The notes beneath the pieces are model-generated. The model worked only from the letters and a program-made list of their open reading frames with translations. It made no database searches and had not been told where the DNA came from. A DNA stretch of 64,000 nucleotides from Psychrobacter sp. TAE2020 (lineage in GTDB: Bacteria; Pseudomonadota; Gammaproteobacteria; Pseudomonadales; Moraxellaceae), in NCBI RefSeq assembly GCF_018919485.1, contig NZ_JAHLMU010000001.1, positions 2,692,048-2,756,047 of the forward strand. Reading direction: 5' to 3'. Made by a program: the position numbers and the translations under genes. The stretch's first letter is position 1. Each line of letters opens with the position of its first letter. This document shows, piece by piece, positions 1 through 64,000 of the stretch.

Positions 1-649
1 ACTTTAGAGCGTTACCGCCGGTAGTCGTCTCTGGGCTACCAAACATTACCCCGATTTTCATACGGATTTGGTTAATAAACACTACCATACAGTTAGAACG
101 TTTGGCATTACCAGTAATTTTACGTAGGGCTTGGCTCATCAAGCGTGCTTGTAAGCCCATATGTGAATCACCCATCTCACCTTCGATTTCAGCACGTGGC
201 GTCAAAGCAGCTACCGAGTCAATAACAATCATATCGACTGCACCTGACCGTACCAGCATATCAGTGATTTCAAGCGCTTGTTCGCCATTATCAGGCTGAG
301 AGATCAACAAATCGTCAGTGTTAATACCAAGTTTGCGCGCATAGACTGGATCTAGAGCATGCTCAGCATCGATAAAGGCACAAGTACCGCCTTGCTTTTG
401 GCACTGGGCGATTGCTTGTAGGGTCATAGTGGTTTTTCCTGAGCTTTCAGGACCATAAATCTCAATAATACGACCTTTAGGGAGACCGCCAATACCGAGA
501 GCAATATCTAATCCAAGCGAGCCTGTTGATACTACATCAACATCCATAGCGGCTGAATCATCACCCAGATGCATAATAGTATTTTTGCCAAATTGCTTTT
601 CGATTTGACCTAATGCTGCTTTAAGTGCTTTAGCTTTGTTCTCGTCCAT
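1..649 (-). CDS. recA: Recombinase RecA, N-terminal part (gene runs off the window start)
   Basis: RecA is the ATP-dependent strand-exchange protein of homologous recombination and the co-protease of the SOS response. The reverse strand reads [18 protein letters not shown] from an ATG at 647-649. The Walker A motif GPESSGKTT lies at about residues 66-74, followed by the conserved [11 protein letters not shown] and the Walker B-like [18 protein letters not shown]. About 216 codons are visible and the C-terminal third lies outside the window. No SOS box (CTGT-N8-ACAG) is visible upstream, which fits Moraxellaceae, where a classical LexA is absent (family knowledge). Identification is certain. 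Confidence 0.98.
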
Positions 650-882
650 AATGGACTCCTTGTTATCAACAAATATTATTAACAGATAATTTAAATATAA
701 AACCATCTCAGCCAGCAATTAATGACTGACACTTAGCATCACCTAATAAGTAAACTATCTTAATAGCGAGTAAGTCGTTTAATTAGTAAATAGTGCTTAC
801 CTTGCTATAATCGCTAGCGTTAAATCATATAACCATTAAGGTCATACCAAAGGTATAGCATTGAGAGTGAGACAAACAGTGC

Positions 883-909
883 AAGATGATATGAGTGACA
901 TATCATCTT
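883..909. other. Perfect stem-loop, 11-bp arms
   Basis: AAGATGATATG (883-893) pairs with CATATCATCTT (899-909) around an AGTGA loop. No T-run follows on either strand, so it is not a typical terminator. It lies about 230 bp upstream of recA. It could be part of a small RNA or a dyad operator; nothing decides between these. Confidence 0.5.
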
Positions 910-1529
910 ACTATACAGGAAATATCAACGATATTAAGGATAAAAAGTCAATAATAGTTAGGCTTTGCACAGACATTATAGAAGAGGATTAGACGTTTGC
1001 TGTTACGGCCACCTGTTTACTAGATGAGGTAATTATAGCAAAATCCAAGGCTTTTATTTAGTGACCCTAGACGCTAAGCGACAATTGTTGTCGCGTAAAT
1101 TTTTAATATTTTAGTAGCTAGTTAGGGTTACTTGTTAGACAAAAGATGCTATAAATAAGCGTTAGCTATTATTATTTATACTTTATACTTTATAATTTAA
1201 AGCTGTTGATAACGGTTTAAGCTTTAGTGTTATTTATATCCTCAAGTAGCTAACCTATTAGCCGTTAACACTTCAATAAACTTGCAACATTATTGAGTGC
1301 CGTTGTCAATATTTAATTAACTTAGGGCTATAAAATAATTAGTATTAATTCTTAAGCTGTGAAACATAGATATTATTACTACCTTAATCAAAAATAATCT
1401 AAAATAATTTTATATCTATTTAAATTATGTATAAGCTGTTGATTTTATTAAAATTATAAATTGTATAAAAAGTGATCAATTTTACCTTATCCTTTAGGCT
1501 ATCAACTCAGATCGCTGTCAAGTAGTGAC

Positions 1530-1550
1530 TTATCCACAGGGTTATCCACA
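1530..1550 (+). promoter_or_regulatory. Tandem pair of perfect DnaA boxes
   Basis: TTATCCACA occurs at 1530-1538 and again at 1542-1550, in the same orientation with a 3-bp spacer. Both match the strongest DnaA-binding consensus exactly. An AT-rich tract of several hundred bases lies immediately to the left, and single-mismatch boxes lie at 663-671 and 1204-1212. Box sequence is observed. DnaA binding, and any role in replication timing or transcription, is inferred. Confidence 0.6.
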
Positions 1551-1884
1551 GCTTCTGGGGAGAACTCAGCAAACCCTTATACTGTCAATGCTTGCGCAGA
1601 CGGCAGAACTACTGGCGCTTATATATCAGAGTTAAAAACGGGTAACTATTGGTAATCACTACTACTAGAATCACTAATAACAGCGAGGTTTCACATCAGC
1701 TACGGTTATCTGTAGAGGGCTTATTATAACTAGCTGACGGCTGATAGCATAAAACAGCAGCTAAGATAAAAATGATAATTAATTAAATGAGCTGGGCGAG
1801 CATCGAGAAAAACTATCCTTTAGAGGAATAAGCAAAAAAATCTAGTCTATCTAAAGTAAGCTATCAGCTATTTAGCCATAGACC

Positions 1885-1912
1885 TAAAAAAGCGACTGTC
1901 TAAGCAGTCGCT
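1885..1912 (-). terminator. Rho-independent terminator of trmB
   Basis: On the reverse strand AGCGACTG and CAGTCGCT (8-bp arms, 1891-1912) close a 6-base loop and are followed by a T-run (A-run at 1885-1891 on the given strand). It lies about 40 bp after the trmB stop codon. Confidence 0.85.
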
Positions 1913-1953
1913 ATGTGTATTGTTGTAACAGTAGTTATCAGCTGGCTACTGGT

Positions 1954-2775
1954 TTAGTCTTTACTGTAAATAAGATCCCAGACCCCATGACCACTCTGCA
2001 ATCCACGACGCTCAAATTTAGTTAACGGACGAAAGTCGGGTCGACTAGTAAAACTGCCTTTACCCGCCTGATTGGTTATCCCGTTAAAATCATCTAGCAC
2101 CTCAATCATCCAAAATGCATAATGCTCCCAGTCAGTGGCAGTATGGAACCAGCCACCTTGTTTCAGGCTACGAGTAACGATAGCCATGCGCTCTGGGCTG
2201 ACAAAACGACGTTTATAATGGCGCTTTTTTTGCCATGGATCAGGAAAGTATAATTGAATACGATCGATGTGATTCTCAGGAAGTTGTCTGAGTAGCTGGA
2301 TAGCATCACCATTGATAATCTTTATATTGGTTAAATTCTGCGTACCCGCCATATAAGCACATTTGCCAATACCGGGTTCATGTACTTCTACGCCGACGAA
2401 GTTACGTGTAGGCTCAGCAGCTGCCATCTCAATTAGCGAATCGCCAAGGCCAAAGCCAATCTCTAGGGTGAGAGGCGCTGCACTGCCGTTAACAGTATCA
2501 GCGAATAATATGCGTAGATCATGAATGTTGTCTAAATTGCCATCGCCATAGCTATTATTAACTAAGTATTGGGCAAACTCTGGATCAGTCAGAGCTTGCT
2601 CAGCATTTTTATTCATATGAGTACGACGTTTCATAAAAGTATTAACGATACGCATATGCTTGCTGTTAGCGGCTTCCATATCTTCAGAAGCTACTACTGA
2701 ATCCTCACTAATAATATCTGTAAAGTTATCAGCTTGGTCGTCAGTAGGTTTATCACGGTGAGGATGTTGACTCAT
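1954..2775 (-). CDS. trmB: tRNA (guanine-N7-)-methyltransferase
   Basis: TrmB uses S-adenosylmethionine to form m7G46 in the variable loop of tRNAs. The SAM-binding motif [11 protein letters not shown] is at residues 104-113, followed by [10 protein letters not shown]. The family signature [16 protein letters not shown] starts near residue 176, and the C-terminal [10 protein letters not shown] motif is present. At 273 residues it is about 30 longer than the E. coli enzyme because of an acidic, low-conservation N-terminal extension of roughly 40 residues before [11 protein letters not shown]. An internal start is therefore possible, although the ATG at 2775 opens the whole frame. Monocistronic, with its own terminator. 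Confidence 0.96.
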
Positions 2776-2989
2776 AAGATTAGTGGCACTTAATAAGAGA
2801 AAAATATAAGCACATTATAGGCGAAATAGTTTCTACTGTGAACGTATATCACACTTTTGCTTATAAGCAACGTAAGCCATTATAAGTTGTCTTATAATGA
2901 GAGATGTTTTTATAAAAATACCGACGTTAAAAAATAGTTAAAAGACCTCATCAGCCCTATTTTAATAACCAACAGAAGAGTCTACTGTC

Positions 2990-3919
2990 ATGTTATTTAT
3001 CGAGACCGATTCTCCACCGCCATTTTATCAACCAAAGCTTACAGCTACTAAGCGTAAACAGCTGGATCAATGGTTTATTGGTCATCGTACTCAAAACTAT
3101 TATCTCAAGCGTTTTGCAGAATTTGACCAACAAGGCTATTTGTCACCCCAATGGCATTGGGCCGCCTTTTTTATTACTTTTCCTTGGCTGCTCTATCGTA
3201 AGCGCTATATGGATGCACTGGTCTACAGCGTAGCGGGGTGGTCATTTATTCAGCTGAATATTGCTATTGTATTGGTTGCTTTTGAATTTGTGGCTATGTC
3301 TTTTATACCTGAGGCCTATCAGATGCCGATACGCTTCGGCATTGCTGCTATTATTTGGCTGTTTTGGTCATTTATGGTGGCCCGTTGGACAGATGCGTAT
3401 TATTACCGCATGGCGCGTCGTGAAATTGCTGATGCGCTTGAAGACAATCCACGTGATGAAGCGGTACAAAAAGCCCATCTCAAACGTGAAGGTGGGGTAA
3501 GTCTATTTGGTCTTAGCCTAGGTTTTGGCTTCTTTGGTTTTGCAATGATGGTCATTTATGTGCAGTTCTTGCCCATTATTGCTAAGCCAAAAGAGAATGA
3601 AGTATTGTTCGATGCTTATGATATTACCAAGACCGCCCAAAATCGAGTAGCCATTATTTATGAGCAAACCGGTCGTTGTCCTACTGATTTACCAGTAGAT
3701 AGTGATAATCCACAAGTACGTATAAGTCTGAGTACCCAAGTAGAGGGCCAGCCTTTAGCAGACTGTGCGATTATTGGCACTATCCAAAAGGTCAGGTTTC
3801 CTATACGCCATCTTAATAATCAAACCTTTATGTTCTATCACCATACTGACACTGATAGCTGGCGTTGCACAAGCTCACTCAATGAAAAACAAGCACCTCC
3901 ATACTGCGCTAATGACTAA
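2990..3919 (+). CDS. DUF2628-like membrane protein with a type IV pilin-like C-terminal domain
   Basis: 309 residues. The N-terminal part resembles DUF2628 membrane proteins: WHWAAFFITFPWLLYRKRY near residue 56, then hydrophobic segments at about 75-100 and 110-132, and a third at about 175-197. The last 105 residues look like the globular head of a type IV pilin that has lost its own leader: an AYDITKTAQNRVAIIYEQ helix, TGRCPTDLP, and a terminal W-x-C...P-x-x-C pattern (WRCTSS, APPYCAND) typical of the pilin disulphide loop. Orientation suggests the pilin-like head faces the periplasm. Single gene with its own terminator. Domain calls are by eye and function is unknown. Confidence 0.75.
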   Translation: MLFIETDSPPPFYQPKLTATKRKQLDQWFIGHRTQNYYLKRFAEFDQQGYLSPQWHWAAFFITFPWLLYRKRYMDALVYSVAGWSFIQLNIAIVLVAFEFVAMSFIPEAYQMPIRFGIAAIIWLFWSFMVARWTDAYYYRMARREIADALEDNPRDEAVQKAHLKREGGVSLFGLSLGFGFFGFAMMVIYVQFLPIIAKPKENEVLFDAYDITKTAQNRVAIIYEQTGRCPTDLPVDSDNPQVRISLSTQVEGQPLADCAIIGTIQKVRFPIRHLNNQTFMFYHHTDTDSWRCTSSLNEKQAPPYCAND

Positions 3920-3970
3920 ACTTTAAGCATCAAGTATTGCTAATTTTTATAGAAGCTACTTATGACAGCT

Positions 3971-3995
3971 GCTGTTGCAAAAACAGCTATTTTTT
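3971..3995 (+). terminator. Rho-independent terminator after the pilin-like membrane protein gene
   Basis: GCTGTT (3971-3976) pairs with AACAGC (3982-3987) around a GCAAA loop, followed by TATTTTTT. It is 50 bp after the stop codon at 3919. Confidence 0.75.
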
Positions 3996-4065
3996 AGTCG
4001 ATAGTTTGCACAGTCATAGCTCTAGAAAATCAACAGGGTATAGCAAGGATAGAAGGTAAAAATCA

Positions 4066-5967
4066 TTACCGTTTCGGCTCAGTTACAATACTATCTTTAC
4101 TTGAGTCATTAGTGTTATCAACCGGCGTCGCTTGGTTCTTTAGAGCTTCATAAAACTCAGTAAGATCTAACTTGCGCCCCTTATCAATATCCTCATCAAA
4201 CAAGCTCTCAAGTTCCGCCCTTGCCGATTGAGCGGAAGCAATCATACTGGCTTCATCGTCATAGATAGCTTGCTGACGCTCTATCAAATCGTCGTCATAA
4301 TCACGGAAAGTCTCAATGGTTTCGCGGGCTTTTTCAGGGGAAATGCCCAAAAGCTGCAGTGACTCACGTGACATATCGAGTGACGATAAATAAGTCTCGC
4401 GCCAGATGTGGCGCACACCCACTTCACGTAGGCGATAATAATGCTGACGATCACGTGCCCGAGCTAAGATGACTAGATCAGGATAGTTGCGATGCAGATA
4501 CTGTGCAGTAGTGATAGAACGTTCCAAATCGTCGACGGCAATAATAAATATTCGCGCTTTATCAATACCCGCAGCTCGTAAAATCTCAGGGTTTTTTGGG
4601 TCGCCATAGTAGACTTGGTTGCCAAACTTACGCACGAAATCTACCCGATTAGCAGAGCGCTCAATAGCGGTAAACTCAATATTATGCATACGTAGTACCC
4701 GACCTATGATCTGCCCGACACGGCCAAAACCGGCAATAATGACCGGATGCTCGTGATCAGGGATAGTATCGTAGTCACGACTGGGTTTGCTCTTAGCAAA
4801 AAATGGCTCTCCGAGTTTTTCGAGTAATAAAAAAGCAACTGGCGTGAGCGCCATAGAAATAGTCACGATAAGGTTGAGCATATTAGCCAGCTCAGGAGGC
4901 AGAACATTTTGCGCTGAGGCCACACTAAACAGTACAAATGCAAACTCACCCCCTTGCGCTAAGGTGACACCGAGCCGAATACTAGTAGGTCCGCGATTAC
5001 CTGAAAGTTTAGCGATGGCTGCTACTACTGCAAACTTAATCAGCATCAGGGCGATGGCACAACCAATGATAAATAGCGGCTTAGCTATAATAAGTTTTAC
5101 ATCAGTAAGCATACCGACTGACATAAAAAATAAGCCAAGTAGTAGTCCTTTAAAGGGCTCAATACTAGCCTCTAACTCATGACGATACTCAGAATCGGCA
5201 AGCAGGACACCGGTTAAAAATGCCCCTAAGGCCATTGATAGACCAATCTGTCCCATCAAGATGGACACACCCATGACAATGAATAGTGCCACTGCTGTCA
5301 ATAATTCTGTTGCACCACTTGAGGCTACAAACTTAAAAAATGGTCGCACAATGTAACGGCTAGCAATGATTAAGCCAGCAAACACTGCAAAAACTTTAGC
5401 GAAATAAATAAGGTCGTAGCTCTGTTCCCGTACTCCAGAAAAGAAGGGAATAACCGCTAGTAAGGGGATAACGGCGATATCTTGGAATAGTAAAATAGTA
5501 AAGGCTTCACGGCCATGCGTACTAGAGAGCTGCTCCTTCTCGGTCAAAATCTGCAATACAAACGCAGTAGAGGAGAGGGCTAGACCAAAACCGACAATAA
5601 AAGCAGTATCTAAATGTAGAGAGAAAACCTCATACAAAATAGCCATCAATATTGTACCAGTAACCCCGACTTGTAAGCCACCGAGTACGAAGATAGAGCG
5701 GCGCAATGCCCAAAGCCGTGAAGGCTGCAATTCAAGGCCAATGATGAACAATAGCATCACCACCCCAAACTCAGAAAAGTGTAATAAGCTCTCAGCATCG
5801 CCTGCGACATCAAGGGCGCTTGGGCCTAATATCAAGCCGGTAATCAAATAGCCAAGAACAGTGGCAATACCAAAGCGCTTGCCGAGCGGGACAAACAGCA
5901 GCGCTGCTCCCAAAAATATAGTAGCTTGAAGCATCAAATTTGGTGAGCCGGCAGCGGCAGCGAACAT
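4066..5967 (-). CDS. KefB/KefC-type potassium/proton antiporter (CPA2 family)
   Basis: 633 residues. Residues 10-390 are a polytopic Na+/H+-exchanger fold with about 12 membrane segments, including the conserved FQDIAVIPLL near 161-170. A cytoplasmic RCK/TrkA-N domain follows, with nucleotide-binding motif GFGRVG at 413-418 and YYGDPKNPEILRAAGI near 453-468. This is the architecture of the glutathione-gated K+ efflux systems KefB and KefC. No KefF/KefG ancillary oxidoreductase gene is adjacent, so regulation by one cannot be inferred from context. The C-terminal 80 residues are charged and probably cytoplasmic. ATG start at 5965-5967. Confidence 0.9.
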   Translation of the reverse strand: MFAAAAGSPNLMLQATIFLGAALLFVPLGKRFGIATVLGYLITGLILGPSALDVAGDAESLLHFSEFGVVMLLFIIGLELQPSRLWALRRSIFVLGGLQVGVTGTILMAILYEVFSLHLDTAFIVGFGLALSSTAFVLQILTEKEQLSSTHGREAFTILLFQDIAVIPLLAVIPFFSGVREQSYDLIYFAKVFAVFAGLIIASRYIVRPFFKFVASSGATELLTAVALFIVMGVSILMGQIGLSMALGAFLTGVLLADSEYRHELEASIEPFKGLLLGLFFMSVGMLTDVKLIIAKPLFIIGCAIALMLIKFAVVAAIAKLSGNRGPTSIRLGVTLAQGGEFAFVLFSVASAQNVLPPELANMLNLIVTISMALTPVAFLLLEKLGEPFFAKSKPSRDYDTIPDHEHPVIIAGFGRVGQIIGRVLRMHNIEFTAIERSANRVDFVRKFGNQVYYGDPKNPEILRAAGIDKARIFIIAVDDLERSITTAQYLHRNYPDLVILARARDRQHYYRLREVGVRHIWRETYLSSLDMSRESLQLLGISPEKARETIETFRDYDDDLIERQQAIYDDEASMIASAQSARAELESLFDEDIDKGRKLDLTEFYEALKNQATPVDNTNDSSKDSIVTEPKR

Positions 5968-6020
5968 AGTAAATCCCTAGCTATTAAAAAAAATATAATT
6001 GAGGTGACAAGTTAGATTAT

Positions 6021-6737
6021 TCATTTCTTTTTATAGATCTTCCAGAAGTCATTATTAGCCAACGGCTGGCTATAAGCGTCATTACGACGCTTACGTGGGG
6101 TCTGCCGACTATCAACAACTTTAAAGTCTGGTAAGGCCTGTATAATCAGGCCCGTACGATAGAAACGTAACCGCTCCGGCTCCAACATCTTGCCTTTACT
6201 GTCTCGGCAAAAAACATAAGCACGCAAATCAATAAACTCACGATGGGCCACCAATCTTGCTTCATCATCTTGCTCAAATACCGCAGCCATGCGTTCAAGC
6301 TCTTGTGCACTATAATCACCGCATTTATCTGTCAAAGCGGCCACTGAACCAAAGCTTTTAGATTCTTTAGCAAGGGTTTTGGTTAAGTGTAAACGCTGAA
6401 CATTATAGATAAACTGAGGGATCTCAAGGCTAGCAGGCAAGGGCAAATGATCAGGCGGTAGATAAGCGGCAGGATAAAAAGCCATAGCGCGCTCAAGTAA
6501 GTTCTGCCAGCGCTGCTGATAAGCTTGCACTTCTGCTAAATTGCCTGCAAAAATAGGCATGTCAAAAATCTGACGTAAAATATCAGGGGGGAACTGCTGA
6601 TCACGAAAGCTGGCGATATCTTCTTGTAGGGTCGATAGCAACGCTTTAGCGCGTTTCTTTCCTTGTTTTGAGTCAAGCTCATCGAGCTGACCTTCCATAA
6701 AATCGGGGGCAACAAAGGGAGCAGAGCGTCTAGACAT
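6021..6737 (-). CDS. Conserved hypothetical protein
   Basis: I do not recognise this 238-residue soluble protein. The frame can be extended upstream to a TTG at 6773 or an ATG at 6749, but the ATG at 6735-6737 (MSRRSAPFVAPDF) is the most natural start. It is rich in charged residues, has no signal peptide or membrane segment, and ends in a basic tail (FWKIYKKK). Helical stretches rich in Q and E, such as AEVQAYQQRWQNLLERAM, suggest an alpha-helical fold. It sits between the antiporter and hydrolase genes on the same strand with gaps of 53 bp or more. It may be family-specific to Moraxellaceae. Confidence 0.75.
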   Translation of the reverse strand: MSRRSAPFVAPDFMEGQLDELDSKQGKKRAKALLSTLQEDIASFRDQQFPPDILRQIFDMPIFAGNLAEVQAYQQRWQNLLERAMAFYPAAYLPPDHLPLPASLEIPQFIYNVQRLHLTKTLAKESKSFGSVAALTDKCGDYSAQELERMAAVFEQDDEARLVAHREFIDLRAYVFCRDSKGKMLEPERLRFYRTGLIIQALPDFKVVDSRQTPRKRRNDAYSQPLANNDFWKIYKKK

Positions 6738-6818
6738 AAGGCGTATCATCAAATAAATGTTTAAGTTAAACAAGTATATATAATTTATAGCGTTAACAAT
6801 GAATAATTTACGCTGATA

Positions 6819-7352
6819 TTATTTTGTTAGCTCATCAATATAATCTCTAATCTTGTCTTCACGGGCAATGCGATGATGACCGCCCTCAAAATAATCTACC
6901 TCCCAGCTTTCGGGCACATTGATTAAGGTTTGGCGCGCAGTAGCCACATCTAATATCTCATCATTGACTTCAATCATCACTTTAGTCATCTGGCTATTAT
7001 GGTGAGGAAAAGGTAAGTCATCTATATTAGCGGCTCTATTAAAGAGCACCACGTTAGGGTTGATACAAGGCGCAATTAATAACGACTTTAGCCCATACTT
7101 ATGAGCGAAGTGGTTGGCAAACCAGCCACCGAGCGAGTGTCCTGCTAGCACTACTTGAGGATACTCAGCTATTTTTTGTTGCAAAAGGTCTTCATAAGTA
7201 TTCAGCGCTAGTTGAAATCCTTGACGATGATTGACGGTTAGACAGTATTTTGGTGTGTGCTCTATACAAGTAAACTTGTTGGTCTCACAGCTGGAGTCAA
7301 GACCATGGAAAAAGAATAGTAAGGTTGGCTGTTTATTAATAAGTGAGATCAT
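6819..7352 (-). CDS. UPF0227/YqiA-like alpha/beta-hydrolase
   Basis: 177 residues with a compact alpha/beta-hydrolase fold. FFFHGLDSS lies near the N-terminus (oxyanion region), the nucleophile elbow GHSLGG is at 71-76 (Ser73), a candidate acidic residue lies in VNDEILD near 129-135, and the catalytic histidine is probably in EGGHHRIA at 156-163. Small size and the HGLDSS and GGHHRI motifs match the YqiA/YcfP (UPF0227) esterase group. Substrate unknown; E. coli YqiA hydrolyses short acyl esters. The ATG at 7350-7352 has a poor ribosome-binding site. Confidence 0.8.
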   Translation of the reverse strand: MISLINKQPTLLFFFHGLDSSCETNKFTCIEHTPKYCLTVNHRQGFQLALNTYEDLLQQKIAEYPQVVLAGHSLGGWFANHFAHKYGLKSLLIAPCINPNVVLFNRAANIDDLPFPHHNSQMTKVMIEVNDEILDVATARQTLINVPESWEVDYFEGGHHRIAREDKIRDYIDELTK

Positions 7353-7370
7353 AATTTTATGCTTATATAC

Positions 7371-8540
7371 CTAATGTGAGTGGCCTATATGACTACCGTT
7401 AGCGTTTATTGGACGTTCTGCTATATCACAGATTAACCCATCACTGTGCGCTTGCGGATGGCTTAAACTCTCAACCTGAATCGTTGCATGGTTAATGCCT
7501 AGTTGTAACAAGCGTTGTTCAAGTTCAGCTATCAGTAAGCTGGCCTCACGAATGCTCATTTCGTCATCGACTACCACATGGCAGGACAATGCATTTAAGC
7601 CACTAGTAATACTCCAGACATGTAAATCATGCATCTTAGTAACTTGTGGATGATCGAGTAAACGCTGCTCTACAGTCTCTATGGAAATACCTTTGGGTGT
7701 CCCTTCCATCAAGATATGTACTGAGTCACGTACTACTCGATAGCCACTAATTATGATTAATATAGCAACGATAACCGACGCCGCAGCATCGGCCCACACC
7801 CAGCCAAAGCTCATCATTAATAGAGCAGCAATGATAGCGGCTACTGAACCCATCAAGTCGCTTAATACATGCAAATAAGCGCTTTGCATATTGAGGTTAG
7901 CAGGTTTTTCTGCTGGAGCTTGAGAGTCGGTTGTTGCTGAAGGATCGGCGAGACTGGAATCTAAGTTATCAGCGCTTGAGCTATGGCTATGTCCGTGACT
8001 GTCCTCACCGTTATTGCCCCTATGCATCAGCCAAGCGACTAGAACGTTTACCAGCATACCGATAGTAGCTATGATAAGCATACCTTGAGTGGCAATCTCC
8101 GGTGGTGAGTTAAAACGCTTGATGGCTTCGTAAAATATTAGTAAAGCAATGATAATTAGGGTAGCGCCGTTGACCCCAGCGACTAAAATTTCGAAGCGTT
8201 TGTAGCCAAAAGTTTTTTGCCGAGTAGCTGCTTTTTCGCCTATTTTGAAAGCCATCAGCGTAGCACCAAGAGCAATAGCGTCGCTGAGCATATGACCGGC
8301 GTCAGATAATAGCGCCAAACTGCCAGTCATCCAGCCGCCTATGGCTTCAATAAACATATAGCCAGTAATGATGACGAAGCTGATCAATAAAGTACGTTGA
8401 TAGCCCTTAGTGTCTTGTACTGACGGTTTATTTACCGCTAAATTATCATGATCGTCATGATCGTCATGATCGTGTTGATGTCCATGATCGTGGCTGTGGT
8501 CATGGCTATCGCTAGCAGGATGGGAAGGTTTGGAACTCAT
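7371..8540 (-). CDS. Cation diffusion facilitator, Zn2+/Co2+/Cd2+ efflux (CzcD/ZitB type)
   Basis: 389 residues from the ATG at 8538-8540, which has a GAGAG ribosome-binding site; the frame also opens at a TTG four codons earlier. It has six membrane segments with the metal-binding HxxxD pairs DAGHMLSDA (H83/D87) in TM2 and HVLSDLMGS (H224/D228) in TM5, plus a C-terminal cytoplasmic ferredoxin-like domain ending in GHSH. The N-terminus is a His/Asp-rich metal-binding tail (SHDHSHDHGHQHDHDDHDD), and the loop between TM4 and TM5 carries a second His cluster (HGHSH). Such proteins expel divalent metal in exchange for protons. No metal regulator gene lies nearby. Confidence 0.93.
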   Translation of the reverse strand: MSSKPSHPASDSHDHSHDHGHQHDHDDHDDHDNLAVNKPSVQDTKGYQRTLLISFVIITGYMFIEAIGGWMTGSLALLSDAGHMLSDAIALGATLMAFKIGEKAATRQKTFGYKRFEILVAGVNGATLIIIALLIFYEAIKRFNSPPEIATQGMLIIATIGMLVNVLVAWLMHRGNNGEDSHGHSHSSSADNLDSSLADPSATTDSQAPAEKPANLNMQSAYLHVLSDLMGSVAAIIAALLMMSFGWVWADAAASVIVAILIIISGYRVVRDSVHILMEGTPKGISIETVEQRLLDHPQVTKMHDLHVWSITSGLNALSCHVVVDDEMSIREASLLIAELEQRLLQLGINHATIQVESLSHPQAHSDGLICDIAERPINANGSHIGHSH

Positions 8541-8700
8541 AGCAACTCTCAATATTTCTTAGTAGCACTTAACTTTATACCGATAAAGCAGAGCCTAACC
8601 AGTAGAAATTTAGCATATTTATTATTACTAAGCTGTAATAAGCAAGTAAAGACTGATGGGATTTAGTGTGGTTAGCGCCGATAGAAAGTGCAGCCTATAA

Positions 8701-8777
8701 CGGATAACGGATAACGGATAACGGATAACGGATAACGGATAACGGATAACGGATAACGGATAACGGATAACGGATAA
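8701..8777. repeat. Eleven perfect tandem copies of a 7-bp unit
   Basis: CGGATAA is repeated eleven times without a single mismatch, beginning 160 bp upstream of the metal exporter start and ending 13 bp after the priA stop codon. The perfect identity implies recent slippage, so the copy number is probably variable between strains. No coding sequence is involved. Confidence 0.97.
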
Positions 8778-8789
8778 ATAAGCTATAAG

Positions 8790-11072
8790 CTACCAACCGA
8801 CCGGATCGATATCTAAAGTGAGTTTAAGGTATTTAGTGCTAGGTAATGCTAGTACTGGTTGCCACCATAAGTTCAATATGTGATGCAACTGCTGGCGATC
8901 TTTGGCTAACAGTAATAATTGCGAGTGATATAAGCTGTTCTTTTTGCTCATTGGAGCATCAATAGGGCCTAGTACTGCCAGTTTATGGTTGGCAGGCAAG
9001 TTAGCAATAGCATCCTTTAGCGCCTGTATGGTAGCCGCTAGCGTCTTGGCCTCACAGCGAATAAGCGCTGCATGACTATAAGGCGGCAATCCCATCACCT
9101 TGCGCTCTTGTAGCAGCTGGCGTGCGAACAATAAGTAGCCATCTTTGACTAGCTTTAGCAATAGCTCGTTTTCAGGTTGCAGGGTTTGAATCAGCACACG
9201 GCCAGCTTTGTCACCACGCCCAGCACGCCCAGCGACTTGAATCATCAGCTGGGCAGTATGTTCAGGTGAGCGAAAGTCGGCGGACAAAAACCCTCTATCG
9301 GCATTAGGCAAACAAACCAGCGTGACGTTAGGGAAATGATGACCTTTAGCGACCATCTGAGTGCCAACTAAAATGGCAGGCTTGCCTTGATTGATGCGCT
9401 GGTAAATATTCTCCCAGCTGTCTTTACGGCGTGTAGTATCACGGTCAATCTGAATGATAGGGTATAGCTGTTTACTGGTTTGCGGATTGGCAAAAATAGC
9501 ATGTAGGTTTTCGCTGAGCCTTGTAGTACCCATACCTCGAGCATCTAAGTTTTGACTGGCGCAATCAGGACAAGTAGTTGGAATATAAGCTTGCCAATCA
9601 CAATGGTGACATTTTAAATAGCTACTGTTGTAGGAGCTGCTTTGCGATGAGCTATTATAATGGACAGTCAGATGGGCATCGCATCGTGGACAGTCCGCTT
9701 GCCAACCACAAGCTTCACACAATAATACAGGGGCGTAACCACGGCGGTTTAAAAATATCAATACTTGATCGCCAGCTTCTAAGGTTTGTTTGATAGCGCC
9801 AATCAGTACATCAGTTAAACCGGTATCATAACGGGCGCCATCATCTTGAGCTTGTTGATGAGTGCTTTGTAAGCGCGCATCGATCAGCTGCATAGTAGCA
9901 GGCTTAGCATTGCCAGGACGAGTGCGCAACTGATACTCAGTGAGTTTATGCTCATTGATGAGCTTTAGGTGTTCAAGAGTAGGGGTCGCTGTGCCTAATA
10001 CCACTGGGATTTTGTCTTGAAAACCACGATATAGAGCCACGTCAGCGGCATGATAGCGTAAAGTATCTTGCTGCTTATAGGAGACATCATGGGCTTCATC
10101 GACGACTATCAGCCCTAAATTAGCAAAAGGATAAAGCACAGCTGAGCGAGTACCGATGATAATCTGTGCATGACCAGTACGGCAATCCTGCCAGCCCTGC
10201 ATACGATAGGTATTGCTCATCCCTGAATGTAATAATATGATTTGAGCGGCAAAACGACTAGCAAAACGCGCTCGTGTTTGGGGGGTAAGGCCAATCTCTG
10301 GCACCAAAATAAGCACTTGCTTGCCTGCTTCTAGCACGGCTTGCATAGCCTGCAAATAGACTTCAGTTTTACCGCTACCCGTAATACCGTTGAGTAAAAA
10401 TCCAGTATAAGTGTTGGCTTTATGAGCTTCGACTATGGCGGTAACTGCTTGCTGCTGTTCCGGGTTTAAATCCAAGGGCATTTTGGCTAAGCTGACCGCT
10501 GGCGGGGCGGCTTTAGTTTCGATATAACGCTCTACAAGGTTTTTTTCTTCTAGGGTTTTTAAAAAAGCGCGTTGCATGCCCTCTAGTAATAATACCTCTT
10601 CACTAGCGCCACGCTTACCATGCAATTTAAGCATATCAAACTGTTGCTTTTGTTTTTTTGCATTGGCATGAAAGTCATCGTCATTGATATTAGGAAGTAT
10701 GCGCCAATGGGTGATGAGTAGATCTAGCGGCTTACCTTGCCTGATCAAACTCGGTAGCATCACTGATAATGTATCGCCTAAAGGATAATGATAATAGCGT
10801 GCCAGCCAAGAGGCTAAAGCCAGCATTCGCTCGTTTAGAATCGGTTCATCATCTAAACAGCGAGTGATAGGTTTTAGCTTATGTGTGGGGACTGAACTTT
10901 GATCTTTAGCAATATAGTTGATGACCACACCGATTAAGGTTTGTCGTCCAAAAGGTACTTCTACACGGCTACCGATAGCAGGTAAAGCTCGACCTTGTGT
11001 CCTGTTACTGTCTGCTGAGCTATAATCAAATACCCGATAGAGAGGAACTGGTAGAGCAACTTGTAGCAACAT
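8790..11072 (-). CDS. priA: Primosomal replication restart helicase PriA
   Basis: PriA recognises stalled forks and reloads the replicative helicase. The 760-residue protein has the N-terminal DNA-binding domain (about 1-190), Walker A TGSGKTE (231-237), the DEAHD box (325-329), a cysteine cluster of paired zinc fingers (CEACGWQADCPRC and, 40 residues on, CHHCDWQAYIPTTCPDC), and helicase motifs V-VI (VGTQMVAKGHHFPNV, QVAGRAGRGD). Length fits the family. ATG start at 11070-11072. The gene is followed closely by the heptamer repeat. Confidence 0.97.
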   Translation of the reverse strand: MLLQVALPVPLYRVFDYSSADSNRTQGRALPAIGSRVEVPFGRQTLIGVVINYIAKDQSSVPTHKLKPITRCLDDEPILNERMLALASWLARYYHYPLGDTLSVMLPSLIRQGKPLDLLITHWRILPNINDDDFHANAKKQKQQFDMLKLHGKRGASEEVLLLEGMQRAFLKTLEEKNLVERYIETKAAPPAVSLAKMPLDLNPEQQQAVTAIVEAHKANTYTGFLLNGITGSGKTEVYLQAMQAVLEAGKQVLILVPEIGLTPQTRARFASRFAAQIILLHSGMSNTYRMQGWQDCRTGHAQIIIGTRSAVLYPFANLGLIVVDEAHDVSYKQQDTLRYHAADVALYRGFQDKIPVVLGTATPTLEHLKLINEHKLTEYQLRTRPGNAKPATMQLIDARLQSTHQQAQDDGARYDTGLTDVLIGAIKQTLEAGDQVLIFLNRRGYAPVLLCEACGWQADCPRCDAHLTVHYNSSSQSSSYNSSYLKCHHCDWQAYIPTTCPDCASQNLDARGMGTTRLSENLHAIFANPQTSKQLYPIIQIDRDTTRRKDSWENIYQRINQGKPAILVGTQMVAKGHHFPNVTLVCLPNADRGFLSADFRSPEHTAQLMIQVAGRAGRGDKAGRVLIQTLQPENELLLKLVKDGYLLFARQLLQERKVMGLPPYSHAALIRCEAKTLAATIQALKDAIANLPANHKLAVLGPIDAPMSKKNSLYHSQLLLLAKDRQQLHHILNLWWQPVLALPSTKYLKLTLDIDPVGW

Positions 11073-11207
11073 GAAAATGCTCTCAGCCTTATAAAATTAA
11101 AGAAAAATAATCGCTAAATAGCCACTAAGCCCAAATAGCCGTTTTTTACAACAGCGCTTTGGGCCTAGTTATTACTTGCTGTATCTTGACTGTATTTGAG
11201 CTCTGAT

Positions 11208-11588
11208 TTATGCAATATACATAATAGACTCAATCTCGACCACGCCACCTTTAGGAAGGGCTGCGACTTGAACGGCTGCACGGGCAGGATAAGGCTCACT
11301 TAAATTGGCCATAAACACTTCGTTTAAAGCGGCAAAATCATTCAGGTCGGTCAAAGAGACATTGAATTTAACCACGTCGTTGATAGTGCCGCCAGCTGCT
11401 TCACAAATCGCTTTGATATTCTCAAAAACTTGCTTAGCTTGCGCTTCAAAGCCATTTTTTAGCTCCATAGTCTGCGGATCAAAACCGAGCTGTCCTGAGA
11501 TATAGACAGTATTGTCGACTTTGATAGCTTGTGAGTAAGTACCAACAGCGGCAGGGGCTTTGTCCGTTTGAATGGTTTGACGGCTCAT
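11208..11588 (-). CDS. ridA: RidA family reactive-imine deaminase
   Basis: RidA (YjgF/UK114) hydrolyses reactive enamine/imine intermediates, such as 2-aminoacrylate made by threonine and serine dehydratases, to 2-ketoacids. Of 126 residues, YSQAIKVDNTVYISGQLG lies at 18-35 and the catalytic-arginine motif PARAAVQVAALPKGG near 100-114, ending in VEIESIMYIA, all canonical. It forms trimers in the cytoplasm. A clear AAGGATATATT ribosome-binding region precedes the ATG. It sits downstream of spoT on the same strand. Confidence 0.96.
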   Translation of the reverse strand: MSRQTIQTDKAPAAVGTYSQAIKVDNTVYISGQLGFDPQTMELKNGFEAQAKQVFENIKAICEAAGGTINDVVKFNVSLTDLNDFAALNEVFMANLSEPYPARAAVQVAALPKGGVVEIESIMYIA

Positions 11589-11836
11589 AATATATCCTTG
11601 TTATATATCGATAGCATAAATTGCTAATGAGGGATTTCGGACTTGCTATGCGCTTAGCAATAACAAGTCATATTTTTTAGACTATCCCAACTTGATGGAT
11701 TGTAGTTAGTCAGCTTTATTGGTTTGAGTGTTGTTTATGAGTACAGTACTGCTGCTGAAGTCGTTTTCTGTTTTTTTAAAATCAAGCTTAGCTTTAACTT
11801 AGCCTAGGTAGTTAAAAAGAAAACTCCGACTAAAAA

Positions 11837-14023
11837 TTATAACTGATATAGGCGCATAATATTAGGGAAGCCTAACAATGAGCGCAATTCGCGAATACCT
11901 TGCGCCAAGTGACTGCGACTACGCACCACGATTTGTAAGATAGTATCGCTGTTACGGACATCAACTGTTTCTACACCTATATTGAGCTGGCGCAGATGAT
12001 AAATAACTTCGCTAATTTGCTCATCGTTTAGTACGATCGATAGCTTTAGGAAGGCAGGAAAACGTATTTTGCCTCCATATTCTTCAGACTCGCTTTGCTT
12101 CACGGCTTTGTCATCGCGCCAGCGCAATTGAATGACTTGATAAGGGTTATCTTTACGAATTTCATCTAGCGAAAAGCACTTATGTCGATGGGCTACTAAG
12201 CCATGTCGAGATAAATGACCAACGATAGGATCGCCATAAATCGGATGACAGCAATTGGCAAAGTCAAGCTCTACTCCGGCAGCATTGGCAATTAGCTGTT
12301 GTGGTTGGACCATCGGCTCATTACTATCTTCCGTATGCATGCTACTCAGATCATCATTGAACAGACGAGATACTACCAGCTGTGGCAACAAAGTTCCAAA
12401 ACTAATCTGCTCAAATAGCTCACTTTTTTCGGCCAACCCACGCCATTCAAGTAAGTTTTTCCAATCACCATCGCTTAAATCCTCAAGACTTTTTTGATAG
12501 GTTTTCAAGGCCCGATCTAGTGCTTGTTGACCATGACGTAGTTTATCTTCTGCTGACAAGTCTTTAAACCAGCGCAATATCTGCTGACGAGCCTTGTTAG
12601 TCGACACAAATCCTAGCCATTCAGCTTTAGGCTCAGAATTTTTATCAACTTCTATCTCCACAGTTTGGCCATTAGTAACTATGGTACCTAATTTAGCATG
12701 CTTACCATCTATATTGGCACCTACTGCCACGTTACCAACCATAGGACCTACCGCATAAGCAAAATCAAGTGCAGTCGCTCCTTGAGGCAATTCATAAGCA
12801 CGACCTTGCGGACTGTAGCAGAGGATCTTGCTCGAATGCAGGTAATCCATCAGCTCATTAATAGTAGAAACCGCTGCTGAAAAATCAGGACTGTTATCAT
12901 CTAACGAGTCCTCATTAATCAAGTCCTTCATATTACGCAGTGAGGCTTGGATTACTGACTGGCTAATATCAGAAGCGTGCTTAGCACCGATAACCCCAAG
13001 CCTTGAAGCATACTGCATCTTTTTGGTCATAATAGTGGCTTTAATACAGTCATTATCACGTTCGTAGATGAGGGTAAGCGACTGATTGCCACCCGGCAGT
13101 GGACGGCGAATATTGTCTTCGATATTATCATCAGAGATTTGATATTTTTTGATTAAGTAATAAGCTAACTTGTCACAAGCTTCGACAGTATCTAATACAA
13201 TTTCAAAAGAATACTGACGTAATAGAGAGTTGATTTCACCACGATTACGGAAGAACTGTCGATACATAGTGACTCGATTATCTAATATCTTCACGTGTCC
13301 GCTAAGCCCTAAACTACTAAGTACTATAATTAAATAACGATGGATGGCTTCTTTTTGAAAGTTACGGCCAAGTCCGTACTGTAAAAGCTTATCCGATAGC
13401 TTGTTATACATGTCCGAATCAAGATTACGATAACAGAGCACTTCGATATAGTCAGCAATATCGTTGATGCCCATAAGGCGGGCAAAAGGCACATAGAAGT
13501 CTAAAGTTTCCTGAGCGGTAGCTCGTTGCTTTTCGGGACGAACGGCATCAAGGGTAGACATATTATGCAAGCGATCAGCAAGCTTTATAATCAAAACTCT
13601 CGGATCGTTGAGCGTCGCTGTCAGTATTTTATGAAAAGTTGCCGCTTTGTTTTGTTGCTTGTTATGGCTAGATGACTTTAATTTAGTCACCCCATCGACC
13701 AGACGAGCGACGACTTTACCATAACGTTGCTCAAGCTGATCGTCGCTAACTTCAGTATCTTCTACTGTGTCATGCAAAATAGCGGCGATAATAGTATCGC
13801 GATCTAAGCGAAAACCTGCCAATATCTCAGCAACGGCTATAGGATGAGTGATATAAGGCTCACCGGATTTACGCTTATCTTTTATATGGGCGACATCACC
13901 AAACCCGCAAGCGTCAATTACATCACGACGTTCATCAGCTGTCAGATAACTGACGGAACGCAGCAGACTATATTGAGCTTCATCAACCATGTAATGACTG
14001 AGTTTAGGTAAAGTTTGGCTCAT
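11837..14023 (-). CDS. spoT: SpoT, (p)ppGpp hydrolase with a degenerate synthetase domain
   Basis: A 728-residue RelA/SpoT homologue. The N-terminal HD hydrolase looks intact: YITHPIAVAEIL near residue 57-68, HDTVEDT at 84-90 and RLHNMSTLDA. The synthetase region (about 240-350) is badly decayed: the usual basic substrate-binding patch, the R-I-I-V-D strand and the GYQSLHT motif are replaced by NRVTMYRQFF, FEIVLD and GNQSLTLI. A TGS domain (about 396-455), zinc-finger-like region (FANCCHPIYGDPIVG) and C-terminal ACT domain follow. The pattern matches the hydrolase-only SpoT known from Acinetobacter baumannii. It lies in the conserved gmk-rpoZ-spoT order. Confidence 0.95.
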   Translation of the reverse strand: MSQTLPKLSHYMVDEAQYSLLRSVSYLTADERRDVIDACGFGDVAHIKDKRKSGEPYITHPIAVAEILAGFRLDRDTIIAAILHDTVEDTEVSDDQLEQRYGKVVARLVDGVTKLKSSSHNKQQNKAATFHKILTATLNDPRVLIIKLADRLHNMSTLDAVRPEKQRATAQETLDFYVPFARLMGINDIADYIEVLCYRNLDSDMYNKLSDKLLQYGLGRNFQKEAIHRYLIIVLSSLGLSGHVKILDNRVTMYRQFFRNRGEINSLLRQYSFEIVLDTVEACDKLAYYLIKKYQISDDNIEDNIRRPLPGGNQSLTLIYERDNDCIKATIMTKKMQYASRLGVIGAKHASDISQSVIQASLRNMKDLINEDSLDDNSPDFSAAVSTINELMDYLHSSKILCYSPQGRAYELPQGATALDFAYAVGPMVGNVAVGANIDGKHAKLGTIVTNGQTVEIEVDKNSEPKAEWLGFVSTNKARQQILRWFKDLSAEDKLRHGQQALDRALKTYQKSLEDLSDGDWKNLLEWRGLAEKSELFEQISFGTLLPQLVVSRLFNDDLSSMHTEDSNEPMVQPQQLIANAAGVELDFANCCHPIYGDPIVGHLSRHGLVAHRHKCFSLDEIRKDNPYQVIQLRWRDDKAVKQSESEEYGGKIRFPAFLKLSIVLNDEQISEVIYHLRQLNIGVETVDVRNSDTILQIVVRSRSHLAQGIRELRSLLGFPNIMRLYQL

Positions 14024-14470
14024 AAAGTGGCTATCCTATTGTTTGTGGCTTATATGATAGATAGTTAGGGTTTATCACATCAAAATGTAAGGGCAAAGTT
14101 GATTATAGTTTTACAATAACTAAGGTTTTAATAGGTAGGGGTAAGGAACTCCTAATCACCCTCTAATTAATATTAAATTACAGTAAATGTCAACTGTTAA
14201 GCGTATAGACTTGACAAAAATTACAAGGTATTTTTTAGCTGCTTATTAACAGTAGTTCTCGCTATTTTTCTCTAAATAGTTGCTTGAGAGCTATTAAAAA
14301 GGCGGCCAGAATAATTTTTAAGCTAAAAATATACTAAGCACAGTAGGCAAAAAACCAAACAACTGCCTATGAACGGCAAAAACCACAGTATCAGACTGTG
14401 GTTTTTGATTTGTACGTTGATAACGAGCTCTAAGCGGTTCAAGTTGTTATTACTGAACAAGTTTTAAATC
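14024..14470. other. Intergenic region between rpoZ and spoT
   Basis: 447 bp without a reading frame. The left part must carry the spoT promoter; the TTGACA-like TTGACAAAAA at 14211-14220 is on the given strand, not the coding strand of spoT. The right part holds the rpoZ terminator. Nothing else stands out. Confidence 0.5.
14378..14406 (-). terminator. Terminator downstream of rpoZ (symmetric)
   Basis: CCACAG (14383-14388) pairs with CTGTGG (14396-14401) around a 7-base loop, with five A residues on the left and five T residues on the right. It can therefore stop transcription in both directions. The leftward gene rpoZ ends 65 bp away. Confidence 0.85.
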
Positions 14471-14731
14471 TTAGAAACTGTGATCACCTGACAAAGCTAA
14501 GTCTAAAGAGCTAGTTACAAAATTATGCTCAGGCTGATTAAGAATATCACGAGTGATTTTGCCAGCAGCAATCTCGCGTAGCGCTAATACAGTAGGTTTG
14601 TCATTATCAACACTAACCATTGGTTCAGCAATACCTTTAGCCAGTTGACGCGCGCGTTTGCTAGCAACTAAAACCAACTCAAAGCGATTATCAACATTAT
14701 CTAAACAATCTTCAATCGTTACTCGTGCCAT
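14471..14731 (-). CDS. rpoZ: RNA polymerase omega subunit
   Basis: 86 residues beginning [23 protein letters not shown], the standard start of omega, with the conserved KRARQLAKG and [11 protein letters not shown] motifs. Omega helps assemble the polymerase by binding beta-prime and, in proteobacteria, forms part of ppGpp site 1, which suits its place beside spoT and gmk. A GAGGTAG ribosome-binding site precedes the ATG. Confidence 0.98.
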
Positions 14732-14934
14732 AGATAGCTACCTCATGTTTTTTTATCAGCGCCGAATAGTTCACGCATTATGATAAACGTAGTAATAAAT
14801 ATTTTGTTTAAATTATAAAAAAACAAATATAAAAATTTATTGTTGAAACAACCAATCATTATAGCATTTTTTCACTCAAGGGCGTAGTAGCTTTTTAGTT
14901 AATATTTGATCGCAAGCTAAACTCACAGTTATTG

Positions 14935-15612
14935 CTATTTTGCCGCTCTATCATCGCTGTTCAGGCCATCTTCAGTACTATTAGCAAGTTCTTTATTATT
15001 ATTGGCGAGTAAAGTAGTGATAGTACGCTGATGACGGCGCTGTTGACGTTTGAGCGTCTGTCTGTCAGCGACAATAATAGCTTTGAGCTCAGTTAACGCT
15101 ACCTCAAAATTATCATTAATAATGACAAAATCAAAATGAATATGCTGCTGCATCTCAGTGACTGCACCGCTAAGGCGTTGTTCTATCACTTCCACACTGT
15201 CTTGACCGCGAGTGGAGAGACGTTGGCGTAACGTAGCAAGACTCGGTGGCAGAATAAAAATCATTCTGGCATCGGGGAAGACTTTTTTGACTTGTAAGGC
15301 CCCTTGCCAGTCAATCTCCAAAATGACGTCAACGCCTGCTTGTAGCTGAGCGCGAACGCTTTGCTCGGAGGTGCCGTAGTAGTTGCCAAAAACTTCAGCA
15401 TGCTCCAAAAAGTTATTTTCAGTAATAGCAGTAGTAAAAGTATCAACGTCAGTGAAGTGATAATGTTGGCCGTCAATCTCGCCTGGCCGCGGGGCACGAG
15501 TAGTGTGCGAGATACTAACGGTTAAGTCATTGGTAGTAGCTAACAGCTGCTTGACTAGTGAAGTCTTGCCAGTGCCAGAAGCGGCAGTAATAATAAACAA
15601 CGAACCTGTCAT
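14935..15612 (-). CDS. gmk: Guanylate kinase
   Basis: Gmk phosphorylates GMP to GDP with ATP. Starting at the ATG at 15610-15612 the protein reads [19 protein letters not shown], with P-loop SGTGKTS, then [19 protein letters not shown] and [12 protein letters not shown], all hallmark motifs. The frame can be read back to a TTG at 15663, adding a hydrophobic stretch that no guanylate kinase has, so the internal ATG is preferred. The 225-residue product has a short charged C-terminal tail beyond the usual end. First gene of the gmk-rpoZ-spoT group. Confidence 0.97.
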
Positions 15613-15891
15613 ACAAAAGTGTCCTAATAGTAAAAGATAAGGAATAATAAATATTATCAACAATCAAGCTTGGGCTTAGAAAGGTCGTCCTAATAATGCG
15701 GTTAACTAAGTGGCCTTTAGTAGTGATTACATGGTGGTAGCTCGGTGGTAATCTATTGCTAGCTCAATACCGTCTAAAGACGACTGAGACGATAGTATTT
15801 TAAAAGGTAATAAAAGTAAATTATGCTAAAGTAGGGACATTATTTATATTCATTACTTTTTTATTTAAATTATCTAACGATAGGCCACCTT

Positions 15892-16848
15892 ATGCAAATT
15901 TATCTTGCCAATCCACGTGGGTTTTGTGCTGGTGTTGATCGCGCTATTGCGATTGTTAATCAAGCGTTAACACGTTTTGAGCCGCCCATTTATGTGCGCC
16001 ATGAAGTGGTCCATAACAAGTTTGTAGTTTCGGACTTAGCCAATCGTGGTGCAGTATTCGTTGAAGAGCTGCATGAAGTACCTGATGGCTCTATCGTTAT
16101 TTTCTCAGCTCATGGGGTATCTAAAGCTGTTGAGGATGAGGCTAAACGCCGTGATCTCACGGTATTCGATGCTACTTGTCCTCTAGTAACAAAAGTACAT
16201 ATCGAAGTGGCTAAGTTCGCTCAGGATGGCATGGATGCAGTACTGATTGGCCATGCTGGACACCCTGAAGTAGAAGGTACTATGGGGCGCTTCAACCGTG
16301 GTTATGGGGGACAGATTCATTTAGTCGAAAACGAAAGCGATGTGCGAAAATTAATGGTGCAAGATGCCGATCGTTTAGCCTTTGTCACCCAAACAACTCT
16401 GTCTATGGATGACACTGCTCGTGTCATTGATGCTTTACGTGATAAATTTCCTAATATTCAAGGCCCACGCAAAGATGATATTTGCTACGCCACCCAAAAT
16501 CGTCAAGATGCAGTAAAAGACTTAGCCAGCCGCTGTGAAGTGGTATTAGTAGTAGGCTCACCGAATTCATCAAACTCAAATCGTTTACGTGAACTGGCGG
16601 AACGTATGGGTTGCCAAGCTTATCTGATCGATAATGCTAATGAAATCAAGTCTGACTGGTTCGATGGCATCAAAAAAGTTGGGGTCACAGCGGGCGCTTC
16701 CGCCCCAGAGGTACTCATCCAAGAGGTACTACAACAGCTGCAGGATTGGGGTGGAGAGCTACCACATGAGCTGGCAGGTATAGAAGAAAATGTGATTTTC
16801 AGCTTACCCAAAGCCTTACGTATTCCGGTGACTGAGGTCGGTAAGTAA
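15892..16848 (+). CDS. ispH: 4-hydroxy-3-methylbut-2-enyl diphosphate reductase (IspH/LytB)
   Basis: The last enzyme of the MEP isoprenoid pathway, making IPP and DMAPP from HMBPP. The three [4Fe-4S] cysteines are C12 ([11 protein letters not shown]), C96 ([11 protein letters not shown]) and C198 ([11 protein letters not shown]). Substrate-binding histidines H41, H74 and H124 and the catalytic E126 (HPEVEGT) are present. At 318 residues it has the usual length. First of a rightward run of genes; divergent from gmk across a 280-bp promoter region. Confidence 0.98.
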
Positions 16849-16911
16849 AGGGAAGTAGCTAAGTAAGCAATATAAATGCTTTTTGAGATGGGCTGTCAAA
16901 GAGAAAATAAT

Positions 16912-17157
16912 ATGGAAAAGCAAAAATCTAAATTTGTATTGGCAGAAGCTAGTATTCATGACATTAACAAGCAACTGAAAATAAACTTGTTGGTTATTGT
17001 GCTAGTGCTATTTTTATTAGGCCTAAATAGCTTATATTTTATCAGAGATAAAAGTGTGTTCTCTGCTGTATTAATTGTACTTATGATCTTTTTACTATTT
17101 CTTATCGCTAAGAGTCGTGACATTCTCAAGTCAAGAAAACAGCAGCTTAGTGAGTAA
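16912..17157 (+). CDS. Small two-span membrane protein
   Basis: 81 residues from the ATG at 16912 (MEKQKSKFVLAE), preferred because it follows GAGAAAATAAT; an upstream ATG at 16876 would add 12 residues. It has two hydrophobic stretches at about residues 26-45 and 52-72, and charged ends (KSRDILKSRKQQLSE). No recognised family. It lies between ispH and the thioesterase with short gaps, so may be co-transcribed. Confidence 0.6.
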   Translation: MEKQKSKFVLAEASIHDINKQLKINLLVIVLVLFLLGLNSLYFIRDKSVFSAVLIVLMIFLLFLIAKSRDILKSRKQQLSE

Positions 17158-17193
17158 AACTGAATATAAAACAAAATAAAATATAGGCCTATT

Positions 17194-18009
17194 ATGAGCG
17201 CGTATTATCATCTTATTAATCGTGAGTGGCAAGCAGATGGCAGCAGTCTAGCTCACTACCATCCTACTGAGCATACTCAAGGTACTTGGAATCCGGACGA
17301 TCAGCACATGTCATCGGCAACGGGATTGCTCACCCATGAGCTTAGTGAGTTTGCAGTCCAAGCTAATATGCGTATTGCCCGTATTAGCCTTGATATATTG
17401 GGTCAAATCCCTTTAGATGACTCGACTATTACTACTCGCTGCATTCGTCCTGGTAGGACTATTGAGCTAATAGAAGCGGTATTAAGCAGCCGTGGTCGCG
17501 ATTGCATCATTGCGCGTGCTTGGCGACTGATAACCCAAGACACTAGTAGTATTGCAGGTCTTGAGGATCAGCAGGCGTTGCATCAGCCTGATGAGCTAGC
17601 AGAGTGGCAGGAGATGCACAAATGGCCGGGTGGCTTTATCAAAACCTTGCGCTTAGTTTCAGAGCCAGAGCGTCGTCCGGGCCGTGGCATGGTATGGATG
17701 ACCAATAATGTAGAGATGATAGCGGGAGTGACGACTTCTGACTTAGTGCATATCTTAGGTATGGTCGATACTGCTAATGGCGTAGTGCCTAGAGCAGGTC
17801 TAGGATTGAACGACTCAGCGTGGATGTTTCCTAATACTGATTTACAAATTCATATGCATCGTCTGCCTAAAGGCCGCTGGCTAGGTATTGAGGCCGTGCA
17901 GCAGTACGGCATTGACGGTATCGGTATCACTAGTGCTGTGCTTCATGATGTCCATGGGCCCTTTGGCCGTAGCGAACAAATCCTCACTATCCGTCCGTTG
18001 CCAGTTTAA
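17194..18009 (+). CDS. Thioesterase-family protein (double hotdog, TesB-like)
   Basis: 271 residues. The N-terminal half has a hotdog-type pattern (LAHYHPTEHTQGTWNPDDQHMSSATGLLTHELS then ARISLDILGQIP and RPGRTIELIEAVLSSRGRDCIIARAW). The C-terminal half repeats it (DLVHILGMVDTANG, WMFPNTDLQIHMHRLPKGRWLGIEA, GIGITSAVLHDVHGPFGRSEQIL). This is the two-domain layout of acyl-CoA thioesterases of the TesB/Acot type. Substrate unknown. Catalytic residues cannot be assigned with confidence by eye. Confidence 0.78.
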   Translation: MSAYYHLINREWQADGSSLAHYHPTEHTQGTWNPDDQHMSSATGLLTHELSEFAVQANMRIARISLDILGQIPLDDSTITTRCIRPGRTIELIEAVLSSRGRDCIIARAWRLITQDTSSIAGLEDQQALHQPDELAEWQEMHKWPGGFIKTLRLVSEPERRPGRGMVWMTNNVEMIAGVTTSDLVHILGMVDTANGVVPRAGLGLNDSAWMFPNTDLQIHMHRLPKGRWLGIEAVQQYGIDGIGITSAVLHDVHGPFGRSEQILTIRPLPV

Positions 18010-18254
18010 TTTGCCTGCAGGCTGTTTATTCAAGGCAGTTGAATACAAGCCACTTAATAAAAACAAAAGCTGCTTGATAGGGGTAAAAACTCCGCAAATC
18101 AGTAAAAAAACTATTAAATGAGCGGCGTGGCTTGAAATATTTTGCCGTGCCCTTACTTTATAAACAGTCTAGCGGTATTTAAAGTTAAGCTAAGCTATTA
18201 TTAGCAGTGGGCTTAATTTAATAATAAGTTCTAATCAAAATTAAAGGAGTTTTT

Positions 18255-20300
18255 ATGAGTGAACAAGCTGATAACCAAAATGTTGATGGAAAAGAAATGG
18301 ATAGCCAAAGCACTGATCAAGCGAGCACTGATCAGGCAAATACCACCAGTCAGAGCCCAGAATTAAAAAAACATAGCTTTGAAGCTGAAGTGGCTCAATT
18401 ACTACATTTAGTGACTCATTCTCTCTATTCTAATGCAGATATCTTTGTCCGTGAGCTAGTCTCTAATGCCTCTGACGCTTGTGATAAATTGCGTTTTGAA
18501 GCAACTAATGATGATAGTTTGTATGAAGATGATGGCGAATTGCGTATTCGTATTGTGATCGATGAAGAGGCGAAGACTATTACCCTTATCGATAACGGTA
18601 TTGGTATGAATGAAGCTGACGCTATTGAGAACTTAGGAACTATTGCTAAATCAGGTACTAAAGCGTTTTTAGACAAACTGTCTGAATCACAAAAACAAGA
18701 AGGCCAGTTGATTGGTCAGTTTGGAGTTGGCTTTTATTCAGGTTTTATCGTCGCTGATACTATCAGTGTCGAATCACGCAAAGCGGGCGATTCTGCTGAC
18801 AAAGGCGTACGCTGGATATCTGATGGTACGGGTATGTTCACTGTTGAGCCTATCAACAAAGCGACCCGCGGTACTACTATTACTTTGCACCTCAAACCAG
18901 AGTATTCTGAAGGTGAAGACAGTTATTTAGACCGTAGCAAAATTAAGAGTTTGGTCAATAAGTACTCTGATCATATCAGTCTACCGATTCAGATGCGTAA
19001 AGAAGTTTGGCAAGAAGATGTAGTCGATAGCGAAGAAGACAGTGACACCCCAGCTGGTGGCGAGATGGTGCTTACTGATGAGTGGGAAACTATCAACAAA
19101 GCCAGCGCTTTATGGACTCGCTCAGCAGCAGAAATCGAAGATGAAGAGTATGTCGACTTCTATAAAAACATTACTTATGACATGGATGCGCCATTAACTT
19201 GGACTCATAACCGTGTTGAAGGCCGTGTCCAGTATACTCAGCTGTTATACATTCCTAAGACCGCACCAGTAGATTTATATACTCGTGAGCAGCAGCATGG
19301 TCTTAAGCTGTATGTGAAGCGCGTGTTTATTATGGATGATGCGGAGCAGCTGCTACCGATGTATCTGCGCTTTGTAAAAGGGGTAATTGATTCAGCAGAT
19401 TTGCCGCTGAACGTCAGTCGTGAATTACTACAAGAGTCACGCGATGTGAAATCAATTCGTGATGGTAATGCGCGTCGTATCCTTACTACGTTAGCAAGTT
19501 TGGCCAATAGCGAAGACAGCGAAAAGCAACAGAAGTTCGCCCAATTCTATACTGAGTTCGGTGACGTTATCAAAGAAGGTCTCGGCGAGGACATGGGCAA
19601 TCAAGAACGTATTGCCAAATTGCTCCGTTATTCAACTAGCACTCAAGACAGCGTAACGACTAGCTTTGAAGACTACAAAGGCCGAATGAAAGAGGGTCAA
19701 AAAGTCATTTATTATATAACGGCTGATAGTCTAGCAGCGGCTAAAAATAGCCCACAACTTGAGCTGTTCAAAAAGAAAAATATTGAAGTTATTTTGATGA
19801 CTAGTCGGGTTGATGAGTGGGCAATGAACTTCTTGACCTCATTTGATGAGACGCCGCTACAAAATATCGCCAAAGGTGCAGTTGATTTAGGCGATTTACA
19901 AGATGAAGAAGAAAAGGCTGAAGCGCAAAAAGCACAAGAGACTTTAAAACCGGTTATTGATAAGTTAAAAAAAGCGCTAGGTGAACGTGCTAAAGACGTT
20001 AAAGTTTCTACTCGCTTAGTAGATAGTCCCGCCTGTTTAGTAGTAGGTGAAGGCGAGCTGTCACCACAGATGATTCAGATGCTCAAGCAAATGGGTCAAG
20101 AAGTGCCAGAGAGCAAGCCAACGCTTGAAGTCAATCCTGATCATCCATTGATCAAAAAGCTTGAGTCTAGCGAGCATGTTGATGCTGACTTTGATAAGCT
20201 AGCGCAAGTGATCTTTGATCAAGCGTTATTGGCTGATGGGGGACAGTTAGAAGATCCAGCCGCTTATCTTAAAAGAGTTAATGAGCTTTTGATGCGTTAA
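18255..20300 (+). CDS. htpG: Chaperone HtpG (bacterial Hsp90)
   Basis: 681 residues. The GHKL ATPase domain shows [35 protein letters not shown] and [15 protein letters not shown]; the middle domain has [11 protein letters not shown] and [18 protein letters not shown]. The usual HtpG start ([20 protein letters not shown]) appears only at residue 42. It is preceded by a polar, repeat-bearing extension ([15 protein letters not shown]) not found in E. coli HtpG. The ATG at 18255 follows AAAGGAG, so the long form is probably made. Own terminator downstream. Confidence 0.97.
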
Positions 20301-20380
20301 TTCTTACTAGTTATTTAGTCATTGCTCGCCGTTATTTACTACGAGTAGTGCCGTTAAAGTAGTACAGTTGCATTAATGGA

Positions 20381-20408
20381 GAGGTCTTAGTATTAAGGCC
20401 TCTTTTTT
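20381..20408 (+). terminator. Rho-independent terminator of htpG
   Basis: GAGGTCTTAG (20381-20390) pairs imperfectly with TTAAGGCCTC (20393-20402) and is followed by TTTTTT. It lies 80 bp after the htpG stop codon. Confidence 0.85.
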
Positions 20409-20554
20409 GTGCCATTTTACAAATTATTGTTGTAGTCTTAACTCACAGTCTGTTACATCTGTGTTAGATTGGCAGGATAAATTACTCAATTCAGTTATAA
20501 TATTCATTATTCGCCATCTCTTTATTTTTCTTGACTGCTTAGAGGTCAAAGTCT

Positions 20555-22024
20555 TTGTCAATTTCATCGCTAAAAACCATTTCTCTTCAGCGCTTTTCGC
20601 TTAATTTCGCTGCTAATATTATCGCCACGCTTTGGATGTTAGTAGGATCGACTCGTGCCTTTTCTTGGGTAAAGCCGACTTTTATGCAGTTTGCCCTGTT
20701 TGCTTCATTAGCCTTAGGCAGTAACGTGCTGTTCTCATGGTTAGCCGCTGAGAATGGCAGTGTTTTTAATGAGCAAGGGCTAGTCAGCTATTTAATTTGG
20801 CCGACTATTATCTTATTAGGCGGCATCATTCTTGCACGGCGTACGAGCAATCAAGGCATGTTGTTCGTGCCGGTAGTGCTATGGTTGGTGGCTGATACTC
20901 TATCAGCGCTGCTACAAAGTATCGTGCAGTTTATTGGTAGTCAAGGCTGGTTGCCAGATTGGAGTTATTCTTTTTTACCTATACTATTTTTAATCTTATT
21001 CCTCTGGCAAACGCTAGCGCTATTATGGATATTTGCTCGTCGTCTACGTATGCCTTGGTGGGAACGTATCATTGTACTGGTAGGTGCCGTTGCCCTACTG
21101 ACGATCTGGCAAAATAACGTGGCCGACCAGCCTATCTTTAAGCAGATTCCAGTGCAGCCAGTATTAGAAGAGGCTGCCCTTTATGAGCAGCCGCGCTTAT
21201 TACAACAAGCCCTAAATGGTATCGATTCTAGTGTACCAGGAGCGAGTGATTGGTACTTTATGGGTGTCGCGGGCTTCTCCGAACAAAACGTTTTTCGTTC
21301 CGAAATTAATAAAGTGCGTGAGCTCTTCGATGTGCGTTTCGGCACTAGCGGTCGCTCGCTGTCTTTAATTAATAATAGTTACAGCTGGCTTGATGAGCCA
21401 ATAGCTAGCAAAACTAGCATATTGCAGGGGTTAAAAAGAATAGGTCAGCAGATGAATGCTGATGAAGACGTACTATTTTTAACCTTATCTTCTCATGGGG
21501 ATCAGGATATTGTGCAGTTATCCAACCCACCATTAGAGATGGACAATTTAGACGCTGCTTGGCTACGAGAGGCTCTAGATGCTTCCGGTATTCGCTGGCG
21601 AGTAATCGTGGTCTCTGCTTGTTATTCAGGCTCATTCATTGATGATTTAACTTCACCAACTACAGTAGTTATTACCGCCTCAGCCGCTGATAAAATGTCA
21701 TTTGGTTGTACTAACAGTGCTGAGATGACTTATTTTGGTCAAGCATTTTTTGCTGAGAGTTTGCGTGAGAATACTAGCTTTGAGACGGCCTTTAAAGATG
21801 CTAGTTTACGAGTTAGTGAGCGTGAAAAATTTATGGGCTTTGAGCCCTCTGAGCCACAAATGGTTATCGGTAGTTTGATGCAAACAGCGTTACCAGCTTT
21901 TGAGCAAGTCTTGTTCGATAAGTCTCGCCCTTCGGTGTCTAGCATTAGTGCTGACAATGGCGCTATTGATAACAAATCTTTCACTATCTCGCCTCCTATT
22001 GCCACCGGAGCAACTAGCCCCTAA
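20555..22024 (+). CDS. Membrane-anchored C13 (legumain/caspase-like) peptidase
   Basis: 489 residues. The N-terminal 190 residues carry about five membrane segments (roughly 45-64, 76-94, 101-128, 138-162, 170-187). The C-terminal part is a caspase-like fold: FLTLSSHGDQD supplies His314 and VIVVSACYSGSFIDD supplies Cys356, the His-Gly/Ala-Cys dyad pattern of peptidase family C13. SEQNVFRSEINKVRELFD and ITASAADKMSFGC fit the same family. The ORF starts at TTG (20555), 10 bp after AGAGG; no earlier ATG is in frame. Probably an inner-membrane protease with a periplasmic or cytoplasmic domain. Substrate unknown. Confidence 0.82.
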   Translation: MSISSLKTISLQRFSLNFAANIIATLWMLVGSTRAFSWVKPTFMQFALFASLALGSNVLFSWLAAENGSVFNEQGLVSYLIWPTIILLGGIILARRTSNQGMLFVPVVLWLVADTLSALLQSIVQFIGSQGWLPDWSYSFLPILFLILFLWQTLALLWIFARRLRMPWWERIIVLVGAVALLTIWQNNVADQPIFKQIPVQPVLEEAALYEQPRLLQQALNGIDSSVPGASDWYFMGVAGFSEQNVFRSEINKVRELFDVRFGTSGRSLSLINNSYSWLDEPIASKTSILQGLKRIGQQMNADEDVLFLTLSSHGDQDIVQLSNPPLEMDNLDAAWLREALDASGIRWRVIVVSACYSGSFIDDLTSPTTVVITASAADKMSFGCTNSAEMTYFGQAFFAESLRENTSFETAFKDASLRVSEREKFMGFEPSEPQMVIGSLMQTALPAFEQVLFDKSRPSVSSISADNGAIDNKSFTISPPIATGATSP

Positions 22025-22241
22025 CAAAGTGCTATAGAAAACCAACGGATAGCTTTAGTAAAGTTCGTATAATAAGAGCCTATCGCTGCTAATCTGGCTA
22101 GTATTAAATCTAACTAGTAGCAAATAGCTATCCTAATAATAATCTAGCGCCTATTAAGCGTCTAGACTAACCAGAATCAAGTTTCTACTCGATGACTATC
22201 ACTTGAGAACTACCACTTGAGGACTACCAAAGGGAATTTTA

Positions 22242-23186
22242 ATGATAAATAATTATTATGCTCATAGCTTACCTGCTAATACTCAGTTGACCAAAGAAAG
22301 CGCTAATCGCTGTTTTGATGGGGAGCAGCACTATTATAGCCATCAGTCATCAGCTACCAAAACCTCGATGACTTTTAGTATTTATCTCCCTGATAAAGCT
22401 TTAACAGGTCAAAGCTGCCCAGCGATTATGTATCTTTCAGGGTTAACCTGTAATGCGGATAATGTCACTCATAAAGCGCACTTTCAAAAAAAATGCAGTG
22501 AGCTGGGCATGATATTTATTGCCCCTGATACTTCGCCACGTAGTTCGCCTAATACTAGTACTAAAAATACTAGTGCCAAAAATACTAGTGCTGAAAATGA
22601 AGTTCCTAACGATGAGCGTTATTTTGTCGGACAAGGAGCCAGCTACTATGTCGATGCTAGTTGTTCGCCTTGGGCAGAAAACTTCAACATGCAAAGTTAT
22701 ATCGTTGATGAACTATATGACTTGATCCGTGCAGAATTCGCTATCAGTAGTATAGGTATTATGGGTCACTCTATGGGTGGTCACGGCGCTCTATTATTGG
22801 GCTTTAAATTCCCTAGCAAGTTTGCCAGCGTATCAGCGTTGTCACCAGTTTGTGCGGCCAGTGAGTCAGCATGGGGCCAAGCGGCTTTCACAGAATATTT
22901 TGGTGAAGATAAAGCACTTTGGCAGCAGTTTGATGCCTCTCATACTATCGAAACTGTCGGTCAGCAATACTCAACTATTCTGGTTGATCAAGGCGCTGCT
23001 GATAATTTTTTGGCGCAAGGACAACTGCAACCTACTAAATTGCAGCAAGCTTGTGAAAAAGCCAAACAGCCCCTAACTTTACGTTATCAGGCTGGACATG
23101 ATCACAGTTACTACTTTATTCAAAGCGTTATGGATGATCACATTGATCATCATTGTAAAGCGGCAGACTTGCCCAACAATAGATAG
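22242..23186 (+). CDS. S-formylglutathione hydrolase (esterase D family)
   Basis: This enzyme cleaves S-formylglutathione to formate and glutathione in formaldehyde detoxification. Motifs: YLSGLTCNADN near residue 64-74, APDTSPR at 94-100, nucleophile elbow GHSMGGHGAL (Ser177) and catalytic His in RYQAGHDHSYYF. At 314 residues it is about 30 longer than usual, partly because of a threefold N-T-S-x-K repeat (about residues 104-118) just after the APDTSPR motif. No glutathione-dependent formaldehyde dehydrogenase gene is adjacent. Confidence 0.92.
   Translation: MINNYYAHSLPANTQLTKESANRCFDGEQHYYSHQSSATKTSMTFSIYLPDKALTGQSCPAIMYLSGLTCNADNVTHKAHFQKKCSELGMIFIAPDTSPRSSPNTSTKNTSAKNTSAENEVPNDERYFVGQGASYYVDASCSPWAENFNMQSYIVDELYDLIRAEFAISSIGIMGHSMGGHGALLLGFKFPSKFASVSALSPVCAASESAWGQAAFTEYFGEDKALWQQFDASHTIETVGQQYSTILVDQGAADNFLAQGQLQPTKLQQACEKAKQPLTLRYQAGHDHSYYFIQSVMDDHIDHHCKAADLPNNR
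22551..22595 (+). repeat. In-frame 15-bp repeat, three copies, inside the esterase gene
   Basis: Three successive 15-bp units of the form AATACTAGTRCYRAA (22551-22565, 22566-22580, 22581-22595) encode NTSTK, NTSAK and NTSAE. Units differ by one to three bases. Being a multiple of three, copy-number change would keep the frame. Confidence 0.93.
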
Positions 23187-23248
23187 TCGATTATTCATTG
23201 CCAATACCGATATTATTAGTTAAATAAATACTCAAAAGGGAGCTATTT

Positions 23249-23722
23249 ATGACCGATGACATTATCACTGATGCGCAAAATTTATTAATAGATGAGAGAG
23301 TCTTGCAACAGCCGTCTTCTGAGCACAATGGCGCTAAATCTGCACTGGCGCTTATGCAAGCTGATATGAATAAGGCGTTGCAACAGAAGCAGCGCCTTAG
23401 CGAAACTGAGGCTACAGGATCTACTGTCTCAAATGAGGCAACATCAGAACCAGTTACTGCGGTAGATATCGAAAATCTCGATGAGTCGCATCTCTCACGA
23501 ATAATAGAAATGGCTTGGGAAGATAGAACCCCGTTTTCAGCCATCGAGCATAGCTATGGCTTAAACGAAGATGCAGTAATCAAACTGATGCGTCAAGAGT
23601 TAAAGCCGTCTTCTTTTCGCTTATGGCGAGAGCGAGTAACCGGGCGCGCTACTAAGCACCAAGCCAAGCGAGGCTTTGAAGTGGGCCGAGCTTATTGTAA
23701 AACTCAATACAAGCAGCGCTAA
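23249..23722 (+). CDS. DUF2805 / TIGR03643-family protein
   Basis: 157 residues. The last 75 residues match the DUF2805 pattern: HLSRIIEMAWEDRTPFSAIE, then GLNEDAVIKLMRQELKPSSF and WRERVTGRATKHQAKRG, a helix-turn-helix-looking small domain. The first 75 residues are polar and not conserved. Function of the family is unknown. Preceded by AAAAGGGAG. Lies 62 bp after the formylglutathione hydrolase and may share its transcript. Confidence 0.85.
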   Translation: MTDDIITDAQNLLIDERVLQQPSSEHNGAKSALALMQADMNKALQQKQRLSETEATGSTVSNEATSEPVTAVDIENLDESHLSRIIEMAWEDRTPFSAIEHSYGLNEDAVIKLMRQELKPSSFRLWRERVTGRATKHQAKRGFEVGRAYCKTQYKQR

Positions 23723-23896
23723 AATCTGCGCAGTATTTTTAGCTGATATGTTGGTTGGCAAGTAGTGGTTAACCGATAGCTTTTAAAATCAGCTGTTAAG
23801 CAGCACCGTTGAATAGGCAATTGCTAAAAAAATACGGTTAATAAATGGCTTATAATAAACAATATTTAATAAATCACCGTAACTAGGTAGCTCATT

Positions 23897-24586
23897 ATGA
23901 TTTTCCCCGCTAAGCAATACTTAATCGCTCCTTCGATCTTATCTGCTGACTTTGCCCGTTTAGGTGAGGAAGTGGAGAAGGTGTTAAAAGCTGGCGCTGA
24001 TGTTATTCACTTCGATGTCATGGACAATCATTATGTGCCCAACTTGACTTTCGGCAGTATGATTTGTAGCGCTTTACGTGATTACGGTATTGATGCCCCG
24101 ATTGATGTGCATTTAATGGTGTCGCCTGTCGATGGCATGATTGAACAGTTCTTAGCAGCAGGGGCAAGCGTTATTACTTTTCACCCAGAAGCTAGCGCTC
24201 ATATTGACCGGTCGCTACAGTTGATCAAAGACGGTGGCGCAAAATGTGGCTTAGTATTAAATCCGGCCACACCATTACATTATTTAGACTATGTTATGGA
24301 TAAAGTTGATCAGATTTTATTGATGAGCGTTAATCCAGGCTTTGGTGGTCAATCCTTTATTGAGAGTACCTTAAATAAGGTGCGTGACGTGCGTCAGCTT
24401 ATTGATGCTAGTGGTCGCGACATTAGACTTGAGGTAGACGGTGGTATCAAGGCTAATAACATTCGTGCTATCGCTGAGGCAGGTGCTGACATGTTCGTCG
24501 CAGGTTCGGCTATTTTCAATCAAGATGATTATGCTGTAGCTATCAGCGCTATGCGTGCAGAGCTTGCGGCAGTGAATAACGGCTAA
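23897..24586 (+). CDS. rpe: Ribulose-phosphate 3-epimerase
   Basis: Rpe interconverts ribulose-5-phosphate and xylulose-5-phosphate in the pentose phosphate pathway. 229-residue TIM barrel: [16 protein letters not shown], metal/catalytic [32 protein letters not shown] and the second catalytic aspartate in [11 protein letters not shown], ending with phosphate-binding VAGSAIF. All expected residues are present. Confidence 0.98.
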
Positions 24587-24728
24587 AGGTTTTAATTAGG
24601 TGTTTTCAATTTAGTAGCTTTAATTTAGTAGTTTTAACTAAGAGGCTGTAATAGGGGTAACTTGCTTTATCAGCATTTGACACCATTAAAGAGCTATATA
24701 CTGATTGTAATGTCAACAGAGGTGATTT

Positions 24729-25124
24729 ATGGACACACAGAACGTAATTTCCCGTTCAGCAGCAGCTGAGCATGCTCATAATACTGTCACGCCTCAAGCT
24801 GAGCGACCTAAGTCAAATCAGCACCCTAAGGTGCCTAGCATCGTCCCTAAGGGTATTACTATTGGTATGGCAGTACTTGCCTTGATACTAAGCTTAGCGG
24901 GTTATGGCGCGCGTATGATAGCCGGTCATGATACGGCAGAAGTTCTGCGTCATGCAGCGACGTTAGTACCGGCATTTATTATCGGTATTCCCTTACTTTT
25001 TTGGATTGGATCGCGTATTTTTAACAAAATCAAAGGTACTAATATTCAAGGCTGGAATGCAATAAGTTTAGGATACTTAACTTCTTGTATCTCGTTATTA
25101 TGGTTGATGGGCACTTATAGTTAA
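24729..25124 (+). CDS. Small membrane protein, unknown function
   Basis: 131 residues: a polar N-terminal 40 residues, then three hydrophobic segments (about 43-62, 80-96 and 112-129). A GAGGTG ribosome-binding site precedes the ATG. No recognised family. Its GTNIQGWNAIS recalls GTGLQGWLNVI in the next gene, but overall similarity is not evident. Both may belong to one small membrane locus. Confidence 0.65.
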   Translation: MDTQNVISRSAAAEHAHNTVTPQAERPKSNQHPKVPSIVPKGITIGMAVLALILSLAGYGARMIAGHDTAEVLRHAATLVPAFIIGIPLLFWIGSRIFNKIKGTNIQGWNAISLGYLTSCISLLWLMGTYS

Positions 25125-25258
25125 CGGCCTTATATTAATTGTTAGATAATAGTAGCCATTACAGAGAAGGCTTAAGCAATAATTCGTTATTGAATAGCCA
25201 CTCTTATTTTATTAATTTTATAAATAAGTCATGAGTCTTATTATGACTGGACACTCGT

Positions 25259-25570
25259 ATGCAAATCATGCCAACCCGTATTGCTAATATTATTTATCCC
25301 AAAGAGTTGCCCAACGTCTTATTCACTAGTCTTATTGTTGCTTGTCTCTTATTAGGGTTAGCGTCGCTGCGTAACGGTACGGGTTTACAAGGCTGGCTTA
25401 ATGTGATTGAGAACTGGCTGCTGATGCTGCTGATACTACCTTTAGCGACTACTGTAGTTGCGCTACCTATGAAGTATCGCGATCCTACTTTTCAGTTAAA
25501 AATGACTTACTATATGGGTATGTTTGTTGCTTTACTATTTACCATAGGTAAACTGCGCTATTGGCGTTAA
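25259..25570 (+). CDS. Small membrane protein, unknown function
   Basis: 103 residues with three hydrophobic stretches (about 21-37, 54-72 and 83-96) and a short basic end (GKLRYWR). Two ATG codons lie close together at 25259 and 25268; the first is used here. No recognised family. It follows the 131-residue membrane protein gene with a 134-bp gap. Confidence 0.6.
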   Translation: MQIMPTRIANIIYPKELPNVLFTSLIVACLLLGLASLRNGTGLQGWLNVIENWLLMLLILPLATTVVALPMKYRDPTFQLKMTYYMGMFVALLFTIGKLRYWR

Positions 25571-25616
25571 AGTAATTGCTGTAAAAACTTTATTTTGCCA
25601 AATTAATCCTAAAACT

Positions 25617-25672
25617 CATACAAGGCTTAGTTGGTTGCCCTTGAAATTTAAGGGAAAAGCGTCCATTGTATG
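25617..25672 (+). other. Nested inverted repeats, possible RNA structure
   Basis: An outer stem CATACAA (25617-25623) with TTGTATG (25666-25672) encloses an inner stem CCCTT (25638-25642) with AAGGG (25650-25654). It lies between two small genes and ends about 97 bp before the next start. No T-run follows, so it is not a plain terminator. It may be a leader structure or chance. Confidence 0.35.
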
Positions 25673-25768
25673 GGTTGAGAACTATTTTACCCGCATTGCT
25701 ATCAGGTGATTAGAGTGAGTGATTGTCAGGCTAGCTAGTATAAGACGGGATAATGAGGAAGAGGCCAA

Positions 25769-26080
25769 ATGCCATACGATATTGATAATGAGATAGAATT
25801 AGATAACGATAGTGCTGATCAATTTTCTGGCTTTGCCAAAGAGACTACTCTTGAGCTAGTCGAAGCTGAAAATGGTACTTTATTATTGCGCGACACTGAA
25901 AAAGATGAAGAACCTTTAATGACTATAGATTTTTCTGATAAATTAAAAGATCTATTAGGCAGTGATACGCAAGCTATAGGTCAGCATATGATCCATGCGG
26001 CTATTCAAGTAATTATGCAAAAGCAAATGAGTCACTGGCATGCTCATGTCTATGATAAAGAGCCTAGCCACTATAGTTAA
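25769..26080 (+). CDS. Acidic hypothetical protein
   Basis: 103 residues, strongly acidic N-terminal half (DIDNEIELDNDSADQF) and a His-containing C-terminus (MSHWHAHVYDKEPSHYS). No membrane segment or signal peptide. Not recognised; probably a lineage-conserved cytoplasmic protein. It is preceded by GAGGAAGAGG and followed by a strong palindromic terminator, which supports a real gene. Confidence 0.65.
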   Translation: MPYDIDNEIELDNDSADQFSGFAKETTLELVEAENGTLLLRDTEKDEEPLMTIDFSDKLKDLLGSDTQAIGQHMIHAAIQVIMQKQMSHWHAHVYDKEPSHYS

Positions 26081-26106
26081 CTGGTCTAGTTAAAACCGTA
26101 GCCAAT

Positions 26107-26140
26107 AAAAAAGGGTTTATCAATTGATAAACCCTTTTTT
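26107..26140. terminator. Perfectly symmetric bidirectional terminator
   Basis: A 34-bp perfect palindrome: six A, GGGTTTATCAA, then its exact complement ending in six T. It lies between the rightward acidic protein gene (ends 26080) and the leftward rpmG (ends 26180), so it can terminate both. Confidence 0.95.
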
Positions 26141-26179
26141 ATGCGTCTAATAATAGTCGTTAATTAAAATTAATGATTA

Positions 26180-26335
26180 CTATTTAATTTTTGCTTCTTT
26201 AAATAACACGTGCTGACGAATTTTTGGATCGAATTTCTTCATTTCCATTTTGCCAGGCATAGTGCGTTTGTTTTTAGTAGTGGTGTAGTAGTAACCAGTA
26301 CCGGCAGTTGATACCAACTTAATTTTATCTCTCAT
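26180..26335 (-). CDS. rpmG: 50S ribosomal protein L33
   Basis: 51 residues read from the ATG at 26333-26335: [19 protein letters not shown], then [20 protein letters not shown] and a basic end. This is the cysteine-free form of L33. AGGAAAG ribosome-binding site; rpmB lies 33 bp upstream on the same strand, the usual rpmB-rpmG order. Confidence 0.97.
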
Positions 26336-26368
26336 AACAACTTTCCTTTGAATAGTGAAGCGCTCGGC

Positions 26369-26605
26369 TTAAACTTTTTGACCTTTTGCACGCAAATCTG
26401 CTAGCACTTTATCAATACCAAGTTTATCAACGATGCGCATACCTTTAGTAGATATACGTAGACGTATGAAACGATTCTCAGACTCTACCCAAAAACGATG
26501 GTTATGCAGGTTTGGTAGAAAGCGACGACGGGTTTTGTTGTTTGCGTGCGAAACATTATTACCCACCATAGGGCGCTTTCCAGTCACTTGACAAACTTTA
26601 GACAT
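26369..26605 (-). CDS. rpmB: 50S ribosomal protein L28
   Basis: 78 residues: [39 protein letters not shown] and a C-terminal [11 protein letters not shown], all diagnostic of L28. AGGAGTTCACC precedes the ATG. Forms the rpmB-rpmG operon with L33. Confidence 0.98.
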
Positions 26606-27083
26606 GGTGAACTCCTAATCTATTAGGTATGAGATATTCTCATACCAGTCTGGGCAAGTTGCACAAATTTGCGGCATGGACACAGCAAGAGGCACATTGC
26701 ACCAAACAAAACTATATGAAGGTTGAGCTGATTTTCTGCCATCTAAAGGCAAATGACAAGGTAACCAATTCAGAAAATTTTAAAGGCGACATTTATACCA
26801 TATAATCAATAAAAATTCAAATTATTTTATAGTAAACGCTAACCTACTAAGTGCTTATTATACCTTGAATCCATAGAGTAATGTTATTGATTGCTCATGC
26901 AAAGAGTAAACTTTTAGTTATAAAAAAACAAAAATTCAGTAAGGTCGTTATTAGAAATACAATACAATGTATTAACAAATTCTGTGTTGAGGATAGTAAG
27001 TTGATTATCTGATGTTTATATAAAATTACCCAGCAATCCGCCTTATTTTTTGGCAAAATTTTGCTAATTTGGAGTTCAAAAAT
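26606..27083. other. Intergenic region upstream of rpmB and of a decayed lipoprotein gene
   Basis: About 480 bp without a gene. The left part should carry the leftward rpmBG promoter; the right part is very AT-rich and leads into the rightward pseudogene. I see no strong repeat or RNA gene in it. Confidence 0.5.
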
Positions 27084-27997
27084 ATGCTCTATAGTCCGCT
27101 AGCTTCTAAGTTGCTTCAATTCACAATGCTAAATTAGCCTCAGCTCTAGCAGGTTGTAGTGGGGATGGAGTAGATTCAATCGCTCTTCCGTTTGATGGTA
27201 GCGAGAGTGGTGGGTAGGCAAGTAGTGGTAATAACAATAGTGAAGAACAGCAGGCTGTTGAAGCGGTCAATATTAATAAAAGTAAATTGCTTGATGCTGA
27301 CGGTAACGCAATTACTACTGTCAGTCTCGACGGCGCTTACTACAAAATAGAAGTAAAATATACAAACAAAAGTCCATTTTTTGATGCTAAGGTTAGCTTT
27401 TCAATTGATGCTGAGGGTGTTGCTTTGTCCCAAACAACCTCTGGTTATACTCTAACAAATAGTGAAGGTAAAGCTCGTATTTTCCTAAAACCCAATGCAC
27501 CTAACGTTTCAGGCGCTTATACTATTTCAGCGAATGCAAGCTATAAAGGCAATACTGCTGCTGACAATTTAGATTTTTCTGTACAAGCAACTAATGTGAC
27601 GCTCAGCGTACTAACGATGGGAACGTCGCTATTACCATCAGGTGTACAGGCAACGGTATCATTTAAGGTTAGTGATATAGCGAGCAATCCTTTGAGTGGC
27701 ATACTCACTAATTTAAATAGTGGTGGCTTTTACGATTTAAACCCAATGCCTTCTGAAACGACTATTTCAGCAACGATAATAGATAAAACTGCTGGAGTTG
27801 GTAGTGGCAGCTGTGCTATAGAGTTAATTGGAGGCGTTAAAGTAGTACCTGATAATATGGCTGTTGGTAAGCTTGGTAATAACATCGGTACGATCAATAC
27901 TTACAGGTTGCAGGAGTGTGAAGCCGGTGACTCTTTGGAAATATTGGTTACCTCACCTAACAACGAAACAACGACTCAAACTTATATTATTGAATAA
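27084..27997 (+). pseudogene. Broken lipoprotein gene with Ig-like repeats
   Basis: The ATG at 27084 begins a signal-like peptide (MLYSPLASKLLQFTMLN) that stops at a TAG (27135). One base-shift later the frame continues as LASALAGCSGDG, an almost ideal lipobox (LAGC), then meets an in-frame TAG at 27215-27217. The same frame goes on as ASSGNNNSEEQQAVEAVNINKSK and then 236 residues of beta-rich, Ig-like sequence (DADGNAITTVSLDGAYYKIE, TNSEGKARIFLKPNAPNVSG) to 27997. Two lesions (a single-base frameshift near 27135 and an amber codon) make this a pseudogene unless they are assembly errors. The intact protein would have been an outer-membrane lipoprotein with Ig-like modules. Confidence 0.8.
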
Positions 27998-28104
27998 ATA
28001 TCAGGAACTCTGAGCACAATAATCCTCAACTGCGTAGGGAGAGTTTTTGTATTAATTAGCACAAACTTAAAAAAGCATAACGATTTAAATTAGCAAATAA
28101 CAGA

Positions 28105-28137
28105 TAAAAAAATACTCCGTAGAGTTGGAGTATTTTT
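28105..28137. terminator. Bidirectional terminator between the lipoprotein pseudogene and ureJ
   Basis: AATACTCC (28111-28118) pairs with GGAGTATT (28127-28134); an A-run lies on the left and a T-run on the right. It separates the rightward pseudogene from the leftward urease operon, whose last stop codon is at 28173. Confidence 0.85.
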
Positions 28138-28172
28138 ATTAATCGCTTATCTTAACACTTAACCGCTAGCCT

Positions 28173-28754
28173 TTAAGCCATGGCACTTAGCATAGCTACT
28201 AAGCCAATGCTTGCGATAGCAACACCAGTGACTCTCAAAGCTATGGTTTGCCACTTGCTCGCCACTAAGTAACCGACAGTATGCAGGGCGATAGTAGAGA
28301 GCATAAAGCCTACAATATAGCTGATTGCGCCATGACCTGCAGCTAATTCAATACCATGTGCATTACCATGTAAGGTACCAAACAGTGCACAGCATACCGT
28401 TAGCAGCAATAGCGAACTGCTGCGTCCAACTGCTAGTAGGCCACCTAGCACTACTAAGGATAGTAGAATGCCGTTCTCAACGGCTGGAATAGCCATGCCA
28501 TTGATACCGAATAGCGCGCCAATTAGCATAAAGCTCACAAACGCTAACGGCAGTTGCCATGCCGGTTTACTACGGCCCATCACCGCTAACATACCTACCG
28601 CCACCATGGCTAATAAGTGATCCCAGCCTAATAAAGGATGAGTAATGCCTGCGAGCATACCTGAGGTATCGTGTCCGGGATGAGCCAAGGCTACTGAAGG
28701 CGCTAGTGTAACTAACATCAGTAACACGGTTTGACCGATTTTATTTTTGTTCAT
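28173..28754 (-). CDS. ureJ: HupE/UreJ-family nickel permease
   Basis: 193 residues. A cleavable-looking signal (MNKNKIGQTVLLMLVTLAPSVALA) is followed by HPGHDTSGMLAGITHPLLGWDHLLAMV, the HupE/UreJ signature with metal-binding His and Asp. About six membrane segments follow, with a second His motif (GTLHGNAHGIEL). Members import Ni2+ or Co2+ for urease or hydrogenase. It is the last gene of the urease operon, 50 bp after ureG, so it presumably feeds nickel to urease. Confidence 0.93.
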   Translation of the reverse strand: MNKNKIGQTVLLMLVTLAPSVALAHPGHDTSGMLAGITHPLLGWDHLLAMVAVGMLAVMGRSKPAWQLPLAFVSFMLIGALFGINGMAIPAVENGILLSLVVLGGLLAVGRSSSLLLLTVCCALFGTLHGNAHGIELAAGHGAISYIVGFMLSTIALHTVGYLVASKWQTIALRVTGVAIASIGLVAMLSAMA

Positions 28755-28804
28755 AATTTATTCCTAGAGTTATTTTTGCTGGTCAAACAGGTATTGTATT
28801 TTTA

Positions 28805-29473
28805 CTAAGCCAATTGTTCATTGCTGGCCACACTAGTCACTTCTACTGAGAAGTCAGCTGGTAAGGGTCTAAGCATACCTTCGCGCTGAATAAAGTTGAT
28901 GATTTCAGCGACTCCATCACCGCGCACTAAGTTGCTAAATACAAAAGGACGCTCGCCACGCATGCGCTTAGCATCTCTATCCATAACTTCTAACGAAGCA
29001 TTGACCATAGGGGCTAAATCGGTTTTATTAATGATCAATAAGTCAGACTTAGTGATACCGGGACCACCTTTACGTGGGATTTTATCACCAGCGCAGACAT
29101 CGATCACATATAAAGTCAGATCTGATAGTTCTGGGCTAAAAGTTGCCGATAGATTATCACCACCACTCTCTACAAACACTAACTCTAGATTGGGATGACG
29201 CTCTTGCAAAGTGTCGATGGCGGCTAAGTTCATAGAAGCATCTTCGCGAATAGCCGTATGCGGACATCCACCAGTCTCCACACCTAAGATACGATCTTCA
29301 CTTAGAGCTTGATGACGTAGTAAAAACTCAGCATCTTCTTTAGTATAGATATCGTTGGTGACTACTGCTAAATCATAATGGTTGCGTAACGCTAAGCATA
29401 GCTGGCGTAGTAAAGCTGTTTTGCCTGATCCTACTGGACCACCTACACCGACTCGTAAACATTGAGTTGTCAT
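28805..29473 (-). CDS. ureG: Urease accessory GTPase UreG
   Basis: UreG is the GTPase that drives nickel delivery into apo-urease with UreD, UreF and UreE. From the ATG at 29471-29473 (GGAGCAAATA ribosome-binding site) it reads [22 protein letters not shown], with the P-loop [21 protein letters not shown] with the metal-binding Cys-Pro-His, [13 protein letters not shown] and NKTDLAP. 222 residues. The frame also opens at a TTG 13 codons earlier, which is unlikely to be used. Confidence 0.97.
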
Positions 29474-29565
29474 TATTTGCTCCAGATAGAGTGATTTTAA
29501 AAGAATTTTCAAGGTACGTTAGCGACAATATCAGTCGATTTTAAACTAGTTCAGTATCAGTGCTA

Positions 29566-30285
29566 TTAGCTGCGAAATAAACGCGAATATTGGCTCTCGT
29601 GTAAGCAGCTGGCGTGTACTTGCCCAGGTAGGCTCCAGCCAAGCTGCTCATCAGTAAGAGTAGTCGCTACTGCAAAGTGTGCTAATAATATTGGCTTTAG
29701 TAACACTAATAGTCGCTGTGCCGCTGTCTGACCTAAAGGTATAGTTTTGCTAGCTACAGTTAACTGGTTCTCAAGCCAACTCCACAAATACCCTACTGCT
29801 GCCCAATGGGCGCTGAGACCAAAATGTTGCGCAGCCAAGCTATAGACGCTCATAAAAGCAGGCTCTTCAGGTAGAGAGTCTACTTCTAGCTGCTGACCTT
29901 GCAATAAGCGTACTAACGCTAGCGCTTGCTGATCATCTTCAAATAGTAACTCATAAGTTTCACGATTGGCTCGCAAAAAATCATTCCAGTACACTATTTG
30001 CTGAGCATCATTGTTGATCCTAGCAGCGCACAAGCGCAATAGCACTGGAATATCCAGATGGGCCATTGCTTGTAACATGCCATCAAGCCAACTCTCAAGC
30101 TCGGCCTCATTAGTCACCCAGCCCAGCTCAATGGCCGACTCTAAGCCACTAGAGTAAGCAAAACCACCTATAGGTAGGGCAGGGCTGGATAAGTGTAACA
30201 GCGCCAGTAATTGACTAGCGTCGATCTGTGTAGCACCAGTTTGCACAGCATTAGCTTGCACACTAGTTGGACTATTAATGTTCAT
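29566..30285 (-). CDS. ureF: Urease accessory protein UreF
   Basis: UreF bridges UreD and UreG in the urease maturation complex. Motifs: LLHLSSPALPIGGFAYSSGLE, ELGWV, and a C-terminal alpha-helical half ending PGQVHASCLHESQYSRLFRS. From the ATG at 30283-30285 the product is 239 residues and overlaps the end of ureE by 11 bp, suggesting coupled translation; an upstream in-frame start at 30324 would overlap more. Confidence 0.96.
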   Translation of the reverse strand: MNINSPTSVQANAVQTGATQIDASQLLALLHLSSPALPIGGFAYSSGLESAIELGWVTNEAELESWLDGMLQAMAHLDIPVLLRLCAARINNDAQQIVYWNDFLRANRETYELLFEDDQQALALVRLLQGQQLEVDSLPEEPAFMSVYSLAAQHFGLSAHWAAVGYLWSWLENQLTVASKTIPLGQTAAQRLLVLLKPILLAHFAVATTLTDEQLGWSLPGQVHASCLHESQYSRLFRS

Positions 30286-30754
30286 GATGGCCCGGTTCAT
30301 GACTGTCATGATTGTGTTGACCATGATAAGCGCCAGCCTCAGGATGGAAAGGGGCGGCGCCTACTTCTAAACGTAAGCCTAAATGTTCAGCCAAATGTTC
30401 TAAGACGTGATCTGGTTGAAAGCGTAGCCAGCAATCGCCTAACTGCAAAGTCACGTGTCGATTCCCTAAATGGTAGCAAGCACGTGCAAAGCTTGGCCAA
30501 TCATCGGCATAAGCAGTCACTACTGACTCCGGTTGAGCGACTACTGCGAAGACACGACCATCTTCTGCTTGCAAGCGATCATCCTGAGCTAGTACTTGAC
30601 CACGCTCTAAAAACACTCCTACCTCGATACCTTGGTCGCTCACCGCTTTAAAGCGACCTTTTTGGCGCTGTTCAAAGGCTAAGGTTATATAGTCATCAGC
30701 TGGCTGTTGGTTATCAGCTAAATATTGAGTTATTTTTAACACTTCTTTCTCCAT
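30275..30754 (-). CDS. ureE: Urease accessory nickel metallochaperone UreE
   Basis: 159 residues. N-terminal peptide-binding domain (RQKGRFKAVSDQGIEVGVFLERG), C-terminal metal-binding domain with CYHLGNRHVTLQLG and LRFQPDHVLEHLAEHLGL, and a His-rich tail (GQHNHDSHEPGHHEH) that binds extra Ni2+, as in Klebsiella UreE. Starts 15 bp after the ureC stop codon. Confidence 0.97.
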   Translation of the reverse strand: MEKEVLKITQYLADNQQPADDYITLAFEQRQKGRFKAVSDQGIEVGVFLERGQVLAQDDRLQAEDGRVFAVVAQPESVVTAYADDWPSFARACYHLGNRHVTLQLGDCWLRFQPDHVLEHLAEHLGLRLEVGAAPFHPEAGAYHGQHNHDSHEPGHHEH

Positions 30755-30769
30755 AGTAGGTGGGGCGTC

Positions 30770-32476
30770 TTAAAACAACATATACAGTTGAGCTAGTGGT
30801 AATACTTCAGCTGGCTCGCAACTTAATAGCTCGCCGTCGCAGCGTACTTCATAAGTTTGCGCATCAACTTCTATCTTTGGAGTGGCGTCGTTATGAATCA
30901 TATCTTTCTTTTGAATATTGCGAGTATTAACACAAGCTACTAGCTCTCGAGTCAATCCTAATTGAGTGACCAAATCCCGCTCAAGCGCCGCTTTACTGAC
31001 AAAAGTTACACTGCTTGCAGAGGCTGCACGACCAAGCGCGCCAAACATCGGACGATAATGTACTGGCTGCGGGGTAGGAATAGAGCCGTTAATATCACCC
31101 ATTGGTGCGTAAGCAATGCTACCGCCTTTTAACAGTAACGCAGGTTTAATACCGAAAAAAGCCGGATCCCATAATACTAAGTCTGCAAGCTTACCGACTT
31201 CTACTGAACCCACTACATGGGAAATACCATGAGTAATAGCAGGGTTAATAGTATATTTAGCTATATAACGTTTAGCACGAAAGTTATTGCAGCCAAGCGC
31301 TTCATCTTCCGGCAATAGACCACGCTGCTGGAACATTTTATCAGCAGTTTGCCAACTACGGCACACTACTTCTCCAACGCGTCCCATCGCTTGGCTGTCA
31401 GAGGAAATCATTGAGATAACCCCTAAATCTTGCAAAATATCTTCGGCAGCAATGGTTTCTTTACGAATACGAGAGTCCGCAAACGCCACATCTTCAGGGA
31501 TATTAGGGTCTAAATGATGACAGACCATCAGCATATCTAAATGCTCGTCTACCGTATTGACAGTGTAAGGTCGGGTCGGATTAGTGGACGAGGGCAACAC
31601 ATTAGAAAGACTGCAAGCCTTTAGAATATCCGGTGCATGACCACCGCCTGCGCCTTCGGTATGATAAGTATGAATAGTGCGGCCTTTAAACGCCCCCAAA
31701 GTATCATCGACAAATCCTGATTCATTCAAAGTATCAGTATGAATAGCTATTTGTACATCGTACTCTTCAGCGACCGATAAGCAGCAATCAATCAGCGCTG
31801 GGGTTGCGCCCCAATCTTCATGAATCTTCAGTCCCATAGCGCCCGCATCTAACTGCTCGCGTAACGGCCCTGGTAAACTGGCACTACCTTTGCCCATAAA
31901 GCCAAAGTTCATCGGTAGCTGATCAGTCGCTTGTAGCATGCGGGCAATATGCCAAGCACCAGGCGTACAAGTCGTTGCTTTACTACCTGTTGCAGGCCCA
32001 GTACCGCCACCAACCATAGTAGTAATACCTGAGCAGATGGCCTCTTCAATTTGCTGTGGACAGATGTAATGAATATGAGTATCAACACCACCTGCCGTCA
32101 GTATTTTACCTTCACCAGCGATGACTTCACTACAAGCACCTATGTTAATAGTCACGCCATCCTGAATATCAGGATTACCCGCTTTACCAATGGCGCTAAT
32201 ACGACCGTTCTTGATACCAACATCAGCCTTGACGATGCCCCAATGATCTAAAATCACTACATTAGTAATAATAGTGTCGACGGTATCAGCATCACCAAGT
32301 TGGCTCTGACCCATGCCATCACGTATAACTTTGCCACCGCCAAAAGTAACCTCGTCACCATAACAAGTATGATCGTGCTCAATCTCAATCCATAGTTGAG
32401 TATCTGCTAGACGAATTCTATCGCCAGTAGTAGGACCGAACATTTCTGCATAAGCGCTGCGACTGATTTTAGACAT
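30770..32476 (-). CDS. ureC: Urease alpha subunit (catalytic)
   Basis: 568-residue catalytic subunit, hydrolysing urea to ammonia and carbamate at a dinickel centre. Ligands are all visible: HIHYICPQQ (H134/H136 region), the carbamylated lysine in GLKIHEDWG (near 217), [10 protein letters not shown] (near 246), [13 protein letters not shown] (near 272), the flap MVCHHLD (Cys319/His320 region) and [10 protein letters not shown] (Asp near 360). Start overlaps the ureB stop by 8 bp. No missing residues; the enzyme should be active. Confidence 0.99.
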
Positions 32477-32801
32477 GGTCTTCTCCTACTAATGTTGATA
32501 ATGGGCCCATGACATCGCCTCTAAATCCATAAACTCGGCGCAAACCTCCGAGGGCAACTAAAGTCACGCTGCGCTGCTGACCGGGCTCAAAACGCACGGC
32601 AGTACCAGCAGCAATGTCTAGACGGAAGCCCATGGCCAGCTCACGATCTAATTGCAGTGCTGGGTTCACTTCGGCAAAGTGATAATGAGAGCCAACCTGT
32701 ATTGGTCTATCACCAGTATTAGCTACTATCAAAGTACGTTTTTCACGACCAGCATTTAATTCAATATCGCCAGTGGCTAGCTGTAGCTCTCCAGGTTTCA
32801 T
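32469..32801 (-). CDS. ureB: Urease beta subunit
   Basis: 110 residues: [40 protein letters not shown], and [14 protein letters not shown], the canonical UreB pattern. A separate beta gene (not fused to gamma) is typical of proteobacterial urease. A gap of 144 bp separates it from ureA, unusually long within this operon. Confidence 0.98.
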
Positions 32802-32945
32802 CTCGGTTCCTAGTGTTAAATAAGATTTAGTATTAATGGAGATAGGATTTAATCAGACCTACGATTAGGTTAAAAAAGTATTTATGACCTTGTGCCATGA
32901 GTATGTGTTTTTCTAGCATACTGTTAGTAACAAGTAGAGCAAGTA

Positions 32946-33248
32946 TTATTGAATGGGGTTATGCAAAGTAACTAGCTTAGTACCATCGGGGAAAGTAGCT
33001 TCAACTTGTATCTCTGGTATTAATTCTGCCACCCCGTCCATTACTTGCTCGCGTGTCAGCCAGTTACGGCCACTACCCATAAGCTCAGCTACCGTACGGC
33101 CATCGCGTGCTCCTTCCAACAAAGCGGCTGATAAATAAGCAACCGACTCAGGATAGTTGAGCCTTAACCCGCGAGCTAGCCTACGCTCAGCTACTAAACC
33201 GGCGGTGAATAACAGTAATTTATCTTTTTCTCTTGGGCTTAATTCCAT
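32946..33248 (-). CDS. ureA: Urease gamma subunit
   Basis: 100 residues beginning [20 protein letters not shown], then [20 protein letters not shown] and [18 protein letters not shown], matching UreA throughout. Together with UreB and UreC it forms the (alpha-beta-gamma)3 enzyme. Lies 39 bp downstream of ureD. Confidence 0.99.
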
Positions 33249-33287
33249 GGTGTTGTTCCTTAGATGAGCTAAATATAGTCAGTAAAA

Positions 33288-34172
33288 TTAGGTAAGCCAA
33301 ATACGGGGGATACAAGCAGGGCGCTGGAGTAGCACAGGTCGGATTAGCGCCCAAGCTTGCCACATGCCATCACGGCATTCGTTCATATCATTGCCCAAAT
33401 AGCGTACTAGCAGCACCCCTAGGCGCTGAGTGATAGTAAAAACTTGCTTAGACAGGCAGGCGCGTAACGCTTTGATTAAATCAGACTGAGGGCTAGCATC
33501 AAAGCCTGGTTGTAGAGTAAATCCGCTGGCAAGCAAAGTGCCAAATACGACGTTATCTGCCAACCCCACTCGGCTCTGCTGCATTTTGCTACCAGCAGTT
33601 AGCTGTAAGCGCTCATTGAGTACTAAACGGCCATCACGCCATAAGGAAATATGCTGGCTCAGTGAGCCTTTATCAAAGACTTCTTTAGCCGCTGGGCGTC
33701 CCAGACATACTAAGTCCCAACCTATAAACCGTGCGTTAGCAGACAATTCAATCCGGGTATCTAAGCGGGCATTGGCATCTCGAAAAACGATAGTCTCTTG
33801 TGGCAGCCATTCACATTCAGCATTGTCCAGCAAAGTTAACTTTACTGACTGACCTTGAGCGACGCCATCACTATCACGCCCATAGACTTTGCCTGCAGAA
33901 GGAGTAGTTAATAGGCTTTGGCTATCGGCTACACAGTGAGCTTGTATTTTTAATTGGTCACCAGATACTAAGCCACCGGGTGGATGCAGGATGTATAAAT
34001 GACAAACACCACCTTCGGGATAAAAGGGACGTTGAATACGCAGCGGCCCGCTAAAAGACAGCTGCTTAAGATAGGTTTTATTGGCTGTTGGTACTAGCTT
34101 AAGTTCAAGCTCGGCGAGCCATTGTCTGTTTTTGCCATAACCTTGGGAGGCGGCGCTAGGTGCTGAACTCAT
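33288..34172 (-). CDS. ureD: Urease accessory protein UreD
   Basis: 294-residue scaffold that docks UreF-UreG to apo-urease and channels nickel. Motifs: GPLRIQRPFYPEGGVCHLYILHPPGGLVSGDQL near 45-77, TTPSAGKVYGRDSDG, LPQETIVFRDA and GWDLVCLGRPAA. First gene of the operon; start at an ATG at 34170-34172. No recognisable NikR, Fur or NtrC site was seen upstream. Confidence 0.96.
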   Translation of the reverse strand: MSSAPSAASQGYGKNRQWLAELELKLVPTANKTYLKQLSFSGPLRIQRPFYPEGGVCHLYILHPPGGLVSGDQLKIQAHCVADSQSLLTTPSAGKVYGRDSDGVAQGQSVKLTLLDNAECEWLPQETIVFRDANARLDTRIELSANARFIGWDLVCLGRPAAKEVFDKGSLSQHISLWRDGRLVLNERLQLTAGSKMQQSRVGLADNVVFGTLLASGFTLQPGFDASPQSDLIKALRACLSKQVFTITQRLGVLLVRYLGNDMNECRDGMWQAWALIRPVLLQRPACIPRIWLT

Positions 34173-34238
34173 TGTCGAAGGCCATGTTATGAGAGGTGCA
34201 AATCGTTGTGGTAATAGAGGAGTATAATGATTGGAAAA

Positions 34239-34436
34239 TCAAAATACTGGTACGGTTATTAATACTAGTATTAGCATTATAAATAACCAGCGCTGCATTG
34301 TTAATGCAATATTGGTGCCAACCTTATTACGGGCTAAATTATAACATTTATCCCTATAAATGTTATAAAAAAACCAAAGTAGTGCATAAAATTGCAAGGC
34401 TGAGGCTGGAATGATGCCGATGATCGAAAAAGACAC
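34239..34436 (-). CDS. Possible small membrane protein
   Basis: A 65-residue frame starting at GTG, with two hydrophobic stretches (about 3-25 and 48-65) separated by a basic, polar loop (NIYRDKCYNLARNKVG). It fills most of the gap between ureD and the ypjD-like gene. No family recognised, no clear ribosome-binding site, and the frame crosses a perfect stem-loop (34339-34368), so it may be non-coding. Confidence 0.35.
   Translation of the reverse strand: MSFSIIGIIPASALQFYALLWFFYNIYRDKCYNLARNKVGTNIALTMQRWLFIMLILVLITVPVF
34339..34368. other. Perfect 13-bp-arm stem-loop upstream of the urease operon
   Basis: TTATAACATTTAT (34339-34351) pairs with ATAAATGTTATAA (34356-34368) around CCCT. It sits about 170 bp upstream of the ureD start. 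AT-rich arms and the lack of a T-run on the leftward strand argue against an efficient terminator; an operator dyad or RNA hairpin is possible. Confidence 0.5.
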
Positions 34437-34552
34437 TAAGGCGGGTTGAACAGCGATAAGTAGAGACGGCCGATAGCTGCTAGTGAATCAAAGCAGTGTT
34501 GCAGATCATATGCCAATGTAAGGTAATGTAGATACCCTAATTACAATACTAG

Positions 34553-35344
34553 TTAGAGCACTAATTCCAAAACAAATTTACTGCCAACGAAACCAATAGC
34601 TAACAATATAAAGGCATAAATGGTGATGTTAGCAGCACGCTTACCACGCCACCCTGCACGCCAATTCCCTAGTAGCAGCACCCCAAATAATAACCATGAC
34701 AGTACACTAAACACTGTTTTATGTACGATATGCTGAGAAAATAAGTCTTCTACATAGACGAAGCCTAGTCCCAGCGCAATACTGAGCAGCACAAAACCCA
34801 CTAGGATCATGTCAAATAATAGCCCTTCCATGGTTTGCAAAGAAGGTAGCTTATTGACCCAGAAACGATGGATAGTGTGTTGTTTTAGTTCACCAATTTG
34901 CAGTCGCAAAAATAGCGCTTGTACGGTGGCCATCAGTAGCACACAGTAAGCGGCGAATGATAGTATAATATGAGCTTCTAAACCGACACTGACATGAGTT
35001 AAAGGCTGATAAGCCACTCGACCAATGAATCCTATAGTCATACCGATAAAGGCAGTTGGCGCTGCCAAAATACCTAAACTGACAATCGGTCTATACAATG
35101 AGAACAGGACATAAAAGAATAAGAAAAATAAGCTGATGAGACTGAGCACATTAAATAGGTTAAAATTCAGCCCATAAAGAGTGAATATGTAAGGGTACAA
35201 TAGGGTAGCGTGCGCAAGCATTCCCAGTAGCAATAGGCCCAGACTCAGGCCTTTATTAATAGTACTATTGGCCGTCAGCGCCCAACCGATGTAGATACTG
35301 ACCGCGATATAAGCCATACTGGCTATCACAAAAGCAAGTAACAC
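34553..35344 (-). CDS. YpjD/CcsA-type cytochrome c assembly-like membrane protein
   Basis: 263 residues with about eight membrane segments. The sequence from about 120-260 (HVSVGLEAHIILSFAAYCVLLMATVQALFL, LPSLQTMEGLLFDMI, VEDLFSQHIVHKTVFSVLSWLLFGVLLLG, WRGKRAANITIYAF) matches the YpjD/HemX branch of the CcsA cytochrome c assembly family, including the histidines LEAH and VHKT. It is divergent from ffh, the same arrangement as ypjD-ffh in E. coli. The exact role in this branch is unsettled (heme handling, or metal tolerance in E. coli). Confidence 0.88.
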   Translation of the reverse strand: MLLAFVIASMAYIAVSIYIGWALTANSTINKGLSLGLLLLGMLAHATLLYPYIFTLYGLNFNLFNVLSLISLFFLFFYVLFSLYRPIVSLGILAAPTAFIGMTIGFIGRVAYQPLTHVSVGLEAHIILSFAAYCVLLMATVQALFLRLQIGELKQHTIHRFWVNKLPSLQTMEGLLFDMILVGFVLLSIALGLGFVYVEDLFSQHIVHKTVFSVLSWLLFGVLLLGNWRAGWRGKRAANITIYAFILLAIGFVGSKFVLELVL

Positions 35345-35729
35345 AGCTAAGCCTCATTAATTATCAGCAGCGCAACCTAGTGGCTATTATTACTCAGGGC
35401 CGCTCAAGTTAATGCTAAAATGGTATGATTAGAATAAGCCTACAATTTATCATAAAACAGCCTTCAATTGAGAATCATATCCATTATTATTTTAGCCGAG
35501 TCAATATTGTTGAGTCATTATTAACGACGCAGGATCAATATTGATCTACTATTGGGAAATTCTAGCACAAGCGCTTAAATAATAAACGGGTGAATTGAAA
35601 CCAGTGGCTTGCAACAGTTGATGAACACTAATTAAAATACGGCTAACGACAACATAGCTAAACAAAACACTATTGGCTACAACAGATTTAAAGAATACAT
35701 ATTAACTAATGACCTAATGAGAATTACTT
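35345..35729. other. Divergent promoter region between ypjD-like gene and ffh
   Basis: 385 bp with no reading frame. It must hold promoters for both divergent genes. AT-rich with several TATAAT-like and TTGA-like stretches, none distinct enough to call. No repeats or RNA genes seen. Confidence 0.5.
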
Positions 35730-37283
35730 ATGTTTGATACCTTAACCGAACGTCTATCGTCGAGTTTACGCAATATCTCTGGCAGTGGACAATTAACCGA
35801 AGACAATATCAAAGACACTTTGCGTGAAGTACGTATGGCGCTTCTGGAAGCTGACGTAGCCTTGCCAGTGACTCGTGACTTTGTTAAACGAGTCAAAGAG
35901 CAAGCGCTGGGCGCAGAAGTGTTAAAAGAGTTAGCTCCTGGACAAGCCTTTGTAAAAATAGTCCACGATGAGCTGACCGAAATGATGGGCAGTGCCAATC
36001 AACAGTTAGAAATGACTGGCAAACCCCCAGTAGTTTATATCTTAGCAGGCTTACAAGGTGCTGGTAAAACGACTACTGCTGGTAAACTGGCCAAGTTCCT
36101 ACAAGAGCGTCACAAGAAAAAAGTTATGCTAGTGTCGGCTGACGTCTATCGTCCAGCAGCGATCAAGCAGCTTGAGCAAGTGGCTGGGCAAGTCAATGCC
36201 AAGTTCGTCAATTCAAGCAGCGACGAAAACCCTATTGATATTGCGCTACGAGCTATTGAAGAGGCTAAAATTCAGTATCAAGATATCTTGATTATTGATA
36301 CCGCTGGTCGTCTGGCTATCGACGAAGCTATGATGGATGAGATCAAGGCCTTAACCGCTGCAGTCAATCCTTCTGAAACTCTATTTGTAGTCGATGCTAT
36401 GACCGGTCAGGATGCGGCAAATACTGCCAAAGCATTCGATGATGCCTTGCCTTTGACTGGGGTCATCTTAACCAAGACTGACGGCGATGCTCGTGGCGGT
36501 GCTGCGCTATCAGTACGTGCTATCACTGGCAAGCCTATTAAGTTCTTGGGTCGCGGTGAAAAATTAGACGCGCTAGAGTTGTTCCATCCTGAACGTATTG
36601 CCCAACGTATCTTAGGTATGGGTGATGTGTTAAGTCTAGTCGAAGAAGTTGAGCAAAAAATCGATCGTGACAAAGCCGAAAAAATGGCTAAAAAGATGCA
36701 AAAGGGTGGCGAGTTCGACCTTGAAGATCTACTGACTCAGTTTCAACAAATGAAAAGCATGGGCGGCATGGCAGGCTTCCTTGATAAGATGCCGGGTATG
36801 GGTGGCTCTGATATGCAAAAAGCCGTTGAAGATGCTAAGCCTGAAGAAAAAGTACGTGAGATGGAAGCTTTGATTAATTCAATGACCCCATTTGAGCGTA
36901 AAAACCCAGATAAGATTAACCCTAGTCGTAAACGTCGTATTGCCGCAGGCTCTGGTCGCGAGATTCAAGACGTCAATCGCTTGCTTAAGCAACATAAGCA
37001 AATGGCAAAAATGATGAAAATGATTTCCAAGCCTGAGGGTATCGGTAAAATGATGAAATCCATGCAAGGGTTGATGGGTGGAGGCGGTGGCGCTGCAGGT
37101 GGCGGTGGTCCGTTATTTGGCGGTGGCGGCGGTCAATCAGGCGGTATGAAAGATGTCAACCAAGCGGCAATGGCTAAGCAAATGGGACTGGATCCTAATA
37201 ATTTGCCAAGCGCTGAGGATATGCAAAAGCAAATGCAAGAGATGCAGAGTCAAGCACCAAAAGGCTTTAAAAAGCGCTTTTAG
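35730..37283 (+). CDS. ffh: Signal recognition particle protein Ffh
   Basis: Ffh with SRP RNA delivers nascent membrane proteins to FtsY. 517 residues: N domain, G1 GLQGAGKTTT (about 107-116), DTAGRLAID, TKTDGDARGGAAL, then the methionine-rich M domain with MPGMGG, SRKRRIAAGSGR and repeated MMK/MAKM runs. At 517 residues it is longer than E. coli Ffh (453) because of a glycine-rich insert (about residues 449-472, runs such as GGGGGAAGGGG) near the C-terminus. Start ATG 35730. Confidence 0.98.
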   Translation: MFDTLTERLSSSLRNISGSGQLTEDNIKDTLREVRMALLEADVALPVTRDFVKRVKEQALGAEVLKELAPGQAFVKIVHDELTEMMGSANQQLEMTGKPPVVYILAGLQGAGKTTTAGKLAKFLQERHKKKVMLVSADVYRPAAIKQLEQVAGQVNAKFVNSSSDENPIDIALRAIEEAKIQYQDILIIDTAGRLAIDEAMMDEIKALTAAVNPSETLFVVDAMTGQDAANTAKAFDDALPLTGVILTKTDGDARGGAALSVRAITGKPIKFLGRGEKLDALELFHPERIAQRILGMGDVLSLVEEVEQKIDRDKAEKMAKKMQKGGEFDLEDLLTQFQQMKSMGGMAGFLDKMPGMGGSDMQKAVEDAKPEEKVREMEALINSMTPFERKNPDKINPSRKRRIAAGSGREIQDVNRLLKQHKQMAKMMKMISKPEGIGKMMKSMQGLMGGGGGAAGGGGPLFGGGGGQSGGMKDVNQAAMAKQMGLDPNNLPSAEDMQKQMQEMQSQAPKGFKKRF

Positions 37284-37318
37284 CTCAAACTGATTGCCGT
37301 ATCATAACCGCAGTATAG

Positions 37319-37351
37319 AACCTCAATGCTAACTATAGCTTTGGGGTTTTT
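37319..37351 (+). terminator. Probable terminator of ffh
   Basis: AACCTCAATGCT (37319-37330) pairs imperfectly with AGCTTTGGGGTT (37337-37348), followed by TTTT. It lies 36 bp after the ffh stop codon. Confidence 0.65.
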
Positions 37352-37506
37352 ATAAATATGTCTTACTCGCTTAGTGAATGCTTCGGCATCGACAATACTT
37401 TTCGATGGATAAACTGTGGAAAGTGCAGAAAGTCATAAAAGTTGTTGAATTGAAATGCTATGATAGGCGCTATTTTGTAAAGCCAGCAAGTACAACTGAG
37501 GTCAGC

Positions 37507-38202
37507 ATGTTTTTAGCCATGGATACCGTTTTTGATCAATGTTCGATTGCTATTTTAGACAGCAGCGGCAAAGTAATATCAAACCAAACTGAAACGGGTA
37601 AGCGTCAGCAAACCCAGCAAATATTGCCGATGATAGATTCGGCACTAAAGGGCAATCAGCTGCGATTGGCAGATGTGCAAGCATTAATATTCAATCGTGG
37701 CCCAGGTGCTTTTAGTGGTATTCGTATCAATACTGCTGTGGTACAAGCCTTATCGGTAGCCCAAGATTTACCATGCGTGGCTATCTCTAGCTTACAAGCT
37801 ATAGCGCAGTCTGCTTATGTACAGCATGGTCTAACGCAAGTGTATAGCGCCCTCGATGCACGGATGCAGCAAGTGTATTTTGGTCACTATTGTCTAATGG
37901 ACGGTATTATGCAACCAGCGCCTGTAGATGCAGAATCTATGGATGCGGCGGATACTGAGCAATTGCTAGATTATGACAGTCAAACGCCACTCAATTTACC
38001 TATTGTTGGCAATGGTGCTAGCTTACTCAAGCATTATGATGGACAACTCAGCTATGACGATATCAATCCTGATGCGGCTATCATTGGGCAATTAGGTATC
38101 GCCCAGTTTGTAGCGAGCGGTGGTACTGAGGCGGCGCAAGCTTTACCAAAATATTTGCGTAATCAAGCTTGGAAAACGCTGAAAGAACAAGGTAAAGCTT
38201 AA
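37507..38202 (+). CDS. tsaB: tRNA threonylcarbamoyladenosine biosynthesis protein TsaB
   Basis: TsaB pairs with TsaD and TsaE to form t6A37 in ANN-decoding tRNAs. From the ATG at 37507 (GAGGTCAGC before it) the product is 231 residues: MFLAMDTVFDQCSIAIL, FNRGPGAFSGIRINTAVVQ, CVAISSLQAIAQSA and YSALDARMQQVYFG. The frame extends 43 codons upstream to an ATG at 37378, but that segment is unlike any TsaB. The ASKHA fold lacks the metal histidines of TsaD, as expected. Confidence 0.95.
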   Translation: MFLAMDTVFDQCSIAILDSSGKVISNQTETGKRQQTQQILPMIDSALKGNQLRLADVQALIFNRGPGAFSGIRINTAVVQALSVAQDLPCVAISSLQAIAQSAYVQHGLTQVYSALDARMQQVYFGHYCLMDGIMQPAPVDAESMDAADTEQLLDYDSQTPLNLPIVGNGASLLKHYDGQLSYDDINPDAAIIGQLGIAQFVASGGTEAAQALPKYLRNQAWKTLKEQGKA

Positions 38203-38222
38203 AGCTTTACTAGCAGCTAAAG

Positions 38223-38256
38223 GTCAGTACTAAGCTAATGTCAGTACTAAGCTAAT
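38223..38256. repeat. 17-bp perfect tandem duplication
   Basis: GTCAGTACTAAGCTAAT occurs at 38223-38239 and again at 38240-38256, in the spacer between tsaB and uppP. Non-coding; probably a slippage product. Confidence 0.9.
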
Positions 38257-38394
38257 AAAGCATTAATACTAGCCTAAGTATTTTTATAACAGTATTCTTA
38301 TAACGGCTAATGAACCCCTTAAAGGTACAAAAGTCATCAACAGATAACATGACAGCATCCAGTAGTTAGTAGTGCTGTTTTTAGGATAATAAAA

Positions 38395-39237
38395 GTGGAT
38401 ATAGTTTTATTAATTCAAGCCGTCATCATGGGTATTGTTGAAGGTATCACTGAGTTTTTACCCATCTCTAGCACTGGCTATCTGATTTTATCAGCTGATG
38501 TCATGGGTTTTTGGACTAAAGAAAAAGTTGATTTGTTCATAGTGGTAGTGCAATTAGGCGCTATTTTAGCAGTTATTTATGACTATTGGGGACGCCTCTG
38601 GCAAGCGCTTACTGGATTAATTACTGGTAAGTCTGAAGTGCTAAAAAACCCTCGCCAGCTCGGTCTTAGCTTGATAGTTGCTACTATTCCAGTGATGATC
38701 CTTGGTTTTACTTTTGCCGATGAAATTAAGCTTTACTTATTCAATCCTGTCACTGTAGCTATCATGCTGATCATTGGTGGTTTACTGATTTTTTATGTTG
38801 AAAACCGCCCAAAAGTCATTATCGCTGAGGAAGCTGAAGATGTCAGTCTCAAGACGGCACTGATGATTGGTTTATTTCAATGTTTTGCCTTAATACCAGG
38901 TACTTCGCGCTCTGGCGCTACTATCGTAGGAGCGCTATGGCTTGGCGTCTCTCGTAAAGCCTCAGCTGAGTTTTCCTTCTTTTTAGGCATTCCAGTTATT
39001 ATTGGTGCTGGGTTGCTTGATTTAATTAAGCATCATGAGGTAATGTCCACTAGTGAAGATTGGTGGGTGCTTGGTATAGGTACGCTAGTGTCCTTTGTAG
39101 TCGCACTATTGTCTATTCGCTGGTTAGTGGCTTGGGTTAGCCGCCGTGACTTTAAGATTTTTGCTTGGTTGCGCATTATTACTGGCATCGTGGTATTAGT
39201 AGCGGCTTGGGTATTCGGCTATCAGTTTGCAGGCTAA
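38395..39237 (+). CDS. uppP: Undecaprenyl-diphosphate phosphatase UppP (BacA)
   Basis: Recycles undecaprenyl diphosphate to the monophosphate carrier for peptidoglycan synthesis; overproduction gives bacitracin resistance. 280 residues with about eight membrane segments. Catalytic motifs are GIVEGITEFLPISSTGYL near residues 14-31 and PGTSRSGATIVGALWLGVSR near 168-187. It starts at GTG, well placed after AGGATAATAAAA. Confidence 0.97.
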   Translation: MDIVLLIQAVIMGIVEGITEFLPISSTGYLILSADVMGFWTKEKVDLFIVVVQLGAILAVIYDYWGRLWQALTGLITGKSEVLKNPRQLGLSLIVATIPVMILGFTFADEIKLYLFNPVTVAIMLIIGGLLIFYVENRPKVIIAEEAEDVSLKTALMIGLFQCFALIPGTSRSGATIVGALWLGVSRKASAEFSFFLGIPVIIGAGLLDLIKHHEVMSTSEDWWVLGIGTLVSFVVALLSIRWLVAWVSRRDFKIFAWLRIITGIVVLVAAWVFGYQFAG

Positions 39238-39363
39238 GTCTTTGCAGATCATGTCAATTAGATTTATCAGCAAACTTTACCAACAATCGATCATTAAGCG
39301 GTTTTATTAATATTTGAATAGCTTGTTGAATAGCTTGATGAATAGTCATAAGAGATAGCAGTT

Positions 39364-40278
39364 ATGAGCACTTTGCAAACATCTACAACGGCTATCAGCA
39401 TTCAACGTTGCAAGTTGGTTTACGTTAACGAAGTCCAGCAAGCGCAAATTCAGCAGTTGCAGGCGCTGATCAGTCAGCACAACTTATCTTTAGAGCTAAC
39501 TACTGAGCTAATAACTGACAAGCTTACTCAAAAGCGTCGCGCACAGCTGAGTGCAGAATCGGCATCAGCGCTTCTACTATTAGACCACAAAAACCAGCTA
39601 TCGTTATTGAGTGCTGGTTTAAGTGTAGCGCCGGAATGGGACAAGCTGCAACGGCGAGTGGTCAGTGCTGGGCGCAAAACTGAGCTGTTATTACAAGCTG
39701 CTAAACTTAGCATTGGTAGCAAAGTTATTGATGCTACAGCTGGCTTTGGACATGATAGTTTGATATTAGCGAGTACTGGTGCACAAGTAACTATGCTAGA
39801 GCAGCAGCCTTTAATGGCGCTGTTATTGTTGACTGAACAGCAGCGCATGAGTACCCAGCCTAATTGGCAAAAGCTGATGTCACGTTTGCATATTATTAAT
39901 ACTGATGCATTAAGCTATTTCAGCTCTCTACAGCATATCCAAACAGACGATTCTATAAGCTCTGGCGCCACTAAACAGAAGGTAGATGTTATTTATTTAG
40001 ACCCTATGTTTCCGATAGATAGCTATCAAGACAGTAAGACCGGTAAAGGCGCTAAAGTTGGTAAGCAAATGCAAGCATTGCATGGTTTAGCGCAGCCGCC
40101 AACACTAGTTGAAGAGCAGCAGTTACTACAAAGTGCGCAATCGCTTTTGAGCAATAATCAACAGCAAGCTGGGCGAGTTATCGTCAAGCGTCCGCCGCAG
40201 GCAGCGCTATTGGCTCAACAGCAGCCGACTGAAACTTGGCAGAACGAAGCACTACGTTTTGACGGTTATTTCACTTAA
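39364..40278 (+). CDS. rsmJ: 16S rRNA (guanine-1516-N2)-methyltransferase RsmJ
   Basis: A Rossmann-fold SAM enzyme. GRKTELLLQAAKL, motif I VIDATAGFGHDSLILAS, MLEQQPLMALLL and the catalytic-type VIYLDPMFPID followed by GKGAKVGKQMQALHGL are diagnostic of the YhiQ/RsmJ family, which makes m2G1516 in 16S rRNA. 304 residues; the first 90 are less conserved. Confidence 0.93.
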   Translation: MSTLQTSTTAISIQRCKLVYVNEVQQAQIQQLQALISQHNLSLELTTELITDKLTQKRRAQLSAESASALLLLDHKNQLSLLSAGLSVAPEWDKLQRRVVSAGRKTELLLQAAKLSIGSKVIDATAGFGHDSLILASTGAQVTMLEQQPLMALLLLTEQQRMSTQPNWQKLMSRLHIINTDALSYFSSLQHIQTDDSISSGATKQKVDVIYLDPMFPIDSYQDSKTGKGAKVGKQMQALHGLAQPPTLVEEQQLLQSAQSLLSNNQQQAGRVIVKRPPQAALLAQQQPTETWQNEALRFDGYFT

Positions 40279-40350
40279 AGGTTATTTGATTTAAAGGTTA
40301 TTAGCTGCCTTACTTTATCTGCTTAAGCTAAGTGATACGGGGGATTGTTG

Positions 40351-40590
40351 ATGTCAATGATAGTGGTTTATCTAGTAGGTGCATGGTTGCTACTGATGCA
40401 TATTGCTATGCGTAGGCACATTCGCCAGCTTGAAAAGCGCTTAAAGCAAGTGACCGACCCAACCGAGTACTTGACTTATTTACGCCAGCAGCCAGTACAC
40501 AGTGATAAAGTAGCTTCGATTAAAGCGTTACGAAAACAGTATCCTGAATTATCTCTGCTAGAAGCCAATCAATTATGGCAGCAAAAATAA
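40351..40590 (+). CDS. Small membrane-anchored protein with an L7/L12-like tail
   Basis: 79 residues from the ATG at 40351, 7 bp after GGGGGA; TTG codons just upstream also lie in frame. One membrane segment (about 4-20), a basic helix (RRHIRQLEKRLKQV), and a C-terminal stretch KVASIKALRKQYPELSLLEANQLW that resembles the helical KALRE...LSLKEAK region of the ribosomal L7/L12 C-terminal domain. Function unknown. It lies between rsmJ and ubiA with short gaps. Confidence 0.65.
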   Translation: MSMIVVYLVGAWLLLMHIAMRRHIRQLEKRLKQVTDPTEYLTYLRQQPVHSDKVASIKALRKQYPELSLLEANQLWQQK

Positions 40591-40618
40591 ATACTATAAA
40601 AATAGAGACCATTAACTA

Positions 40619-41569
40619 ATGATATCTAAGCGGCCAGCCTTAAATTTCAAAGACAAACTTCATGCTTACATGCAGCTGACGCGCTTTGATAAACCCGTGG
40701 GCATTGAGCTATTGTTATGGCCAACTTTGTGGGGCGTGTTGCTTGCAGCAATGAGCCAAGCGCAACAGCAAGGCTCTAGTACTGGCGTAACGGCAGGTTT
40801 ACCAAGCTTAAAAGTGTTTATCATTTTTGCCCTAGGAGCAATTTTGATGCGAGCGGCAGGTTGTGCTATTAATGACTTTGCTGATCGTAAAGTCGACGGT
40901 TTCGTCACTCGTACTAAAGGCCGGCCGTTGGCTGATGGGCGCTTATCTAGTAAAGAAGCTATTGCAGCGTTTTTAGTATTAGTAGCATTGAGTGCCAGCT
41001 TACTATTCTTTTTACCGGTGCAAGTGTTTTACTGGTCTCTTGGCGCCGTGGTATTGGCTTTTATTTATCCTTTTATGAAGCGCTTTACCCAGTTACCGCA
41101 ACTGTTCTTAGCAGCGGCCTTTGGCTGGGCGATACCTATGGCTTATGTGGCGATAGTCGGCGTTCCTGATATTTGGTGTTGGCTGTTATTCTTAGCTTAT
41201 ATGTGCTGGACTGTGGCTTATGATACGCAGTATGCGATGGCTGACCGCGAAGATGATCTAAAAATCGGAATCAAATCAACGGCTATTTTATTTGGACGTT
41301 ATGACGTAGTCATTATCTCGCTACTGCAAACTCTGTTTTTATTATTAATGGGCATAGTTTTGTGGCATTATTTTTCAGTGACCCGTTTAGGCTTTATTCC
41401 CGTATTTGGCTTAGCATTAGTAGCGATGATGTTCGCTAAACAAAATAGCGCTTGCGCCAGTCGGCAAGCCGCTGCTTGTTTCCAAGCCTTTTTGGCTAAT
41501 ATTTGGGTTGGACGTTACTTGTTCTTGCTGATAGCAGCCTCTTGTATATGGACGAGCTTTAATGGATAA
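40619..41569 (+). CDS. ubiA: 4-hydroxybenzoate polyprenyltransferase UbiA
   Basis: Attaches the polyprenyl tail to 4-hydroxybenzoate in ubiquinone synthesis, in the inner membrane. 316 residues, about nine membrane segments. The two Asp-rich motifs are NDFADRKVD (within [18 protein letters not shown]) and [13 protein letters not shown], with [20 protein letters not shown] at the N-terminus. No chorismate lyase (ubiC) gene precedes it. Confidence 0.97.
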
Positions 41570-42254
41570 CTCAAATTTACCGCCCCAATCTAAGCGGTCA
41601 AAGCTACTAAAAACTAAAGGTTTAGCTGCGAAGTTAAATAAATCTGCTCCTAGTACAGCACCTAAAATCGACTATCAGCTAAGGCTTGCAGAGCAGGGGC
41701 TGACTCGTGAGCAAGTGATTGCCACTGAGCGTAAATTGGCAAAATTTGCTAATACTATGGATTCGCTAGTACGAGTGCCTTTTACTAAGCAAGGCGTTGG
41801 CGCAGATGCTGCGTTATCGACGATACCACTAGCTGGGGACATAGCAGGATTAGCATTAACTAGCTATGCCTTTATGTTGGGTCGGCAATTGGGTGTTCCT
41901 GCTAGTAAGATGTCTCCAGCAGTACGTTTAGCCTTGATTGATATGGTGGTGGGTATCGTGCCTGGAGTCGGCACATTATTGGATATTTTTATTCGACCTA
42001 GCCGTAAAACGCTTAGCATCGTCCATAAGCATATCCATGAAGAGTATGGTATTACGGATACTATTCATATGGATCGGCCGTTTTTGCATCAGCAGTTAGA
42101 AGATAAGCAACAGCACAGTCGCTTTTGGCGCAATCCTATTGTTGCTTGGCTTTATCTGCACATACCTGATTTTTTGGGGATGATTGTGCTGATAGCGCTA
42201 GTATGGGGACTGTGGTCAATAATCATTTGGATAACTGGATTTTTTGCTCCATAG
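41562..42254 (+). CDS. DUF4112 membrane protein
   Basis: 230 residues. The central part ([33 protein letters not shown], then [25 protein letters not shown]) is the DUF4112 signature. A C-terminal membrane segment ([22 protein letters not shown]) follows. The start overlaps the ubiA stop by 8 bp, implying coupled translation. Function unknown. Confidence 0.88.
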
Positions 42255-42305
42255 AGTAGCTATGTTATAGCAACTTTAGCCGATCTATTTTATATTTTGC
42301 TACCA

Positions 42306-44549
42306 CTAAACCAACGGCGTCTGCAACAGGCTACGCTGTGGTGATAGTCTGGCGAGCATAGCAGCAGATGCAGGAGCGAAGTTGCCCAGCATGATATCTG
42401 CTAATATTTCGGCGCACAGTGGAGCATAAGCATAGCCTTTGGCCCCCATCGCACTTAAGGTCCAAATACGACTTTGCCCTGACCCTAACTGACCTAGTAT
42501 CGGGTGATAGTCAGGGGTTTGAGTGCGTACCCCAGCACGAGCTTGCCAGCCACTAGTATCCGTAGGTATTACTGCTGCTAACTCAGGGATAGCTGCTATT
42601 AATTTATCACGACTGACTTGATGTTCAGCAGCGCGTATCTCTGTAGATATATCATTACGTACAAAGCTGGCACCTAATAATAGTTGCTGCCGTCCTTCAT
42701 CCACATTATTGATGCTACTGTCGTCCATTTGCGGCGTAAATGGGGCACAATAACCGCTATATTTAAGCGGTAGTTTAGGTAGCTTTGCCCATTGTGCTGC
42801 TGTCGGGGTAAACCAAGATAATTGCCCGCGAATTTTACGACAATCAAAAACACGCCTATCTAATTCATGACTTTCAAAAGCGGCACAAATGATCACATTA
42901 TCTGCGGTGATAGTTTTTTTAATAGTCTTCTCACCAGCGTCGCTATATGCATTTTTCCAATAGTCTGTATCAGCACTATGACCCGTAATACAAACCTGCA
43001 GGGCAGTTTCATTAATAGCAGTCACCGTTAATTGCTGATAGGTAATCAATGGATGGTTAAGTATCAAGGTTTTTAGCGCTTGCGGATTGACTAAGCCTGA
43101 CTGTGGTAGATATAAGTTTTCGGCTAGTGCTTGCTGCCCTAAGTTTGTAGCATCTTGCGCTTGTGCGACTGACAAGGTAGTAGCCATCTTAGGAGGATAT
43201 GCTGAGATTTGTTCAACGTTGACATTGGCTTTGATTAGCAAATCGAGCGCGCCTGTTGGCTCTAGTACTAAGGCTGTACCGGTTTGAACGGCTTGCTCAT
43301 TGAGCTGCTGATAAAAACGACAGCTGTACAGATAGCCCAGAGTATGCAGATGCTCATCAACATGATGGATAGGAGTCATTTTAGGAGCTAGTAGGGCACG
43401 TGGGTTGCCGGAGGCTCCTGCTAATGGAGCTGTTTTATCTAGTAAAGTCACCTTAATACCACGATTGGCTAATGACCATGCTGTTGATAAGCCAGCAACT
43501 CCAGCACCAATGACTAAACTATGACTAGGGTTACCCAAGGCAGTTTGATGGCCGTTGGTTTTTTCTACAGTTGACTCTATAGCAGTTGTTGTACTTTGCT
43601 CTAAAGTCGACGACATTATCTTGCCACTAGCGCCATTCGCTGACAACGATTCTGCCGTCATCACCGCAGTAAGCATCTCATTTTTACGGCCAAAGCCTTT
43701 GATCTTTTTTAGGGCAAAACCGTTATTTTGTAAACCACGTTTGACCACCCCAGCACAGCTATAAGTAGCGACACTAGTACCCAGCTGTGACAAGCGCTGT
43801 ATTTGCGCAAACACCGCATCGGCCCATAATGACTCATTGCAAGAAGGGGCAAAACCATCTAATAGCCAAGCATCGACGTGCGCCGCTCGACTACTAGCAG
43901 TGCGATTCTGTAATTTGGCTAAGCTAGTGGCTGCATCACCCAGCCAGATATCGACGGTCAAGTTATCAGCAGGGAAGGTCAGCCGATGCGCGCCAGCAAT
44001 AAGCATTGGATAAGTCACTAGTAGCTGCTTGATGAGATCAGCGAGTTCAGGCGCACGCTGTGCCCATAAGCTCAGTATCTTAGTTAAGTCATCGAGGGAT
44101 AAGGGGTGCATTTCAGTAGTAATAAAATGCAAGCGAGCGTCAGCTAACTGTGGCTGAGTGATACGCAGTTGTCGCCATAACTGCCATACTGCTAATAAAT
44201 TAAGCGCAGTACCAAAACCCAACTCAACGATAGTAAAGCTCTGCTGCTCAGTTAGATTTGCCAAACGTTCAGTCAGTTGATTACCATTGATAAATACATA
44301 GCGCGACTCTGCTAAGCCATCGGCATGAGAGAAGTAGACATCACCGAACTCCCCTGATACTGGCACTTTATTGCCGCTATCGTCCCTTTGCCATTCGATT
44401 TTTGCAGGGGTAATAACTTGCTCATTTATTAAAGGGTTCGGAGCGCTAAGTACTATGGAGTCTGTTTTAGCGACATTTTTACTGGCATTGTTAGTGGCAC
44501 TGTTAGTGGCATTGGAATGGTCATTAGCATTATTGGTCATAAACACCAT
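42306..44549 (-). CDS. mnmC: Bifunctional tRNA 5-methylaminomethyl-2-thiouridine biosynthesis protein MnmC
   Basis: Converts cmnm5s2U34 to nm5s2U34 (FAD domain) and then to mnm5s2U34 (methyltransferase domain). 747 residues. The N-terminal domain has [36 protein letters not shown] and the C-terminal edge [16 protein letters not shown] with [12 protein letters not shown]. The FAD oxidoreductase domain begins [21 protein letters not shown] near residue 343 and ends [15 protein letters not shown] with [16 protein letters not shown] polar linker of about 40 residues joins them. ATG at 44547-44549, with another ATG three codons on. Confidence 0.96.
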
Positions 44550-44683
44550 CAGTTATAAGAGTAGCGTCATTCACAGCTAGAGGTCTTAGAGTATTTTTTT
44601 TAAAGGATTAGCATTATGGAAGTAGTTAGTATTATGAAAATAGTTAGCACGATTTTCATAAAAAACCAGCTATTAGCATACTA

Positions 44684-45157
44684 CTACCAACGTTCCCGCC
44701 GCACAAACACTAACCAAGAGACAAAGATACCTACTAAGAGACTTATTAGTACGGTAAAAGCACCGTATAAAAACAGCTGGCCTTTACTCTCATATACTAA
44801 GACATTAGTCTGCGTTTGCAGGTCATTGACTTGTCTTTGTAATTGCGCATTTTGGCTAAGCAACTTTTGATTGGCAGCAGAAAGTGCCTGATTTGACGGC
44901 TTTAATTGCGCGGCTAAAGTGTTATCTATAGTCGCAGCTTCACCTGTCGGCTGTTCGGTATTAGCCTCAGTAGCTATATCAGTAACTATAGCAGGCTGAG
45001 CTGAAGGAGCACCAACTGCTACTGGTAATGCTTGCGCTGAAAAAGTTATAAATAAAATCAGACAAACAGCTATAAGTTGATAACTAGAGCGCTGATAAAT
45101 AACGGACACTAGCTTATTAGTAGGTGTTGAGTATTTTGAGGGTAACAATGCACTCAC
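44684..45157 (-). CDS. Small exported coiled-coil membrane protein
   Basis: 157 residues if started at the GTG at 45155-45157, which lies 14 bp after the yciI stop; the frame opens further upstream but only inside yciI. Predicted layout: signal or anchor (YQLIAVCLILFITFSAQALPVA), a variable polar stretch, a coiled coil (ALSAANQKLLSQNAQLQRQVNDLQTQ), a C-terminal membrane segment and a basic RRERW end. This resembles the coiled-coil plus C-terminal membrane half of TIGR04211 SH3-type proteins, without the SH3 domain. Uncertain. Confidence 0.6.
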   Translation of the reverse strand: MSALLPSKYSTPTNKLVSVIYQRSSYQLIAVCLILFITFSAQALPVAVGAPSAQPAIVTDIATEANTEQPTGEAATIDNTLAAQLKPSNQALSAANQKLLSQNAQLQRQVNDLQTQTNVLVYESKGQLFLYGAFTVLISLLVGIFVSWLVFVRRERW

Positions 45158-45170
45158 GGTGGCGGACCTT

Positions 45171-45482
45171 TTATATAGGTTTAGGTAAAACGTGGATAAA
45201 AGGTTTAATATCGACATGGCTATATACACCATCACGTAAGTAAGGCTCAGCACTTGCCCAAGCTTGTGCCGCCTCAAGGGATACAAAGTCAGCGATGACA
45301 ATACTGCCAGACATCTCTATTGTATCGCCGCTTTGGTGGTGTGCAATAGGAGTAGGCCCAGCAACGAGTAGACGTTGCTCACTATCGAGAGTGTACAGGC
45401 GTGCTAAATGCTCTTCACGAGTAAGTTTACGTTGCTCAGCACTGTTAGCAACATCATGACCAATGATCGCAAATAAGGGCAT
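45171..45482 (-). CDS. yciI: YciI-family protein
   Basis: 103 residues of the ferredoxin-like YciI fold: MPLFAIIGHDVANSAEQRK, then HLARLYTLDSEQRLLVAGP, GSIVIADFVSLEAAQAWASAEPYL and HVDIKPFIHVL, with the conserved His-Asp pair. Catalytic role not known for most members. Adjacent to yciB, as in many gamma-proteobacteria. Confidence 0.93.
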   Translation of the reverse strand: MPLFAIIGHDVANSAEQRKLTREEHLARLYTLDSEQRLLVAGPTPIAHHQSGDTIEMSGSIVIADFVSLEAAQAWASAEPYLRDGVYSHVDIKPFIHVLPKPI

Positions 45483-45536
45483 TAGGACTCCTCAACAAGG
45501 CTTAAATAATAGGAAAAAGTATATGGATTTAGTAAC

Positions 45537-46088
45537 TTATTTAGCGGTTTTATCAGTCAATGCTGGATTGAGATGATTCTTTAAAACAGCAAACTGAGCG
45601 ATTACGAATACTAGCATAATCGGAATCCAGCCATAAGTTTTAAAGTTAATCCAAGCCTCATCTGACATAGTAAAGGCCGTGATATAATGTAGTACAGCCA
45701 TCATGGCGAAGAATACTGCCCATACCAAAGTTAGCTTTTTCCAACCCCTCACTGAGAGACTGAACACATCCTTCATAGCCAATTGCATCAACGGTTTATC
45801 GATAGCCACACTGACTACTAAGGTTAAGGCGAAGATACCATTGATAATAGGGGACTTCCAACGTAAGTAAATATCATCACGTAGTAATAAAGTCCCGCCA
45901 CAAAAGACAATAGTCAGTAATAAAACCACCCATTGTTGCTTCTCAAATTTACCTTTTTGACGGATAAAGTGGATAGCATAGATGATGAGGGTGGCAACAA
46001 GTAAAGCGCCCGCGGCTGCCAAAATACCGTGAGTACGAGCAGCTATAAAAAAAGCAATCAGCGGAATGAAGTCTAGTAAGGCTTTCAT
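45537..46088 (-). CDS. yciB: Inner-membrane-spanning protein YciB (septation protein A family)
   Basis: 183 residues, about five membrane segments. MKALLDFIPLIAFFIAARTHG, IIYAIHFIRQKGKFEKQQW, LLLRDDIYLRWKSPIINGIFAL and FKTYGWIPIMLVF are typical of YciB/IspZ, an inner-membrane protein linked to envelope and cell-division integrity. It lies 54 bp upstream of yciI in the same operon. Confidence 0.96.
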   Translation of the reverse strand: MKALLDFIPLIAFFIAARTHGILAAAGALLVATLIIYAIHFIRQKGKFEKQQWVVLLLTIVFCGGTLLLRDDIYLRWKSPIINGIFALTLVVSVAIDKPLMQLAMKDVFSLSVRGWKKLTLVWAVFFAMMAVLHYITAFTMSDEAWINFKTYGWIPIMLVFVIAQFAVLKNHLNPALTDKTAK

Positions 46089-46339
46089 ATCAGGTGGAAT
46101 ATCCTACAAAAACGTAGAGGATAGTTTACACCTCTACTGAACTAAAAAAAAGCAAACACAGTCTATATTCGTTATCTATTATAATATACCGCTATAATAA
46201 GCATAAGCGAATGAGTTAGCAGAACTTACTCTGAATCGTTATTTTTATTTAGAACTATTATTTTATTTAAAGTAACGACTATTTATCCCTCTAATTTATC
46301 TAGCTCTAAAACATCTAAAGCTAGGATAAGGCCACAACC

Positions 46340-47221
46340 ATGAAAGTCGATTTACATTGTCATAGTACCTGCTCTGATGGCACTTATGCGCCTACAGAGG
46401 TAATAGAACGGGCCCACGCCGCTGGGGTTACGGTGCTAGCATTAACCGATCATGACACCTTGTTAGGCATTGATGAGGCACGCGTAGCCGCCGATTCTCA
46501 TGGTATGCAGCTTATTAACGGCGTAGAGATCAGTTGTGAGCATACGCTAAGTGGTGGCTATGGTAAGAACAAATCAACCAATAAAATTATCCACGTGCTA
46601 GGCTTAGATTTTACTGATCGCGCGCGCATGCATGCCACCCTACAACAACTACAAGACAGTCGTGCTACTCGTGGTCAACGCATTACTGAAAAACTTAGCA
46701 TACTGTTAAGTATTGATTATGACGAGCTTTGGCAACAGATTCTGACTAAAGCTGGCGGCAACGCTAAAGCGGTTGGGCGCGCTCATATCGGACAAGTGTT
46801 GTTTGAACGTGGCGAAGTTAAAACGGTACAAAAAGCTTTTGATAAATACTTAGCTGATAACAAGCCAGCTTATGTTGCCATTGAAGCTCTGAGTATGCAA
46901 CATGGTATTGAGCTTATCCAAGCTTGCGGTGGCAAGGCGGTATTGGCCCATGCGACTCGCTATCAACTATCGGCAACTCGAGTACGTAAGCTTATTGAAG
47001 AATTTGCTGCGCTTGGTGGTGATGGCTGTGAACTACCGGCTAACAGTGAGCCATTAAGTACCCGTAGAATGGTAGACCGTAGTATTGCTGAGCATAAGCT
47101 GGCAGTTTCTGTTGGCAGCGATTTTCACGGTAGTAATATGCCTTGGCGACGCATCGGTGACGTGCCTACTGTCAATGCTGATCAGCAAGCTATCTGGCAG
47201 GCCTTTGCCAGTTTAGCGTAA
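46340..47221 (+). CDS. rnm: PHP-domain 5'-3' exoribonuclease (RNase AM / YciV type)
   Basis: 293 residues of the polymerase-histidinol-phosphatase fold: MKVDLHCHSTCSDGTYAP and ALTDHDTLLGIDEA supply the metal-binding His and Asp residues, with NGVEISCE, GRAHIGQVLFERG, AVLAHATRY and SVGSDFHGSNMPWRRIG completing the site. The E. coli orthologue (YciV, RNase AM) matures 5' ends of rRNAs and hydrolyses 3',5'-bisphosphonucleotides. Divergent from yciB, sharing a 250-bp promoter region. Confidence 0.92.
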   Translation: MKVDLHCHSTCSDGTYAPTEVIERAHAAGVTVLALTDHDTLLGIDEARVAADSHGMQLINGVEISCEHTLSGGYGKNKSTNKIIHVLGLDFTDRARMHATLQQLQDSRATRGQRITEKLSILLSIDYDELWQQILTKAGGNAKAVGRAHIGQVLFERGEVKTVQKAFDKYLADNKPAYVAIEALSMQHGIELIQACGGKAVLAHATRYQLSATRVRKLIEEFAALGGDGCELPANSEPLSTRRMVDRSIAEHKLAVSVGSDFHGSNMPWRRIGDVPTVNADQQAIWQAFASLA

Positions 47222-47408
47222 TCTATTATTCGATGTTAATGATAGTCTGTCCACGAGTAAAGCTCATATTTTTAGACGTTAATAAGCAGTCATACTAACA
47301 ATAACGACCGTCCATCTTTAATTAGCGCCCTCTATGAGTGAATTATTGCTAATTGTTTTAAAGGTTGCCAATATAAAATTATAAAGTTGTTTAACCTTAT
47401 TTATTTTT

Positions 47409-48896
47409 ATGCGGCAGTTATTGATGGCAGTTTCGATTTACCAACCAAGCTATAAAAAACTCACTCAAATTATCTTTGATTTGCCAGCCGAAGACCGAGC
47501 ATCGCTATTAGCATTATTTATAACGATGGAGGTAGCTTTACATTGGCTATGGTGTCTGATGGTATGGATATGCCAAGATGCACTTAGTGATTACGTTGAT
47601 ATACATTTTTTATATCCGTTGTGGCTAGGTATAACTTTCTCAGGGTTATTTTTTTGGTGGATGATAGGGCGCTTATCCCGTATCAAAAATGACGATAATG
47701 CTTTAAATAGATGGCAAATCATTCTTATATTGCCTTATACCTTTTATATAGCTACTGTCATAGTAATGATGGGCTATAGCAGTTTATATGCTGGAGTGTC
47801 ACTAGTTGGTGGCTCGATGCTGGGTATGATGCTAGTCAGACGTGTCTATGTCTGGCGCGTGTTTTTGTTACAAGTATTTTTGATTTTATTGGCAATTGCT
47901 ACTCCTTATTTCGGCATTAACTTACCCAATCTACGTCAGCTAACCATAACTTACCCTGTGTTTGATGCTTATAGCTATCTTACTTATAATGAGGTTATGA
48001 CTATCGAAAATGCCATTGCTGCCTCGATCTTCAAGAATGATGCACTGGGCTGGAATAGCGTCAATGAAGTACAGCTTTCATCAGCGTTTTTTTGGCGCTC
48101 AACTCATATGTATTTGGCTTTGCCCAAAGCTATCTTTATAGTTTATGCCTTTCGAACCTTATTAGTAGTATTAGATAATAGTAAAAACGAAATCTTGCAA
48201 CACGCTAACCAAGACGAATTGACTTTACTGAATAATCGCCGCCATGGTCTTAAACAGATGCAGCAAACTCTTATGCAGGGCCCGGAAAAAGATTATAGCG
48301 TGCTATTATTGGATTTAGATTTTTTCAAAAATATTAATGATAGTTATGGGCATGAAGTAGGAGACCAAACGCTGCGTGAAGTAGCCCATATTTTTTCCAC
48401 TACCGTACCGGATCGAGCCATTATTAGCCGTTATGGCGGTGAAGAGTTTTTGATGGCTTTGCCGGATACCTCTCATGATGAGGCGGTGGTAATCGCTGAG
48501 CAACTGCGTGTAAACATCGCTCAGCATACCATACGGGTTACTAAGGATATAAACTTGATGGTCACAGTCAGTCTTGGTCTCTATACTTTGACTCATAATA
48601 AATTGAGGCTGATTGAAGAGAAGTATGCGAATCGCCACACCCCAGCAGCACGGCGAAAACTTGGCAAGGGTAAATTAAGATTTCTTAGATCACGCAATCA
48701 TAGCCAATCAAGGGCAGCGTTAGCGCTTGCAAAAGTAAAGCTGCCTGCTGATATCTGTCAATACTTAATTAGTACCGCTGATAAAGCTTTATATAAAGCT
48801 AAAGATCGTGGCCGCAATCAAGTGGTGAGTGCCAATAATTTGCGAGCAGAAGGGATTTTAGAGTCACCTGTAGCTGAGTCGGTTTATGGTATTTAA
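47409..48896 (+). CDS. Membrane diguanylate cyclase (GGDEF) with an internal insertion
   Basis: 495 residues. The N-terminal half has about six membrane segments (46-68, 74-92, 107-125, 129-146, 150-168) and the C-terminal half is a GGDEF domain: DELTLLNNRRHGLK, LLLDLDFFKNINDSYGHEVGDQTL, active-site SRYGGEEF, then VSLGLYTLTH. A basic insertion of about 55 residues (including ARRKLGKGKLRFLRSRNHSQS) splits the domain before ADKALYKAKDRGRNQVV. The RxxD inhibitory site is absent (VPDR precedes GGEEF). It should make cyclic di-GMP unless the insertion disturbs the fold. Confidence 0.9.
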   Translation: MRQLLMAVSIYQPSYKKLTQIIFDLPAEDRASLLALFITMEVALHWLWCLMVWICQDALSDYVDIHFLYPLWLGITFSGLFFWWMIGRLSRIKNDDNALNRWQIILILPYTFYIATVIVMMGYSSLYAGVSLVGGSMLGMMLVRRVYVWRVFLLQVFLILLAIATPYFGINLPNLRQLTITYPVFDAYSYLTYNEVMTIENAIAASIFKNDALGWNSVNEVQLSSAFFWRSTHMYLALPKAIFIVYAFRTLLVVLDNSKNEILQHANQDELTLLNNRRHGLKQMQQTLMQGPEKDYSVLLLDLDFFKNINDSYGHEVGDQTLREVAHIFSTTVPDRAIISRYGGEEFLMALPDTSHDEAVVIAEQLRVNIAQHTIRVTKDINLMVTVSLGLYTLTHNKLRLIEEKYANRHTPAARRKLGKGKLRFLRSRNHSQSRAALALAKVKLPADICQYLISTADKALYKAKDRGRNQVVSANNLRAEGILESPVAESVYGI

Positions 48897-48931
48897 ATAC
48901 TCGGCCTAGATAACGAAGCATAGCTTGCCAG

Positions 48932-48958
48932 TAACCGCTTCAGATACTGAAGCGGTTA
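48932..48958. terminator. Stem-loop between convergent genes
   Basis: TAACCGCTTCAG (48932-48943) pairs perfectly with CTGAAGCGGTTA (48947-48958) around ATA. It lies between the rightward diguanylate cyclase gene and leftward truD. No T-run follows on either strand, so it is a weak terminator or a barrier to antisense reading. Confidence 0.6.
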
Positions 48959-48994
48959 GTGAAACATTACCTAAGCTTCTATGTAAGCTGTGGC

Positions 48995-50281
48995 CTAAGT
49001 TGTCTTTAAAGCTTGAGTCAAGCTGGCCAATACACTAGTAGCAAAGCTACCCGTAGTCAGACTAAAACGCAATACTAGCGACTGCTCGTCTAGCCACTGC
49101 CATGACAAGGTCTCTACCGGCAACCTTAATGCTCGTCGTTGTGCTTTTATCTCACGTTGCTCTAGACCTGTAGCCAGCATAGTCAATAAGGCGCTCTGCC
49201 GTACTACCTGCGTTTCTAGCTGGGCCGCTGGGCCTGATACTTTAGCGTTATCTATACCCCACATTACCGCGGTCGGATGAATATCTCCGATGTCAAGACG
49301 TGCTTGTAAAGTATCGTCCAATTGCTCACTACTAAAGATCGACCCTGAGCCGTCAAGATTAAATACCTCTCCTGCCAGCCCCGTGTTCCAGCTGCCATTA
49401 ACCACTCGTGCGCTTAAAATGTCATTAAAAATAACACTACGAGCTGCAGATAGTGCCATAGTATGTTGCTCGCGTGGCACACGTTTACGTTCACTCTTTT
49501 TGCCGCTGGGTTTATCTTTTTCAATAGGCTGAGCAAACAGTCTGAGCGCCTCTCTGATATTACTGGCATGACGACCGAAGCGCTGTGGACCAAAATAGTT
49601 GGGCACTCCAGTGTTCATTATAGTTTGCAATTGCTGCTCGACAAGCGCATGGTTAGCAGTGACTTGTAGATTATTGGTGAACTCTATATCACGCAAAGTA
49701 ATAACAAATTCATTAGCACGATGGGCGCCACGGTTGAGTTTTTTATTATGCCAATGTTGGTCAATAATTTCTACCGTTTCATTATCCCCTAAGTCGATTG
49801 GGGCAAAATCGGTTTCTGGTAACTGCTTTTTGGGAATGCGTAAGCTGAACCATTGTGTCGTTAGGGCATGTCGATCCTTTAGTCCTGAATAGCCGACATC
49901 GCGTAAGGGGATGTCGGCCCACTCAGCTAGTAGTTTGGCAATATAGGCGGTATTCATGCCTGATTTTTTTATATGTAGCCACAAGTGCTCGCCTTCATTG
50001 CTAAAGTTTACAGCCATTATTTCATTGACTGTAAAGTCTTCATTAGATGACTTATAGTATGCTTGTTTAATAGGTGGCAACGTTGGTTGCGCTAGTAGCG
50101 CCGTATCTACCAATGCCGCAACCTCTAAACTTGAGCTGTCGAAGTTTGCAATGGCTAAGCTTAAGTCATTTGGGCTTAGGTCAGTTGAGCTTAAGCGGTC
50201 AAAGTGTTGTGAATCAGAAGTCTGATTACTAGCCATAACAGTAGATATAGGCTCAGTAATATTAGGGTCTTGAGAAGCCAT
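48995..50281 (-). CDS. truD: tRNA pseudouridine(13) synthase TruD
   Basis: TruD makes pseudouridine 13 in tRNA-Glu. The motif DVGYSGLKDRHALTTQWFS carries the catalytic aspartate, preceded by FTVNEIMAVNFSNEGEHLWL and followed by GVPNYFGPQRFGRHASN. From the ATG at 50279-50281 the product is 428 residues, longer than the 349 of E. coli TruD. About 70 residues before the conserved core are low-complexity and Ser/Asp-rich, so an internal start is possible. An upstream TTG at 50329 also opens the frame. Confidence 0.94.
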   Translation of the reverse strand: MASQDPNITEPISTVMASNQTSDSQHFDRLSSTDLSPNDLSLAIANFDSSSLEVAALVDTALLAQPTLPPIKQAYYKSSNEDFTVNEIMAVNFSNEGEHLWLHIKKSGMNTAYIAKLLAEWADIPLRDVGYSGLKDRHALTTQWFSLRIPKKQLPETDFAPIDLGDNETVEIIDQHWHNKKLNRGAHRANEFVITLRDIEFTNNLQVTANHALVEQQLQTIMNTGVPNYFGPQRFGRHASNIREALRLFAQPIEKDKPSGKKSERKRVPREQHTMALSAARSVIFNDILSARVVNGSWNTGLAGEVFNLDGSGSIFSSEQLDDTLQARLDIGDIHPTAVMWGIDNAKVSGPAAQLETQVVRQSALLTMLATGLEQREIKAQRRALRLPVETLSWQWLDEQSLVLRFSLTTGSFATSVLASLTQALKTT

Positions 50282-50608
50282 AAAATAATCGTCTATGATT
50301 GTGGTTAAGGGCAAAGCAGCTATAAGCAAATAAAAGGCTTAAAAAGCAGATTTTCTATAGCGGAACTAAGTAGTTGAATGCAGAAGTTACGTTTTGCAAC
50401 GTGGCAGACATACAAATATACATCGAATGCTAAGAGGTCTTGTTACTATCAATGAATAACATACTATCAATACATAACATAATATTTAATAAGTTGCTGC
50501 TGAGTAAAATATTTATTTTACAGTAAGGCTAGTCGATATTTTACCATCTAATCAATAGCAATCAATCATAACTCATCAGGTAGCAATCGCCACCGTTAAG
50601 GATAACTT
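50282..50608. other. Divergent intergenic region between truD and the Rieske/FAD gene
   Basis: About 327 bp. It contains an 18-bp imperfect tandem duplication (ACTATCAATGAATAACAT at 50445-50462, then 50463-50480 with two changes). Promoters for both divergent genes must lie here. Nothing else seen. Confidence 0.55.
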
Positions 50609-52216
50609 ATGTCTCAGGCCACTATTACAACAGTCACTATTAATAAAGCCGATATTGAAGATGGCGGTATGAAGTCATATAAGCAAGCGGATAATAGTAT
50701 CATTTTAATCACCCGCGATGACACTACCTTTCATGCGTTCGATGGCAAGTGTCCGCATGCTGGTGCAGATTTAGGCACAGGTCTACGTTGTGGCAATCGG
50801 GTAATCTGCCCTTGGCATCATGCCACTTTTGATAGTAGTGACGGCACCTTGTTAGAGCCAGTAGCTACTGAGGGGCTCACCCAATATCAGTTGACTGATG
50901 ATGGTGATAATCTAATCGTTAACACTGCCGCCAAAATAGATAAGACTATTAAAAACGATCAGCTCAGTGGCACGCATACGCTTATCATTGGTGGCGGGGC
51001 AGCAGGCTTTATGACCGCTCATCAATTACGTAATACAGGTTATGGTGGCAAAATCACCCTACTAAGCAAAGATGACAAAGCGCCGTATAATCGTCCATTA
51101 CTGTCTAAAGCCTTTTTAGCCGGTAACCTGCCTGAGGAAAAACTGCTGCTTGGCGGTAGTGATTGGGCGGAGAAAAACAATATAGAACTACGCTTAAAGC
51201 AAACAGTTAGTGAAGTTATCGCTAATGAGCGCACGGTTATTATTAAAGATGAGCATGATGCTGAACATAATGTAACGGCTGATTTCTTAGTAGTAGCAAC
51301 GGGTGCTAAGCCTATCGTTCCTCCTATTACAGGCGCCCAGTTAGAAGGAGTCTATACTTTACGCAGCATGGATGATGCCAAAATTATCAAAGCGGCTAGT
51401 CAAGATCAACACGTAGTGATCGTTGGTACTGGCTTTATCGGTATGGAAGTAGCCGCAGCGTTGTCGCAAGCGGGCAATACGGCGTCTATTACAGTTATTG
51501 GTCAGAGCATGCGAGTAATGGAGACTATCATCTCCGAAACGGTGAGCAACGCTTTAATTAAACTGCATGAAGACAATGGCATTAACTTCGTACTGGATGC
51601 TACAGTTAATGAAATCAATGGCAACGGTCAGCAGGTTAGAGGCGTTACTCTGGCAAATGGCACTAAGTTAGACGCAGATATTATAATTTTAGGTACGGGT
51701 GTATCGCCGCTTACCGACTTGCTTAAAGAGGTTAATGACCCCGACGGTGTGCAAGTCGATAGTCATTTGCAGCTGCGTGATGGTGTCTATGCACTAGGCG
51801 ATATTGCCAAGGCATCTGGACAAATGGGACGTATGCGTATTGAGCATTGGCGGGTAGCATTGCAACATGGCTTAGTTACGGCGGCGGCTATCTTAGGAGA
51901 CGATACTGTGCCTTCTTTAGATGAGCGAATTCCTTTCTTTTGGACTATGCAGTATGGAAAAAGCTTACGCTATAGTGGTCATGCAGCTACCCCTGACCAT
52001 AATATATTGCTGGGTTCTCCTGATACGCTCAACTATATCGAATATTATTTTGATGATAAAGGCGAAGATACTCGTGCCAGCGCTGCTAGTACTTTAGGTC
52101 GTGATAAAGAGTTAGTGGCTTTTAGTGAGCTATTACGCCGTGGTCATGCGCCAACACGAGCACAGATTAATGCCGGCTTTAATCTTGTTGAGCAAGCGCA
52201 TGCTTTATCACGTTAG
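50609..52216 (+). CDS. Rieske-domain FAD/NAD(P)-dependent oxidoreductase
   Basis: 535 residues. A Rieske [2Fe-2S] domain at the N-terminus has CPHAGADLGTGLRC...CPWHHATFD (two Cys-x-His/Cys-x-x-His pairs). A ferredoxin-reductase-type flavoprotein follows, with FAD motif LIIGGGAAGFMTAHQLRNTG near residue 125 and NAD(P) motif VIVGTGFIGMEVAAALSQAG near 270, ending in GVYALGDIAKASG. This is the architecture of AIF3-like reductases. The electron acceptor is not clear from the neighbours. AAGGATAAC precedes the ATG. Confidence 0.92.
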   Translation: MSQATITTVTINKADIEDGGMKSYKQADNSIILITRDDTTFHAFDGKCPHAGADLGTGLRCGNRVICPWHHATFDSSDGTLLEPVATEGLTQYQLTDDGDNLIVNTAAKIDKTIKNDQLSGTHTLIIGGGAAGFMTAHQLRNTGYGGKITLLSKDDKAPYNRPLLSKAFLAGNLPEEKLLLGGSDWAEKNNIELRLKQTVSEVIANERTVIIKDEHDAEHNVTADFLVVATGAKPIVPPITGAQLEGVYTLRSMDDAKIIKAASQDQHVVIVGTGFIGMEVAAALSQAGNTASITVIGQSMRVMETIISETVSNALIKLHEDNGINFVLDATVNEINGNGQQVRGVTLANGTKLDADIIILGTGVSPLTDLLKEVNDPDGVQVDSHLQLRDGVYALGDIAKASGQMGRMRIEHWRVALQHGLVTAAAILGDDTVPSLDERIPFFWTMQYGKSLRYSGHAATPDHNILLGSPDTLNYIEYYFDDKGEDTRASAASTLGRDKELVAFSELLRRGHAPTRAQINAGFNLVEQAHALSR

Positions 52217-52286
52217 TGCTAAGCGTTTAAGTGCTAAGTAACAGTAAGTATTAGCACTTATTTAGCACTTATAAAGTTACTATAAA

Positions 52287-52316
52287 GGCTGCCATTCTAC
52301 TCTGGCAGTCTTTTTT
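52287..52316 (+). terminator. Rho-independent terminator of the Rieske/FAD gene
   Basis: GGCTGCCA (52287-52294) pairs with TGGCAGTC (52303-52310, one G-U) and is followed by TTTTTT. It lies between the Rieske/FAD gene and the GNAT gene. Confidence 0.88.
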
Positions 52317-52347
52317 ACCATTTATCTATAAAAAGTGTGACCGTCAT

Positions 52348-52956
52348 ATGAATAAAGACACCGTGTTTTTACGCCAAGCGCAGTCAAAAGACCTTAACGC
52401 TCTTAAGCAGCTACTGGACCGTTGTTATCGGCAGGCAGAAGGGTGGACTAATGAGGCAGATTTAGTCGCTGGTGTTCGCACTACTAAGGCTGAGCTCGCC
52501 GCGGTCATTGCTGACCCTAAGCACTATATTTTCGTCTACCCAAAAACCAATACTGGTGATCGAGAGGGGCAAGAGACTGGCGAGCTGCTAGGCTGTATTG
52601 CTGTCGATATTAATAGCAACGTACCGTCTGGCAATAATGCCTATATTGGTATGTTTGCTGTCCATCCTGAGCTGCAAGGTGAGGGAATTGGCAACGTGAT
52701 ACTAAAAGCAGCAGAGACTTTTGCTAGTCGGCACTTACAAGGTAATAAGCGTCAGTCAGCCGCGCAGCCTAGCCGTTTGACTATGAGTATATTGAGTCAT
52801 CGCCCTGAATTATTGGCTTACTATGAGCGCCGTGGCTACAAGCTTACAGGGGTCTCTATGCCGTTTCCAGAAGACGGCAATAATGGCGAGCCAAAGCGCA
52901 AAGATTTACAGCTATTAGAATTAGAAAAGCTAAGTCTTCCTTTAGCAGAGCTTTGA
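52348..52956 (+). CDS. GNAT-family N-acetyltransferase
   Basis: 202 residues with the GNAT fold: N-terminal VFLRQAQSKDLNALKQLLDRCYRQAEGW, acetyl-CoA-binding AVHPELQGEGIGNVILKAAE (pattern Q-x-x-G-x-G), and a C-terminal SRLTMSILSHRPELLAYYERRGYKL. Substrate unknown. It starts 32 bp after the preceding terminator and has no obvious co-transcribed partner. Confidence 0.9.
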   Translation: MNKDTVFLRQAQSKDLNALKQLLDRCYRQAEGWTNEADLVAGVRTTKAELAAVIADPKHYIFVYPKTNTGDREGQETGELLGCIAVDINSNVPSGNNAYIGMFAVHPELQGEGIGNVILKAAETFASRHLQGNKRQSAAQPSRLTMSILSHRPELLAYYERRGYKLTGVSMPFPEDGNNGEPKRKDLQLLELEKLSLPLAEL

Positions 52957-53180
52957 TTACATAGGGTTTTTTCCTAGGTTTTTAGCTCTAATTAGCACTA
53001 GTAATCAATAGTGCTGATTAGTTTCGGCAACCAATCTCACTAATGCTAATCAGGGCTAGACGCATCAGTTGGTTTACTAGAGGCAGTAAATCCTAACTGA
53101 CAAGCACCTTATATTAGGAATTTTTATTATTACAAAAGTAAAATAAGTTTATTTATAGGCTATTGCAGAAGAGAAGAATA

Positions 53181-55097
53181 ATGAAAATACTACAACCTAT
53201 CACTATTGGCGGTGTGACTTTTAAAAATCGTTTGATGTTACCACCACTTACTACTGGTTATGAAGCTAAGGATGGGAGCATCAGCTCACAAAGCTATGCT
53301 TTTTATACTCGTCTTGCCAAAGGGGGCGTAGGGTATATTGTGCTAGGCGACGTTGCGCCCATTCGTAGCTTTGCGCCTACGCCAAAACTGTTTGATGATA
53401 GTCAAATTGACAGTTTCCGTCGGCTTGCTGATAGTGTTCATAGCTATGGCGCCAAAGTTGGGGTGCAGATATTTCATCCAGAATACGATGTCGATGCCAT
53501 CAATGAGATGTTTGCTAATGGCCAGCGAAACGAAGTACGTGAGCGGTTGCATTATGACATGGAGCACTTCGTTAATGAGGTAAGTGAAACTACTTTAATG
53601 GCGATCATCGATAAGATGTGTGCTTGTGCGCTGCGGGCGCAACAGGCTGGTATTGACGTCATTCAAGTCCATGGCGATAGGCTAGTAGGAGTGTTATGTA
53701 GCACCAAAATGAATACCCGAACCGATAAGTTTGGTGGCTCGCTAAAAAACCGCACCCGTTTTGCCTTGTTACTAGTTCACGCCTTAAAACAGGCTGTGCC
53801 GAATATGATCATTGATTATAAGTTATCAGTGGTCACTCCTGTGCGCGGCAAAGGTGGCGTTGATGAAGTCGATGCCCCGCAGTTCGCAAAATGGCTTGAG
53901 GATGCAGGCGTGAATATGTTGCACGTAGGTCAGGCTAACCATACCGTCAACTTGGCAGATACTATACCGCCAATGGGTGTGCAGCCTTATGGCTTCTTTG
54001 CAGATATCGCTGGGGCCGTTAGACAAGCTGTTTCTATCCCTGTGAGTACTTCAGGACGCATCATTGATCCTGACATGGCTGAAACTATGCTGCAAACTGG
54101 TAAAGCCGATATGATTGGCATTGGCCGAGCGCTACTGGCTGACCCTGAATGGCCAAATAAGGCCGCCTTAGGTCAGCAAAAAGATATTGTGCGTTGTATC
54201 AGCTGCAATTTCTGCGTTGACTCTATTATGAACAGATCTTTTGTTATCTGTACTGTCAATCCAGAGAATGGCTTTGAAGAGAGTAGAGTTATTACTGCGG
54301 CAAAGGTCAAGAAAAATATAGTAGTGATTGGCGGCGGGCCTGCTGGACTTGAAGCGGCACGGGTCGCCGCTAATAAAGGCCATAGCGTGACACTGTTTGA
54401 ACAACAAGCGCAGTTGGGTGGGCAATTAAATATCGCTGATGTGCCACCACGTAAAGCAGAACTACATCGGGCTACAGAAGACTTAATACAGGCAGTACAC
54501 AGAGAAGGGGTGGCGTTGCGTTTAGGCGAAACGGCGACTACTCAAAGTATAATGGCCCTAAAGCCTGATGCGGTGATAGTAGCGGTAGGGGCGATTAGCT
54601 TTATGCCGCCAATTGCCGGTATAGAGGGCCCTAATATTTATGACTCTTGGAAAGTATTGGCCGGTGAGCAACTAGTATCTGGTCGAGTGACCATAGTTGG
54701 TGGCGGAGTAGTCGGCTGTGAGACTGCTGAATATCTAGCTGAACGGGGTTGCCAAGTAACGATAGTAGAGATAGCGGATAAAATTACTGATCATATAAGT
54801 GAGACCATTCTACCCTCTATGCTTGCGAACTATGAGCAGTATGGGGTGAAAATATATACTAGCCATAGAGTAATGGATATTGCTGCAGATGAGATACGCT
54901 GTGAAGATCATTATGGTAATAATGTCTACATTGCTCACGACTACGTAGTAATCGCTAGTGGCGCGCGTCCGGTTTTATTTGATGCAGAGGCGTTAATCGC
55001 TGCGGGGATAGAGGTAGTAAAGGTGGGAGATTGTTGTACAGTAGCTGACATCTCGTATGCTACAAAAACGGCTTATGATGCGGCTAATGCGCTTTAG
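53181..55097 (+). CDS. FMN/FAD/Fe-S old-yellow-enzyme-type reductase (2,4-dienoyl-CoA reductase family)
   Basis: 638 residues from the ATG at 53181 (GAGAAGAATA before it; a TTG 18 bp earlier also opens the frame). TIM-barrel OYE domain (LQPITIGGVTFKNRLMLPPL, VHGDRLVGVLCSTKMNTRTDKFGGSLKNRTRF, GRALLADPEW), a four-cysteine cluster RCISCNFCVDSIM...ICTVNP with spacing C-x2-C-x2-C-x11-C, then FAD (VVIGGGPAGLEAARVAA) and NAD(P) (TIVGGGVVGCETAEYL) domains. It is the fused layout of 2,4-dienoyl-CoA and enoate reductases. The HGDRLVG motif in place of HGAHGYL suggests a substrate other than dienoyl-CoA. Confidence 0.9.
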   Translation: MKILQPITIGGVTFKNRLMLPPLTTGYEAKDGSISSQSYAFYTRLAKGGVGYIVLGDVAPIRSFAPTPKLFDDSQIDSFRRLADSVHSYGAKVGVQIFHPEYDVDAINEMFANGQRNEVRERLHYDMEHFVNEVSETTLMAIIDKMCACALRAQQAGIDVIQVHGDRLVGVLCSTKMNTRTDKFGGSLKNRTRFALLLVHALKQAVPNMIIDYKLSVVTPVRGKGGVDEVDAPQFAKWLEDAGVNMLHVGQANHTVNLADTIPPMGVQPYGFFADIAGAVRQAVSIPVSTSGRIIDPDMAETMLQTGKADMIGIGRALLADPEWPNKAALGQQKDIVRCISCNFCVDSIMNRSFVICTVNPENGFEESRVITAAKVKKNIVVIGGGPAGLEAARVAANKGHSVTLFEQQAQLGGQLNIADVPPRKAELHRATEDLIQAVHREGVALRLGETATTQSIMALKPDAVIVAVGAISFMPPIAGIEGPNIYDSWKVLAGEQLVSGRVTIVGGGVVGCETAEYLAERGCQVTIVEIADKITDHISETILPSMLANYEQYGVKIYTSHRVMDIAADEIRCEDHYGNNVYIAHDYVVIASGARPVLFDAEALIAAGIEVVKVGDCCTVADISYATKTAYDAANAL

Positions 55098-55223
55098 GAT
55101 TATCTTTAAACCCAAAGCAATAGGGCTTAAAATCTTGAGTTCAGCGCCTTTAATTATCCCGTTCTACCAGCTTTTGAGAGTGCACACCTTAGTCGAAGCA
55201 AAGCATTCTAAACTTAATGTCAG

Positions 55224-55436
55224 CTAGCCCCAAAAATGCTTAAAAGTCATAAATAGCCCAATACTTATTAGTAAGAATGCCACAATAAGTAAGCGCTTAA
55301 ACCAAGTAAAAGCTGGTAAGCGCGTGGCATTATCATCGGACATCAGGTAAGCAAATAAGCACATTAGACTGCCTACTAAAGTCATAATACCCAAGCCAAT
55401 AGGAAGAATAAATAAATATACTTGCCACACAGTCAT
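55224..55436 (-). CDS. Small two-span membrane protein
   Basis: 70 residues, two hydrophobic segments (about 5-30 and 47-64) joined by a short acidic loop (MSDDNATRLPAFTW). ATG at 55434-55436. No recognised family. It is flanked by convergent and divergent genes and stands alone. Confidence 0.6.
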   Translation of the reverse strand: MTVWQVYLFILPIGLGIMTLVGSLMCLFAYLMSDDNATRLPAFTWFKRLLIVAFLLISIGLFMTFKHFWG

Positions 55437-55638
55437 CTCGCAACGAATTTTATTATGATCATCATAGCAGTATCGTAATTATACTGTTAGCTTTAGTGGT
55501 TATTTTTCCTTGATAATAGCTGTAAAGAAATATTAATAAATGTTGCTGATTTTTAATAGCTAATTAGGTATAGTTTAAATATTGTTTAAGATGGCCTAAA
55601 GGTCTATAAAATTTTGCTTATTAATCGTTGAGGTAGTC

Positions 55639-56007
55639 ATGAATAATCTAATAAAGCTAGGCGCTGTATTGCTGCTGACCCCGATACTTATCGCTTGCTC
55701 TAATAAGCCTTCTGAAAGCGACGTGGTAGAACTTATTCAAACTCAGTATGATAAAGCTAATAGCATGATGAATGATGCGATGGCACAAGCCGGTGATGAC
55801 GAGACGGCAAAAGCTATGAGTGGCATGATGGAAGGGATGATACCGACCCTCGAAAAGGTAGAAAATGTGAGCTGTGACAATACCGATGGTGACAATGCTT
55901 ATTTGTGCACTGCTGACGTTACCCAAACTATCGGCGGTACTAGCCGTACTGATAGTGGCGTGTTTAAGGTCAATGATGTCAACGGCACTTGGGTACTAAC
56001 CCAATAG
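55639..56007 (+). CDS. Small lipoprotein, paralogue of the 57350 gene
   Basis: 122 residues. Signal and lipobox MNNLIKLGAVLLLTPILIAC give Cys20 as the lipidated residue. The mature part has two cysteines (VSCDN, YLCTAD) and ends DVTQTIGGTSRTDSGVFKVNDVNGTWVLTQ. The protein encoded at 57350-57718 has the same length and layout, and ends with a matching pattern (DITQTMNGHTSINQGNFKV...WLLDL). Probably attached to a membrane. Function unknown. Confidence 0.8.
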   Translation: MNNLIKLGAVLLLTPILIACSNKPSESDVVELIQTQYDKANSMMNDAMAQAGDDETAKAMSGMMEGMIPTLEKVENVSCDNTDGDNAYLCTADVTQTIGGTSRTDSGVFKVNDVNGTWVLTQ

Positions 56008-56040
56008 CAATCGAAATAGCTGGCAGGACGATGATAATGG

Positions 56041-56071
56041 AAAAAGGCTGCTAAAGTGCTAGCCTTTTTTT
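56041..56071 (+). terminator. Rho-independent terminator of the first lipoprotein gene
   Basis: AAAAAGGCT (56041-56049) pairs with AGCCTTTTT (56061-56069) around an 11-base loop and continues in T. It lies 34 bp after the stop codon. Confidence 0.88.
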
Positions 56072-56209
56072 GTGCTTAACGATTAATACCAATGTTTAGG
56101 GCTTAACACCAATGTTTAATACTTAGTCAATGAGCTATTTTATGCTACCTTATTGATTATGCAGTGATAACTATTTTGCTAGTAGCGGCTAGCCAATAAG
56201 GAGTAGGTT

Positions 56210-57310
56210 ATGTCTAAGGTTAAAACATTCAATGCCTTGCCTAAAGTCCTATCTAATCAAATCTTTCGAGCGGCTATAACGCTTCTGGCTTTGCCTATTC
56301 TCTCCTTGCCATACTCAGCTTTAGCTCAGGCGTCAAACCAGTCAAAGCAATACCAGATTGAAGATTTCTCTGACGACTACTACGCCACCATTAAAGACTA
56401 TACTGATAAACAATTTAGTGAATTAAACTATATTATCGAAATCACAGACGCTAAAACTAAAAAAACTCTAATAGCTCAGCCTTCTAGTCTTGCTATGGAT
56501 TATGAACTACAGGACAGTGCATCATTGCAGCTGGGCGGAAAACTCAGTACGAATATTGTCAATATTCCCTACGGCGACAGTAGCGTGCTGATCTATGATG
56601 ACTTTAATTTTGATAATAAAAACGACTTAGCCCTAAAGGATGGTCGCTACGGCTGTTATGGCGGTCCTTCTTATCAGGTCTATCTAAAAAAAGACAATAG
56701 CTTCGTGTATAGTGAAGAATTCACTGAGCTGGCGCAGGGTAACTGTGGATTTTTTGATATCGATTATGATAGGCAGACTTTAAGTACTATGACCAAGAGT
56801 GGCGCATCATGGCATAAGTATTCAACTTATAAAGTGATTAATAATAAACCCGTTACCATACGCATTGTGGAGGAAGAATACCAAGCAAAAGGTTTGCTTT
56901 TTATTACTGAAAGCACAAGAGTTAATGGCAAAATGCGGGTAGATAACTATCAAGTTTTGCCTGTATATGATCCTAAAACAGACGGCAAATCGCCCTATAT
57001 CTATACGTTTCATTTAGATAACGAAAAAATAATGGTCTTGACTAGCTATTTTGTTGGGGACAGCGAGCAACTGTACTACGTGTTTGCTAATAAAGAGGGC
57101 AGAGTTGAGCTGTATTATGATGGACCGTTTATTTATGACACTAAGCAAAAGACTCTGAGCTTCACTAATAAACCCGTCCTCTATCAAGTTAATAAGCAGG
57201 GCATTACTGTAAAGTTACCTAACAGCAGCAAGTTATTAAAGTCACAACCGAAAAGCGTACAGGGAAGTCTCGATAGTCTGGCCCAGTATACTAATGTGAC
57301 CGTTAAATAA
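56210..57310 (+). CDS. Secreted XAC2610-like protein
   Basis: 366 residues with a Sec signal peptide (hydrophobic AAITLLALPILSLPYSALA, probable cleavage after ALA). A central stretch YDDFNFDNKNDLALKDGRYGCYGGPSYQVYLKKD has the calcium-binding-like DxNxDxxxD pattern and matches the XAC2610-related family. Cysteines in GCYGG and GNCGF may pair. The rest is beta-rich. It is flanked by two paralogous lipoprotein genes in the same direction. Function unknown. Confidence 0.78.
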   Translation: MSKVKTFNALPKVLSNQIFRAAITLLALPILSLPYSALAQASNQSKQYQIEDFSDDYYATIKDYTDKQFSELNYIIEITDAKTKKTLIAQPSSLAMDYELQDSASLQLGGKLSTNIVNIPYGDSSVLIYDDFNFDNKNDLALKDGRYGCYGGPSYQVYLKKDNSFVYSEEFTELAQGNCGFFDIDYDRQTLSTMTKSGASWHKYSTYKVINNKPVTIRIVEEEYQAKGLLFITESTRVNGKMRVDNYQVLPVYDPKTDGKSPYIYTFHLDNEKIMVLTSYFVGDSEQLYYVFANKEGRVELYYDGPFIYDTKQKTLSFTNKPVLYQVNKQGITVKLPNSSKLLKSQPKSVQGSLDSLAQYTNVTVK

Positions 57311-57349
57311 GGAAGTTAAAGTTGATGGTTACCTTAAATTGAGACGATT

Positions 57350-57718
57350 ATGAATAGCTTTAAAATCTTAGCCATTAGCACTGTATTGATAACATTCCTA
57401 ACGGCTTGCTCTGATGATCCTTCTAATCGCACGGTTAAAGGCTTACTTAAAAAGCACTATAAACAAACCGATACTATGGCTGATAAGACAACGACTTCAG
57501 CTGGTAATGAGCAAGATAACGAGTCTTTTAACAGCGTTATTGAAAAGGCAATGCCCATTCTTGATAGTGTAGACAATATCGATTGTGTAGCTACTGATAG
57601 CGTTGATGCTTATCTGTGTAGCGCTGATATTACCCAAACTATGAACGGTCATACTAGTATCAACCAGGGCAATTTCAAAGTTTATAAGGCAAATAATAAA
57701 TGGCTATTGGATCTGTAG
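57350..57718 (+). CDS. Small lipoprotein, paralogue of the 55639 gene
   Basis: 122 residues. Lipobox LTAC (Cys20 after MNSFKILAISTVLITFLTAC). It shares layout, spacing of the two later cysteines (IDCVA, YLCSAD) and the DITQTMNGHTSINQGNFKV end with the 122-residue protein at 55639-56007. About 40 bp after the XAC2610-like gene, so probably co-transcribed with it. Confidence 0.8.
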   Translation: MNSFKILAISTVLITFLTACSDDPSNRTVKGLLKKHYKQTDTMADKTTTSAGNEQDNESFNSVIEKAMPILDSVDNIDCVATDSVDAYLCSADITQTMNGHTSINQGNFKVYKANNKWLLDL

Positions 57719-57807
57719 ACCATGATCTGATAGGAGGGTTAGATTAGGGTTGTGGTTATCAATAGCTACAGTCAGGGCTAAAACGCTTTTTAAATCGGTA
57801 TTGCGAA

Positions 57808-57955
57808 AATATAATAGTTTATGGGTTGGACCAAGCTTGTGAGCCCTCCCCAAATTTCAAAAATATAATAGTTAATAAGTAGGCTGGGCGCAGCCTGTGA
57901 CCCCCAATAGTGATATTAGACAATGGAAACTTTTAACGGCTCCAATCTATAGGAA
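57808..57955. repeat. Two diverged REP-like units plus a remnant of a RAYT gene 3' end
   Basis: Two successive units of about 50 bp each begin AAAATATAATAGTT (near 57808 and 57860). The second contains a 30-bp palindromic element (57879-57908, starting GTAGGCTGGGCG and ending GACCCCCAAT) close to the copies at 61933 and 62540. The following 45 bp (to about 57955, including CCAATCTATAG) match the 3' end of the RAYT pseudogene at 61987 onward. So this is a degraded, non-autonomous copy of the same element. The 57719-58075 gap holds nothing else apart from the repeat at 58049. Confidence 0.75.
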
Positions 57956-58048
57956 GTAATAAGTTTTTAATTATCTGTTCGATAAATTAGATAACACAAG
58001 CTACGCCTCCAGCATCAAGCACAATTCTTGCGCCTGATGCATAACTGT

Positions 58049-58085
58049 TAACGCATAACCTCTAACGCATAACCTCTAACGCATA
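58049..58085. repeat. 14-bp tandem repeat overlapping the end of the glutathione reductase gene
   Basis: TAACGCATAACCTC occurs at 58049-58062 and 58063-58076, with a partial third copy to 58085. The stop codon of the reductase gene (58076-58078) lies at the junction to the third copy, so the duplication copied the gene's last bases downstream. Confidence 0.9.
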
Positions 58086-59440
58086 GTTACAAACTCTTCT
58101 GAGCCAGTGGGATGAATAGCAACGGTATTATCAAAGTCCGCCTTCGTTGCGCCCATTTTTATCGCGACCGCAAAGCCCTGAATCATCTCATCGACGCCAA
58201 AGCCAATACCATGTAGGCCAATCACCTTTTCATCCTCACCTAAGCATACTAACTTCATCGTACACTTTTGCCGATGCTGGGTCACTGCACTAAACATATC
58301 GGTAAAGCTTGAGCTATAGCATTTAATAGCCTCTTTACCAAATTGATTGACAGCCTCAATCTCAGACAAGCCAATGGTACCGATAGGAGGATGGGTAAAA
58401 ATCACCGTCGGTATCAAATCGTAGCTTAGATGCTCATCAGGTTTGTCATTGAATAGGCGCTCCGATAATCGGCGACCTGCGGCAACCGCGACTGGGGTCA
58501 AATCAACGCTGTCCTCAATAATATCACCGACCGCATAAATACCATCAACGTTAGTATTTTGGAACTTATCGACTTTGATTTTATCGTCATCAGTCGTCGC
58601 AACGCCAGTGACATGCAAGTTAATATTATCGATAGAGGGCGCACGGCCTATTGCCCAAATCAAGCAATCAACGGTGTCGATATGGCCTTCGCTATCATCA
58701 TTGACAGATAAGCTCAGGCTATCATCGGTATTTTTATTAACCTCGTCTATTACACTATTGGTATGCAAATGAATGCCCGCTTGCTCCATCTCTATCAATA
58801 AAGTCTCGATAATCGTATGGTCAAAGGTGCGTAATGGCGAGTGTTTGCGCACGTATAAATGTACTTCAGAGCCGAGACTATTAAGTACACCTGCGATCTC
58901 AACAGCGATATAGCCTGCGCCAACGATAGCGACGCGCTTTGGTAAATGATTTAATTTAAAAAAGCCATCAGAGTCGATACCATGCTCCGCGCCCTTGATA
59001 TTAGGCTTAATAGGGTGACCACCCGTGGCAATCAAAATATGGTCAGCGGTAATGTGTTCGCCATTAACCTCGACGGTATTGGTATCGACAAACTTAGCAA
59101 AGCCTTTTATCACTTCAACACCGTTTTTGGCGAGGTTATTATCATAGGCGCGGTGGATGTTTTCGATATATTGTTGGCGACTTTGTACTAACTTTTGAAA
59201 GTCAAAGCCTTTGACCTCAACGTCAAAACCATAGTCTGGCGCGAACTTGTGAATAGTCTCAGCGACATGCGCGCCATACCACATTACCTTTTTGGGCACG
59301 CACCCCCAATTGACGCAAGTGCCGCCTAATTGCTCGGCTTCGATAATCGCGCACTTTTTGCCATAGCTTGCCGCACGGTTGATTGAGGCAATACCGCCGC
59401 TACCGCCACCAATGGCGATATAGTCATAATGTTTGGTCAT
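58076..59440 (-). CDS. gor: Glutathione-disulfide reductase
   Basis: 454 residues of the pyridine nucleotide-disulphide oxidoreductase fold. FAD motif [17 protein letters not shown], redox-active [18 protein letters not shown] motif [15 protein letters not shown] with the phosphate-binding arginines in [12 protein letters not shown], and C-terminal [15 protein letters not shown] contributing the catalytic His. The [10 protein letters not shown] segment favours glutathione reductase over lipoamide dehydrogenase or mercuric reductase. Keeps glutathione reduced. Confidence 0.94.
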
Positions 59441-59616
59441 TGTTTTATCTCTTTAATTAAGGCTTGTTGATGCAGTTCTAAACTCTATTGTAATGGGTAT
59501 GATCATCAATCTTACAAGTTTTAATTATGAAGGTGTGCCAATTAGCATCGTTCTATAAAAGCCTTTAGGCAGAAACAGCCTGTCATCTAAGCGCATCTAA
59601 ACCTATTTAAACCCAT

Positions 59617-60069
59617 TTAAACAATGGCACGACGCCTATAAAACAACAGCCCAGGAATGGACAAGCCTAGCACTAACCCTGAGGTCACAAATAAGGCCTC
59701 AAACAAATACACCATCATTTGACTAAATAATTCGTCTGAAAAGCCGAAATAACCAATCTGCACCATACTGACCATCGCCTTATAAGCGGCGATACCCGGC
59801 ATCATACAGATCACGCTTGGCGAGATGAGAGCTTTGGGCGGTAGGGTATATTTCTTCGAGAAATAAACCCCCAAAAAGCTGGCGAGCATCGCCCCAAAAA
59901 AACTGGCAATCACAATATGCACATGCTGATAGACAAGGGCTGTTTTTAGTCCGAATCCAAAAGCAGTCATAAGCAAACAAGGTAGGATATAGCGTTTGGG
60001 TACGGTGAACATAAGCGTCCAACCAAGGGTAATAATACAAGAAAGCACCACGGCGTTAATGAACCACAT
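59617..60069 (-). CDS. yjjB: Threonine/serine exporter-type membrane protein, YjjB-like small subunit
   Basis: 150 residues, about five membrane segments, matching the ThrE C-terminal (DUF3815) half: LMTAFGFGLKTALVYQHVHIVIASFFGAMLASFLG, TLPPKALISPSVICMMPGIAAYKAM. The gene starts 1 bp before the end of the larger partner gene (60071), as yjjP-yjjB. In E. coli the YjjPB pair exports succinate; ThrE exports threonine. The true substrate here cannot be told from sequence. Confidence 0.9.
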   Translation of the reverse strand: MWFINAVVLSCIITLGWTLMFTVPKRYILPCLLMTAFGFGLKTALVYQHVHIVIASFFGAMLASFLGVYFSKKYTLPPKALISPSVICMMPGIAAYKAMVSMVQIGYFGFSDELFSQMMVYLFEALFVTSGLVLGLSIPGLLFYRRRAIV

Positions 60070-60070
60070 C

Positions 60071-60874
60071 TCAAAACCCCCAATGCTGTATTCTAAGTAA
60101 CACCAGCGCCATCACGATGCCAACGCACGCTGAAAAGGTCAGCATGTAGGTAAAAACGGCACGTCCAACCCCAATATTGACATAACCTTTTAAGATATCT
60201 GACAAAGAGTTGATTAAAGGGAAGCTGGGTATTAATAGCAAAACGCTAGAGGCAACGGCGATATCGGCATTATTACCGATATCAAAATAATAGGTCGTAG
60301 CCCCAATCAATGAGGCAATAAATGCGGTCACAATAGCGGTAATAAACGGGTTAAAGTGATGTTTGGACAGATAAATGCGGGTGAGCATCGCCACCAAACC
60401 CGCGATAAAAGTCACAGCGGTAATCGACCAACTGCCACCATTGAGATGGGCAAACGCCGCACAAGAAGTGCCAACAAACACAGCTACTAGCAAAGGTGGA
60501 TATACCGTCTTATCTAGCTCATCAAATGCAGAGGTCGTGAAGTCAGTCAGCTTTTCACGACTTATGGGCGATTCATCAACAGTGTCTTCGGTTTTATTAA
60601 CAATTTGCTGAATTTGAACTAATAAATTGACATTAATGCTCTGATTGATCGTGTCTCTAGTAGTGGTGATGCAGCGCTCATCGCAGATAGTCGTCAAGGT
60701 AATGGCGTTAAAGTTGAGCGAACATTCTACGCTGTTCATCCCTAAGGCCAGTCCTAAGCGCTTCGTTAAGTCTACCACCACGGCAGACTCAGCCCCATAT
60801 TGCATCAGGAGTAATCCGCAGCGCACGCATAATCGAGTAATGCGCTGCTGCTGTACGTAGCTGTTAGAAGTCAT
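60071..60874 (-). CDS. yjjP: Threonine/serine exporter-type membrane protein, YjjP-like large subunit
   Basis: 267 residues. The DUF1212/ThrE N-terminal half: TRLCVRCGLLLMQYGAESAVVVDLTKRL, then a soluble region, then about five membrane segments (VAVFVGTSCAAFAHLNGGSW, NPFITAIVTAFIASLIGATTYYF, VLLLIPSFPLINSLSDILKGY). With the adjacent yjjB product it makes a split ThrE-like exporter. First gene of this two-gene operon. Confidence 0.9.
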   Translation of the reverse strand: MTSNSYVQQQRITRLCVRCGLLLMQYGAESAVVVDLTKRLGLALGMNSVECSLNFNAITLTTICDERCITTTRDTINQSINVNLLVQIQQIVNKTEDTVDESPISREKLTDFTTSAFDELDKTVYPPLLVAVFVGTSCAAFAHLNGGSWSITAVTFIAGLVAMLTRIYLSKHHFNPFITAIVTAFIASLIGATTYYFDIGNNADIAVASSVLLLIPSFPLINSLSDILKGYVNIGVGRAVFTYMLTFSACVGIVMALVLLRIQHWGF

Positions 60875-61198
60875 GGGTTAGATACGCATGTTGGCTATGG
60901 AGTCATTACTCTAGATAGTAGCAGTGGTTATAGGGTCACGATAGCATAAGTTGAGTTTTATTTATATTGATCAGCTTATGCGTGTAAAAGATAAGAGTAG
61001 GGCGGTTTATGAGTTAAGCGAGACTTGAAGAATAAAATAATACTAAATTTTAAATATAAAGGTTTGTTTTTTATGAGGTATTCAACTATATTTCACTCTG
61101 CCTTTTAAATTCAGTTTTGAAGACACTAGAGGCTACCTATAACCAACTCTCATATTCAGTAAATTGTAGAAATAAAACTAATCATGGAAGAATAATAT
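60875..61198. other. Intergenic region between yjjP and the DUF2846 lipoprotein gene
   Basis: About 324 bp, AT-rich, carrying the leftward yjjPB promoter and the rightward lipoprotein promoter. I see no repeat or RNA gene in it. Confidence 0.5.
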
Positions 61199-61660
61199 AT
61201 GCTAAAAAAACTCTTTTTTTTGACAGTTATGTCAGGATTGTTCGCTGGTTGTGCTTCTGTACCTACAGAACAAGCTCATATTACTAGTACAATAAAACAG
61301 TTTAAGCCACCAGCGACTAATAATGCAGGTTTATATATCTATCGAAGTGCCAGCGTAGTAGGCGGAGCATTAAAGAAAGATATTTGGGTAGATGATAAGT
61401 GTATTGGCGAAACAGCAAAAGGAACTTTTTTCTATGAAGAAGTTTTAGGTAATGTCGAACATAAGGTTTCAACTGAATCGGAATTTTCTCCTAATGACTT
61501 AATGGTTCAGACTCAAGCCGGACAAAATTATTTTATTAAACAATATATTAAACCTGGCTTGTTGGTTGGGGGTGCGGGTCTAAAGTTAGTCTCAGAAGAA
61601 GAAGGGAAAAAAGCTATTAGCGATCTAAAATTAGGTATTAAAGGCAAATGTAGTAAGTAA
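61199..61660 (+). CDS. DUF2846 lipoprotein
   Basis: 153 residues. Lipobox FAGC (Cys18). The mature protein carries the DUF2846 pattern: NAGLYIYRSASVVGGALKKD, VDDKCIGETAKGTFFYEEV, GNVEHKVSTESEFSPNDL and AGQNYFIKQYIKPGLL. Two cysteines (DDKCIG, KGKCSK) may form a disulphide. Membrane-anchored, function unknown. Own terminator 45 bp downstream. Confidence 0.88.
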   Translation: MLKKLFFLTVMSGLFAGCASVPTEQAHITSTIKQFKPPATNNAGLYIYRSASVVGGALKKDIWVDDKCIGETAKGTFFYEEVLGNVEHKVSTESEFSPNDLMVQTQAGQNYFIKQYIKPGLLVGGAGLKLVSEEEGKKAISDLKLGIKGKCSK

Positions 61661-61704
61661 TAAGAAAATACTTGTTTGTTATCTTATTAAGTTTTATATG
61701 TTTG

Positions 61705-61737
61705 AAAAGGCATTAGCGTAATAGTTAATGCCTTTTT
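61705..61737 (+). terminator. Rho-independent terminator of the DUF2846 gene
   Basis: AAAAGGCATTA (61705-61715) pairs with TAATGCCTTTT (61726-61736) and runs on into T. Arms of 11 bp. Confidence 0.9.
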
Positions 61738-61932
61738 TATTAGCTTTTAATGTTAATTCCTTATTGTATCTACGATGATTTAGAAGTCCTTATATTATTA
61801 ACATAATATAAGGATTTCATTATTGCAACATACAGCTTTTTCACGAGGCAAAAGTTATAACGAAACAGATTTACCGCTACTTATTTATCCTTACCAATAC
61901 AACCAAGAATCTAAGTTAATATATCAATTGAC

Positions 61933-61962
61933 GTAGGTTGGGTGGAGCTTGCGACCCCCAAC
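61933..61962 (+). repeat. REP-like palindromic element, left copy
   Basis: A 30-bp palindrome-like unit beginning GTAGGTTGGGTG and ending GCGACCCCCAAC. Its inverse, with two differences, lies at 62540-62569. Together they flank the RAYT pseudogene. The 61661-61932 stretch before it holds the DUF2846 terminator and a short frame (about 61823-61933, ending SKLIYQLT) that stops inside this element; I cannot tell whether it is a truncated gene. Confidence 0.88.
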
Positions 61963-61986
61963 GAATATATTCAACAGTAAAAACCT

Positions 61987-62495
61987 TTAACCGCCCCAAT
62001 CTATAGTAAGCGAACCTTTCGCGACAAATCTATGGAATGAGGAATAAGGCCAGTCTTTTACATGCTCGACATAACCATGTTTTACAGGGGTACTGTTTTT
62101 AATAATAGCGGAATACAATTAATATGGGCGCGATAATCTCCTTTATCACGGATGCAATGCGGCCAAAATCGTCGTTGCCAAATACCGCGCTCTTCTTTTT
62201 TGCGTCGGCTATTGGAGATATATTCTGTTTTAGTAATATGATAAGAGAATTAATATTTGATTAATTTAATACGTATCGAGAAGTTAGCATCATCGTGTGG
62301 CATAGTACAAAGCATATGCAAATGATCTGGCAAGATTACGATAGCATCGATATGAAAAGGATGTTTTTGCTTTACGGTTTTAAAAGCATATCGAAGCGTT
62401 TCAATTTGCTTAATTAGTAAGTCGCTAGACCTATCAGCAAGGTTAATAGTGAAGAAATAGCTTGATCCTTGAATGTAGTGTCTTCGGTACTGCAT
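61987..62495 (-). pseudogene. REP-associated tyrosine transposase (RAYT), inactivated
   Basis: From the ATG at 62493-62495 the reverse strand reads MQYRRHYIQGSSYFFTINLADRSSDLL and IDAIVILPDHLHMLCTMP, the HUH-like Y1 transposase pattern. Ser-Ile-Arg-Ile-Lys-Leu-Ile-Lys-Tyr is followed by an in-frame TAA (62250-62252). The same frame continues as EERGIWQRRFWPHCIRDKGDY and then shifts near 62095 to NPVKHGY-like [21 protein letters not shown] and ends IDWGG-stop (61987-61989). A premature stop and a frameshift make it non-functional. It is flanked by inverted REP-like units, the usual partners of RAYTs. Confidence 0.88.
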
Positions 62496-62539
62496 GGTAT
62501 TCTGCAAGTGATGATTCAGAGTTTATCTTACGTTATGGT

Positions 62540-62569
62540 GTTGGGGGTCGCAAGCTCCGCCCAACTTAC
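62540..62569 (-). repeat. REP-like palindromic element, right copy
   Basis: Inverted relative to 61933-61962, starting GTTGGGGGTCGC on the given strand. The two copies agree at 28 of 30 positions, so the pair is a clear inverted flank of the RAYT pseudogene. Confidence 0.88.
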
Positions 62570-62600
62570 GGGTTCAACGTCAAATCATGATTAATGCAAG

Positions 62601-62630
62601 GTAGGTTGGTGTCGAGGTACGAGACCCAAC
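62601..62630 (+). repeat. REP-like element, second subtype
   Basis: 30 bp beginning GTAGGTTGGTGTCGAGG and ending ACCCAAC, the same length and ends as the first subtype but with a different centre (TCGAG.TACGA). A degraded copy in the same orientation lies at 63146-63175, on the far side of the zinc-ribbon gene. Confidence 0.7.
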
Positions 62631-62675
62631 GAAATAGTGTCGCTAATTAACTCTAAACCAACATAGGAGCAGATT

Positions 62676-63149
62676 ATGACTGAAAAACGATTTCAAGAAA
62701 GCTATGAAAATAGGATCTCTATTAGCATTCCTACCAATGATGATCCTACGCTAGTTATCTGTGCAAAGTGTCAATCAAAAGCTGTTGTTACTTTACATAA
62801 CGACGAGGCGAGGTTAACTTGTCCAATTTGCGGCTATAATCTAGCGAAAACAGCCGAAGAAAAAACATTTTATTGGGACGCAGAAAATCCAACGGACAGT
62901 TATTTTGGGGTAAATTTATGGTTGCAAACGGATTGCGTTGGGGAGAGTCTGTGGGTGTTCAATAAGCGTCACTTAGAATATTTAGAGAATTTTGTGTCAG
63001 TTAAACATCGGCAATGTAACCCAAATAATGAAACTTGGACGAATAGCTCACTAGCTAGCCGTTTACCTAAATGGCTTAAATCAGCTAAAAACCGTACGCA
63101 TATTTTAAAAGGGATTGAGGTTCTAAAATCTAAATATAACGATGCTTAG
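62676..63149 (+). CDS. Zinc-ribbon hypothetical protein
   Basis: 157 residues with a four-cysteine zinc ribbon (CAKC near residue 29-32, CPIC near 49-52), then a conserved C-terminal part: NLWLQTDCVGESLWVFNKRHLEYLENFVSVK and SSLASRLPKWLKSAKNRTHILKGIEVLK. This combination occurs in a widespread uncharacterised bacterial family. AGGAGCAGATT precedes the ATG. The stop codon (63147-63149) falls inside a REP-like unit, and another lies just upstream of the gene. Confidence 0.8.
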   Translation: MTEKRFQESYENRISISIPTNDDPTLVICAKCQSKAVVTLHNDEARLTCPICGYNLAKTAEEKTFYWDAENPTDSYFGVNLWLQTDCVGESLWVFNKRHLEYLENFVSVKHRQCNPNNETWTNSSLASRLPKWLKSAKNRTHILKGIEVLKSKYNDA

Positions 63150-63175
63150 GTTAGTGTCGAGATATGAGACTTAAT
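63146..63175 (+). repeat. Degraded REP-like element overlapping the zinc-ribbon stop codon
   Basis: The 30 bp starting TTAGGTTAGTGTCGAGA align with 62601-62630 at most positions (GTGTCGAG and GAGAC shared). The TAG at 63147-63149 that ends the zinc-ribbon gene is contained in it. Confidence 0.55.
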
Positions 63176-63184
63176 GAATAAATG

Positions 63185-63354
63185 TAGGAGCCAATACCGC
63201 TTTTCGCTCCTATCTTGGTCGCCTACTAGAGCGGTGACTAATAGCTAGTAGCGTTCCTGTTGCCTAGATAACGCTTCTAGCTGAGTCCCCACAATCTAGT
63301 GGTCAAACAAGGATAGCCGCCACAATCGGGGCTAAAAATCGCTCCAAGGCGACC
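63185..63354. other. Region with inverted repeats, possible small mobile element
   Basis: TAGGAGC (63185-63191) pairs with GCTCCTA (63206-63212), and GGTCGCC (63217-63223) pairs with GGCGACC (63348-63354). No coding frame. It resembles a palindromic non-coding element, but copies elsewhere in the window were not seen, so the nature is uncertain. Confidence 0.35.
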
Positions 63355-63402
63355 TTTAGCTGAAAATCATAAATATTTCTAAGGTCTGACCTGACTTTTA
63401 CA

Positions 63403-64000
63403 CTATTGATTTAGTTTTCGGTATCCGTTACATCCGTTCTGGTTGCCATTATCACAAGCCTTACCAAACCATTCTTTAGCCTGTCTATTGCTCTGCTGTA
63501 CACCTAGGCCTGTTCGGTACATCAATCCAAGATTATTTTGGGCTGATGGATCACCTTGATCAGCCGCTTTTGTATACCACTCAGCGGCTTTAGCATAATC
63601 CTGACGCACACCTTCGCCATCGTAGTACATCGATCCAAGATTGTATTGAGCTGAAATATTCCCTTGTTCAGCGGCTTTTTTATACCACTCAAATGCCTTG
63701 ACATGATCTTGACGAACTCCTAAGCCGTTAGAGTACATTATTCCAAGGTTATATTGAGCTGAGCTATTCCCTTGTTCAGCAGCTTTTTTATACCATTCTA
63801 CTGCTTTATTATAATCTTGATGTACTCCTATACCATCGTCATATAACAAGGCAAGATTCAATTGAGCTGAGGCATTGCCTTGCTCGGCAGATTTTTTATA
63901 CCACTTGACTGCTTCAGAGTTTGATTGGGCTGTACCTTTACCTTCTTCATACATCATCCCTAATAAAAATTGAGCATAGCCGTTACCTTGCTCGGCAGAT
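63403..64000 (-). CDS. Sel1-repeat protein, C-terminal part (runs off the window end)
   Basis: About 199 codons read to the window edge, with the start beyond it; an in-frame ATG at 63957 is internal because the repeat pattern continues past it (AEQGNGYAQFLLGMMYEEG). The visible part consists of 36-residue Sel1/TPR-like units with the pattern A-x-x-x-L-G-x-M-Y-x-x-G-x-G-V-x-x-D-x-x-K-A-x-x-W-Y, followed by a variant last unit (NRQAKEWFGKACDNGNQNGC). Such proteins form helical scaffolds for protein-protein contacts. Partner unknown. Confidence 0.93.
   Translation of the reverse strand, partial: SAEQGNGYAQFLLGMMYEEGKGTAQSNSEAVKWYKKSAEQGNASAQLNLALLYDDGIGVHQDYNKAVEWYKKAAEQGNSSAQYNLGIMYSNGLGVRQDHVKAFEWYKKAAEQGNISAQYNLGSMYYDGEGVRQDYAKAAEWYTKAADQGDPSAQNNLGLMYRTGLGVQQSNRQAKEWFGKACDNGNQNGCNGYRKLNQ

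Follow-up and report, generated by a model that had tools for sequence, protein, structure and literature searches.

The block near the right end of the window belongs to a known kind of element and is dead. Very probably it is what remains of a REPtron, in which the gene for a REP-associated tyrosine transposase (RAYT) is framed by an outward-facing pair of its cognate REPs (REP-A) and has a second type of REP (REP-B) attached; this assessment includes the mechanism proposed below. The window is the whole 64,000-nucleotide stretch that was analysed, C1:2692048-2756047 of the 3.29-Mb genome of Psychrobacter sp. TAE2020 (33 contigs). From related units in sister species, we lean slightly towards the view that the REPtron of this family, clan 3, is an autonomous mobile element. 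It would jump with defined borders, both inside a species and from one species to another, CDI-type toxin/immunity arrays being among its targets, and the window would hold a dead copy.

Table 1. Features in and around the block (window coordinates unless prefixed C1)
Feature	Position	Strand	Remarks
Degenerate REP-A-like copy	57879..57908 (about)	+	7 mismatches in 31 nt; also C1:2749926-2750003
REP-A, left copy	61933..61962	+	GTAG end faces outward; on the 3′ side of the pseudogene
RAYT pseudogene, clan 3	61987..62495	-	NF047646 matches; alignment with 15 intact relatives
REP-A, right copy	62540..62569	-	tag GTAA outward; 5′ side of the gene
REP-B	62601..62631	+	about 31 nt beyond right REP-A, head to head with it
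Degenerate REP-B-like relic	63146..63176 (about)	+	9 mismatches in 35 nt; at 3′ end of ORF 62676-63149
Landmark	63147..63336	+	matched pieces 63147-63215 and 63310-63336; blastn and pattern search

The RAYT pseudogene and its REP pair

A reading of the sequence alone had proposed that the gene between the two REP-A units is a RAYT. This assignment is borne out by its N-terminal 85-aa fragment (62250-62507, minus strand), which passes the cut-off of the NCBIfam model NF047646, REP_Tyr_transpos (1.7e-25, 89.6 bits against a cut-off of 80). A C-terminal fragment within 61987-62118 (minus strand) matches the end of the same model weakly and below the cut-off (1.9e-4, 21.3 bits). The profile search thus did not refute the RAYT assignment. 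The Pfam model Y1_Tnp gave a sub-threshold match only, in the N-terminal fragment; in a genome-wide search with this model in which stops were read through, the RAYT region reached 24.4 bits (cut-off 23). The HuH motif is present as PDHLH, which aligns with H59 and H61 in both of the genome's intact RAYTs, and PDHLH or PDHIH is found in 15 of 15 intact clan-3 relatives.

The two lesions that had led to the gene being called dead hold up on closer alignment. The stop at 62250-62252 is real and falls at codon 82, and the supposed frameshift results from an insertion (net 14 nt, at about 62096-62110) that breaks the frame. Furthermore, a Cys codon (62115-62117) stands in place of the catalytic Tyr of the Y---NP motif, the class 2 signature of the Y1 family (PMC6006769); Tyr and NP are both kept in all 15 aligned intact clan-3 relatives, which are 161-164 aa long. 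Because of the Cys codon and the insertion, we regard the window RAYT as a dead member of its family and not an active one. Its DNA is 73-79% identical to that of the intact relatives, which differ to a similar degree between groups. Private changes, counted where the 15 intact relatives agree and with the insertion region left out, amount to 4/94, 4/125 and 3/22 at codon positions 1, 2 and 3, with 0-2 at position 2 in the intact relatives; in total, the intact gene of G056 exceeds the window copy (13 versus 11). These changes hint at relaxed constraint in the window RAYT and at a death that may not be very old.

A true IS200/IS605-family insertion sequence in place of a RAYT could have the unit-like borders and the two copies observed in one of the sister genomes (G044, see below), and weak IS200 profile matches were indeed obtained. 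We nevertheless consider this identity very unlikely and have rejected it on profile scores: with the IS200 model NF033573 (cut-off 55), the window fragment scores 18.3 bits and four intact proteins score 23-38 bits, the latter reaching 170-199 bits with NF047646 (cut-off 80). Two intact clan-3 relatives gave 27.8 and 23.4 bits. The GTAG hairpins at both ends and the clan-specific REPs also argue against it.

The two 30-nt units flanking the RAYT pseudogene had been described as inverted and different at two positions only, and direct comparison agrees with exactly this number. Taken one base further, the inverted arms 61932-61962 and 62540-62570 match at 29 of 31 positions; 29 matches is the best value for any inverted 31-mer in 61500-63000, whereas 200 dinucleotide shuffles averaged 22.1 and never exceeded 27. 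The gene is therefore framed by two inverted palindromes with tags at their outer ends, as in a REPtron, although the right-hand tag reads GTAA and not GTAG. In alignments with sister units from G066, G029 and G051, homology starts exactly at 61933, in the left REP-A. Hairpin folding, suggested as a check by the sequence-only reading, gave a divided answer. The window units fold weakly (−5.7 kcal/mol each, equalled by 12 of 200 shuffles each), whereas the form of REP-A usual in the genus folds better (−7.8 kcal/mol, equalled by 0 of 200 shuffles). In the genus form, GACACCC, the 8-bp stem is uninterrupted, while the form of the source genome is bulged and folds less well. GACCCCC near the 3′ end is found in 7 of the 8 REP-A copies of the source genome versus 7 of the 72 listed copies of 34 other REP-A-bearing genomes, the search pattern itself having been written with CCCCC.

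REP-B, its degenerate relic and the distant REP-A-like copy (Table 1) are additions to the earlier description. The relic lies at the end of an ORF for 157 aa that has weak zinc-ribbon matches; its relatives in sister species, most of them close to uvrA, are 69-76% identical. On the other side, a possible terminator separates the block from a DUF2846 gene: an inverted repeat of 16 nt with a 4-nt loop (61783-61818).

REP copies and the enzymes that serve them

A RAYT match at E <= 0.001 was obtained in 43 of 105 Psychrobacter genomes, and in 38 there is one over the cut-off. The 50 intact RAYT proteins cluster into four clans, and clan 3, to which the window belongs, is represented by 16 intact genes in 15 genomes. 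The best-fitting REP is that of the protein's own clan in 50 of 50 cases, and a REP of another clan within 7 mismatches was found in 0 of 50; the clan REP consensus sequences were drawn from the same 50 genes, so what carries weight is that cross-clan matches are missing. Own-clan REPs with no more than 3 mismatches are present on both flanks of 36 genes and on at least one flank of 44. For clan 3, REP-A is found at this threshold on both sides of 13/16 genes and on at least one side of 15/16. Clan 2 has the poorest fit (1/7 on both sides), partly because its REPs differ by insertions that are missed in an ungapped comparison. Near the 34 RAYTs of other clans there is no REP-A within 10 mismatches. 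Position and clan pattern together suggest that REP-A would be the substrate of the clan-3 RAYT. That the units are instead terminators or a general intergenic repeat, flanking an unrelated gene by chance, we regard as most improbable. Their inverted arrangement, their stem-loop-like character and their location outside ORFs could be explained in this way, but not their presence on both flanks of most intact clan-3 genes and their absence near the other clans; moreover, no Rfam family was found in 61500-63400.

The 30-nt unit does occur elsewhere in the source genome, as the sequence-only reading had supposed. REP-A has eight copies there with at most 3 mismatches (a reversed-pattern control gave 0), and none of the six copies elsewhere falls within an ORF of at least 70 aa, in keeping with cognate REPs dispersed between genes. 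REP-B has three copies at the same threshold and is present in 35 of the 105 genomes, the source genome included. It had also been argued that any present movement must depend on another RAYT copy. Two intact RAYTs do exist among the only three RAYT matches of this genome, but both belong to clan 4 and carry different REPs (GTAGGCTGGG...CCCAGC), and there is no other clan-3 member. For this reason, REP-A is probably orphaned and immobile in the source genome rather than served by another RAYT copy.

One of these clan-4 RAYTs (L001:884-1373, about 2273815-2274304 of C1) adjoins a type I restriction specificity fragment (PF01420). A 154-nt duplication lies nearby, as do long inverted clan-4 REP doublets, and the RAYT may have entered, or rearranged, a gene for restriction specificity.

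In the sister genomes, REP-A numbers range from 0 to 7 and those of carriers of an intact clan-3 gene from 0 to 5, flanking copies included; high REP copy numbers alongside an active RAYT are thus not a property of clan-3 carriers. Across these genomes, no correlation was seen between REP-A number and the presence of an intact clan-3 RAYT, and G006 has seven copies without any clan-3 RAYT. This genome also contains an inverted REP-A pair (L118:6610-6892, 253 nt from start to start); a deleted RAYT inside it was considered and rejected, the interior giving matches of at most 10 nt only.

REP-A and REP-B also occur as tail-to-tail doublets. In ten genomes chosen for having A and B listed close together, the doublets span 77-79 nt in nine (92 nt in G052) and fold as one hairpin in nine, the exception being G017. 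The doublet of the source genome (C1:1452840-1452916) looks old, since parts of its flanks are common to the doublets of G098, G055 and G052.

Clan-3 units in sister species

In nine species, an intact clan-3 unit (A-RAYT-A-B) occupies the same side of thrE as in the window, with matching order and orientation, and uvrA is seen beyond it in seven of them, the contig ending first in G018 and G051. The window block aligns with those of G029 and G051 from 61933, the first base of GTAG, to 62632 with about 74% identity. Clan-3 REPtrons measure about 630 bp (A/RAYT/A); where REP-B and a third REP are included, the length is about 700-743 bp. In a count covering 39 loci, thrE and uvrA are present without an intervening clan-3 RAYT of at least 60 aa at eight (L105, L106, L110, L112-L115 and L122). 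A diverged clan-3 gene of G056 lies 4.8 kb from thrE with REP-B on its other side. Units at other locations were found in G097, G081, G044 (two), G028 (one intact, two with a stop) and G078, and broken units in G030, G077 and G096. CDI-type genes carrying DUF637, PT-VENN or haemagglutinin repeats surround those of G044, G028 and G097, and those of G081 and G077 adjoin SUKH-family genes. Plasmid-borne clan-3 RAYTs were not convincing, all 26 matching records having less than 60% identity.

The conserved location next to thrE is what would be expected of an ordinary, vertically inherited REPtron that was lost by mutation in the window, the high similarity of the RAYTs in the nine species being due to homologous recombination across the thrE-uvrA interval and not to movement of the unit. 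RAYTs have been published as single-copy, vertically inherited genes (PMC8049555), and no clean empty site for a clan-3 unit was found among the matches listed. We think this possible but rather doubtful in view of the following observations. The two 630-bp units of G044 lie in one contig and are 99.84% identical (1 nt), while their adjoining flanks are without homology. In the sister genomes, clan 3 is thus confined neither to a single copy nor to one location, although it is single-copy in the source genome. Most alignments of units from different loci begin and end within about 10 bases of the REP ends; the exceptions are G044a-G081 (30 bases beyond), G028a-G097 (past the right end), some that stop short of the REP ends, and G028a/b, where a longer duplication includes an IS110 copy.

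The same borders appear at the thrE location itself. Over 21 pairs from the seven of the nine species that have a homologous left flank, mean identity steps up from 0.79 and 0.76 on the left to 0.97 across REP-A and 0.95 across the gene, then drops through 0.90 (A-B-C) to 0.48 on the right. Vertical descent would not predict such steps at the REP borders. It is likewise at odds with the silent sites. At four-fold sites of the nine species, 162 of 1737 pairwise comparisons differ in the RAYT versus 1519 of 4152 in thrE, and the RAYT is the less diverged in 36/36 pairs (narrowest for G018-G029, 0.16 versus 0.17), a ratio that is not to be read as a probability since the pairs share history and are non-independent. 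Four-fold divergence is also lower than in uvrA in 15 of 15 pairs of six species. As amino-acid divergence of the RAYT equals or exceeds that of thrE in 24 of the 36 pairs, the low silent divergence points to recent spread and not to purifying selection. The host tree derived from thrE has weak deep support, and no conclusions are built on it.

Finally, the landmark, which lies to the right of the unit in the window, is found directly to the left of it in G029, as two colinear pieces, and the second piece is also on the left in G051. This reversal of sides is difficult to reconcile with an undisturbed vertical history. An intergenic motif within the landmark (63311-63336) is exact in 17 of 299 loci, all of them from the source genome, G029 or G051.

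These data argue that the clan-3 unit probably moves as a whole. Rearrangement or recombination may mimic movement, however, because the thrE-uvrA interval is hypervariable, and an array rearrangement is possible in G044, where the two copies bracket duplicated CDI segments.

Among individual loci, the arrangement in G044 (L097:5069-9949) is composite-like: two near-identical direct REPtrons bracket two orphan CDI-type modules, which consist of DUF637 proteins with small following genes. In G028 (L099:5150-11448), a 325-aa ORF occurs three times beside clan-3 units a and b, and the one that was scanned is of the IS110 family; as the REP-A copies at this locus read CAAG and not GTAG, IS110 may use the REP as a target. 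Among the matches listed, there was no empty site for the G078 copy. G063 was considered as an empty site for the second G044 copy and rejected: its match starts at the unit border, but its left side is unrelated and the sequence also weakly matches a second place in the same fragment, so that we take it for a dispersed intergenic repeat.

A model and its relation to known systems

In the mechanism that we propose, a live clan-3 protein would act as a Y1 HuH single-strand nuclease that recognizes GTAG-tagged hairpins on single-stranded DNA, nicks beside them through its Tyr and re-joins the DNA elsewhere. Its products would be REP-A spread alone or as the REP-A/REP-B hairpin doublet and, probably, spread of the whole unit. 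With its premature stop, its frame-breaking insertion and no catalytic Tyr codon, the window copy is now incapable of this, and the leftover REP-A copies, without a cognate enzyme in the genome, would be expected only to decay. The rarity of REP-A in the source and sister genomes, the failure of its number to track an intact clan-3 RAYT and the poor hairpins of the window units are counterpoints to this explanation.

The clan-3 units bear on whether RAYTs are domesticated and housekeeping-like or still able to move themselves. Excerpts of PMC2817692, PMC8266576 and PMC6006769 report no evidence of RAYT mobility, the second with regard to tnpAREP, and a search of titles and the beginnings of abstracts, in a collection with few subscription journals, returned nothing on mobility of RAYT units. 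The corresponding search for RAYTs in Psychrobacter, of the same coverage, returned nothing on RAYTs either, and the name of the genus is absent from the main text of PMC3733652, PMC2817692 and PMC6006769. Since one RAYT clan of this genus has units that are duplicated, differ in position, end sharply at the REPs and are younger than the neighbouring genes, Psychrobacter would make the mobility question directly testable. If the clan-3 REPtron is autonomous, RAYTs would not be purely domesticated transposases.

Like known REPtrons, in which a RAYT (TnpAREP, class 2 of the Y1 family) with HuH and Y---NP motifs is framed by two inverted GTAG hairpins, the clan-3 element has clan-specific REPs (PMC2817692, PMC6006769), and like the E. 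coli rayT with its Y and Z2 REPs it combines two REP types at one locus (PMC2817692, PMC6006769). It differs in that the gene is dead in the window and that REP-A is present in only eight copies, compared with 37-427 perfect REP copies per genome in the genomes reported in PMC2817692. Sister species add a further difference: there, the unit occurs more than once in a genome, is found at altered positions and is of more recent age than thrE; the silent-site result in the nine species is the opposite of that described in 2010 in PMC2817692. We consider it slightly better than even that the clan-3 family of Psychrobacter is a variant in which the whole REPtron moves.

The A/B doublets resemble REPINs in having inverted REPs, a short spacer and one hairpin, which is not true of the window block with its head-to-head A and B; unlike REPINs, they are hetero-doublets of two REP types and low in copy number. 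With the IS200/IS605 family, the clan-3 unit shares the Y1 HuH transposase, the unit borders and the occurrence of more than one copy in a genome (G044), whereas its protein is below the IS200 cut-off and well over that for RAYTs, and its ends are GTAG REPs.

Another parallel is a model proposed in 2013, in which a pseudogenized RAYT leaves its cognate REPs to decay (PMC3686654); the same article records that some strains carry a RAYT at a new place in the chromosome. That work concerned strains of the Pseudomonas fluorescens complex and Stenotrophomonas and not Psychrobacter. The state it predicts, an inactivated RAYT with its cognate REPs remaining and decaying, is that of the window, which thus provides a natural case of RAYT death with the REPs left behind, the starting state of the decay model (PMC3686654).
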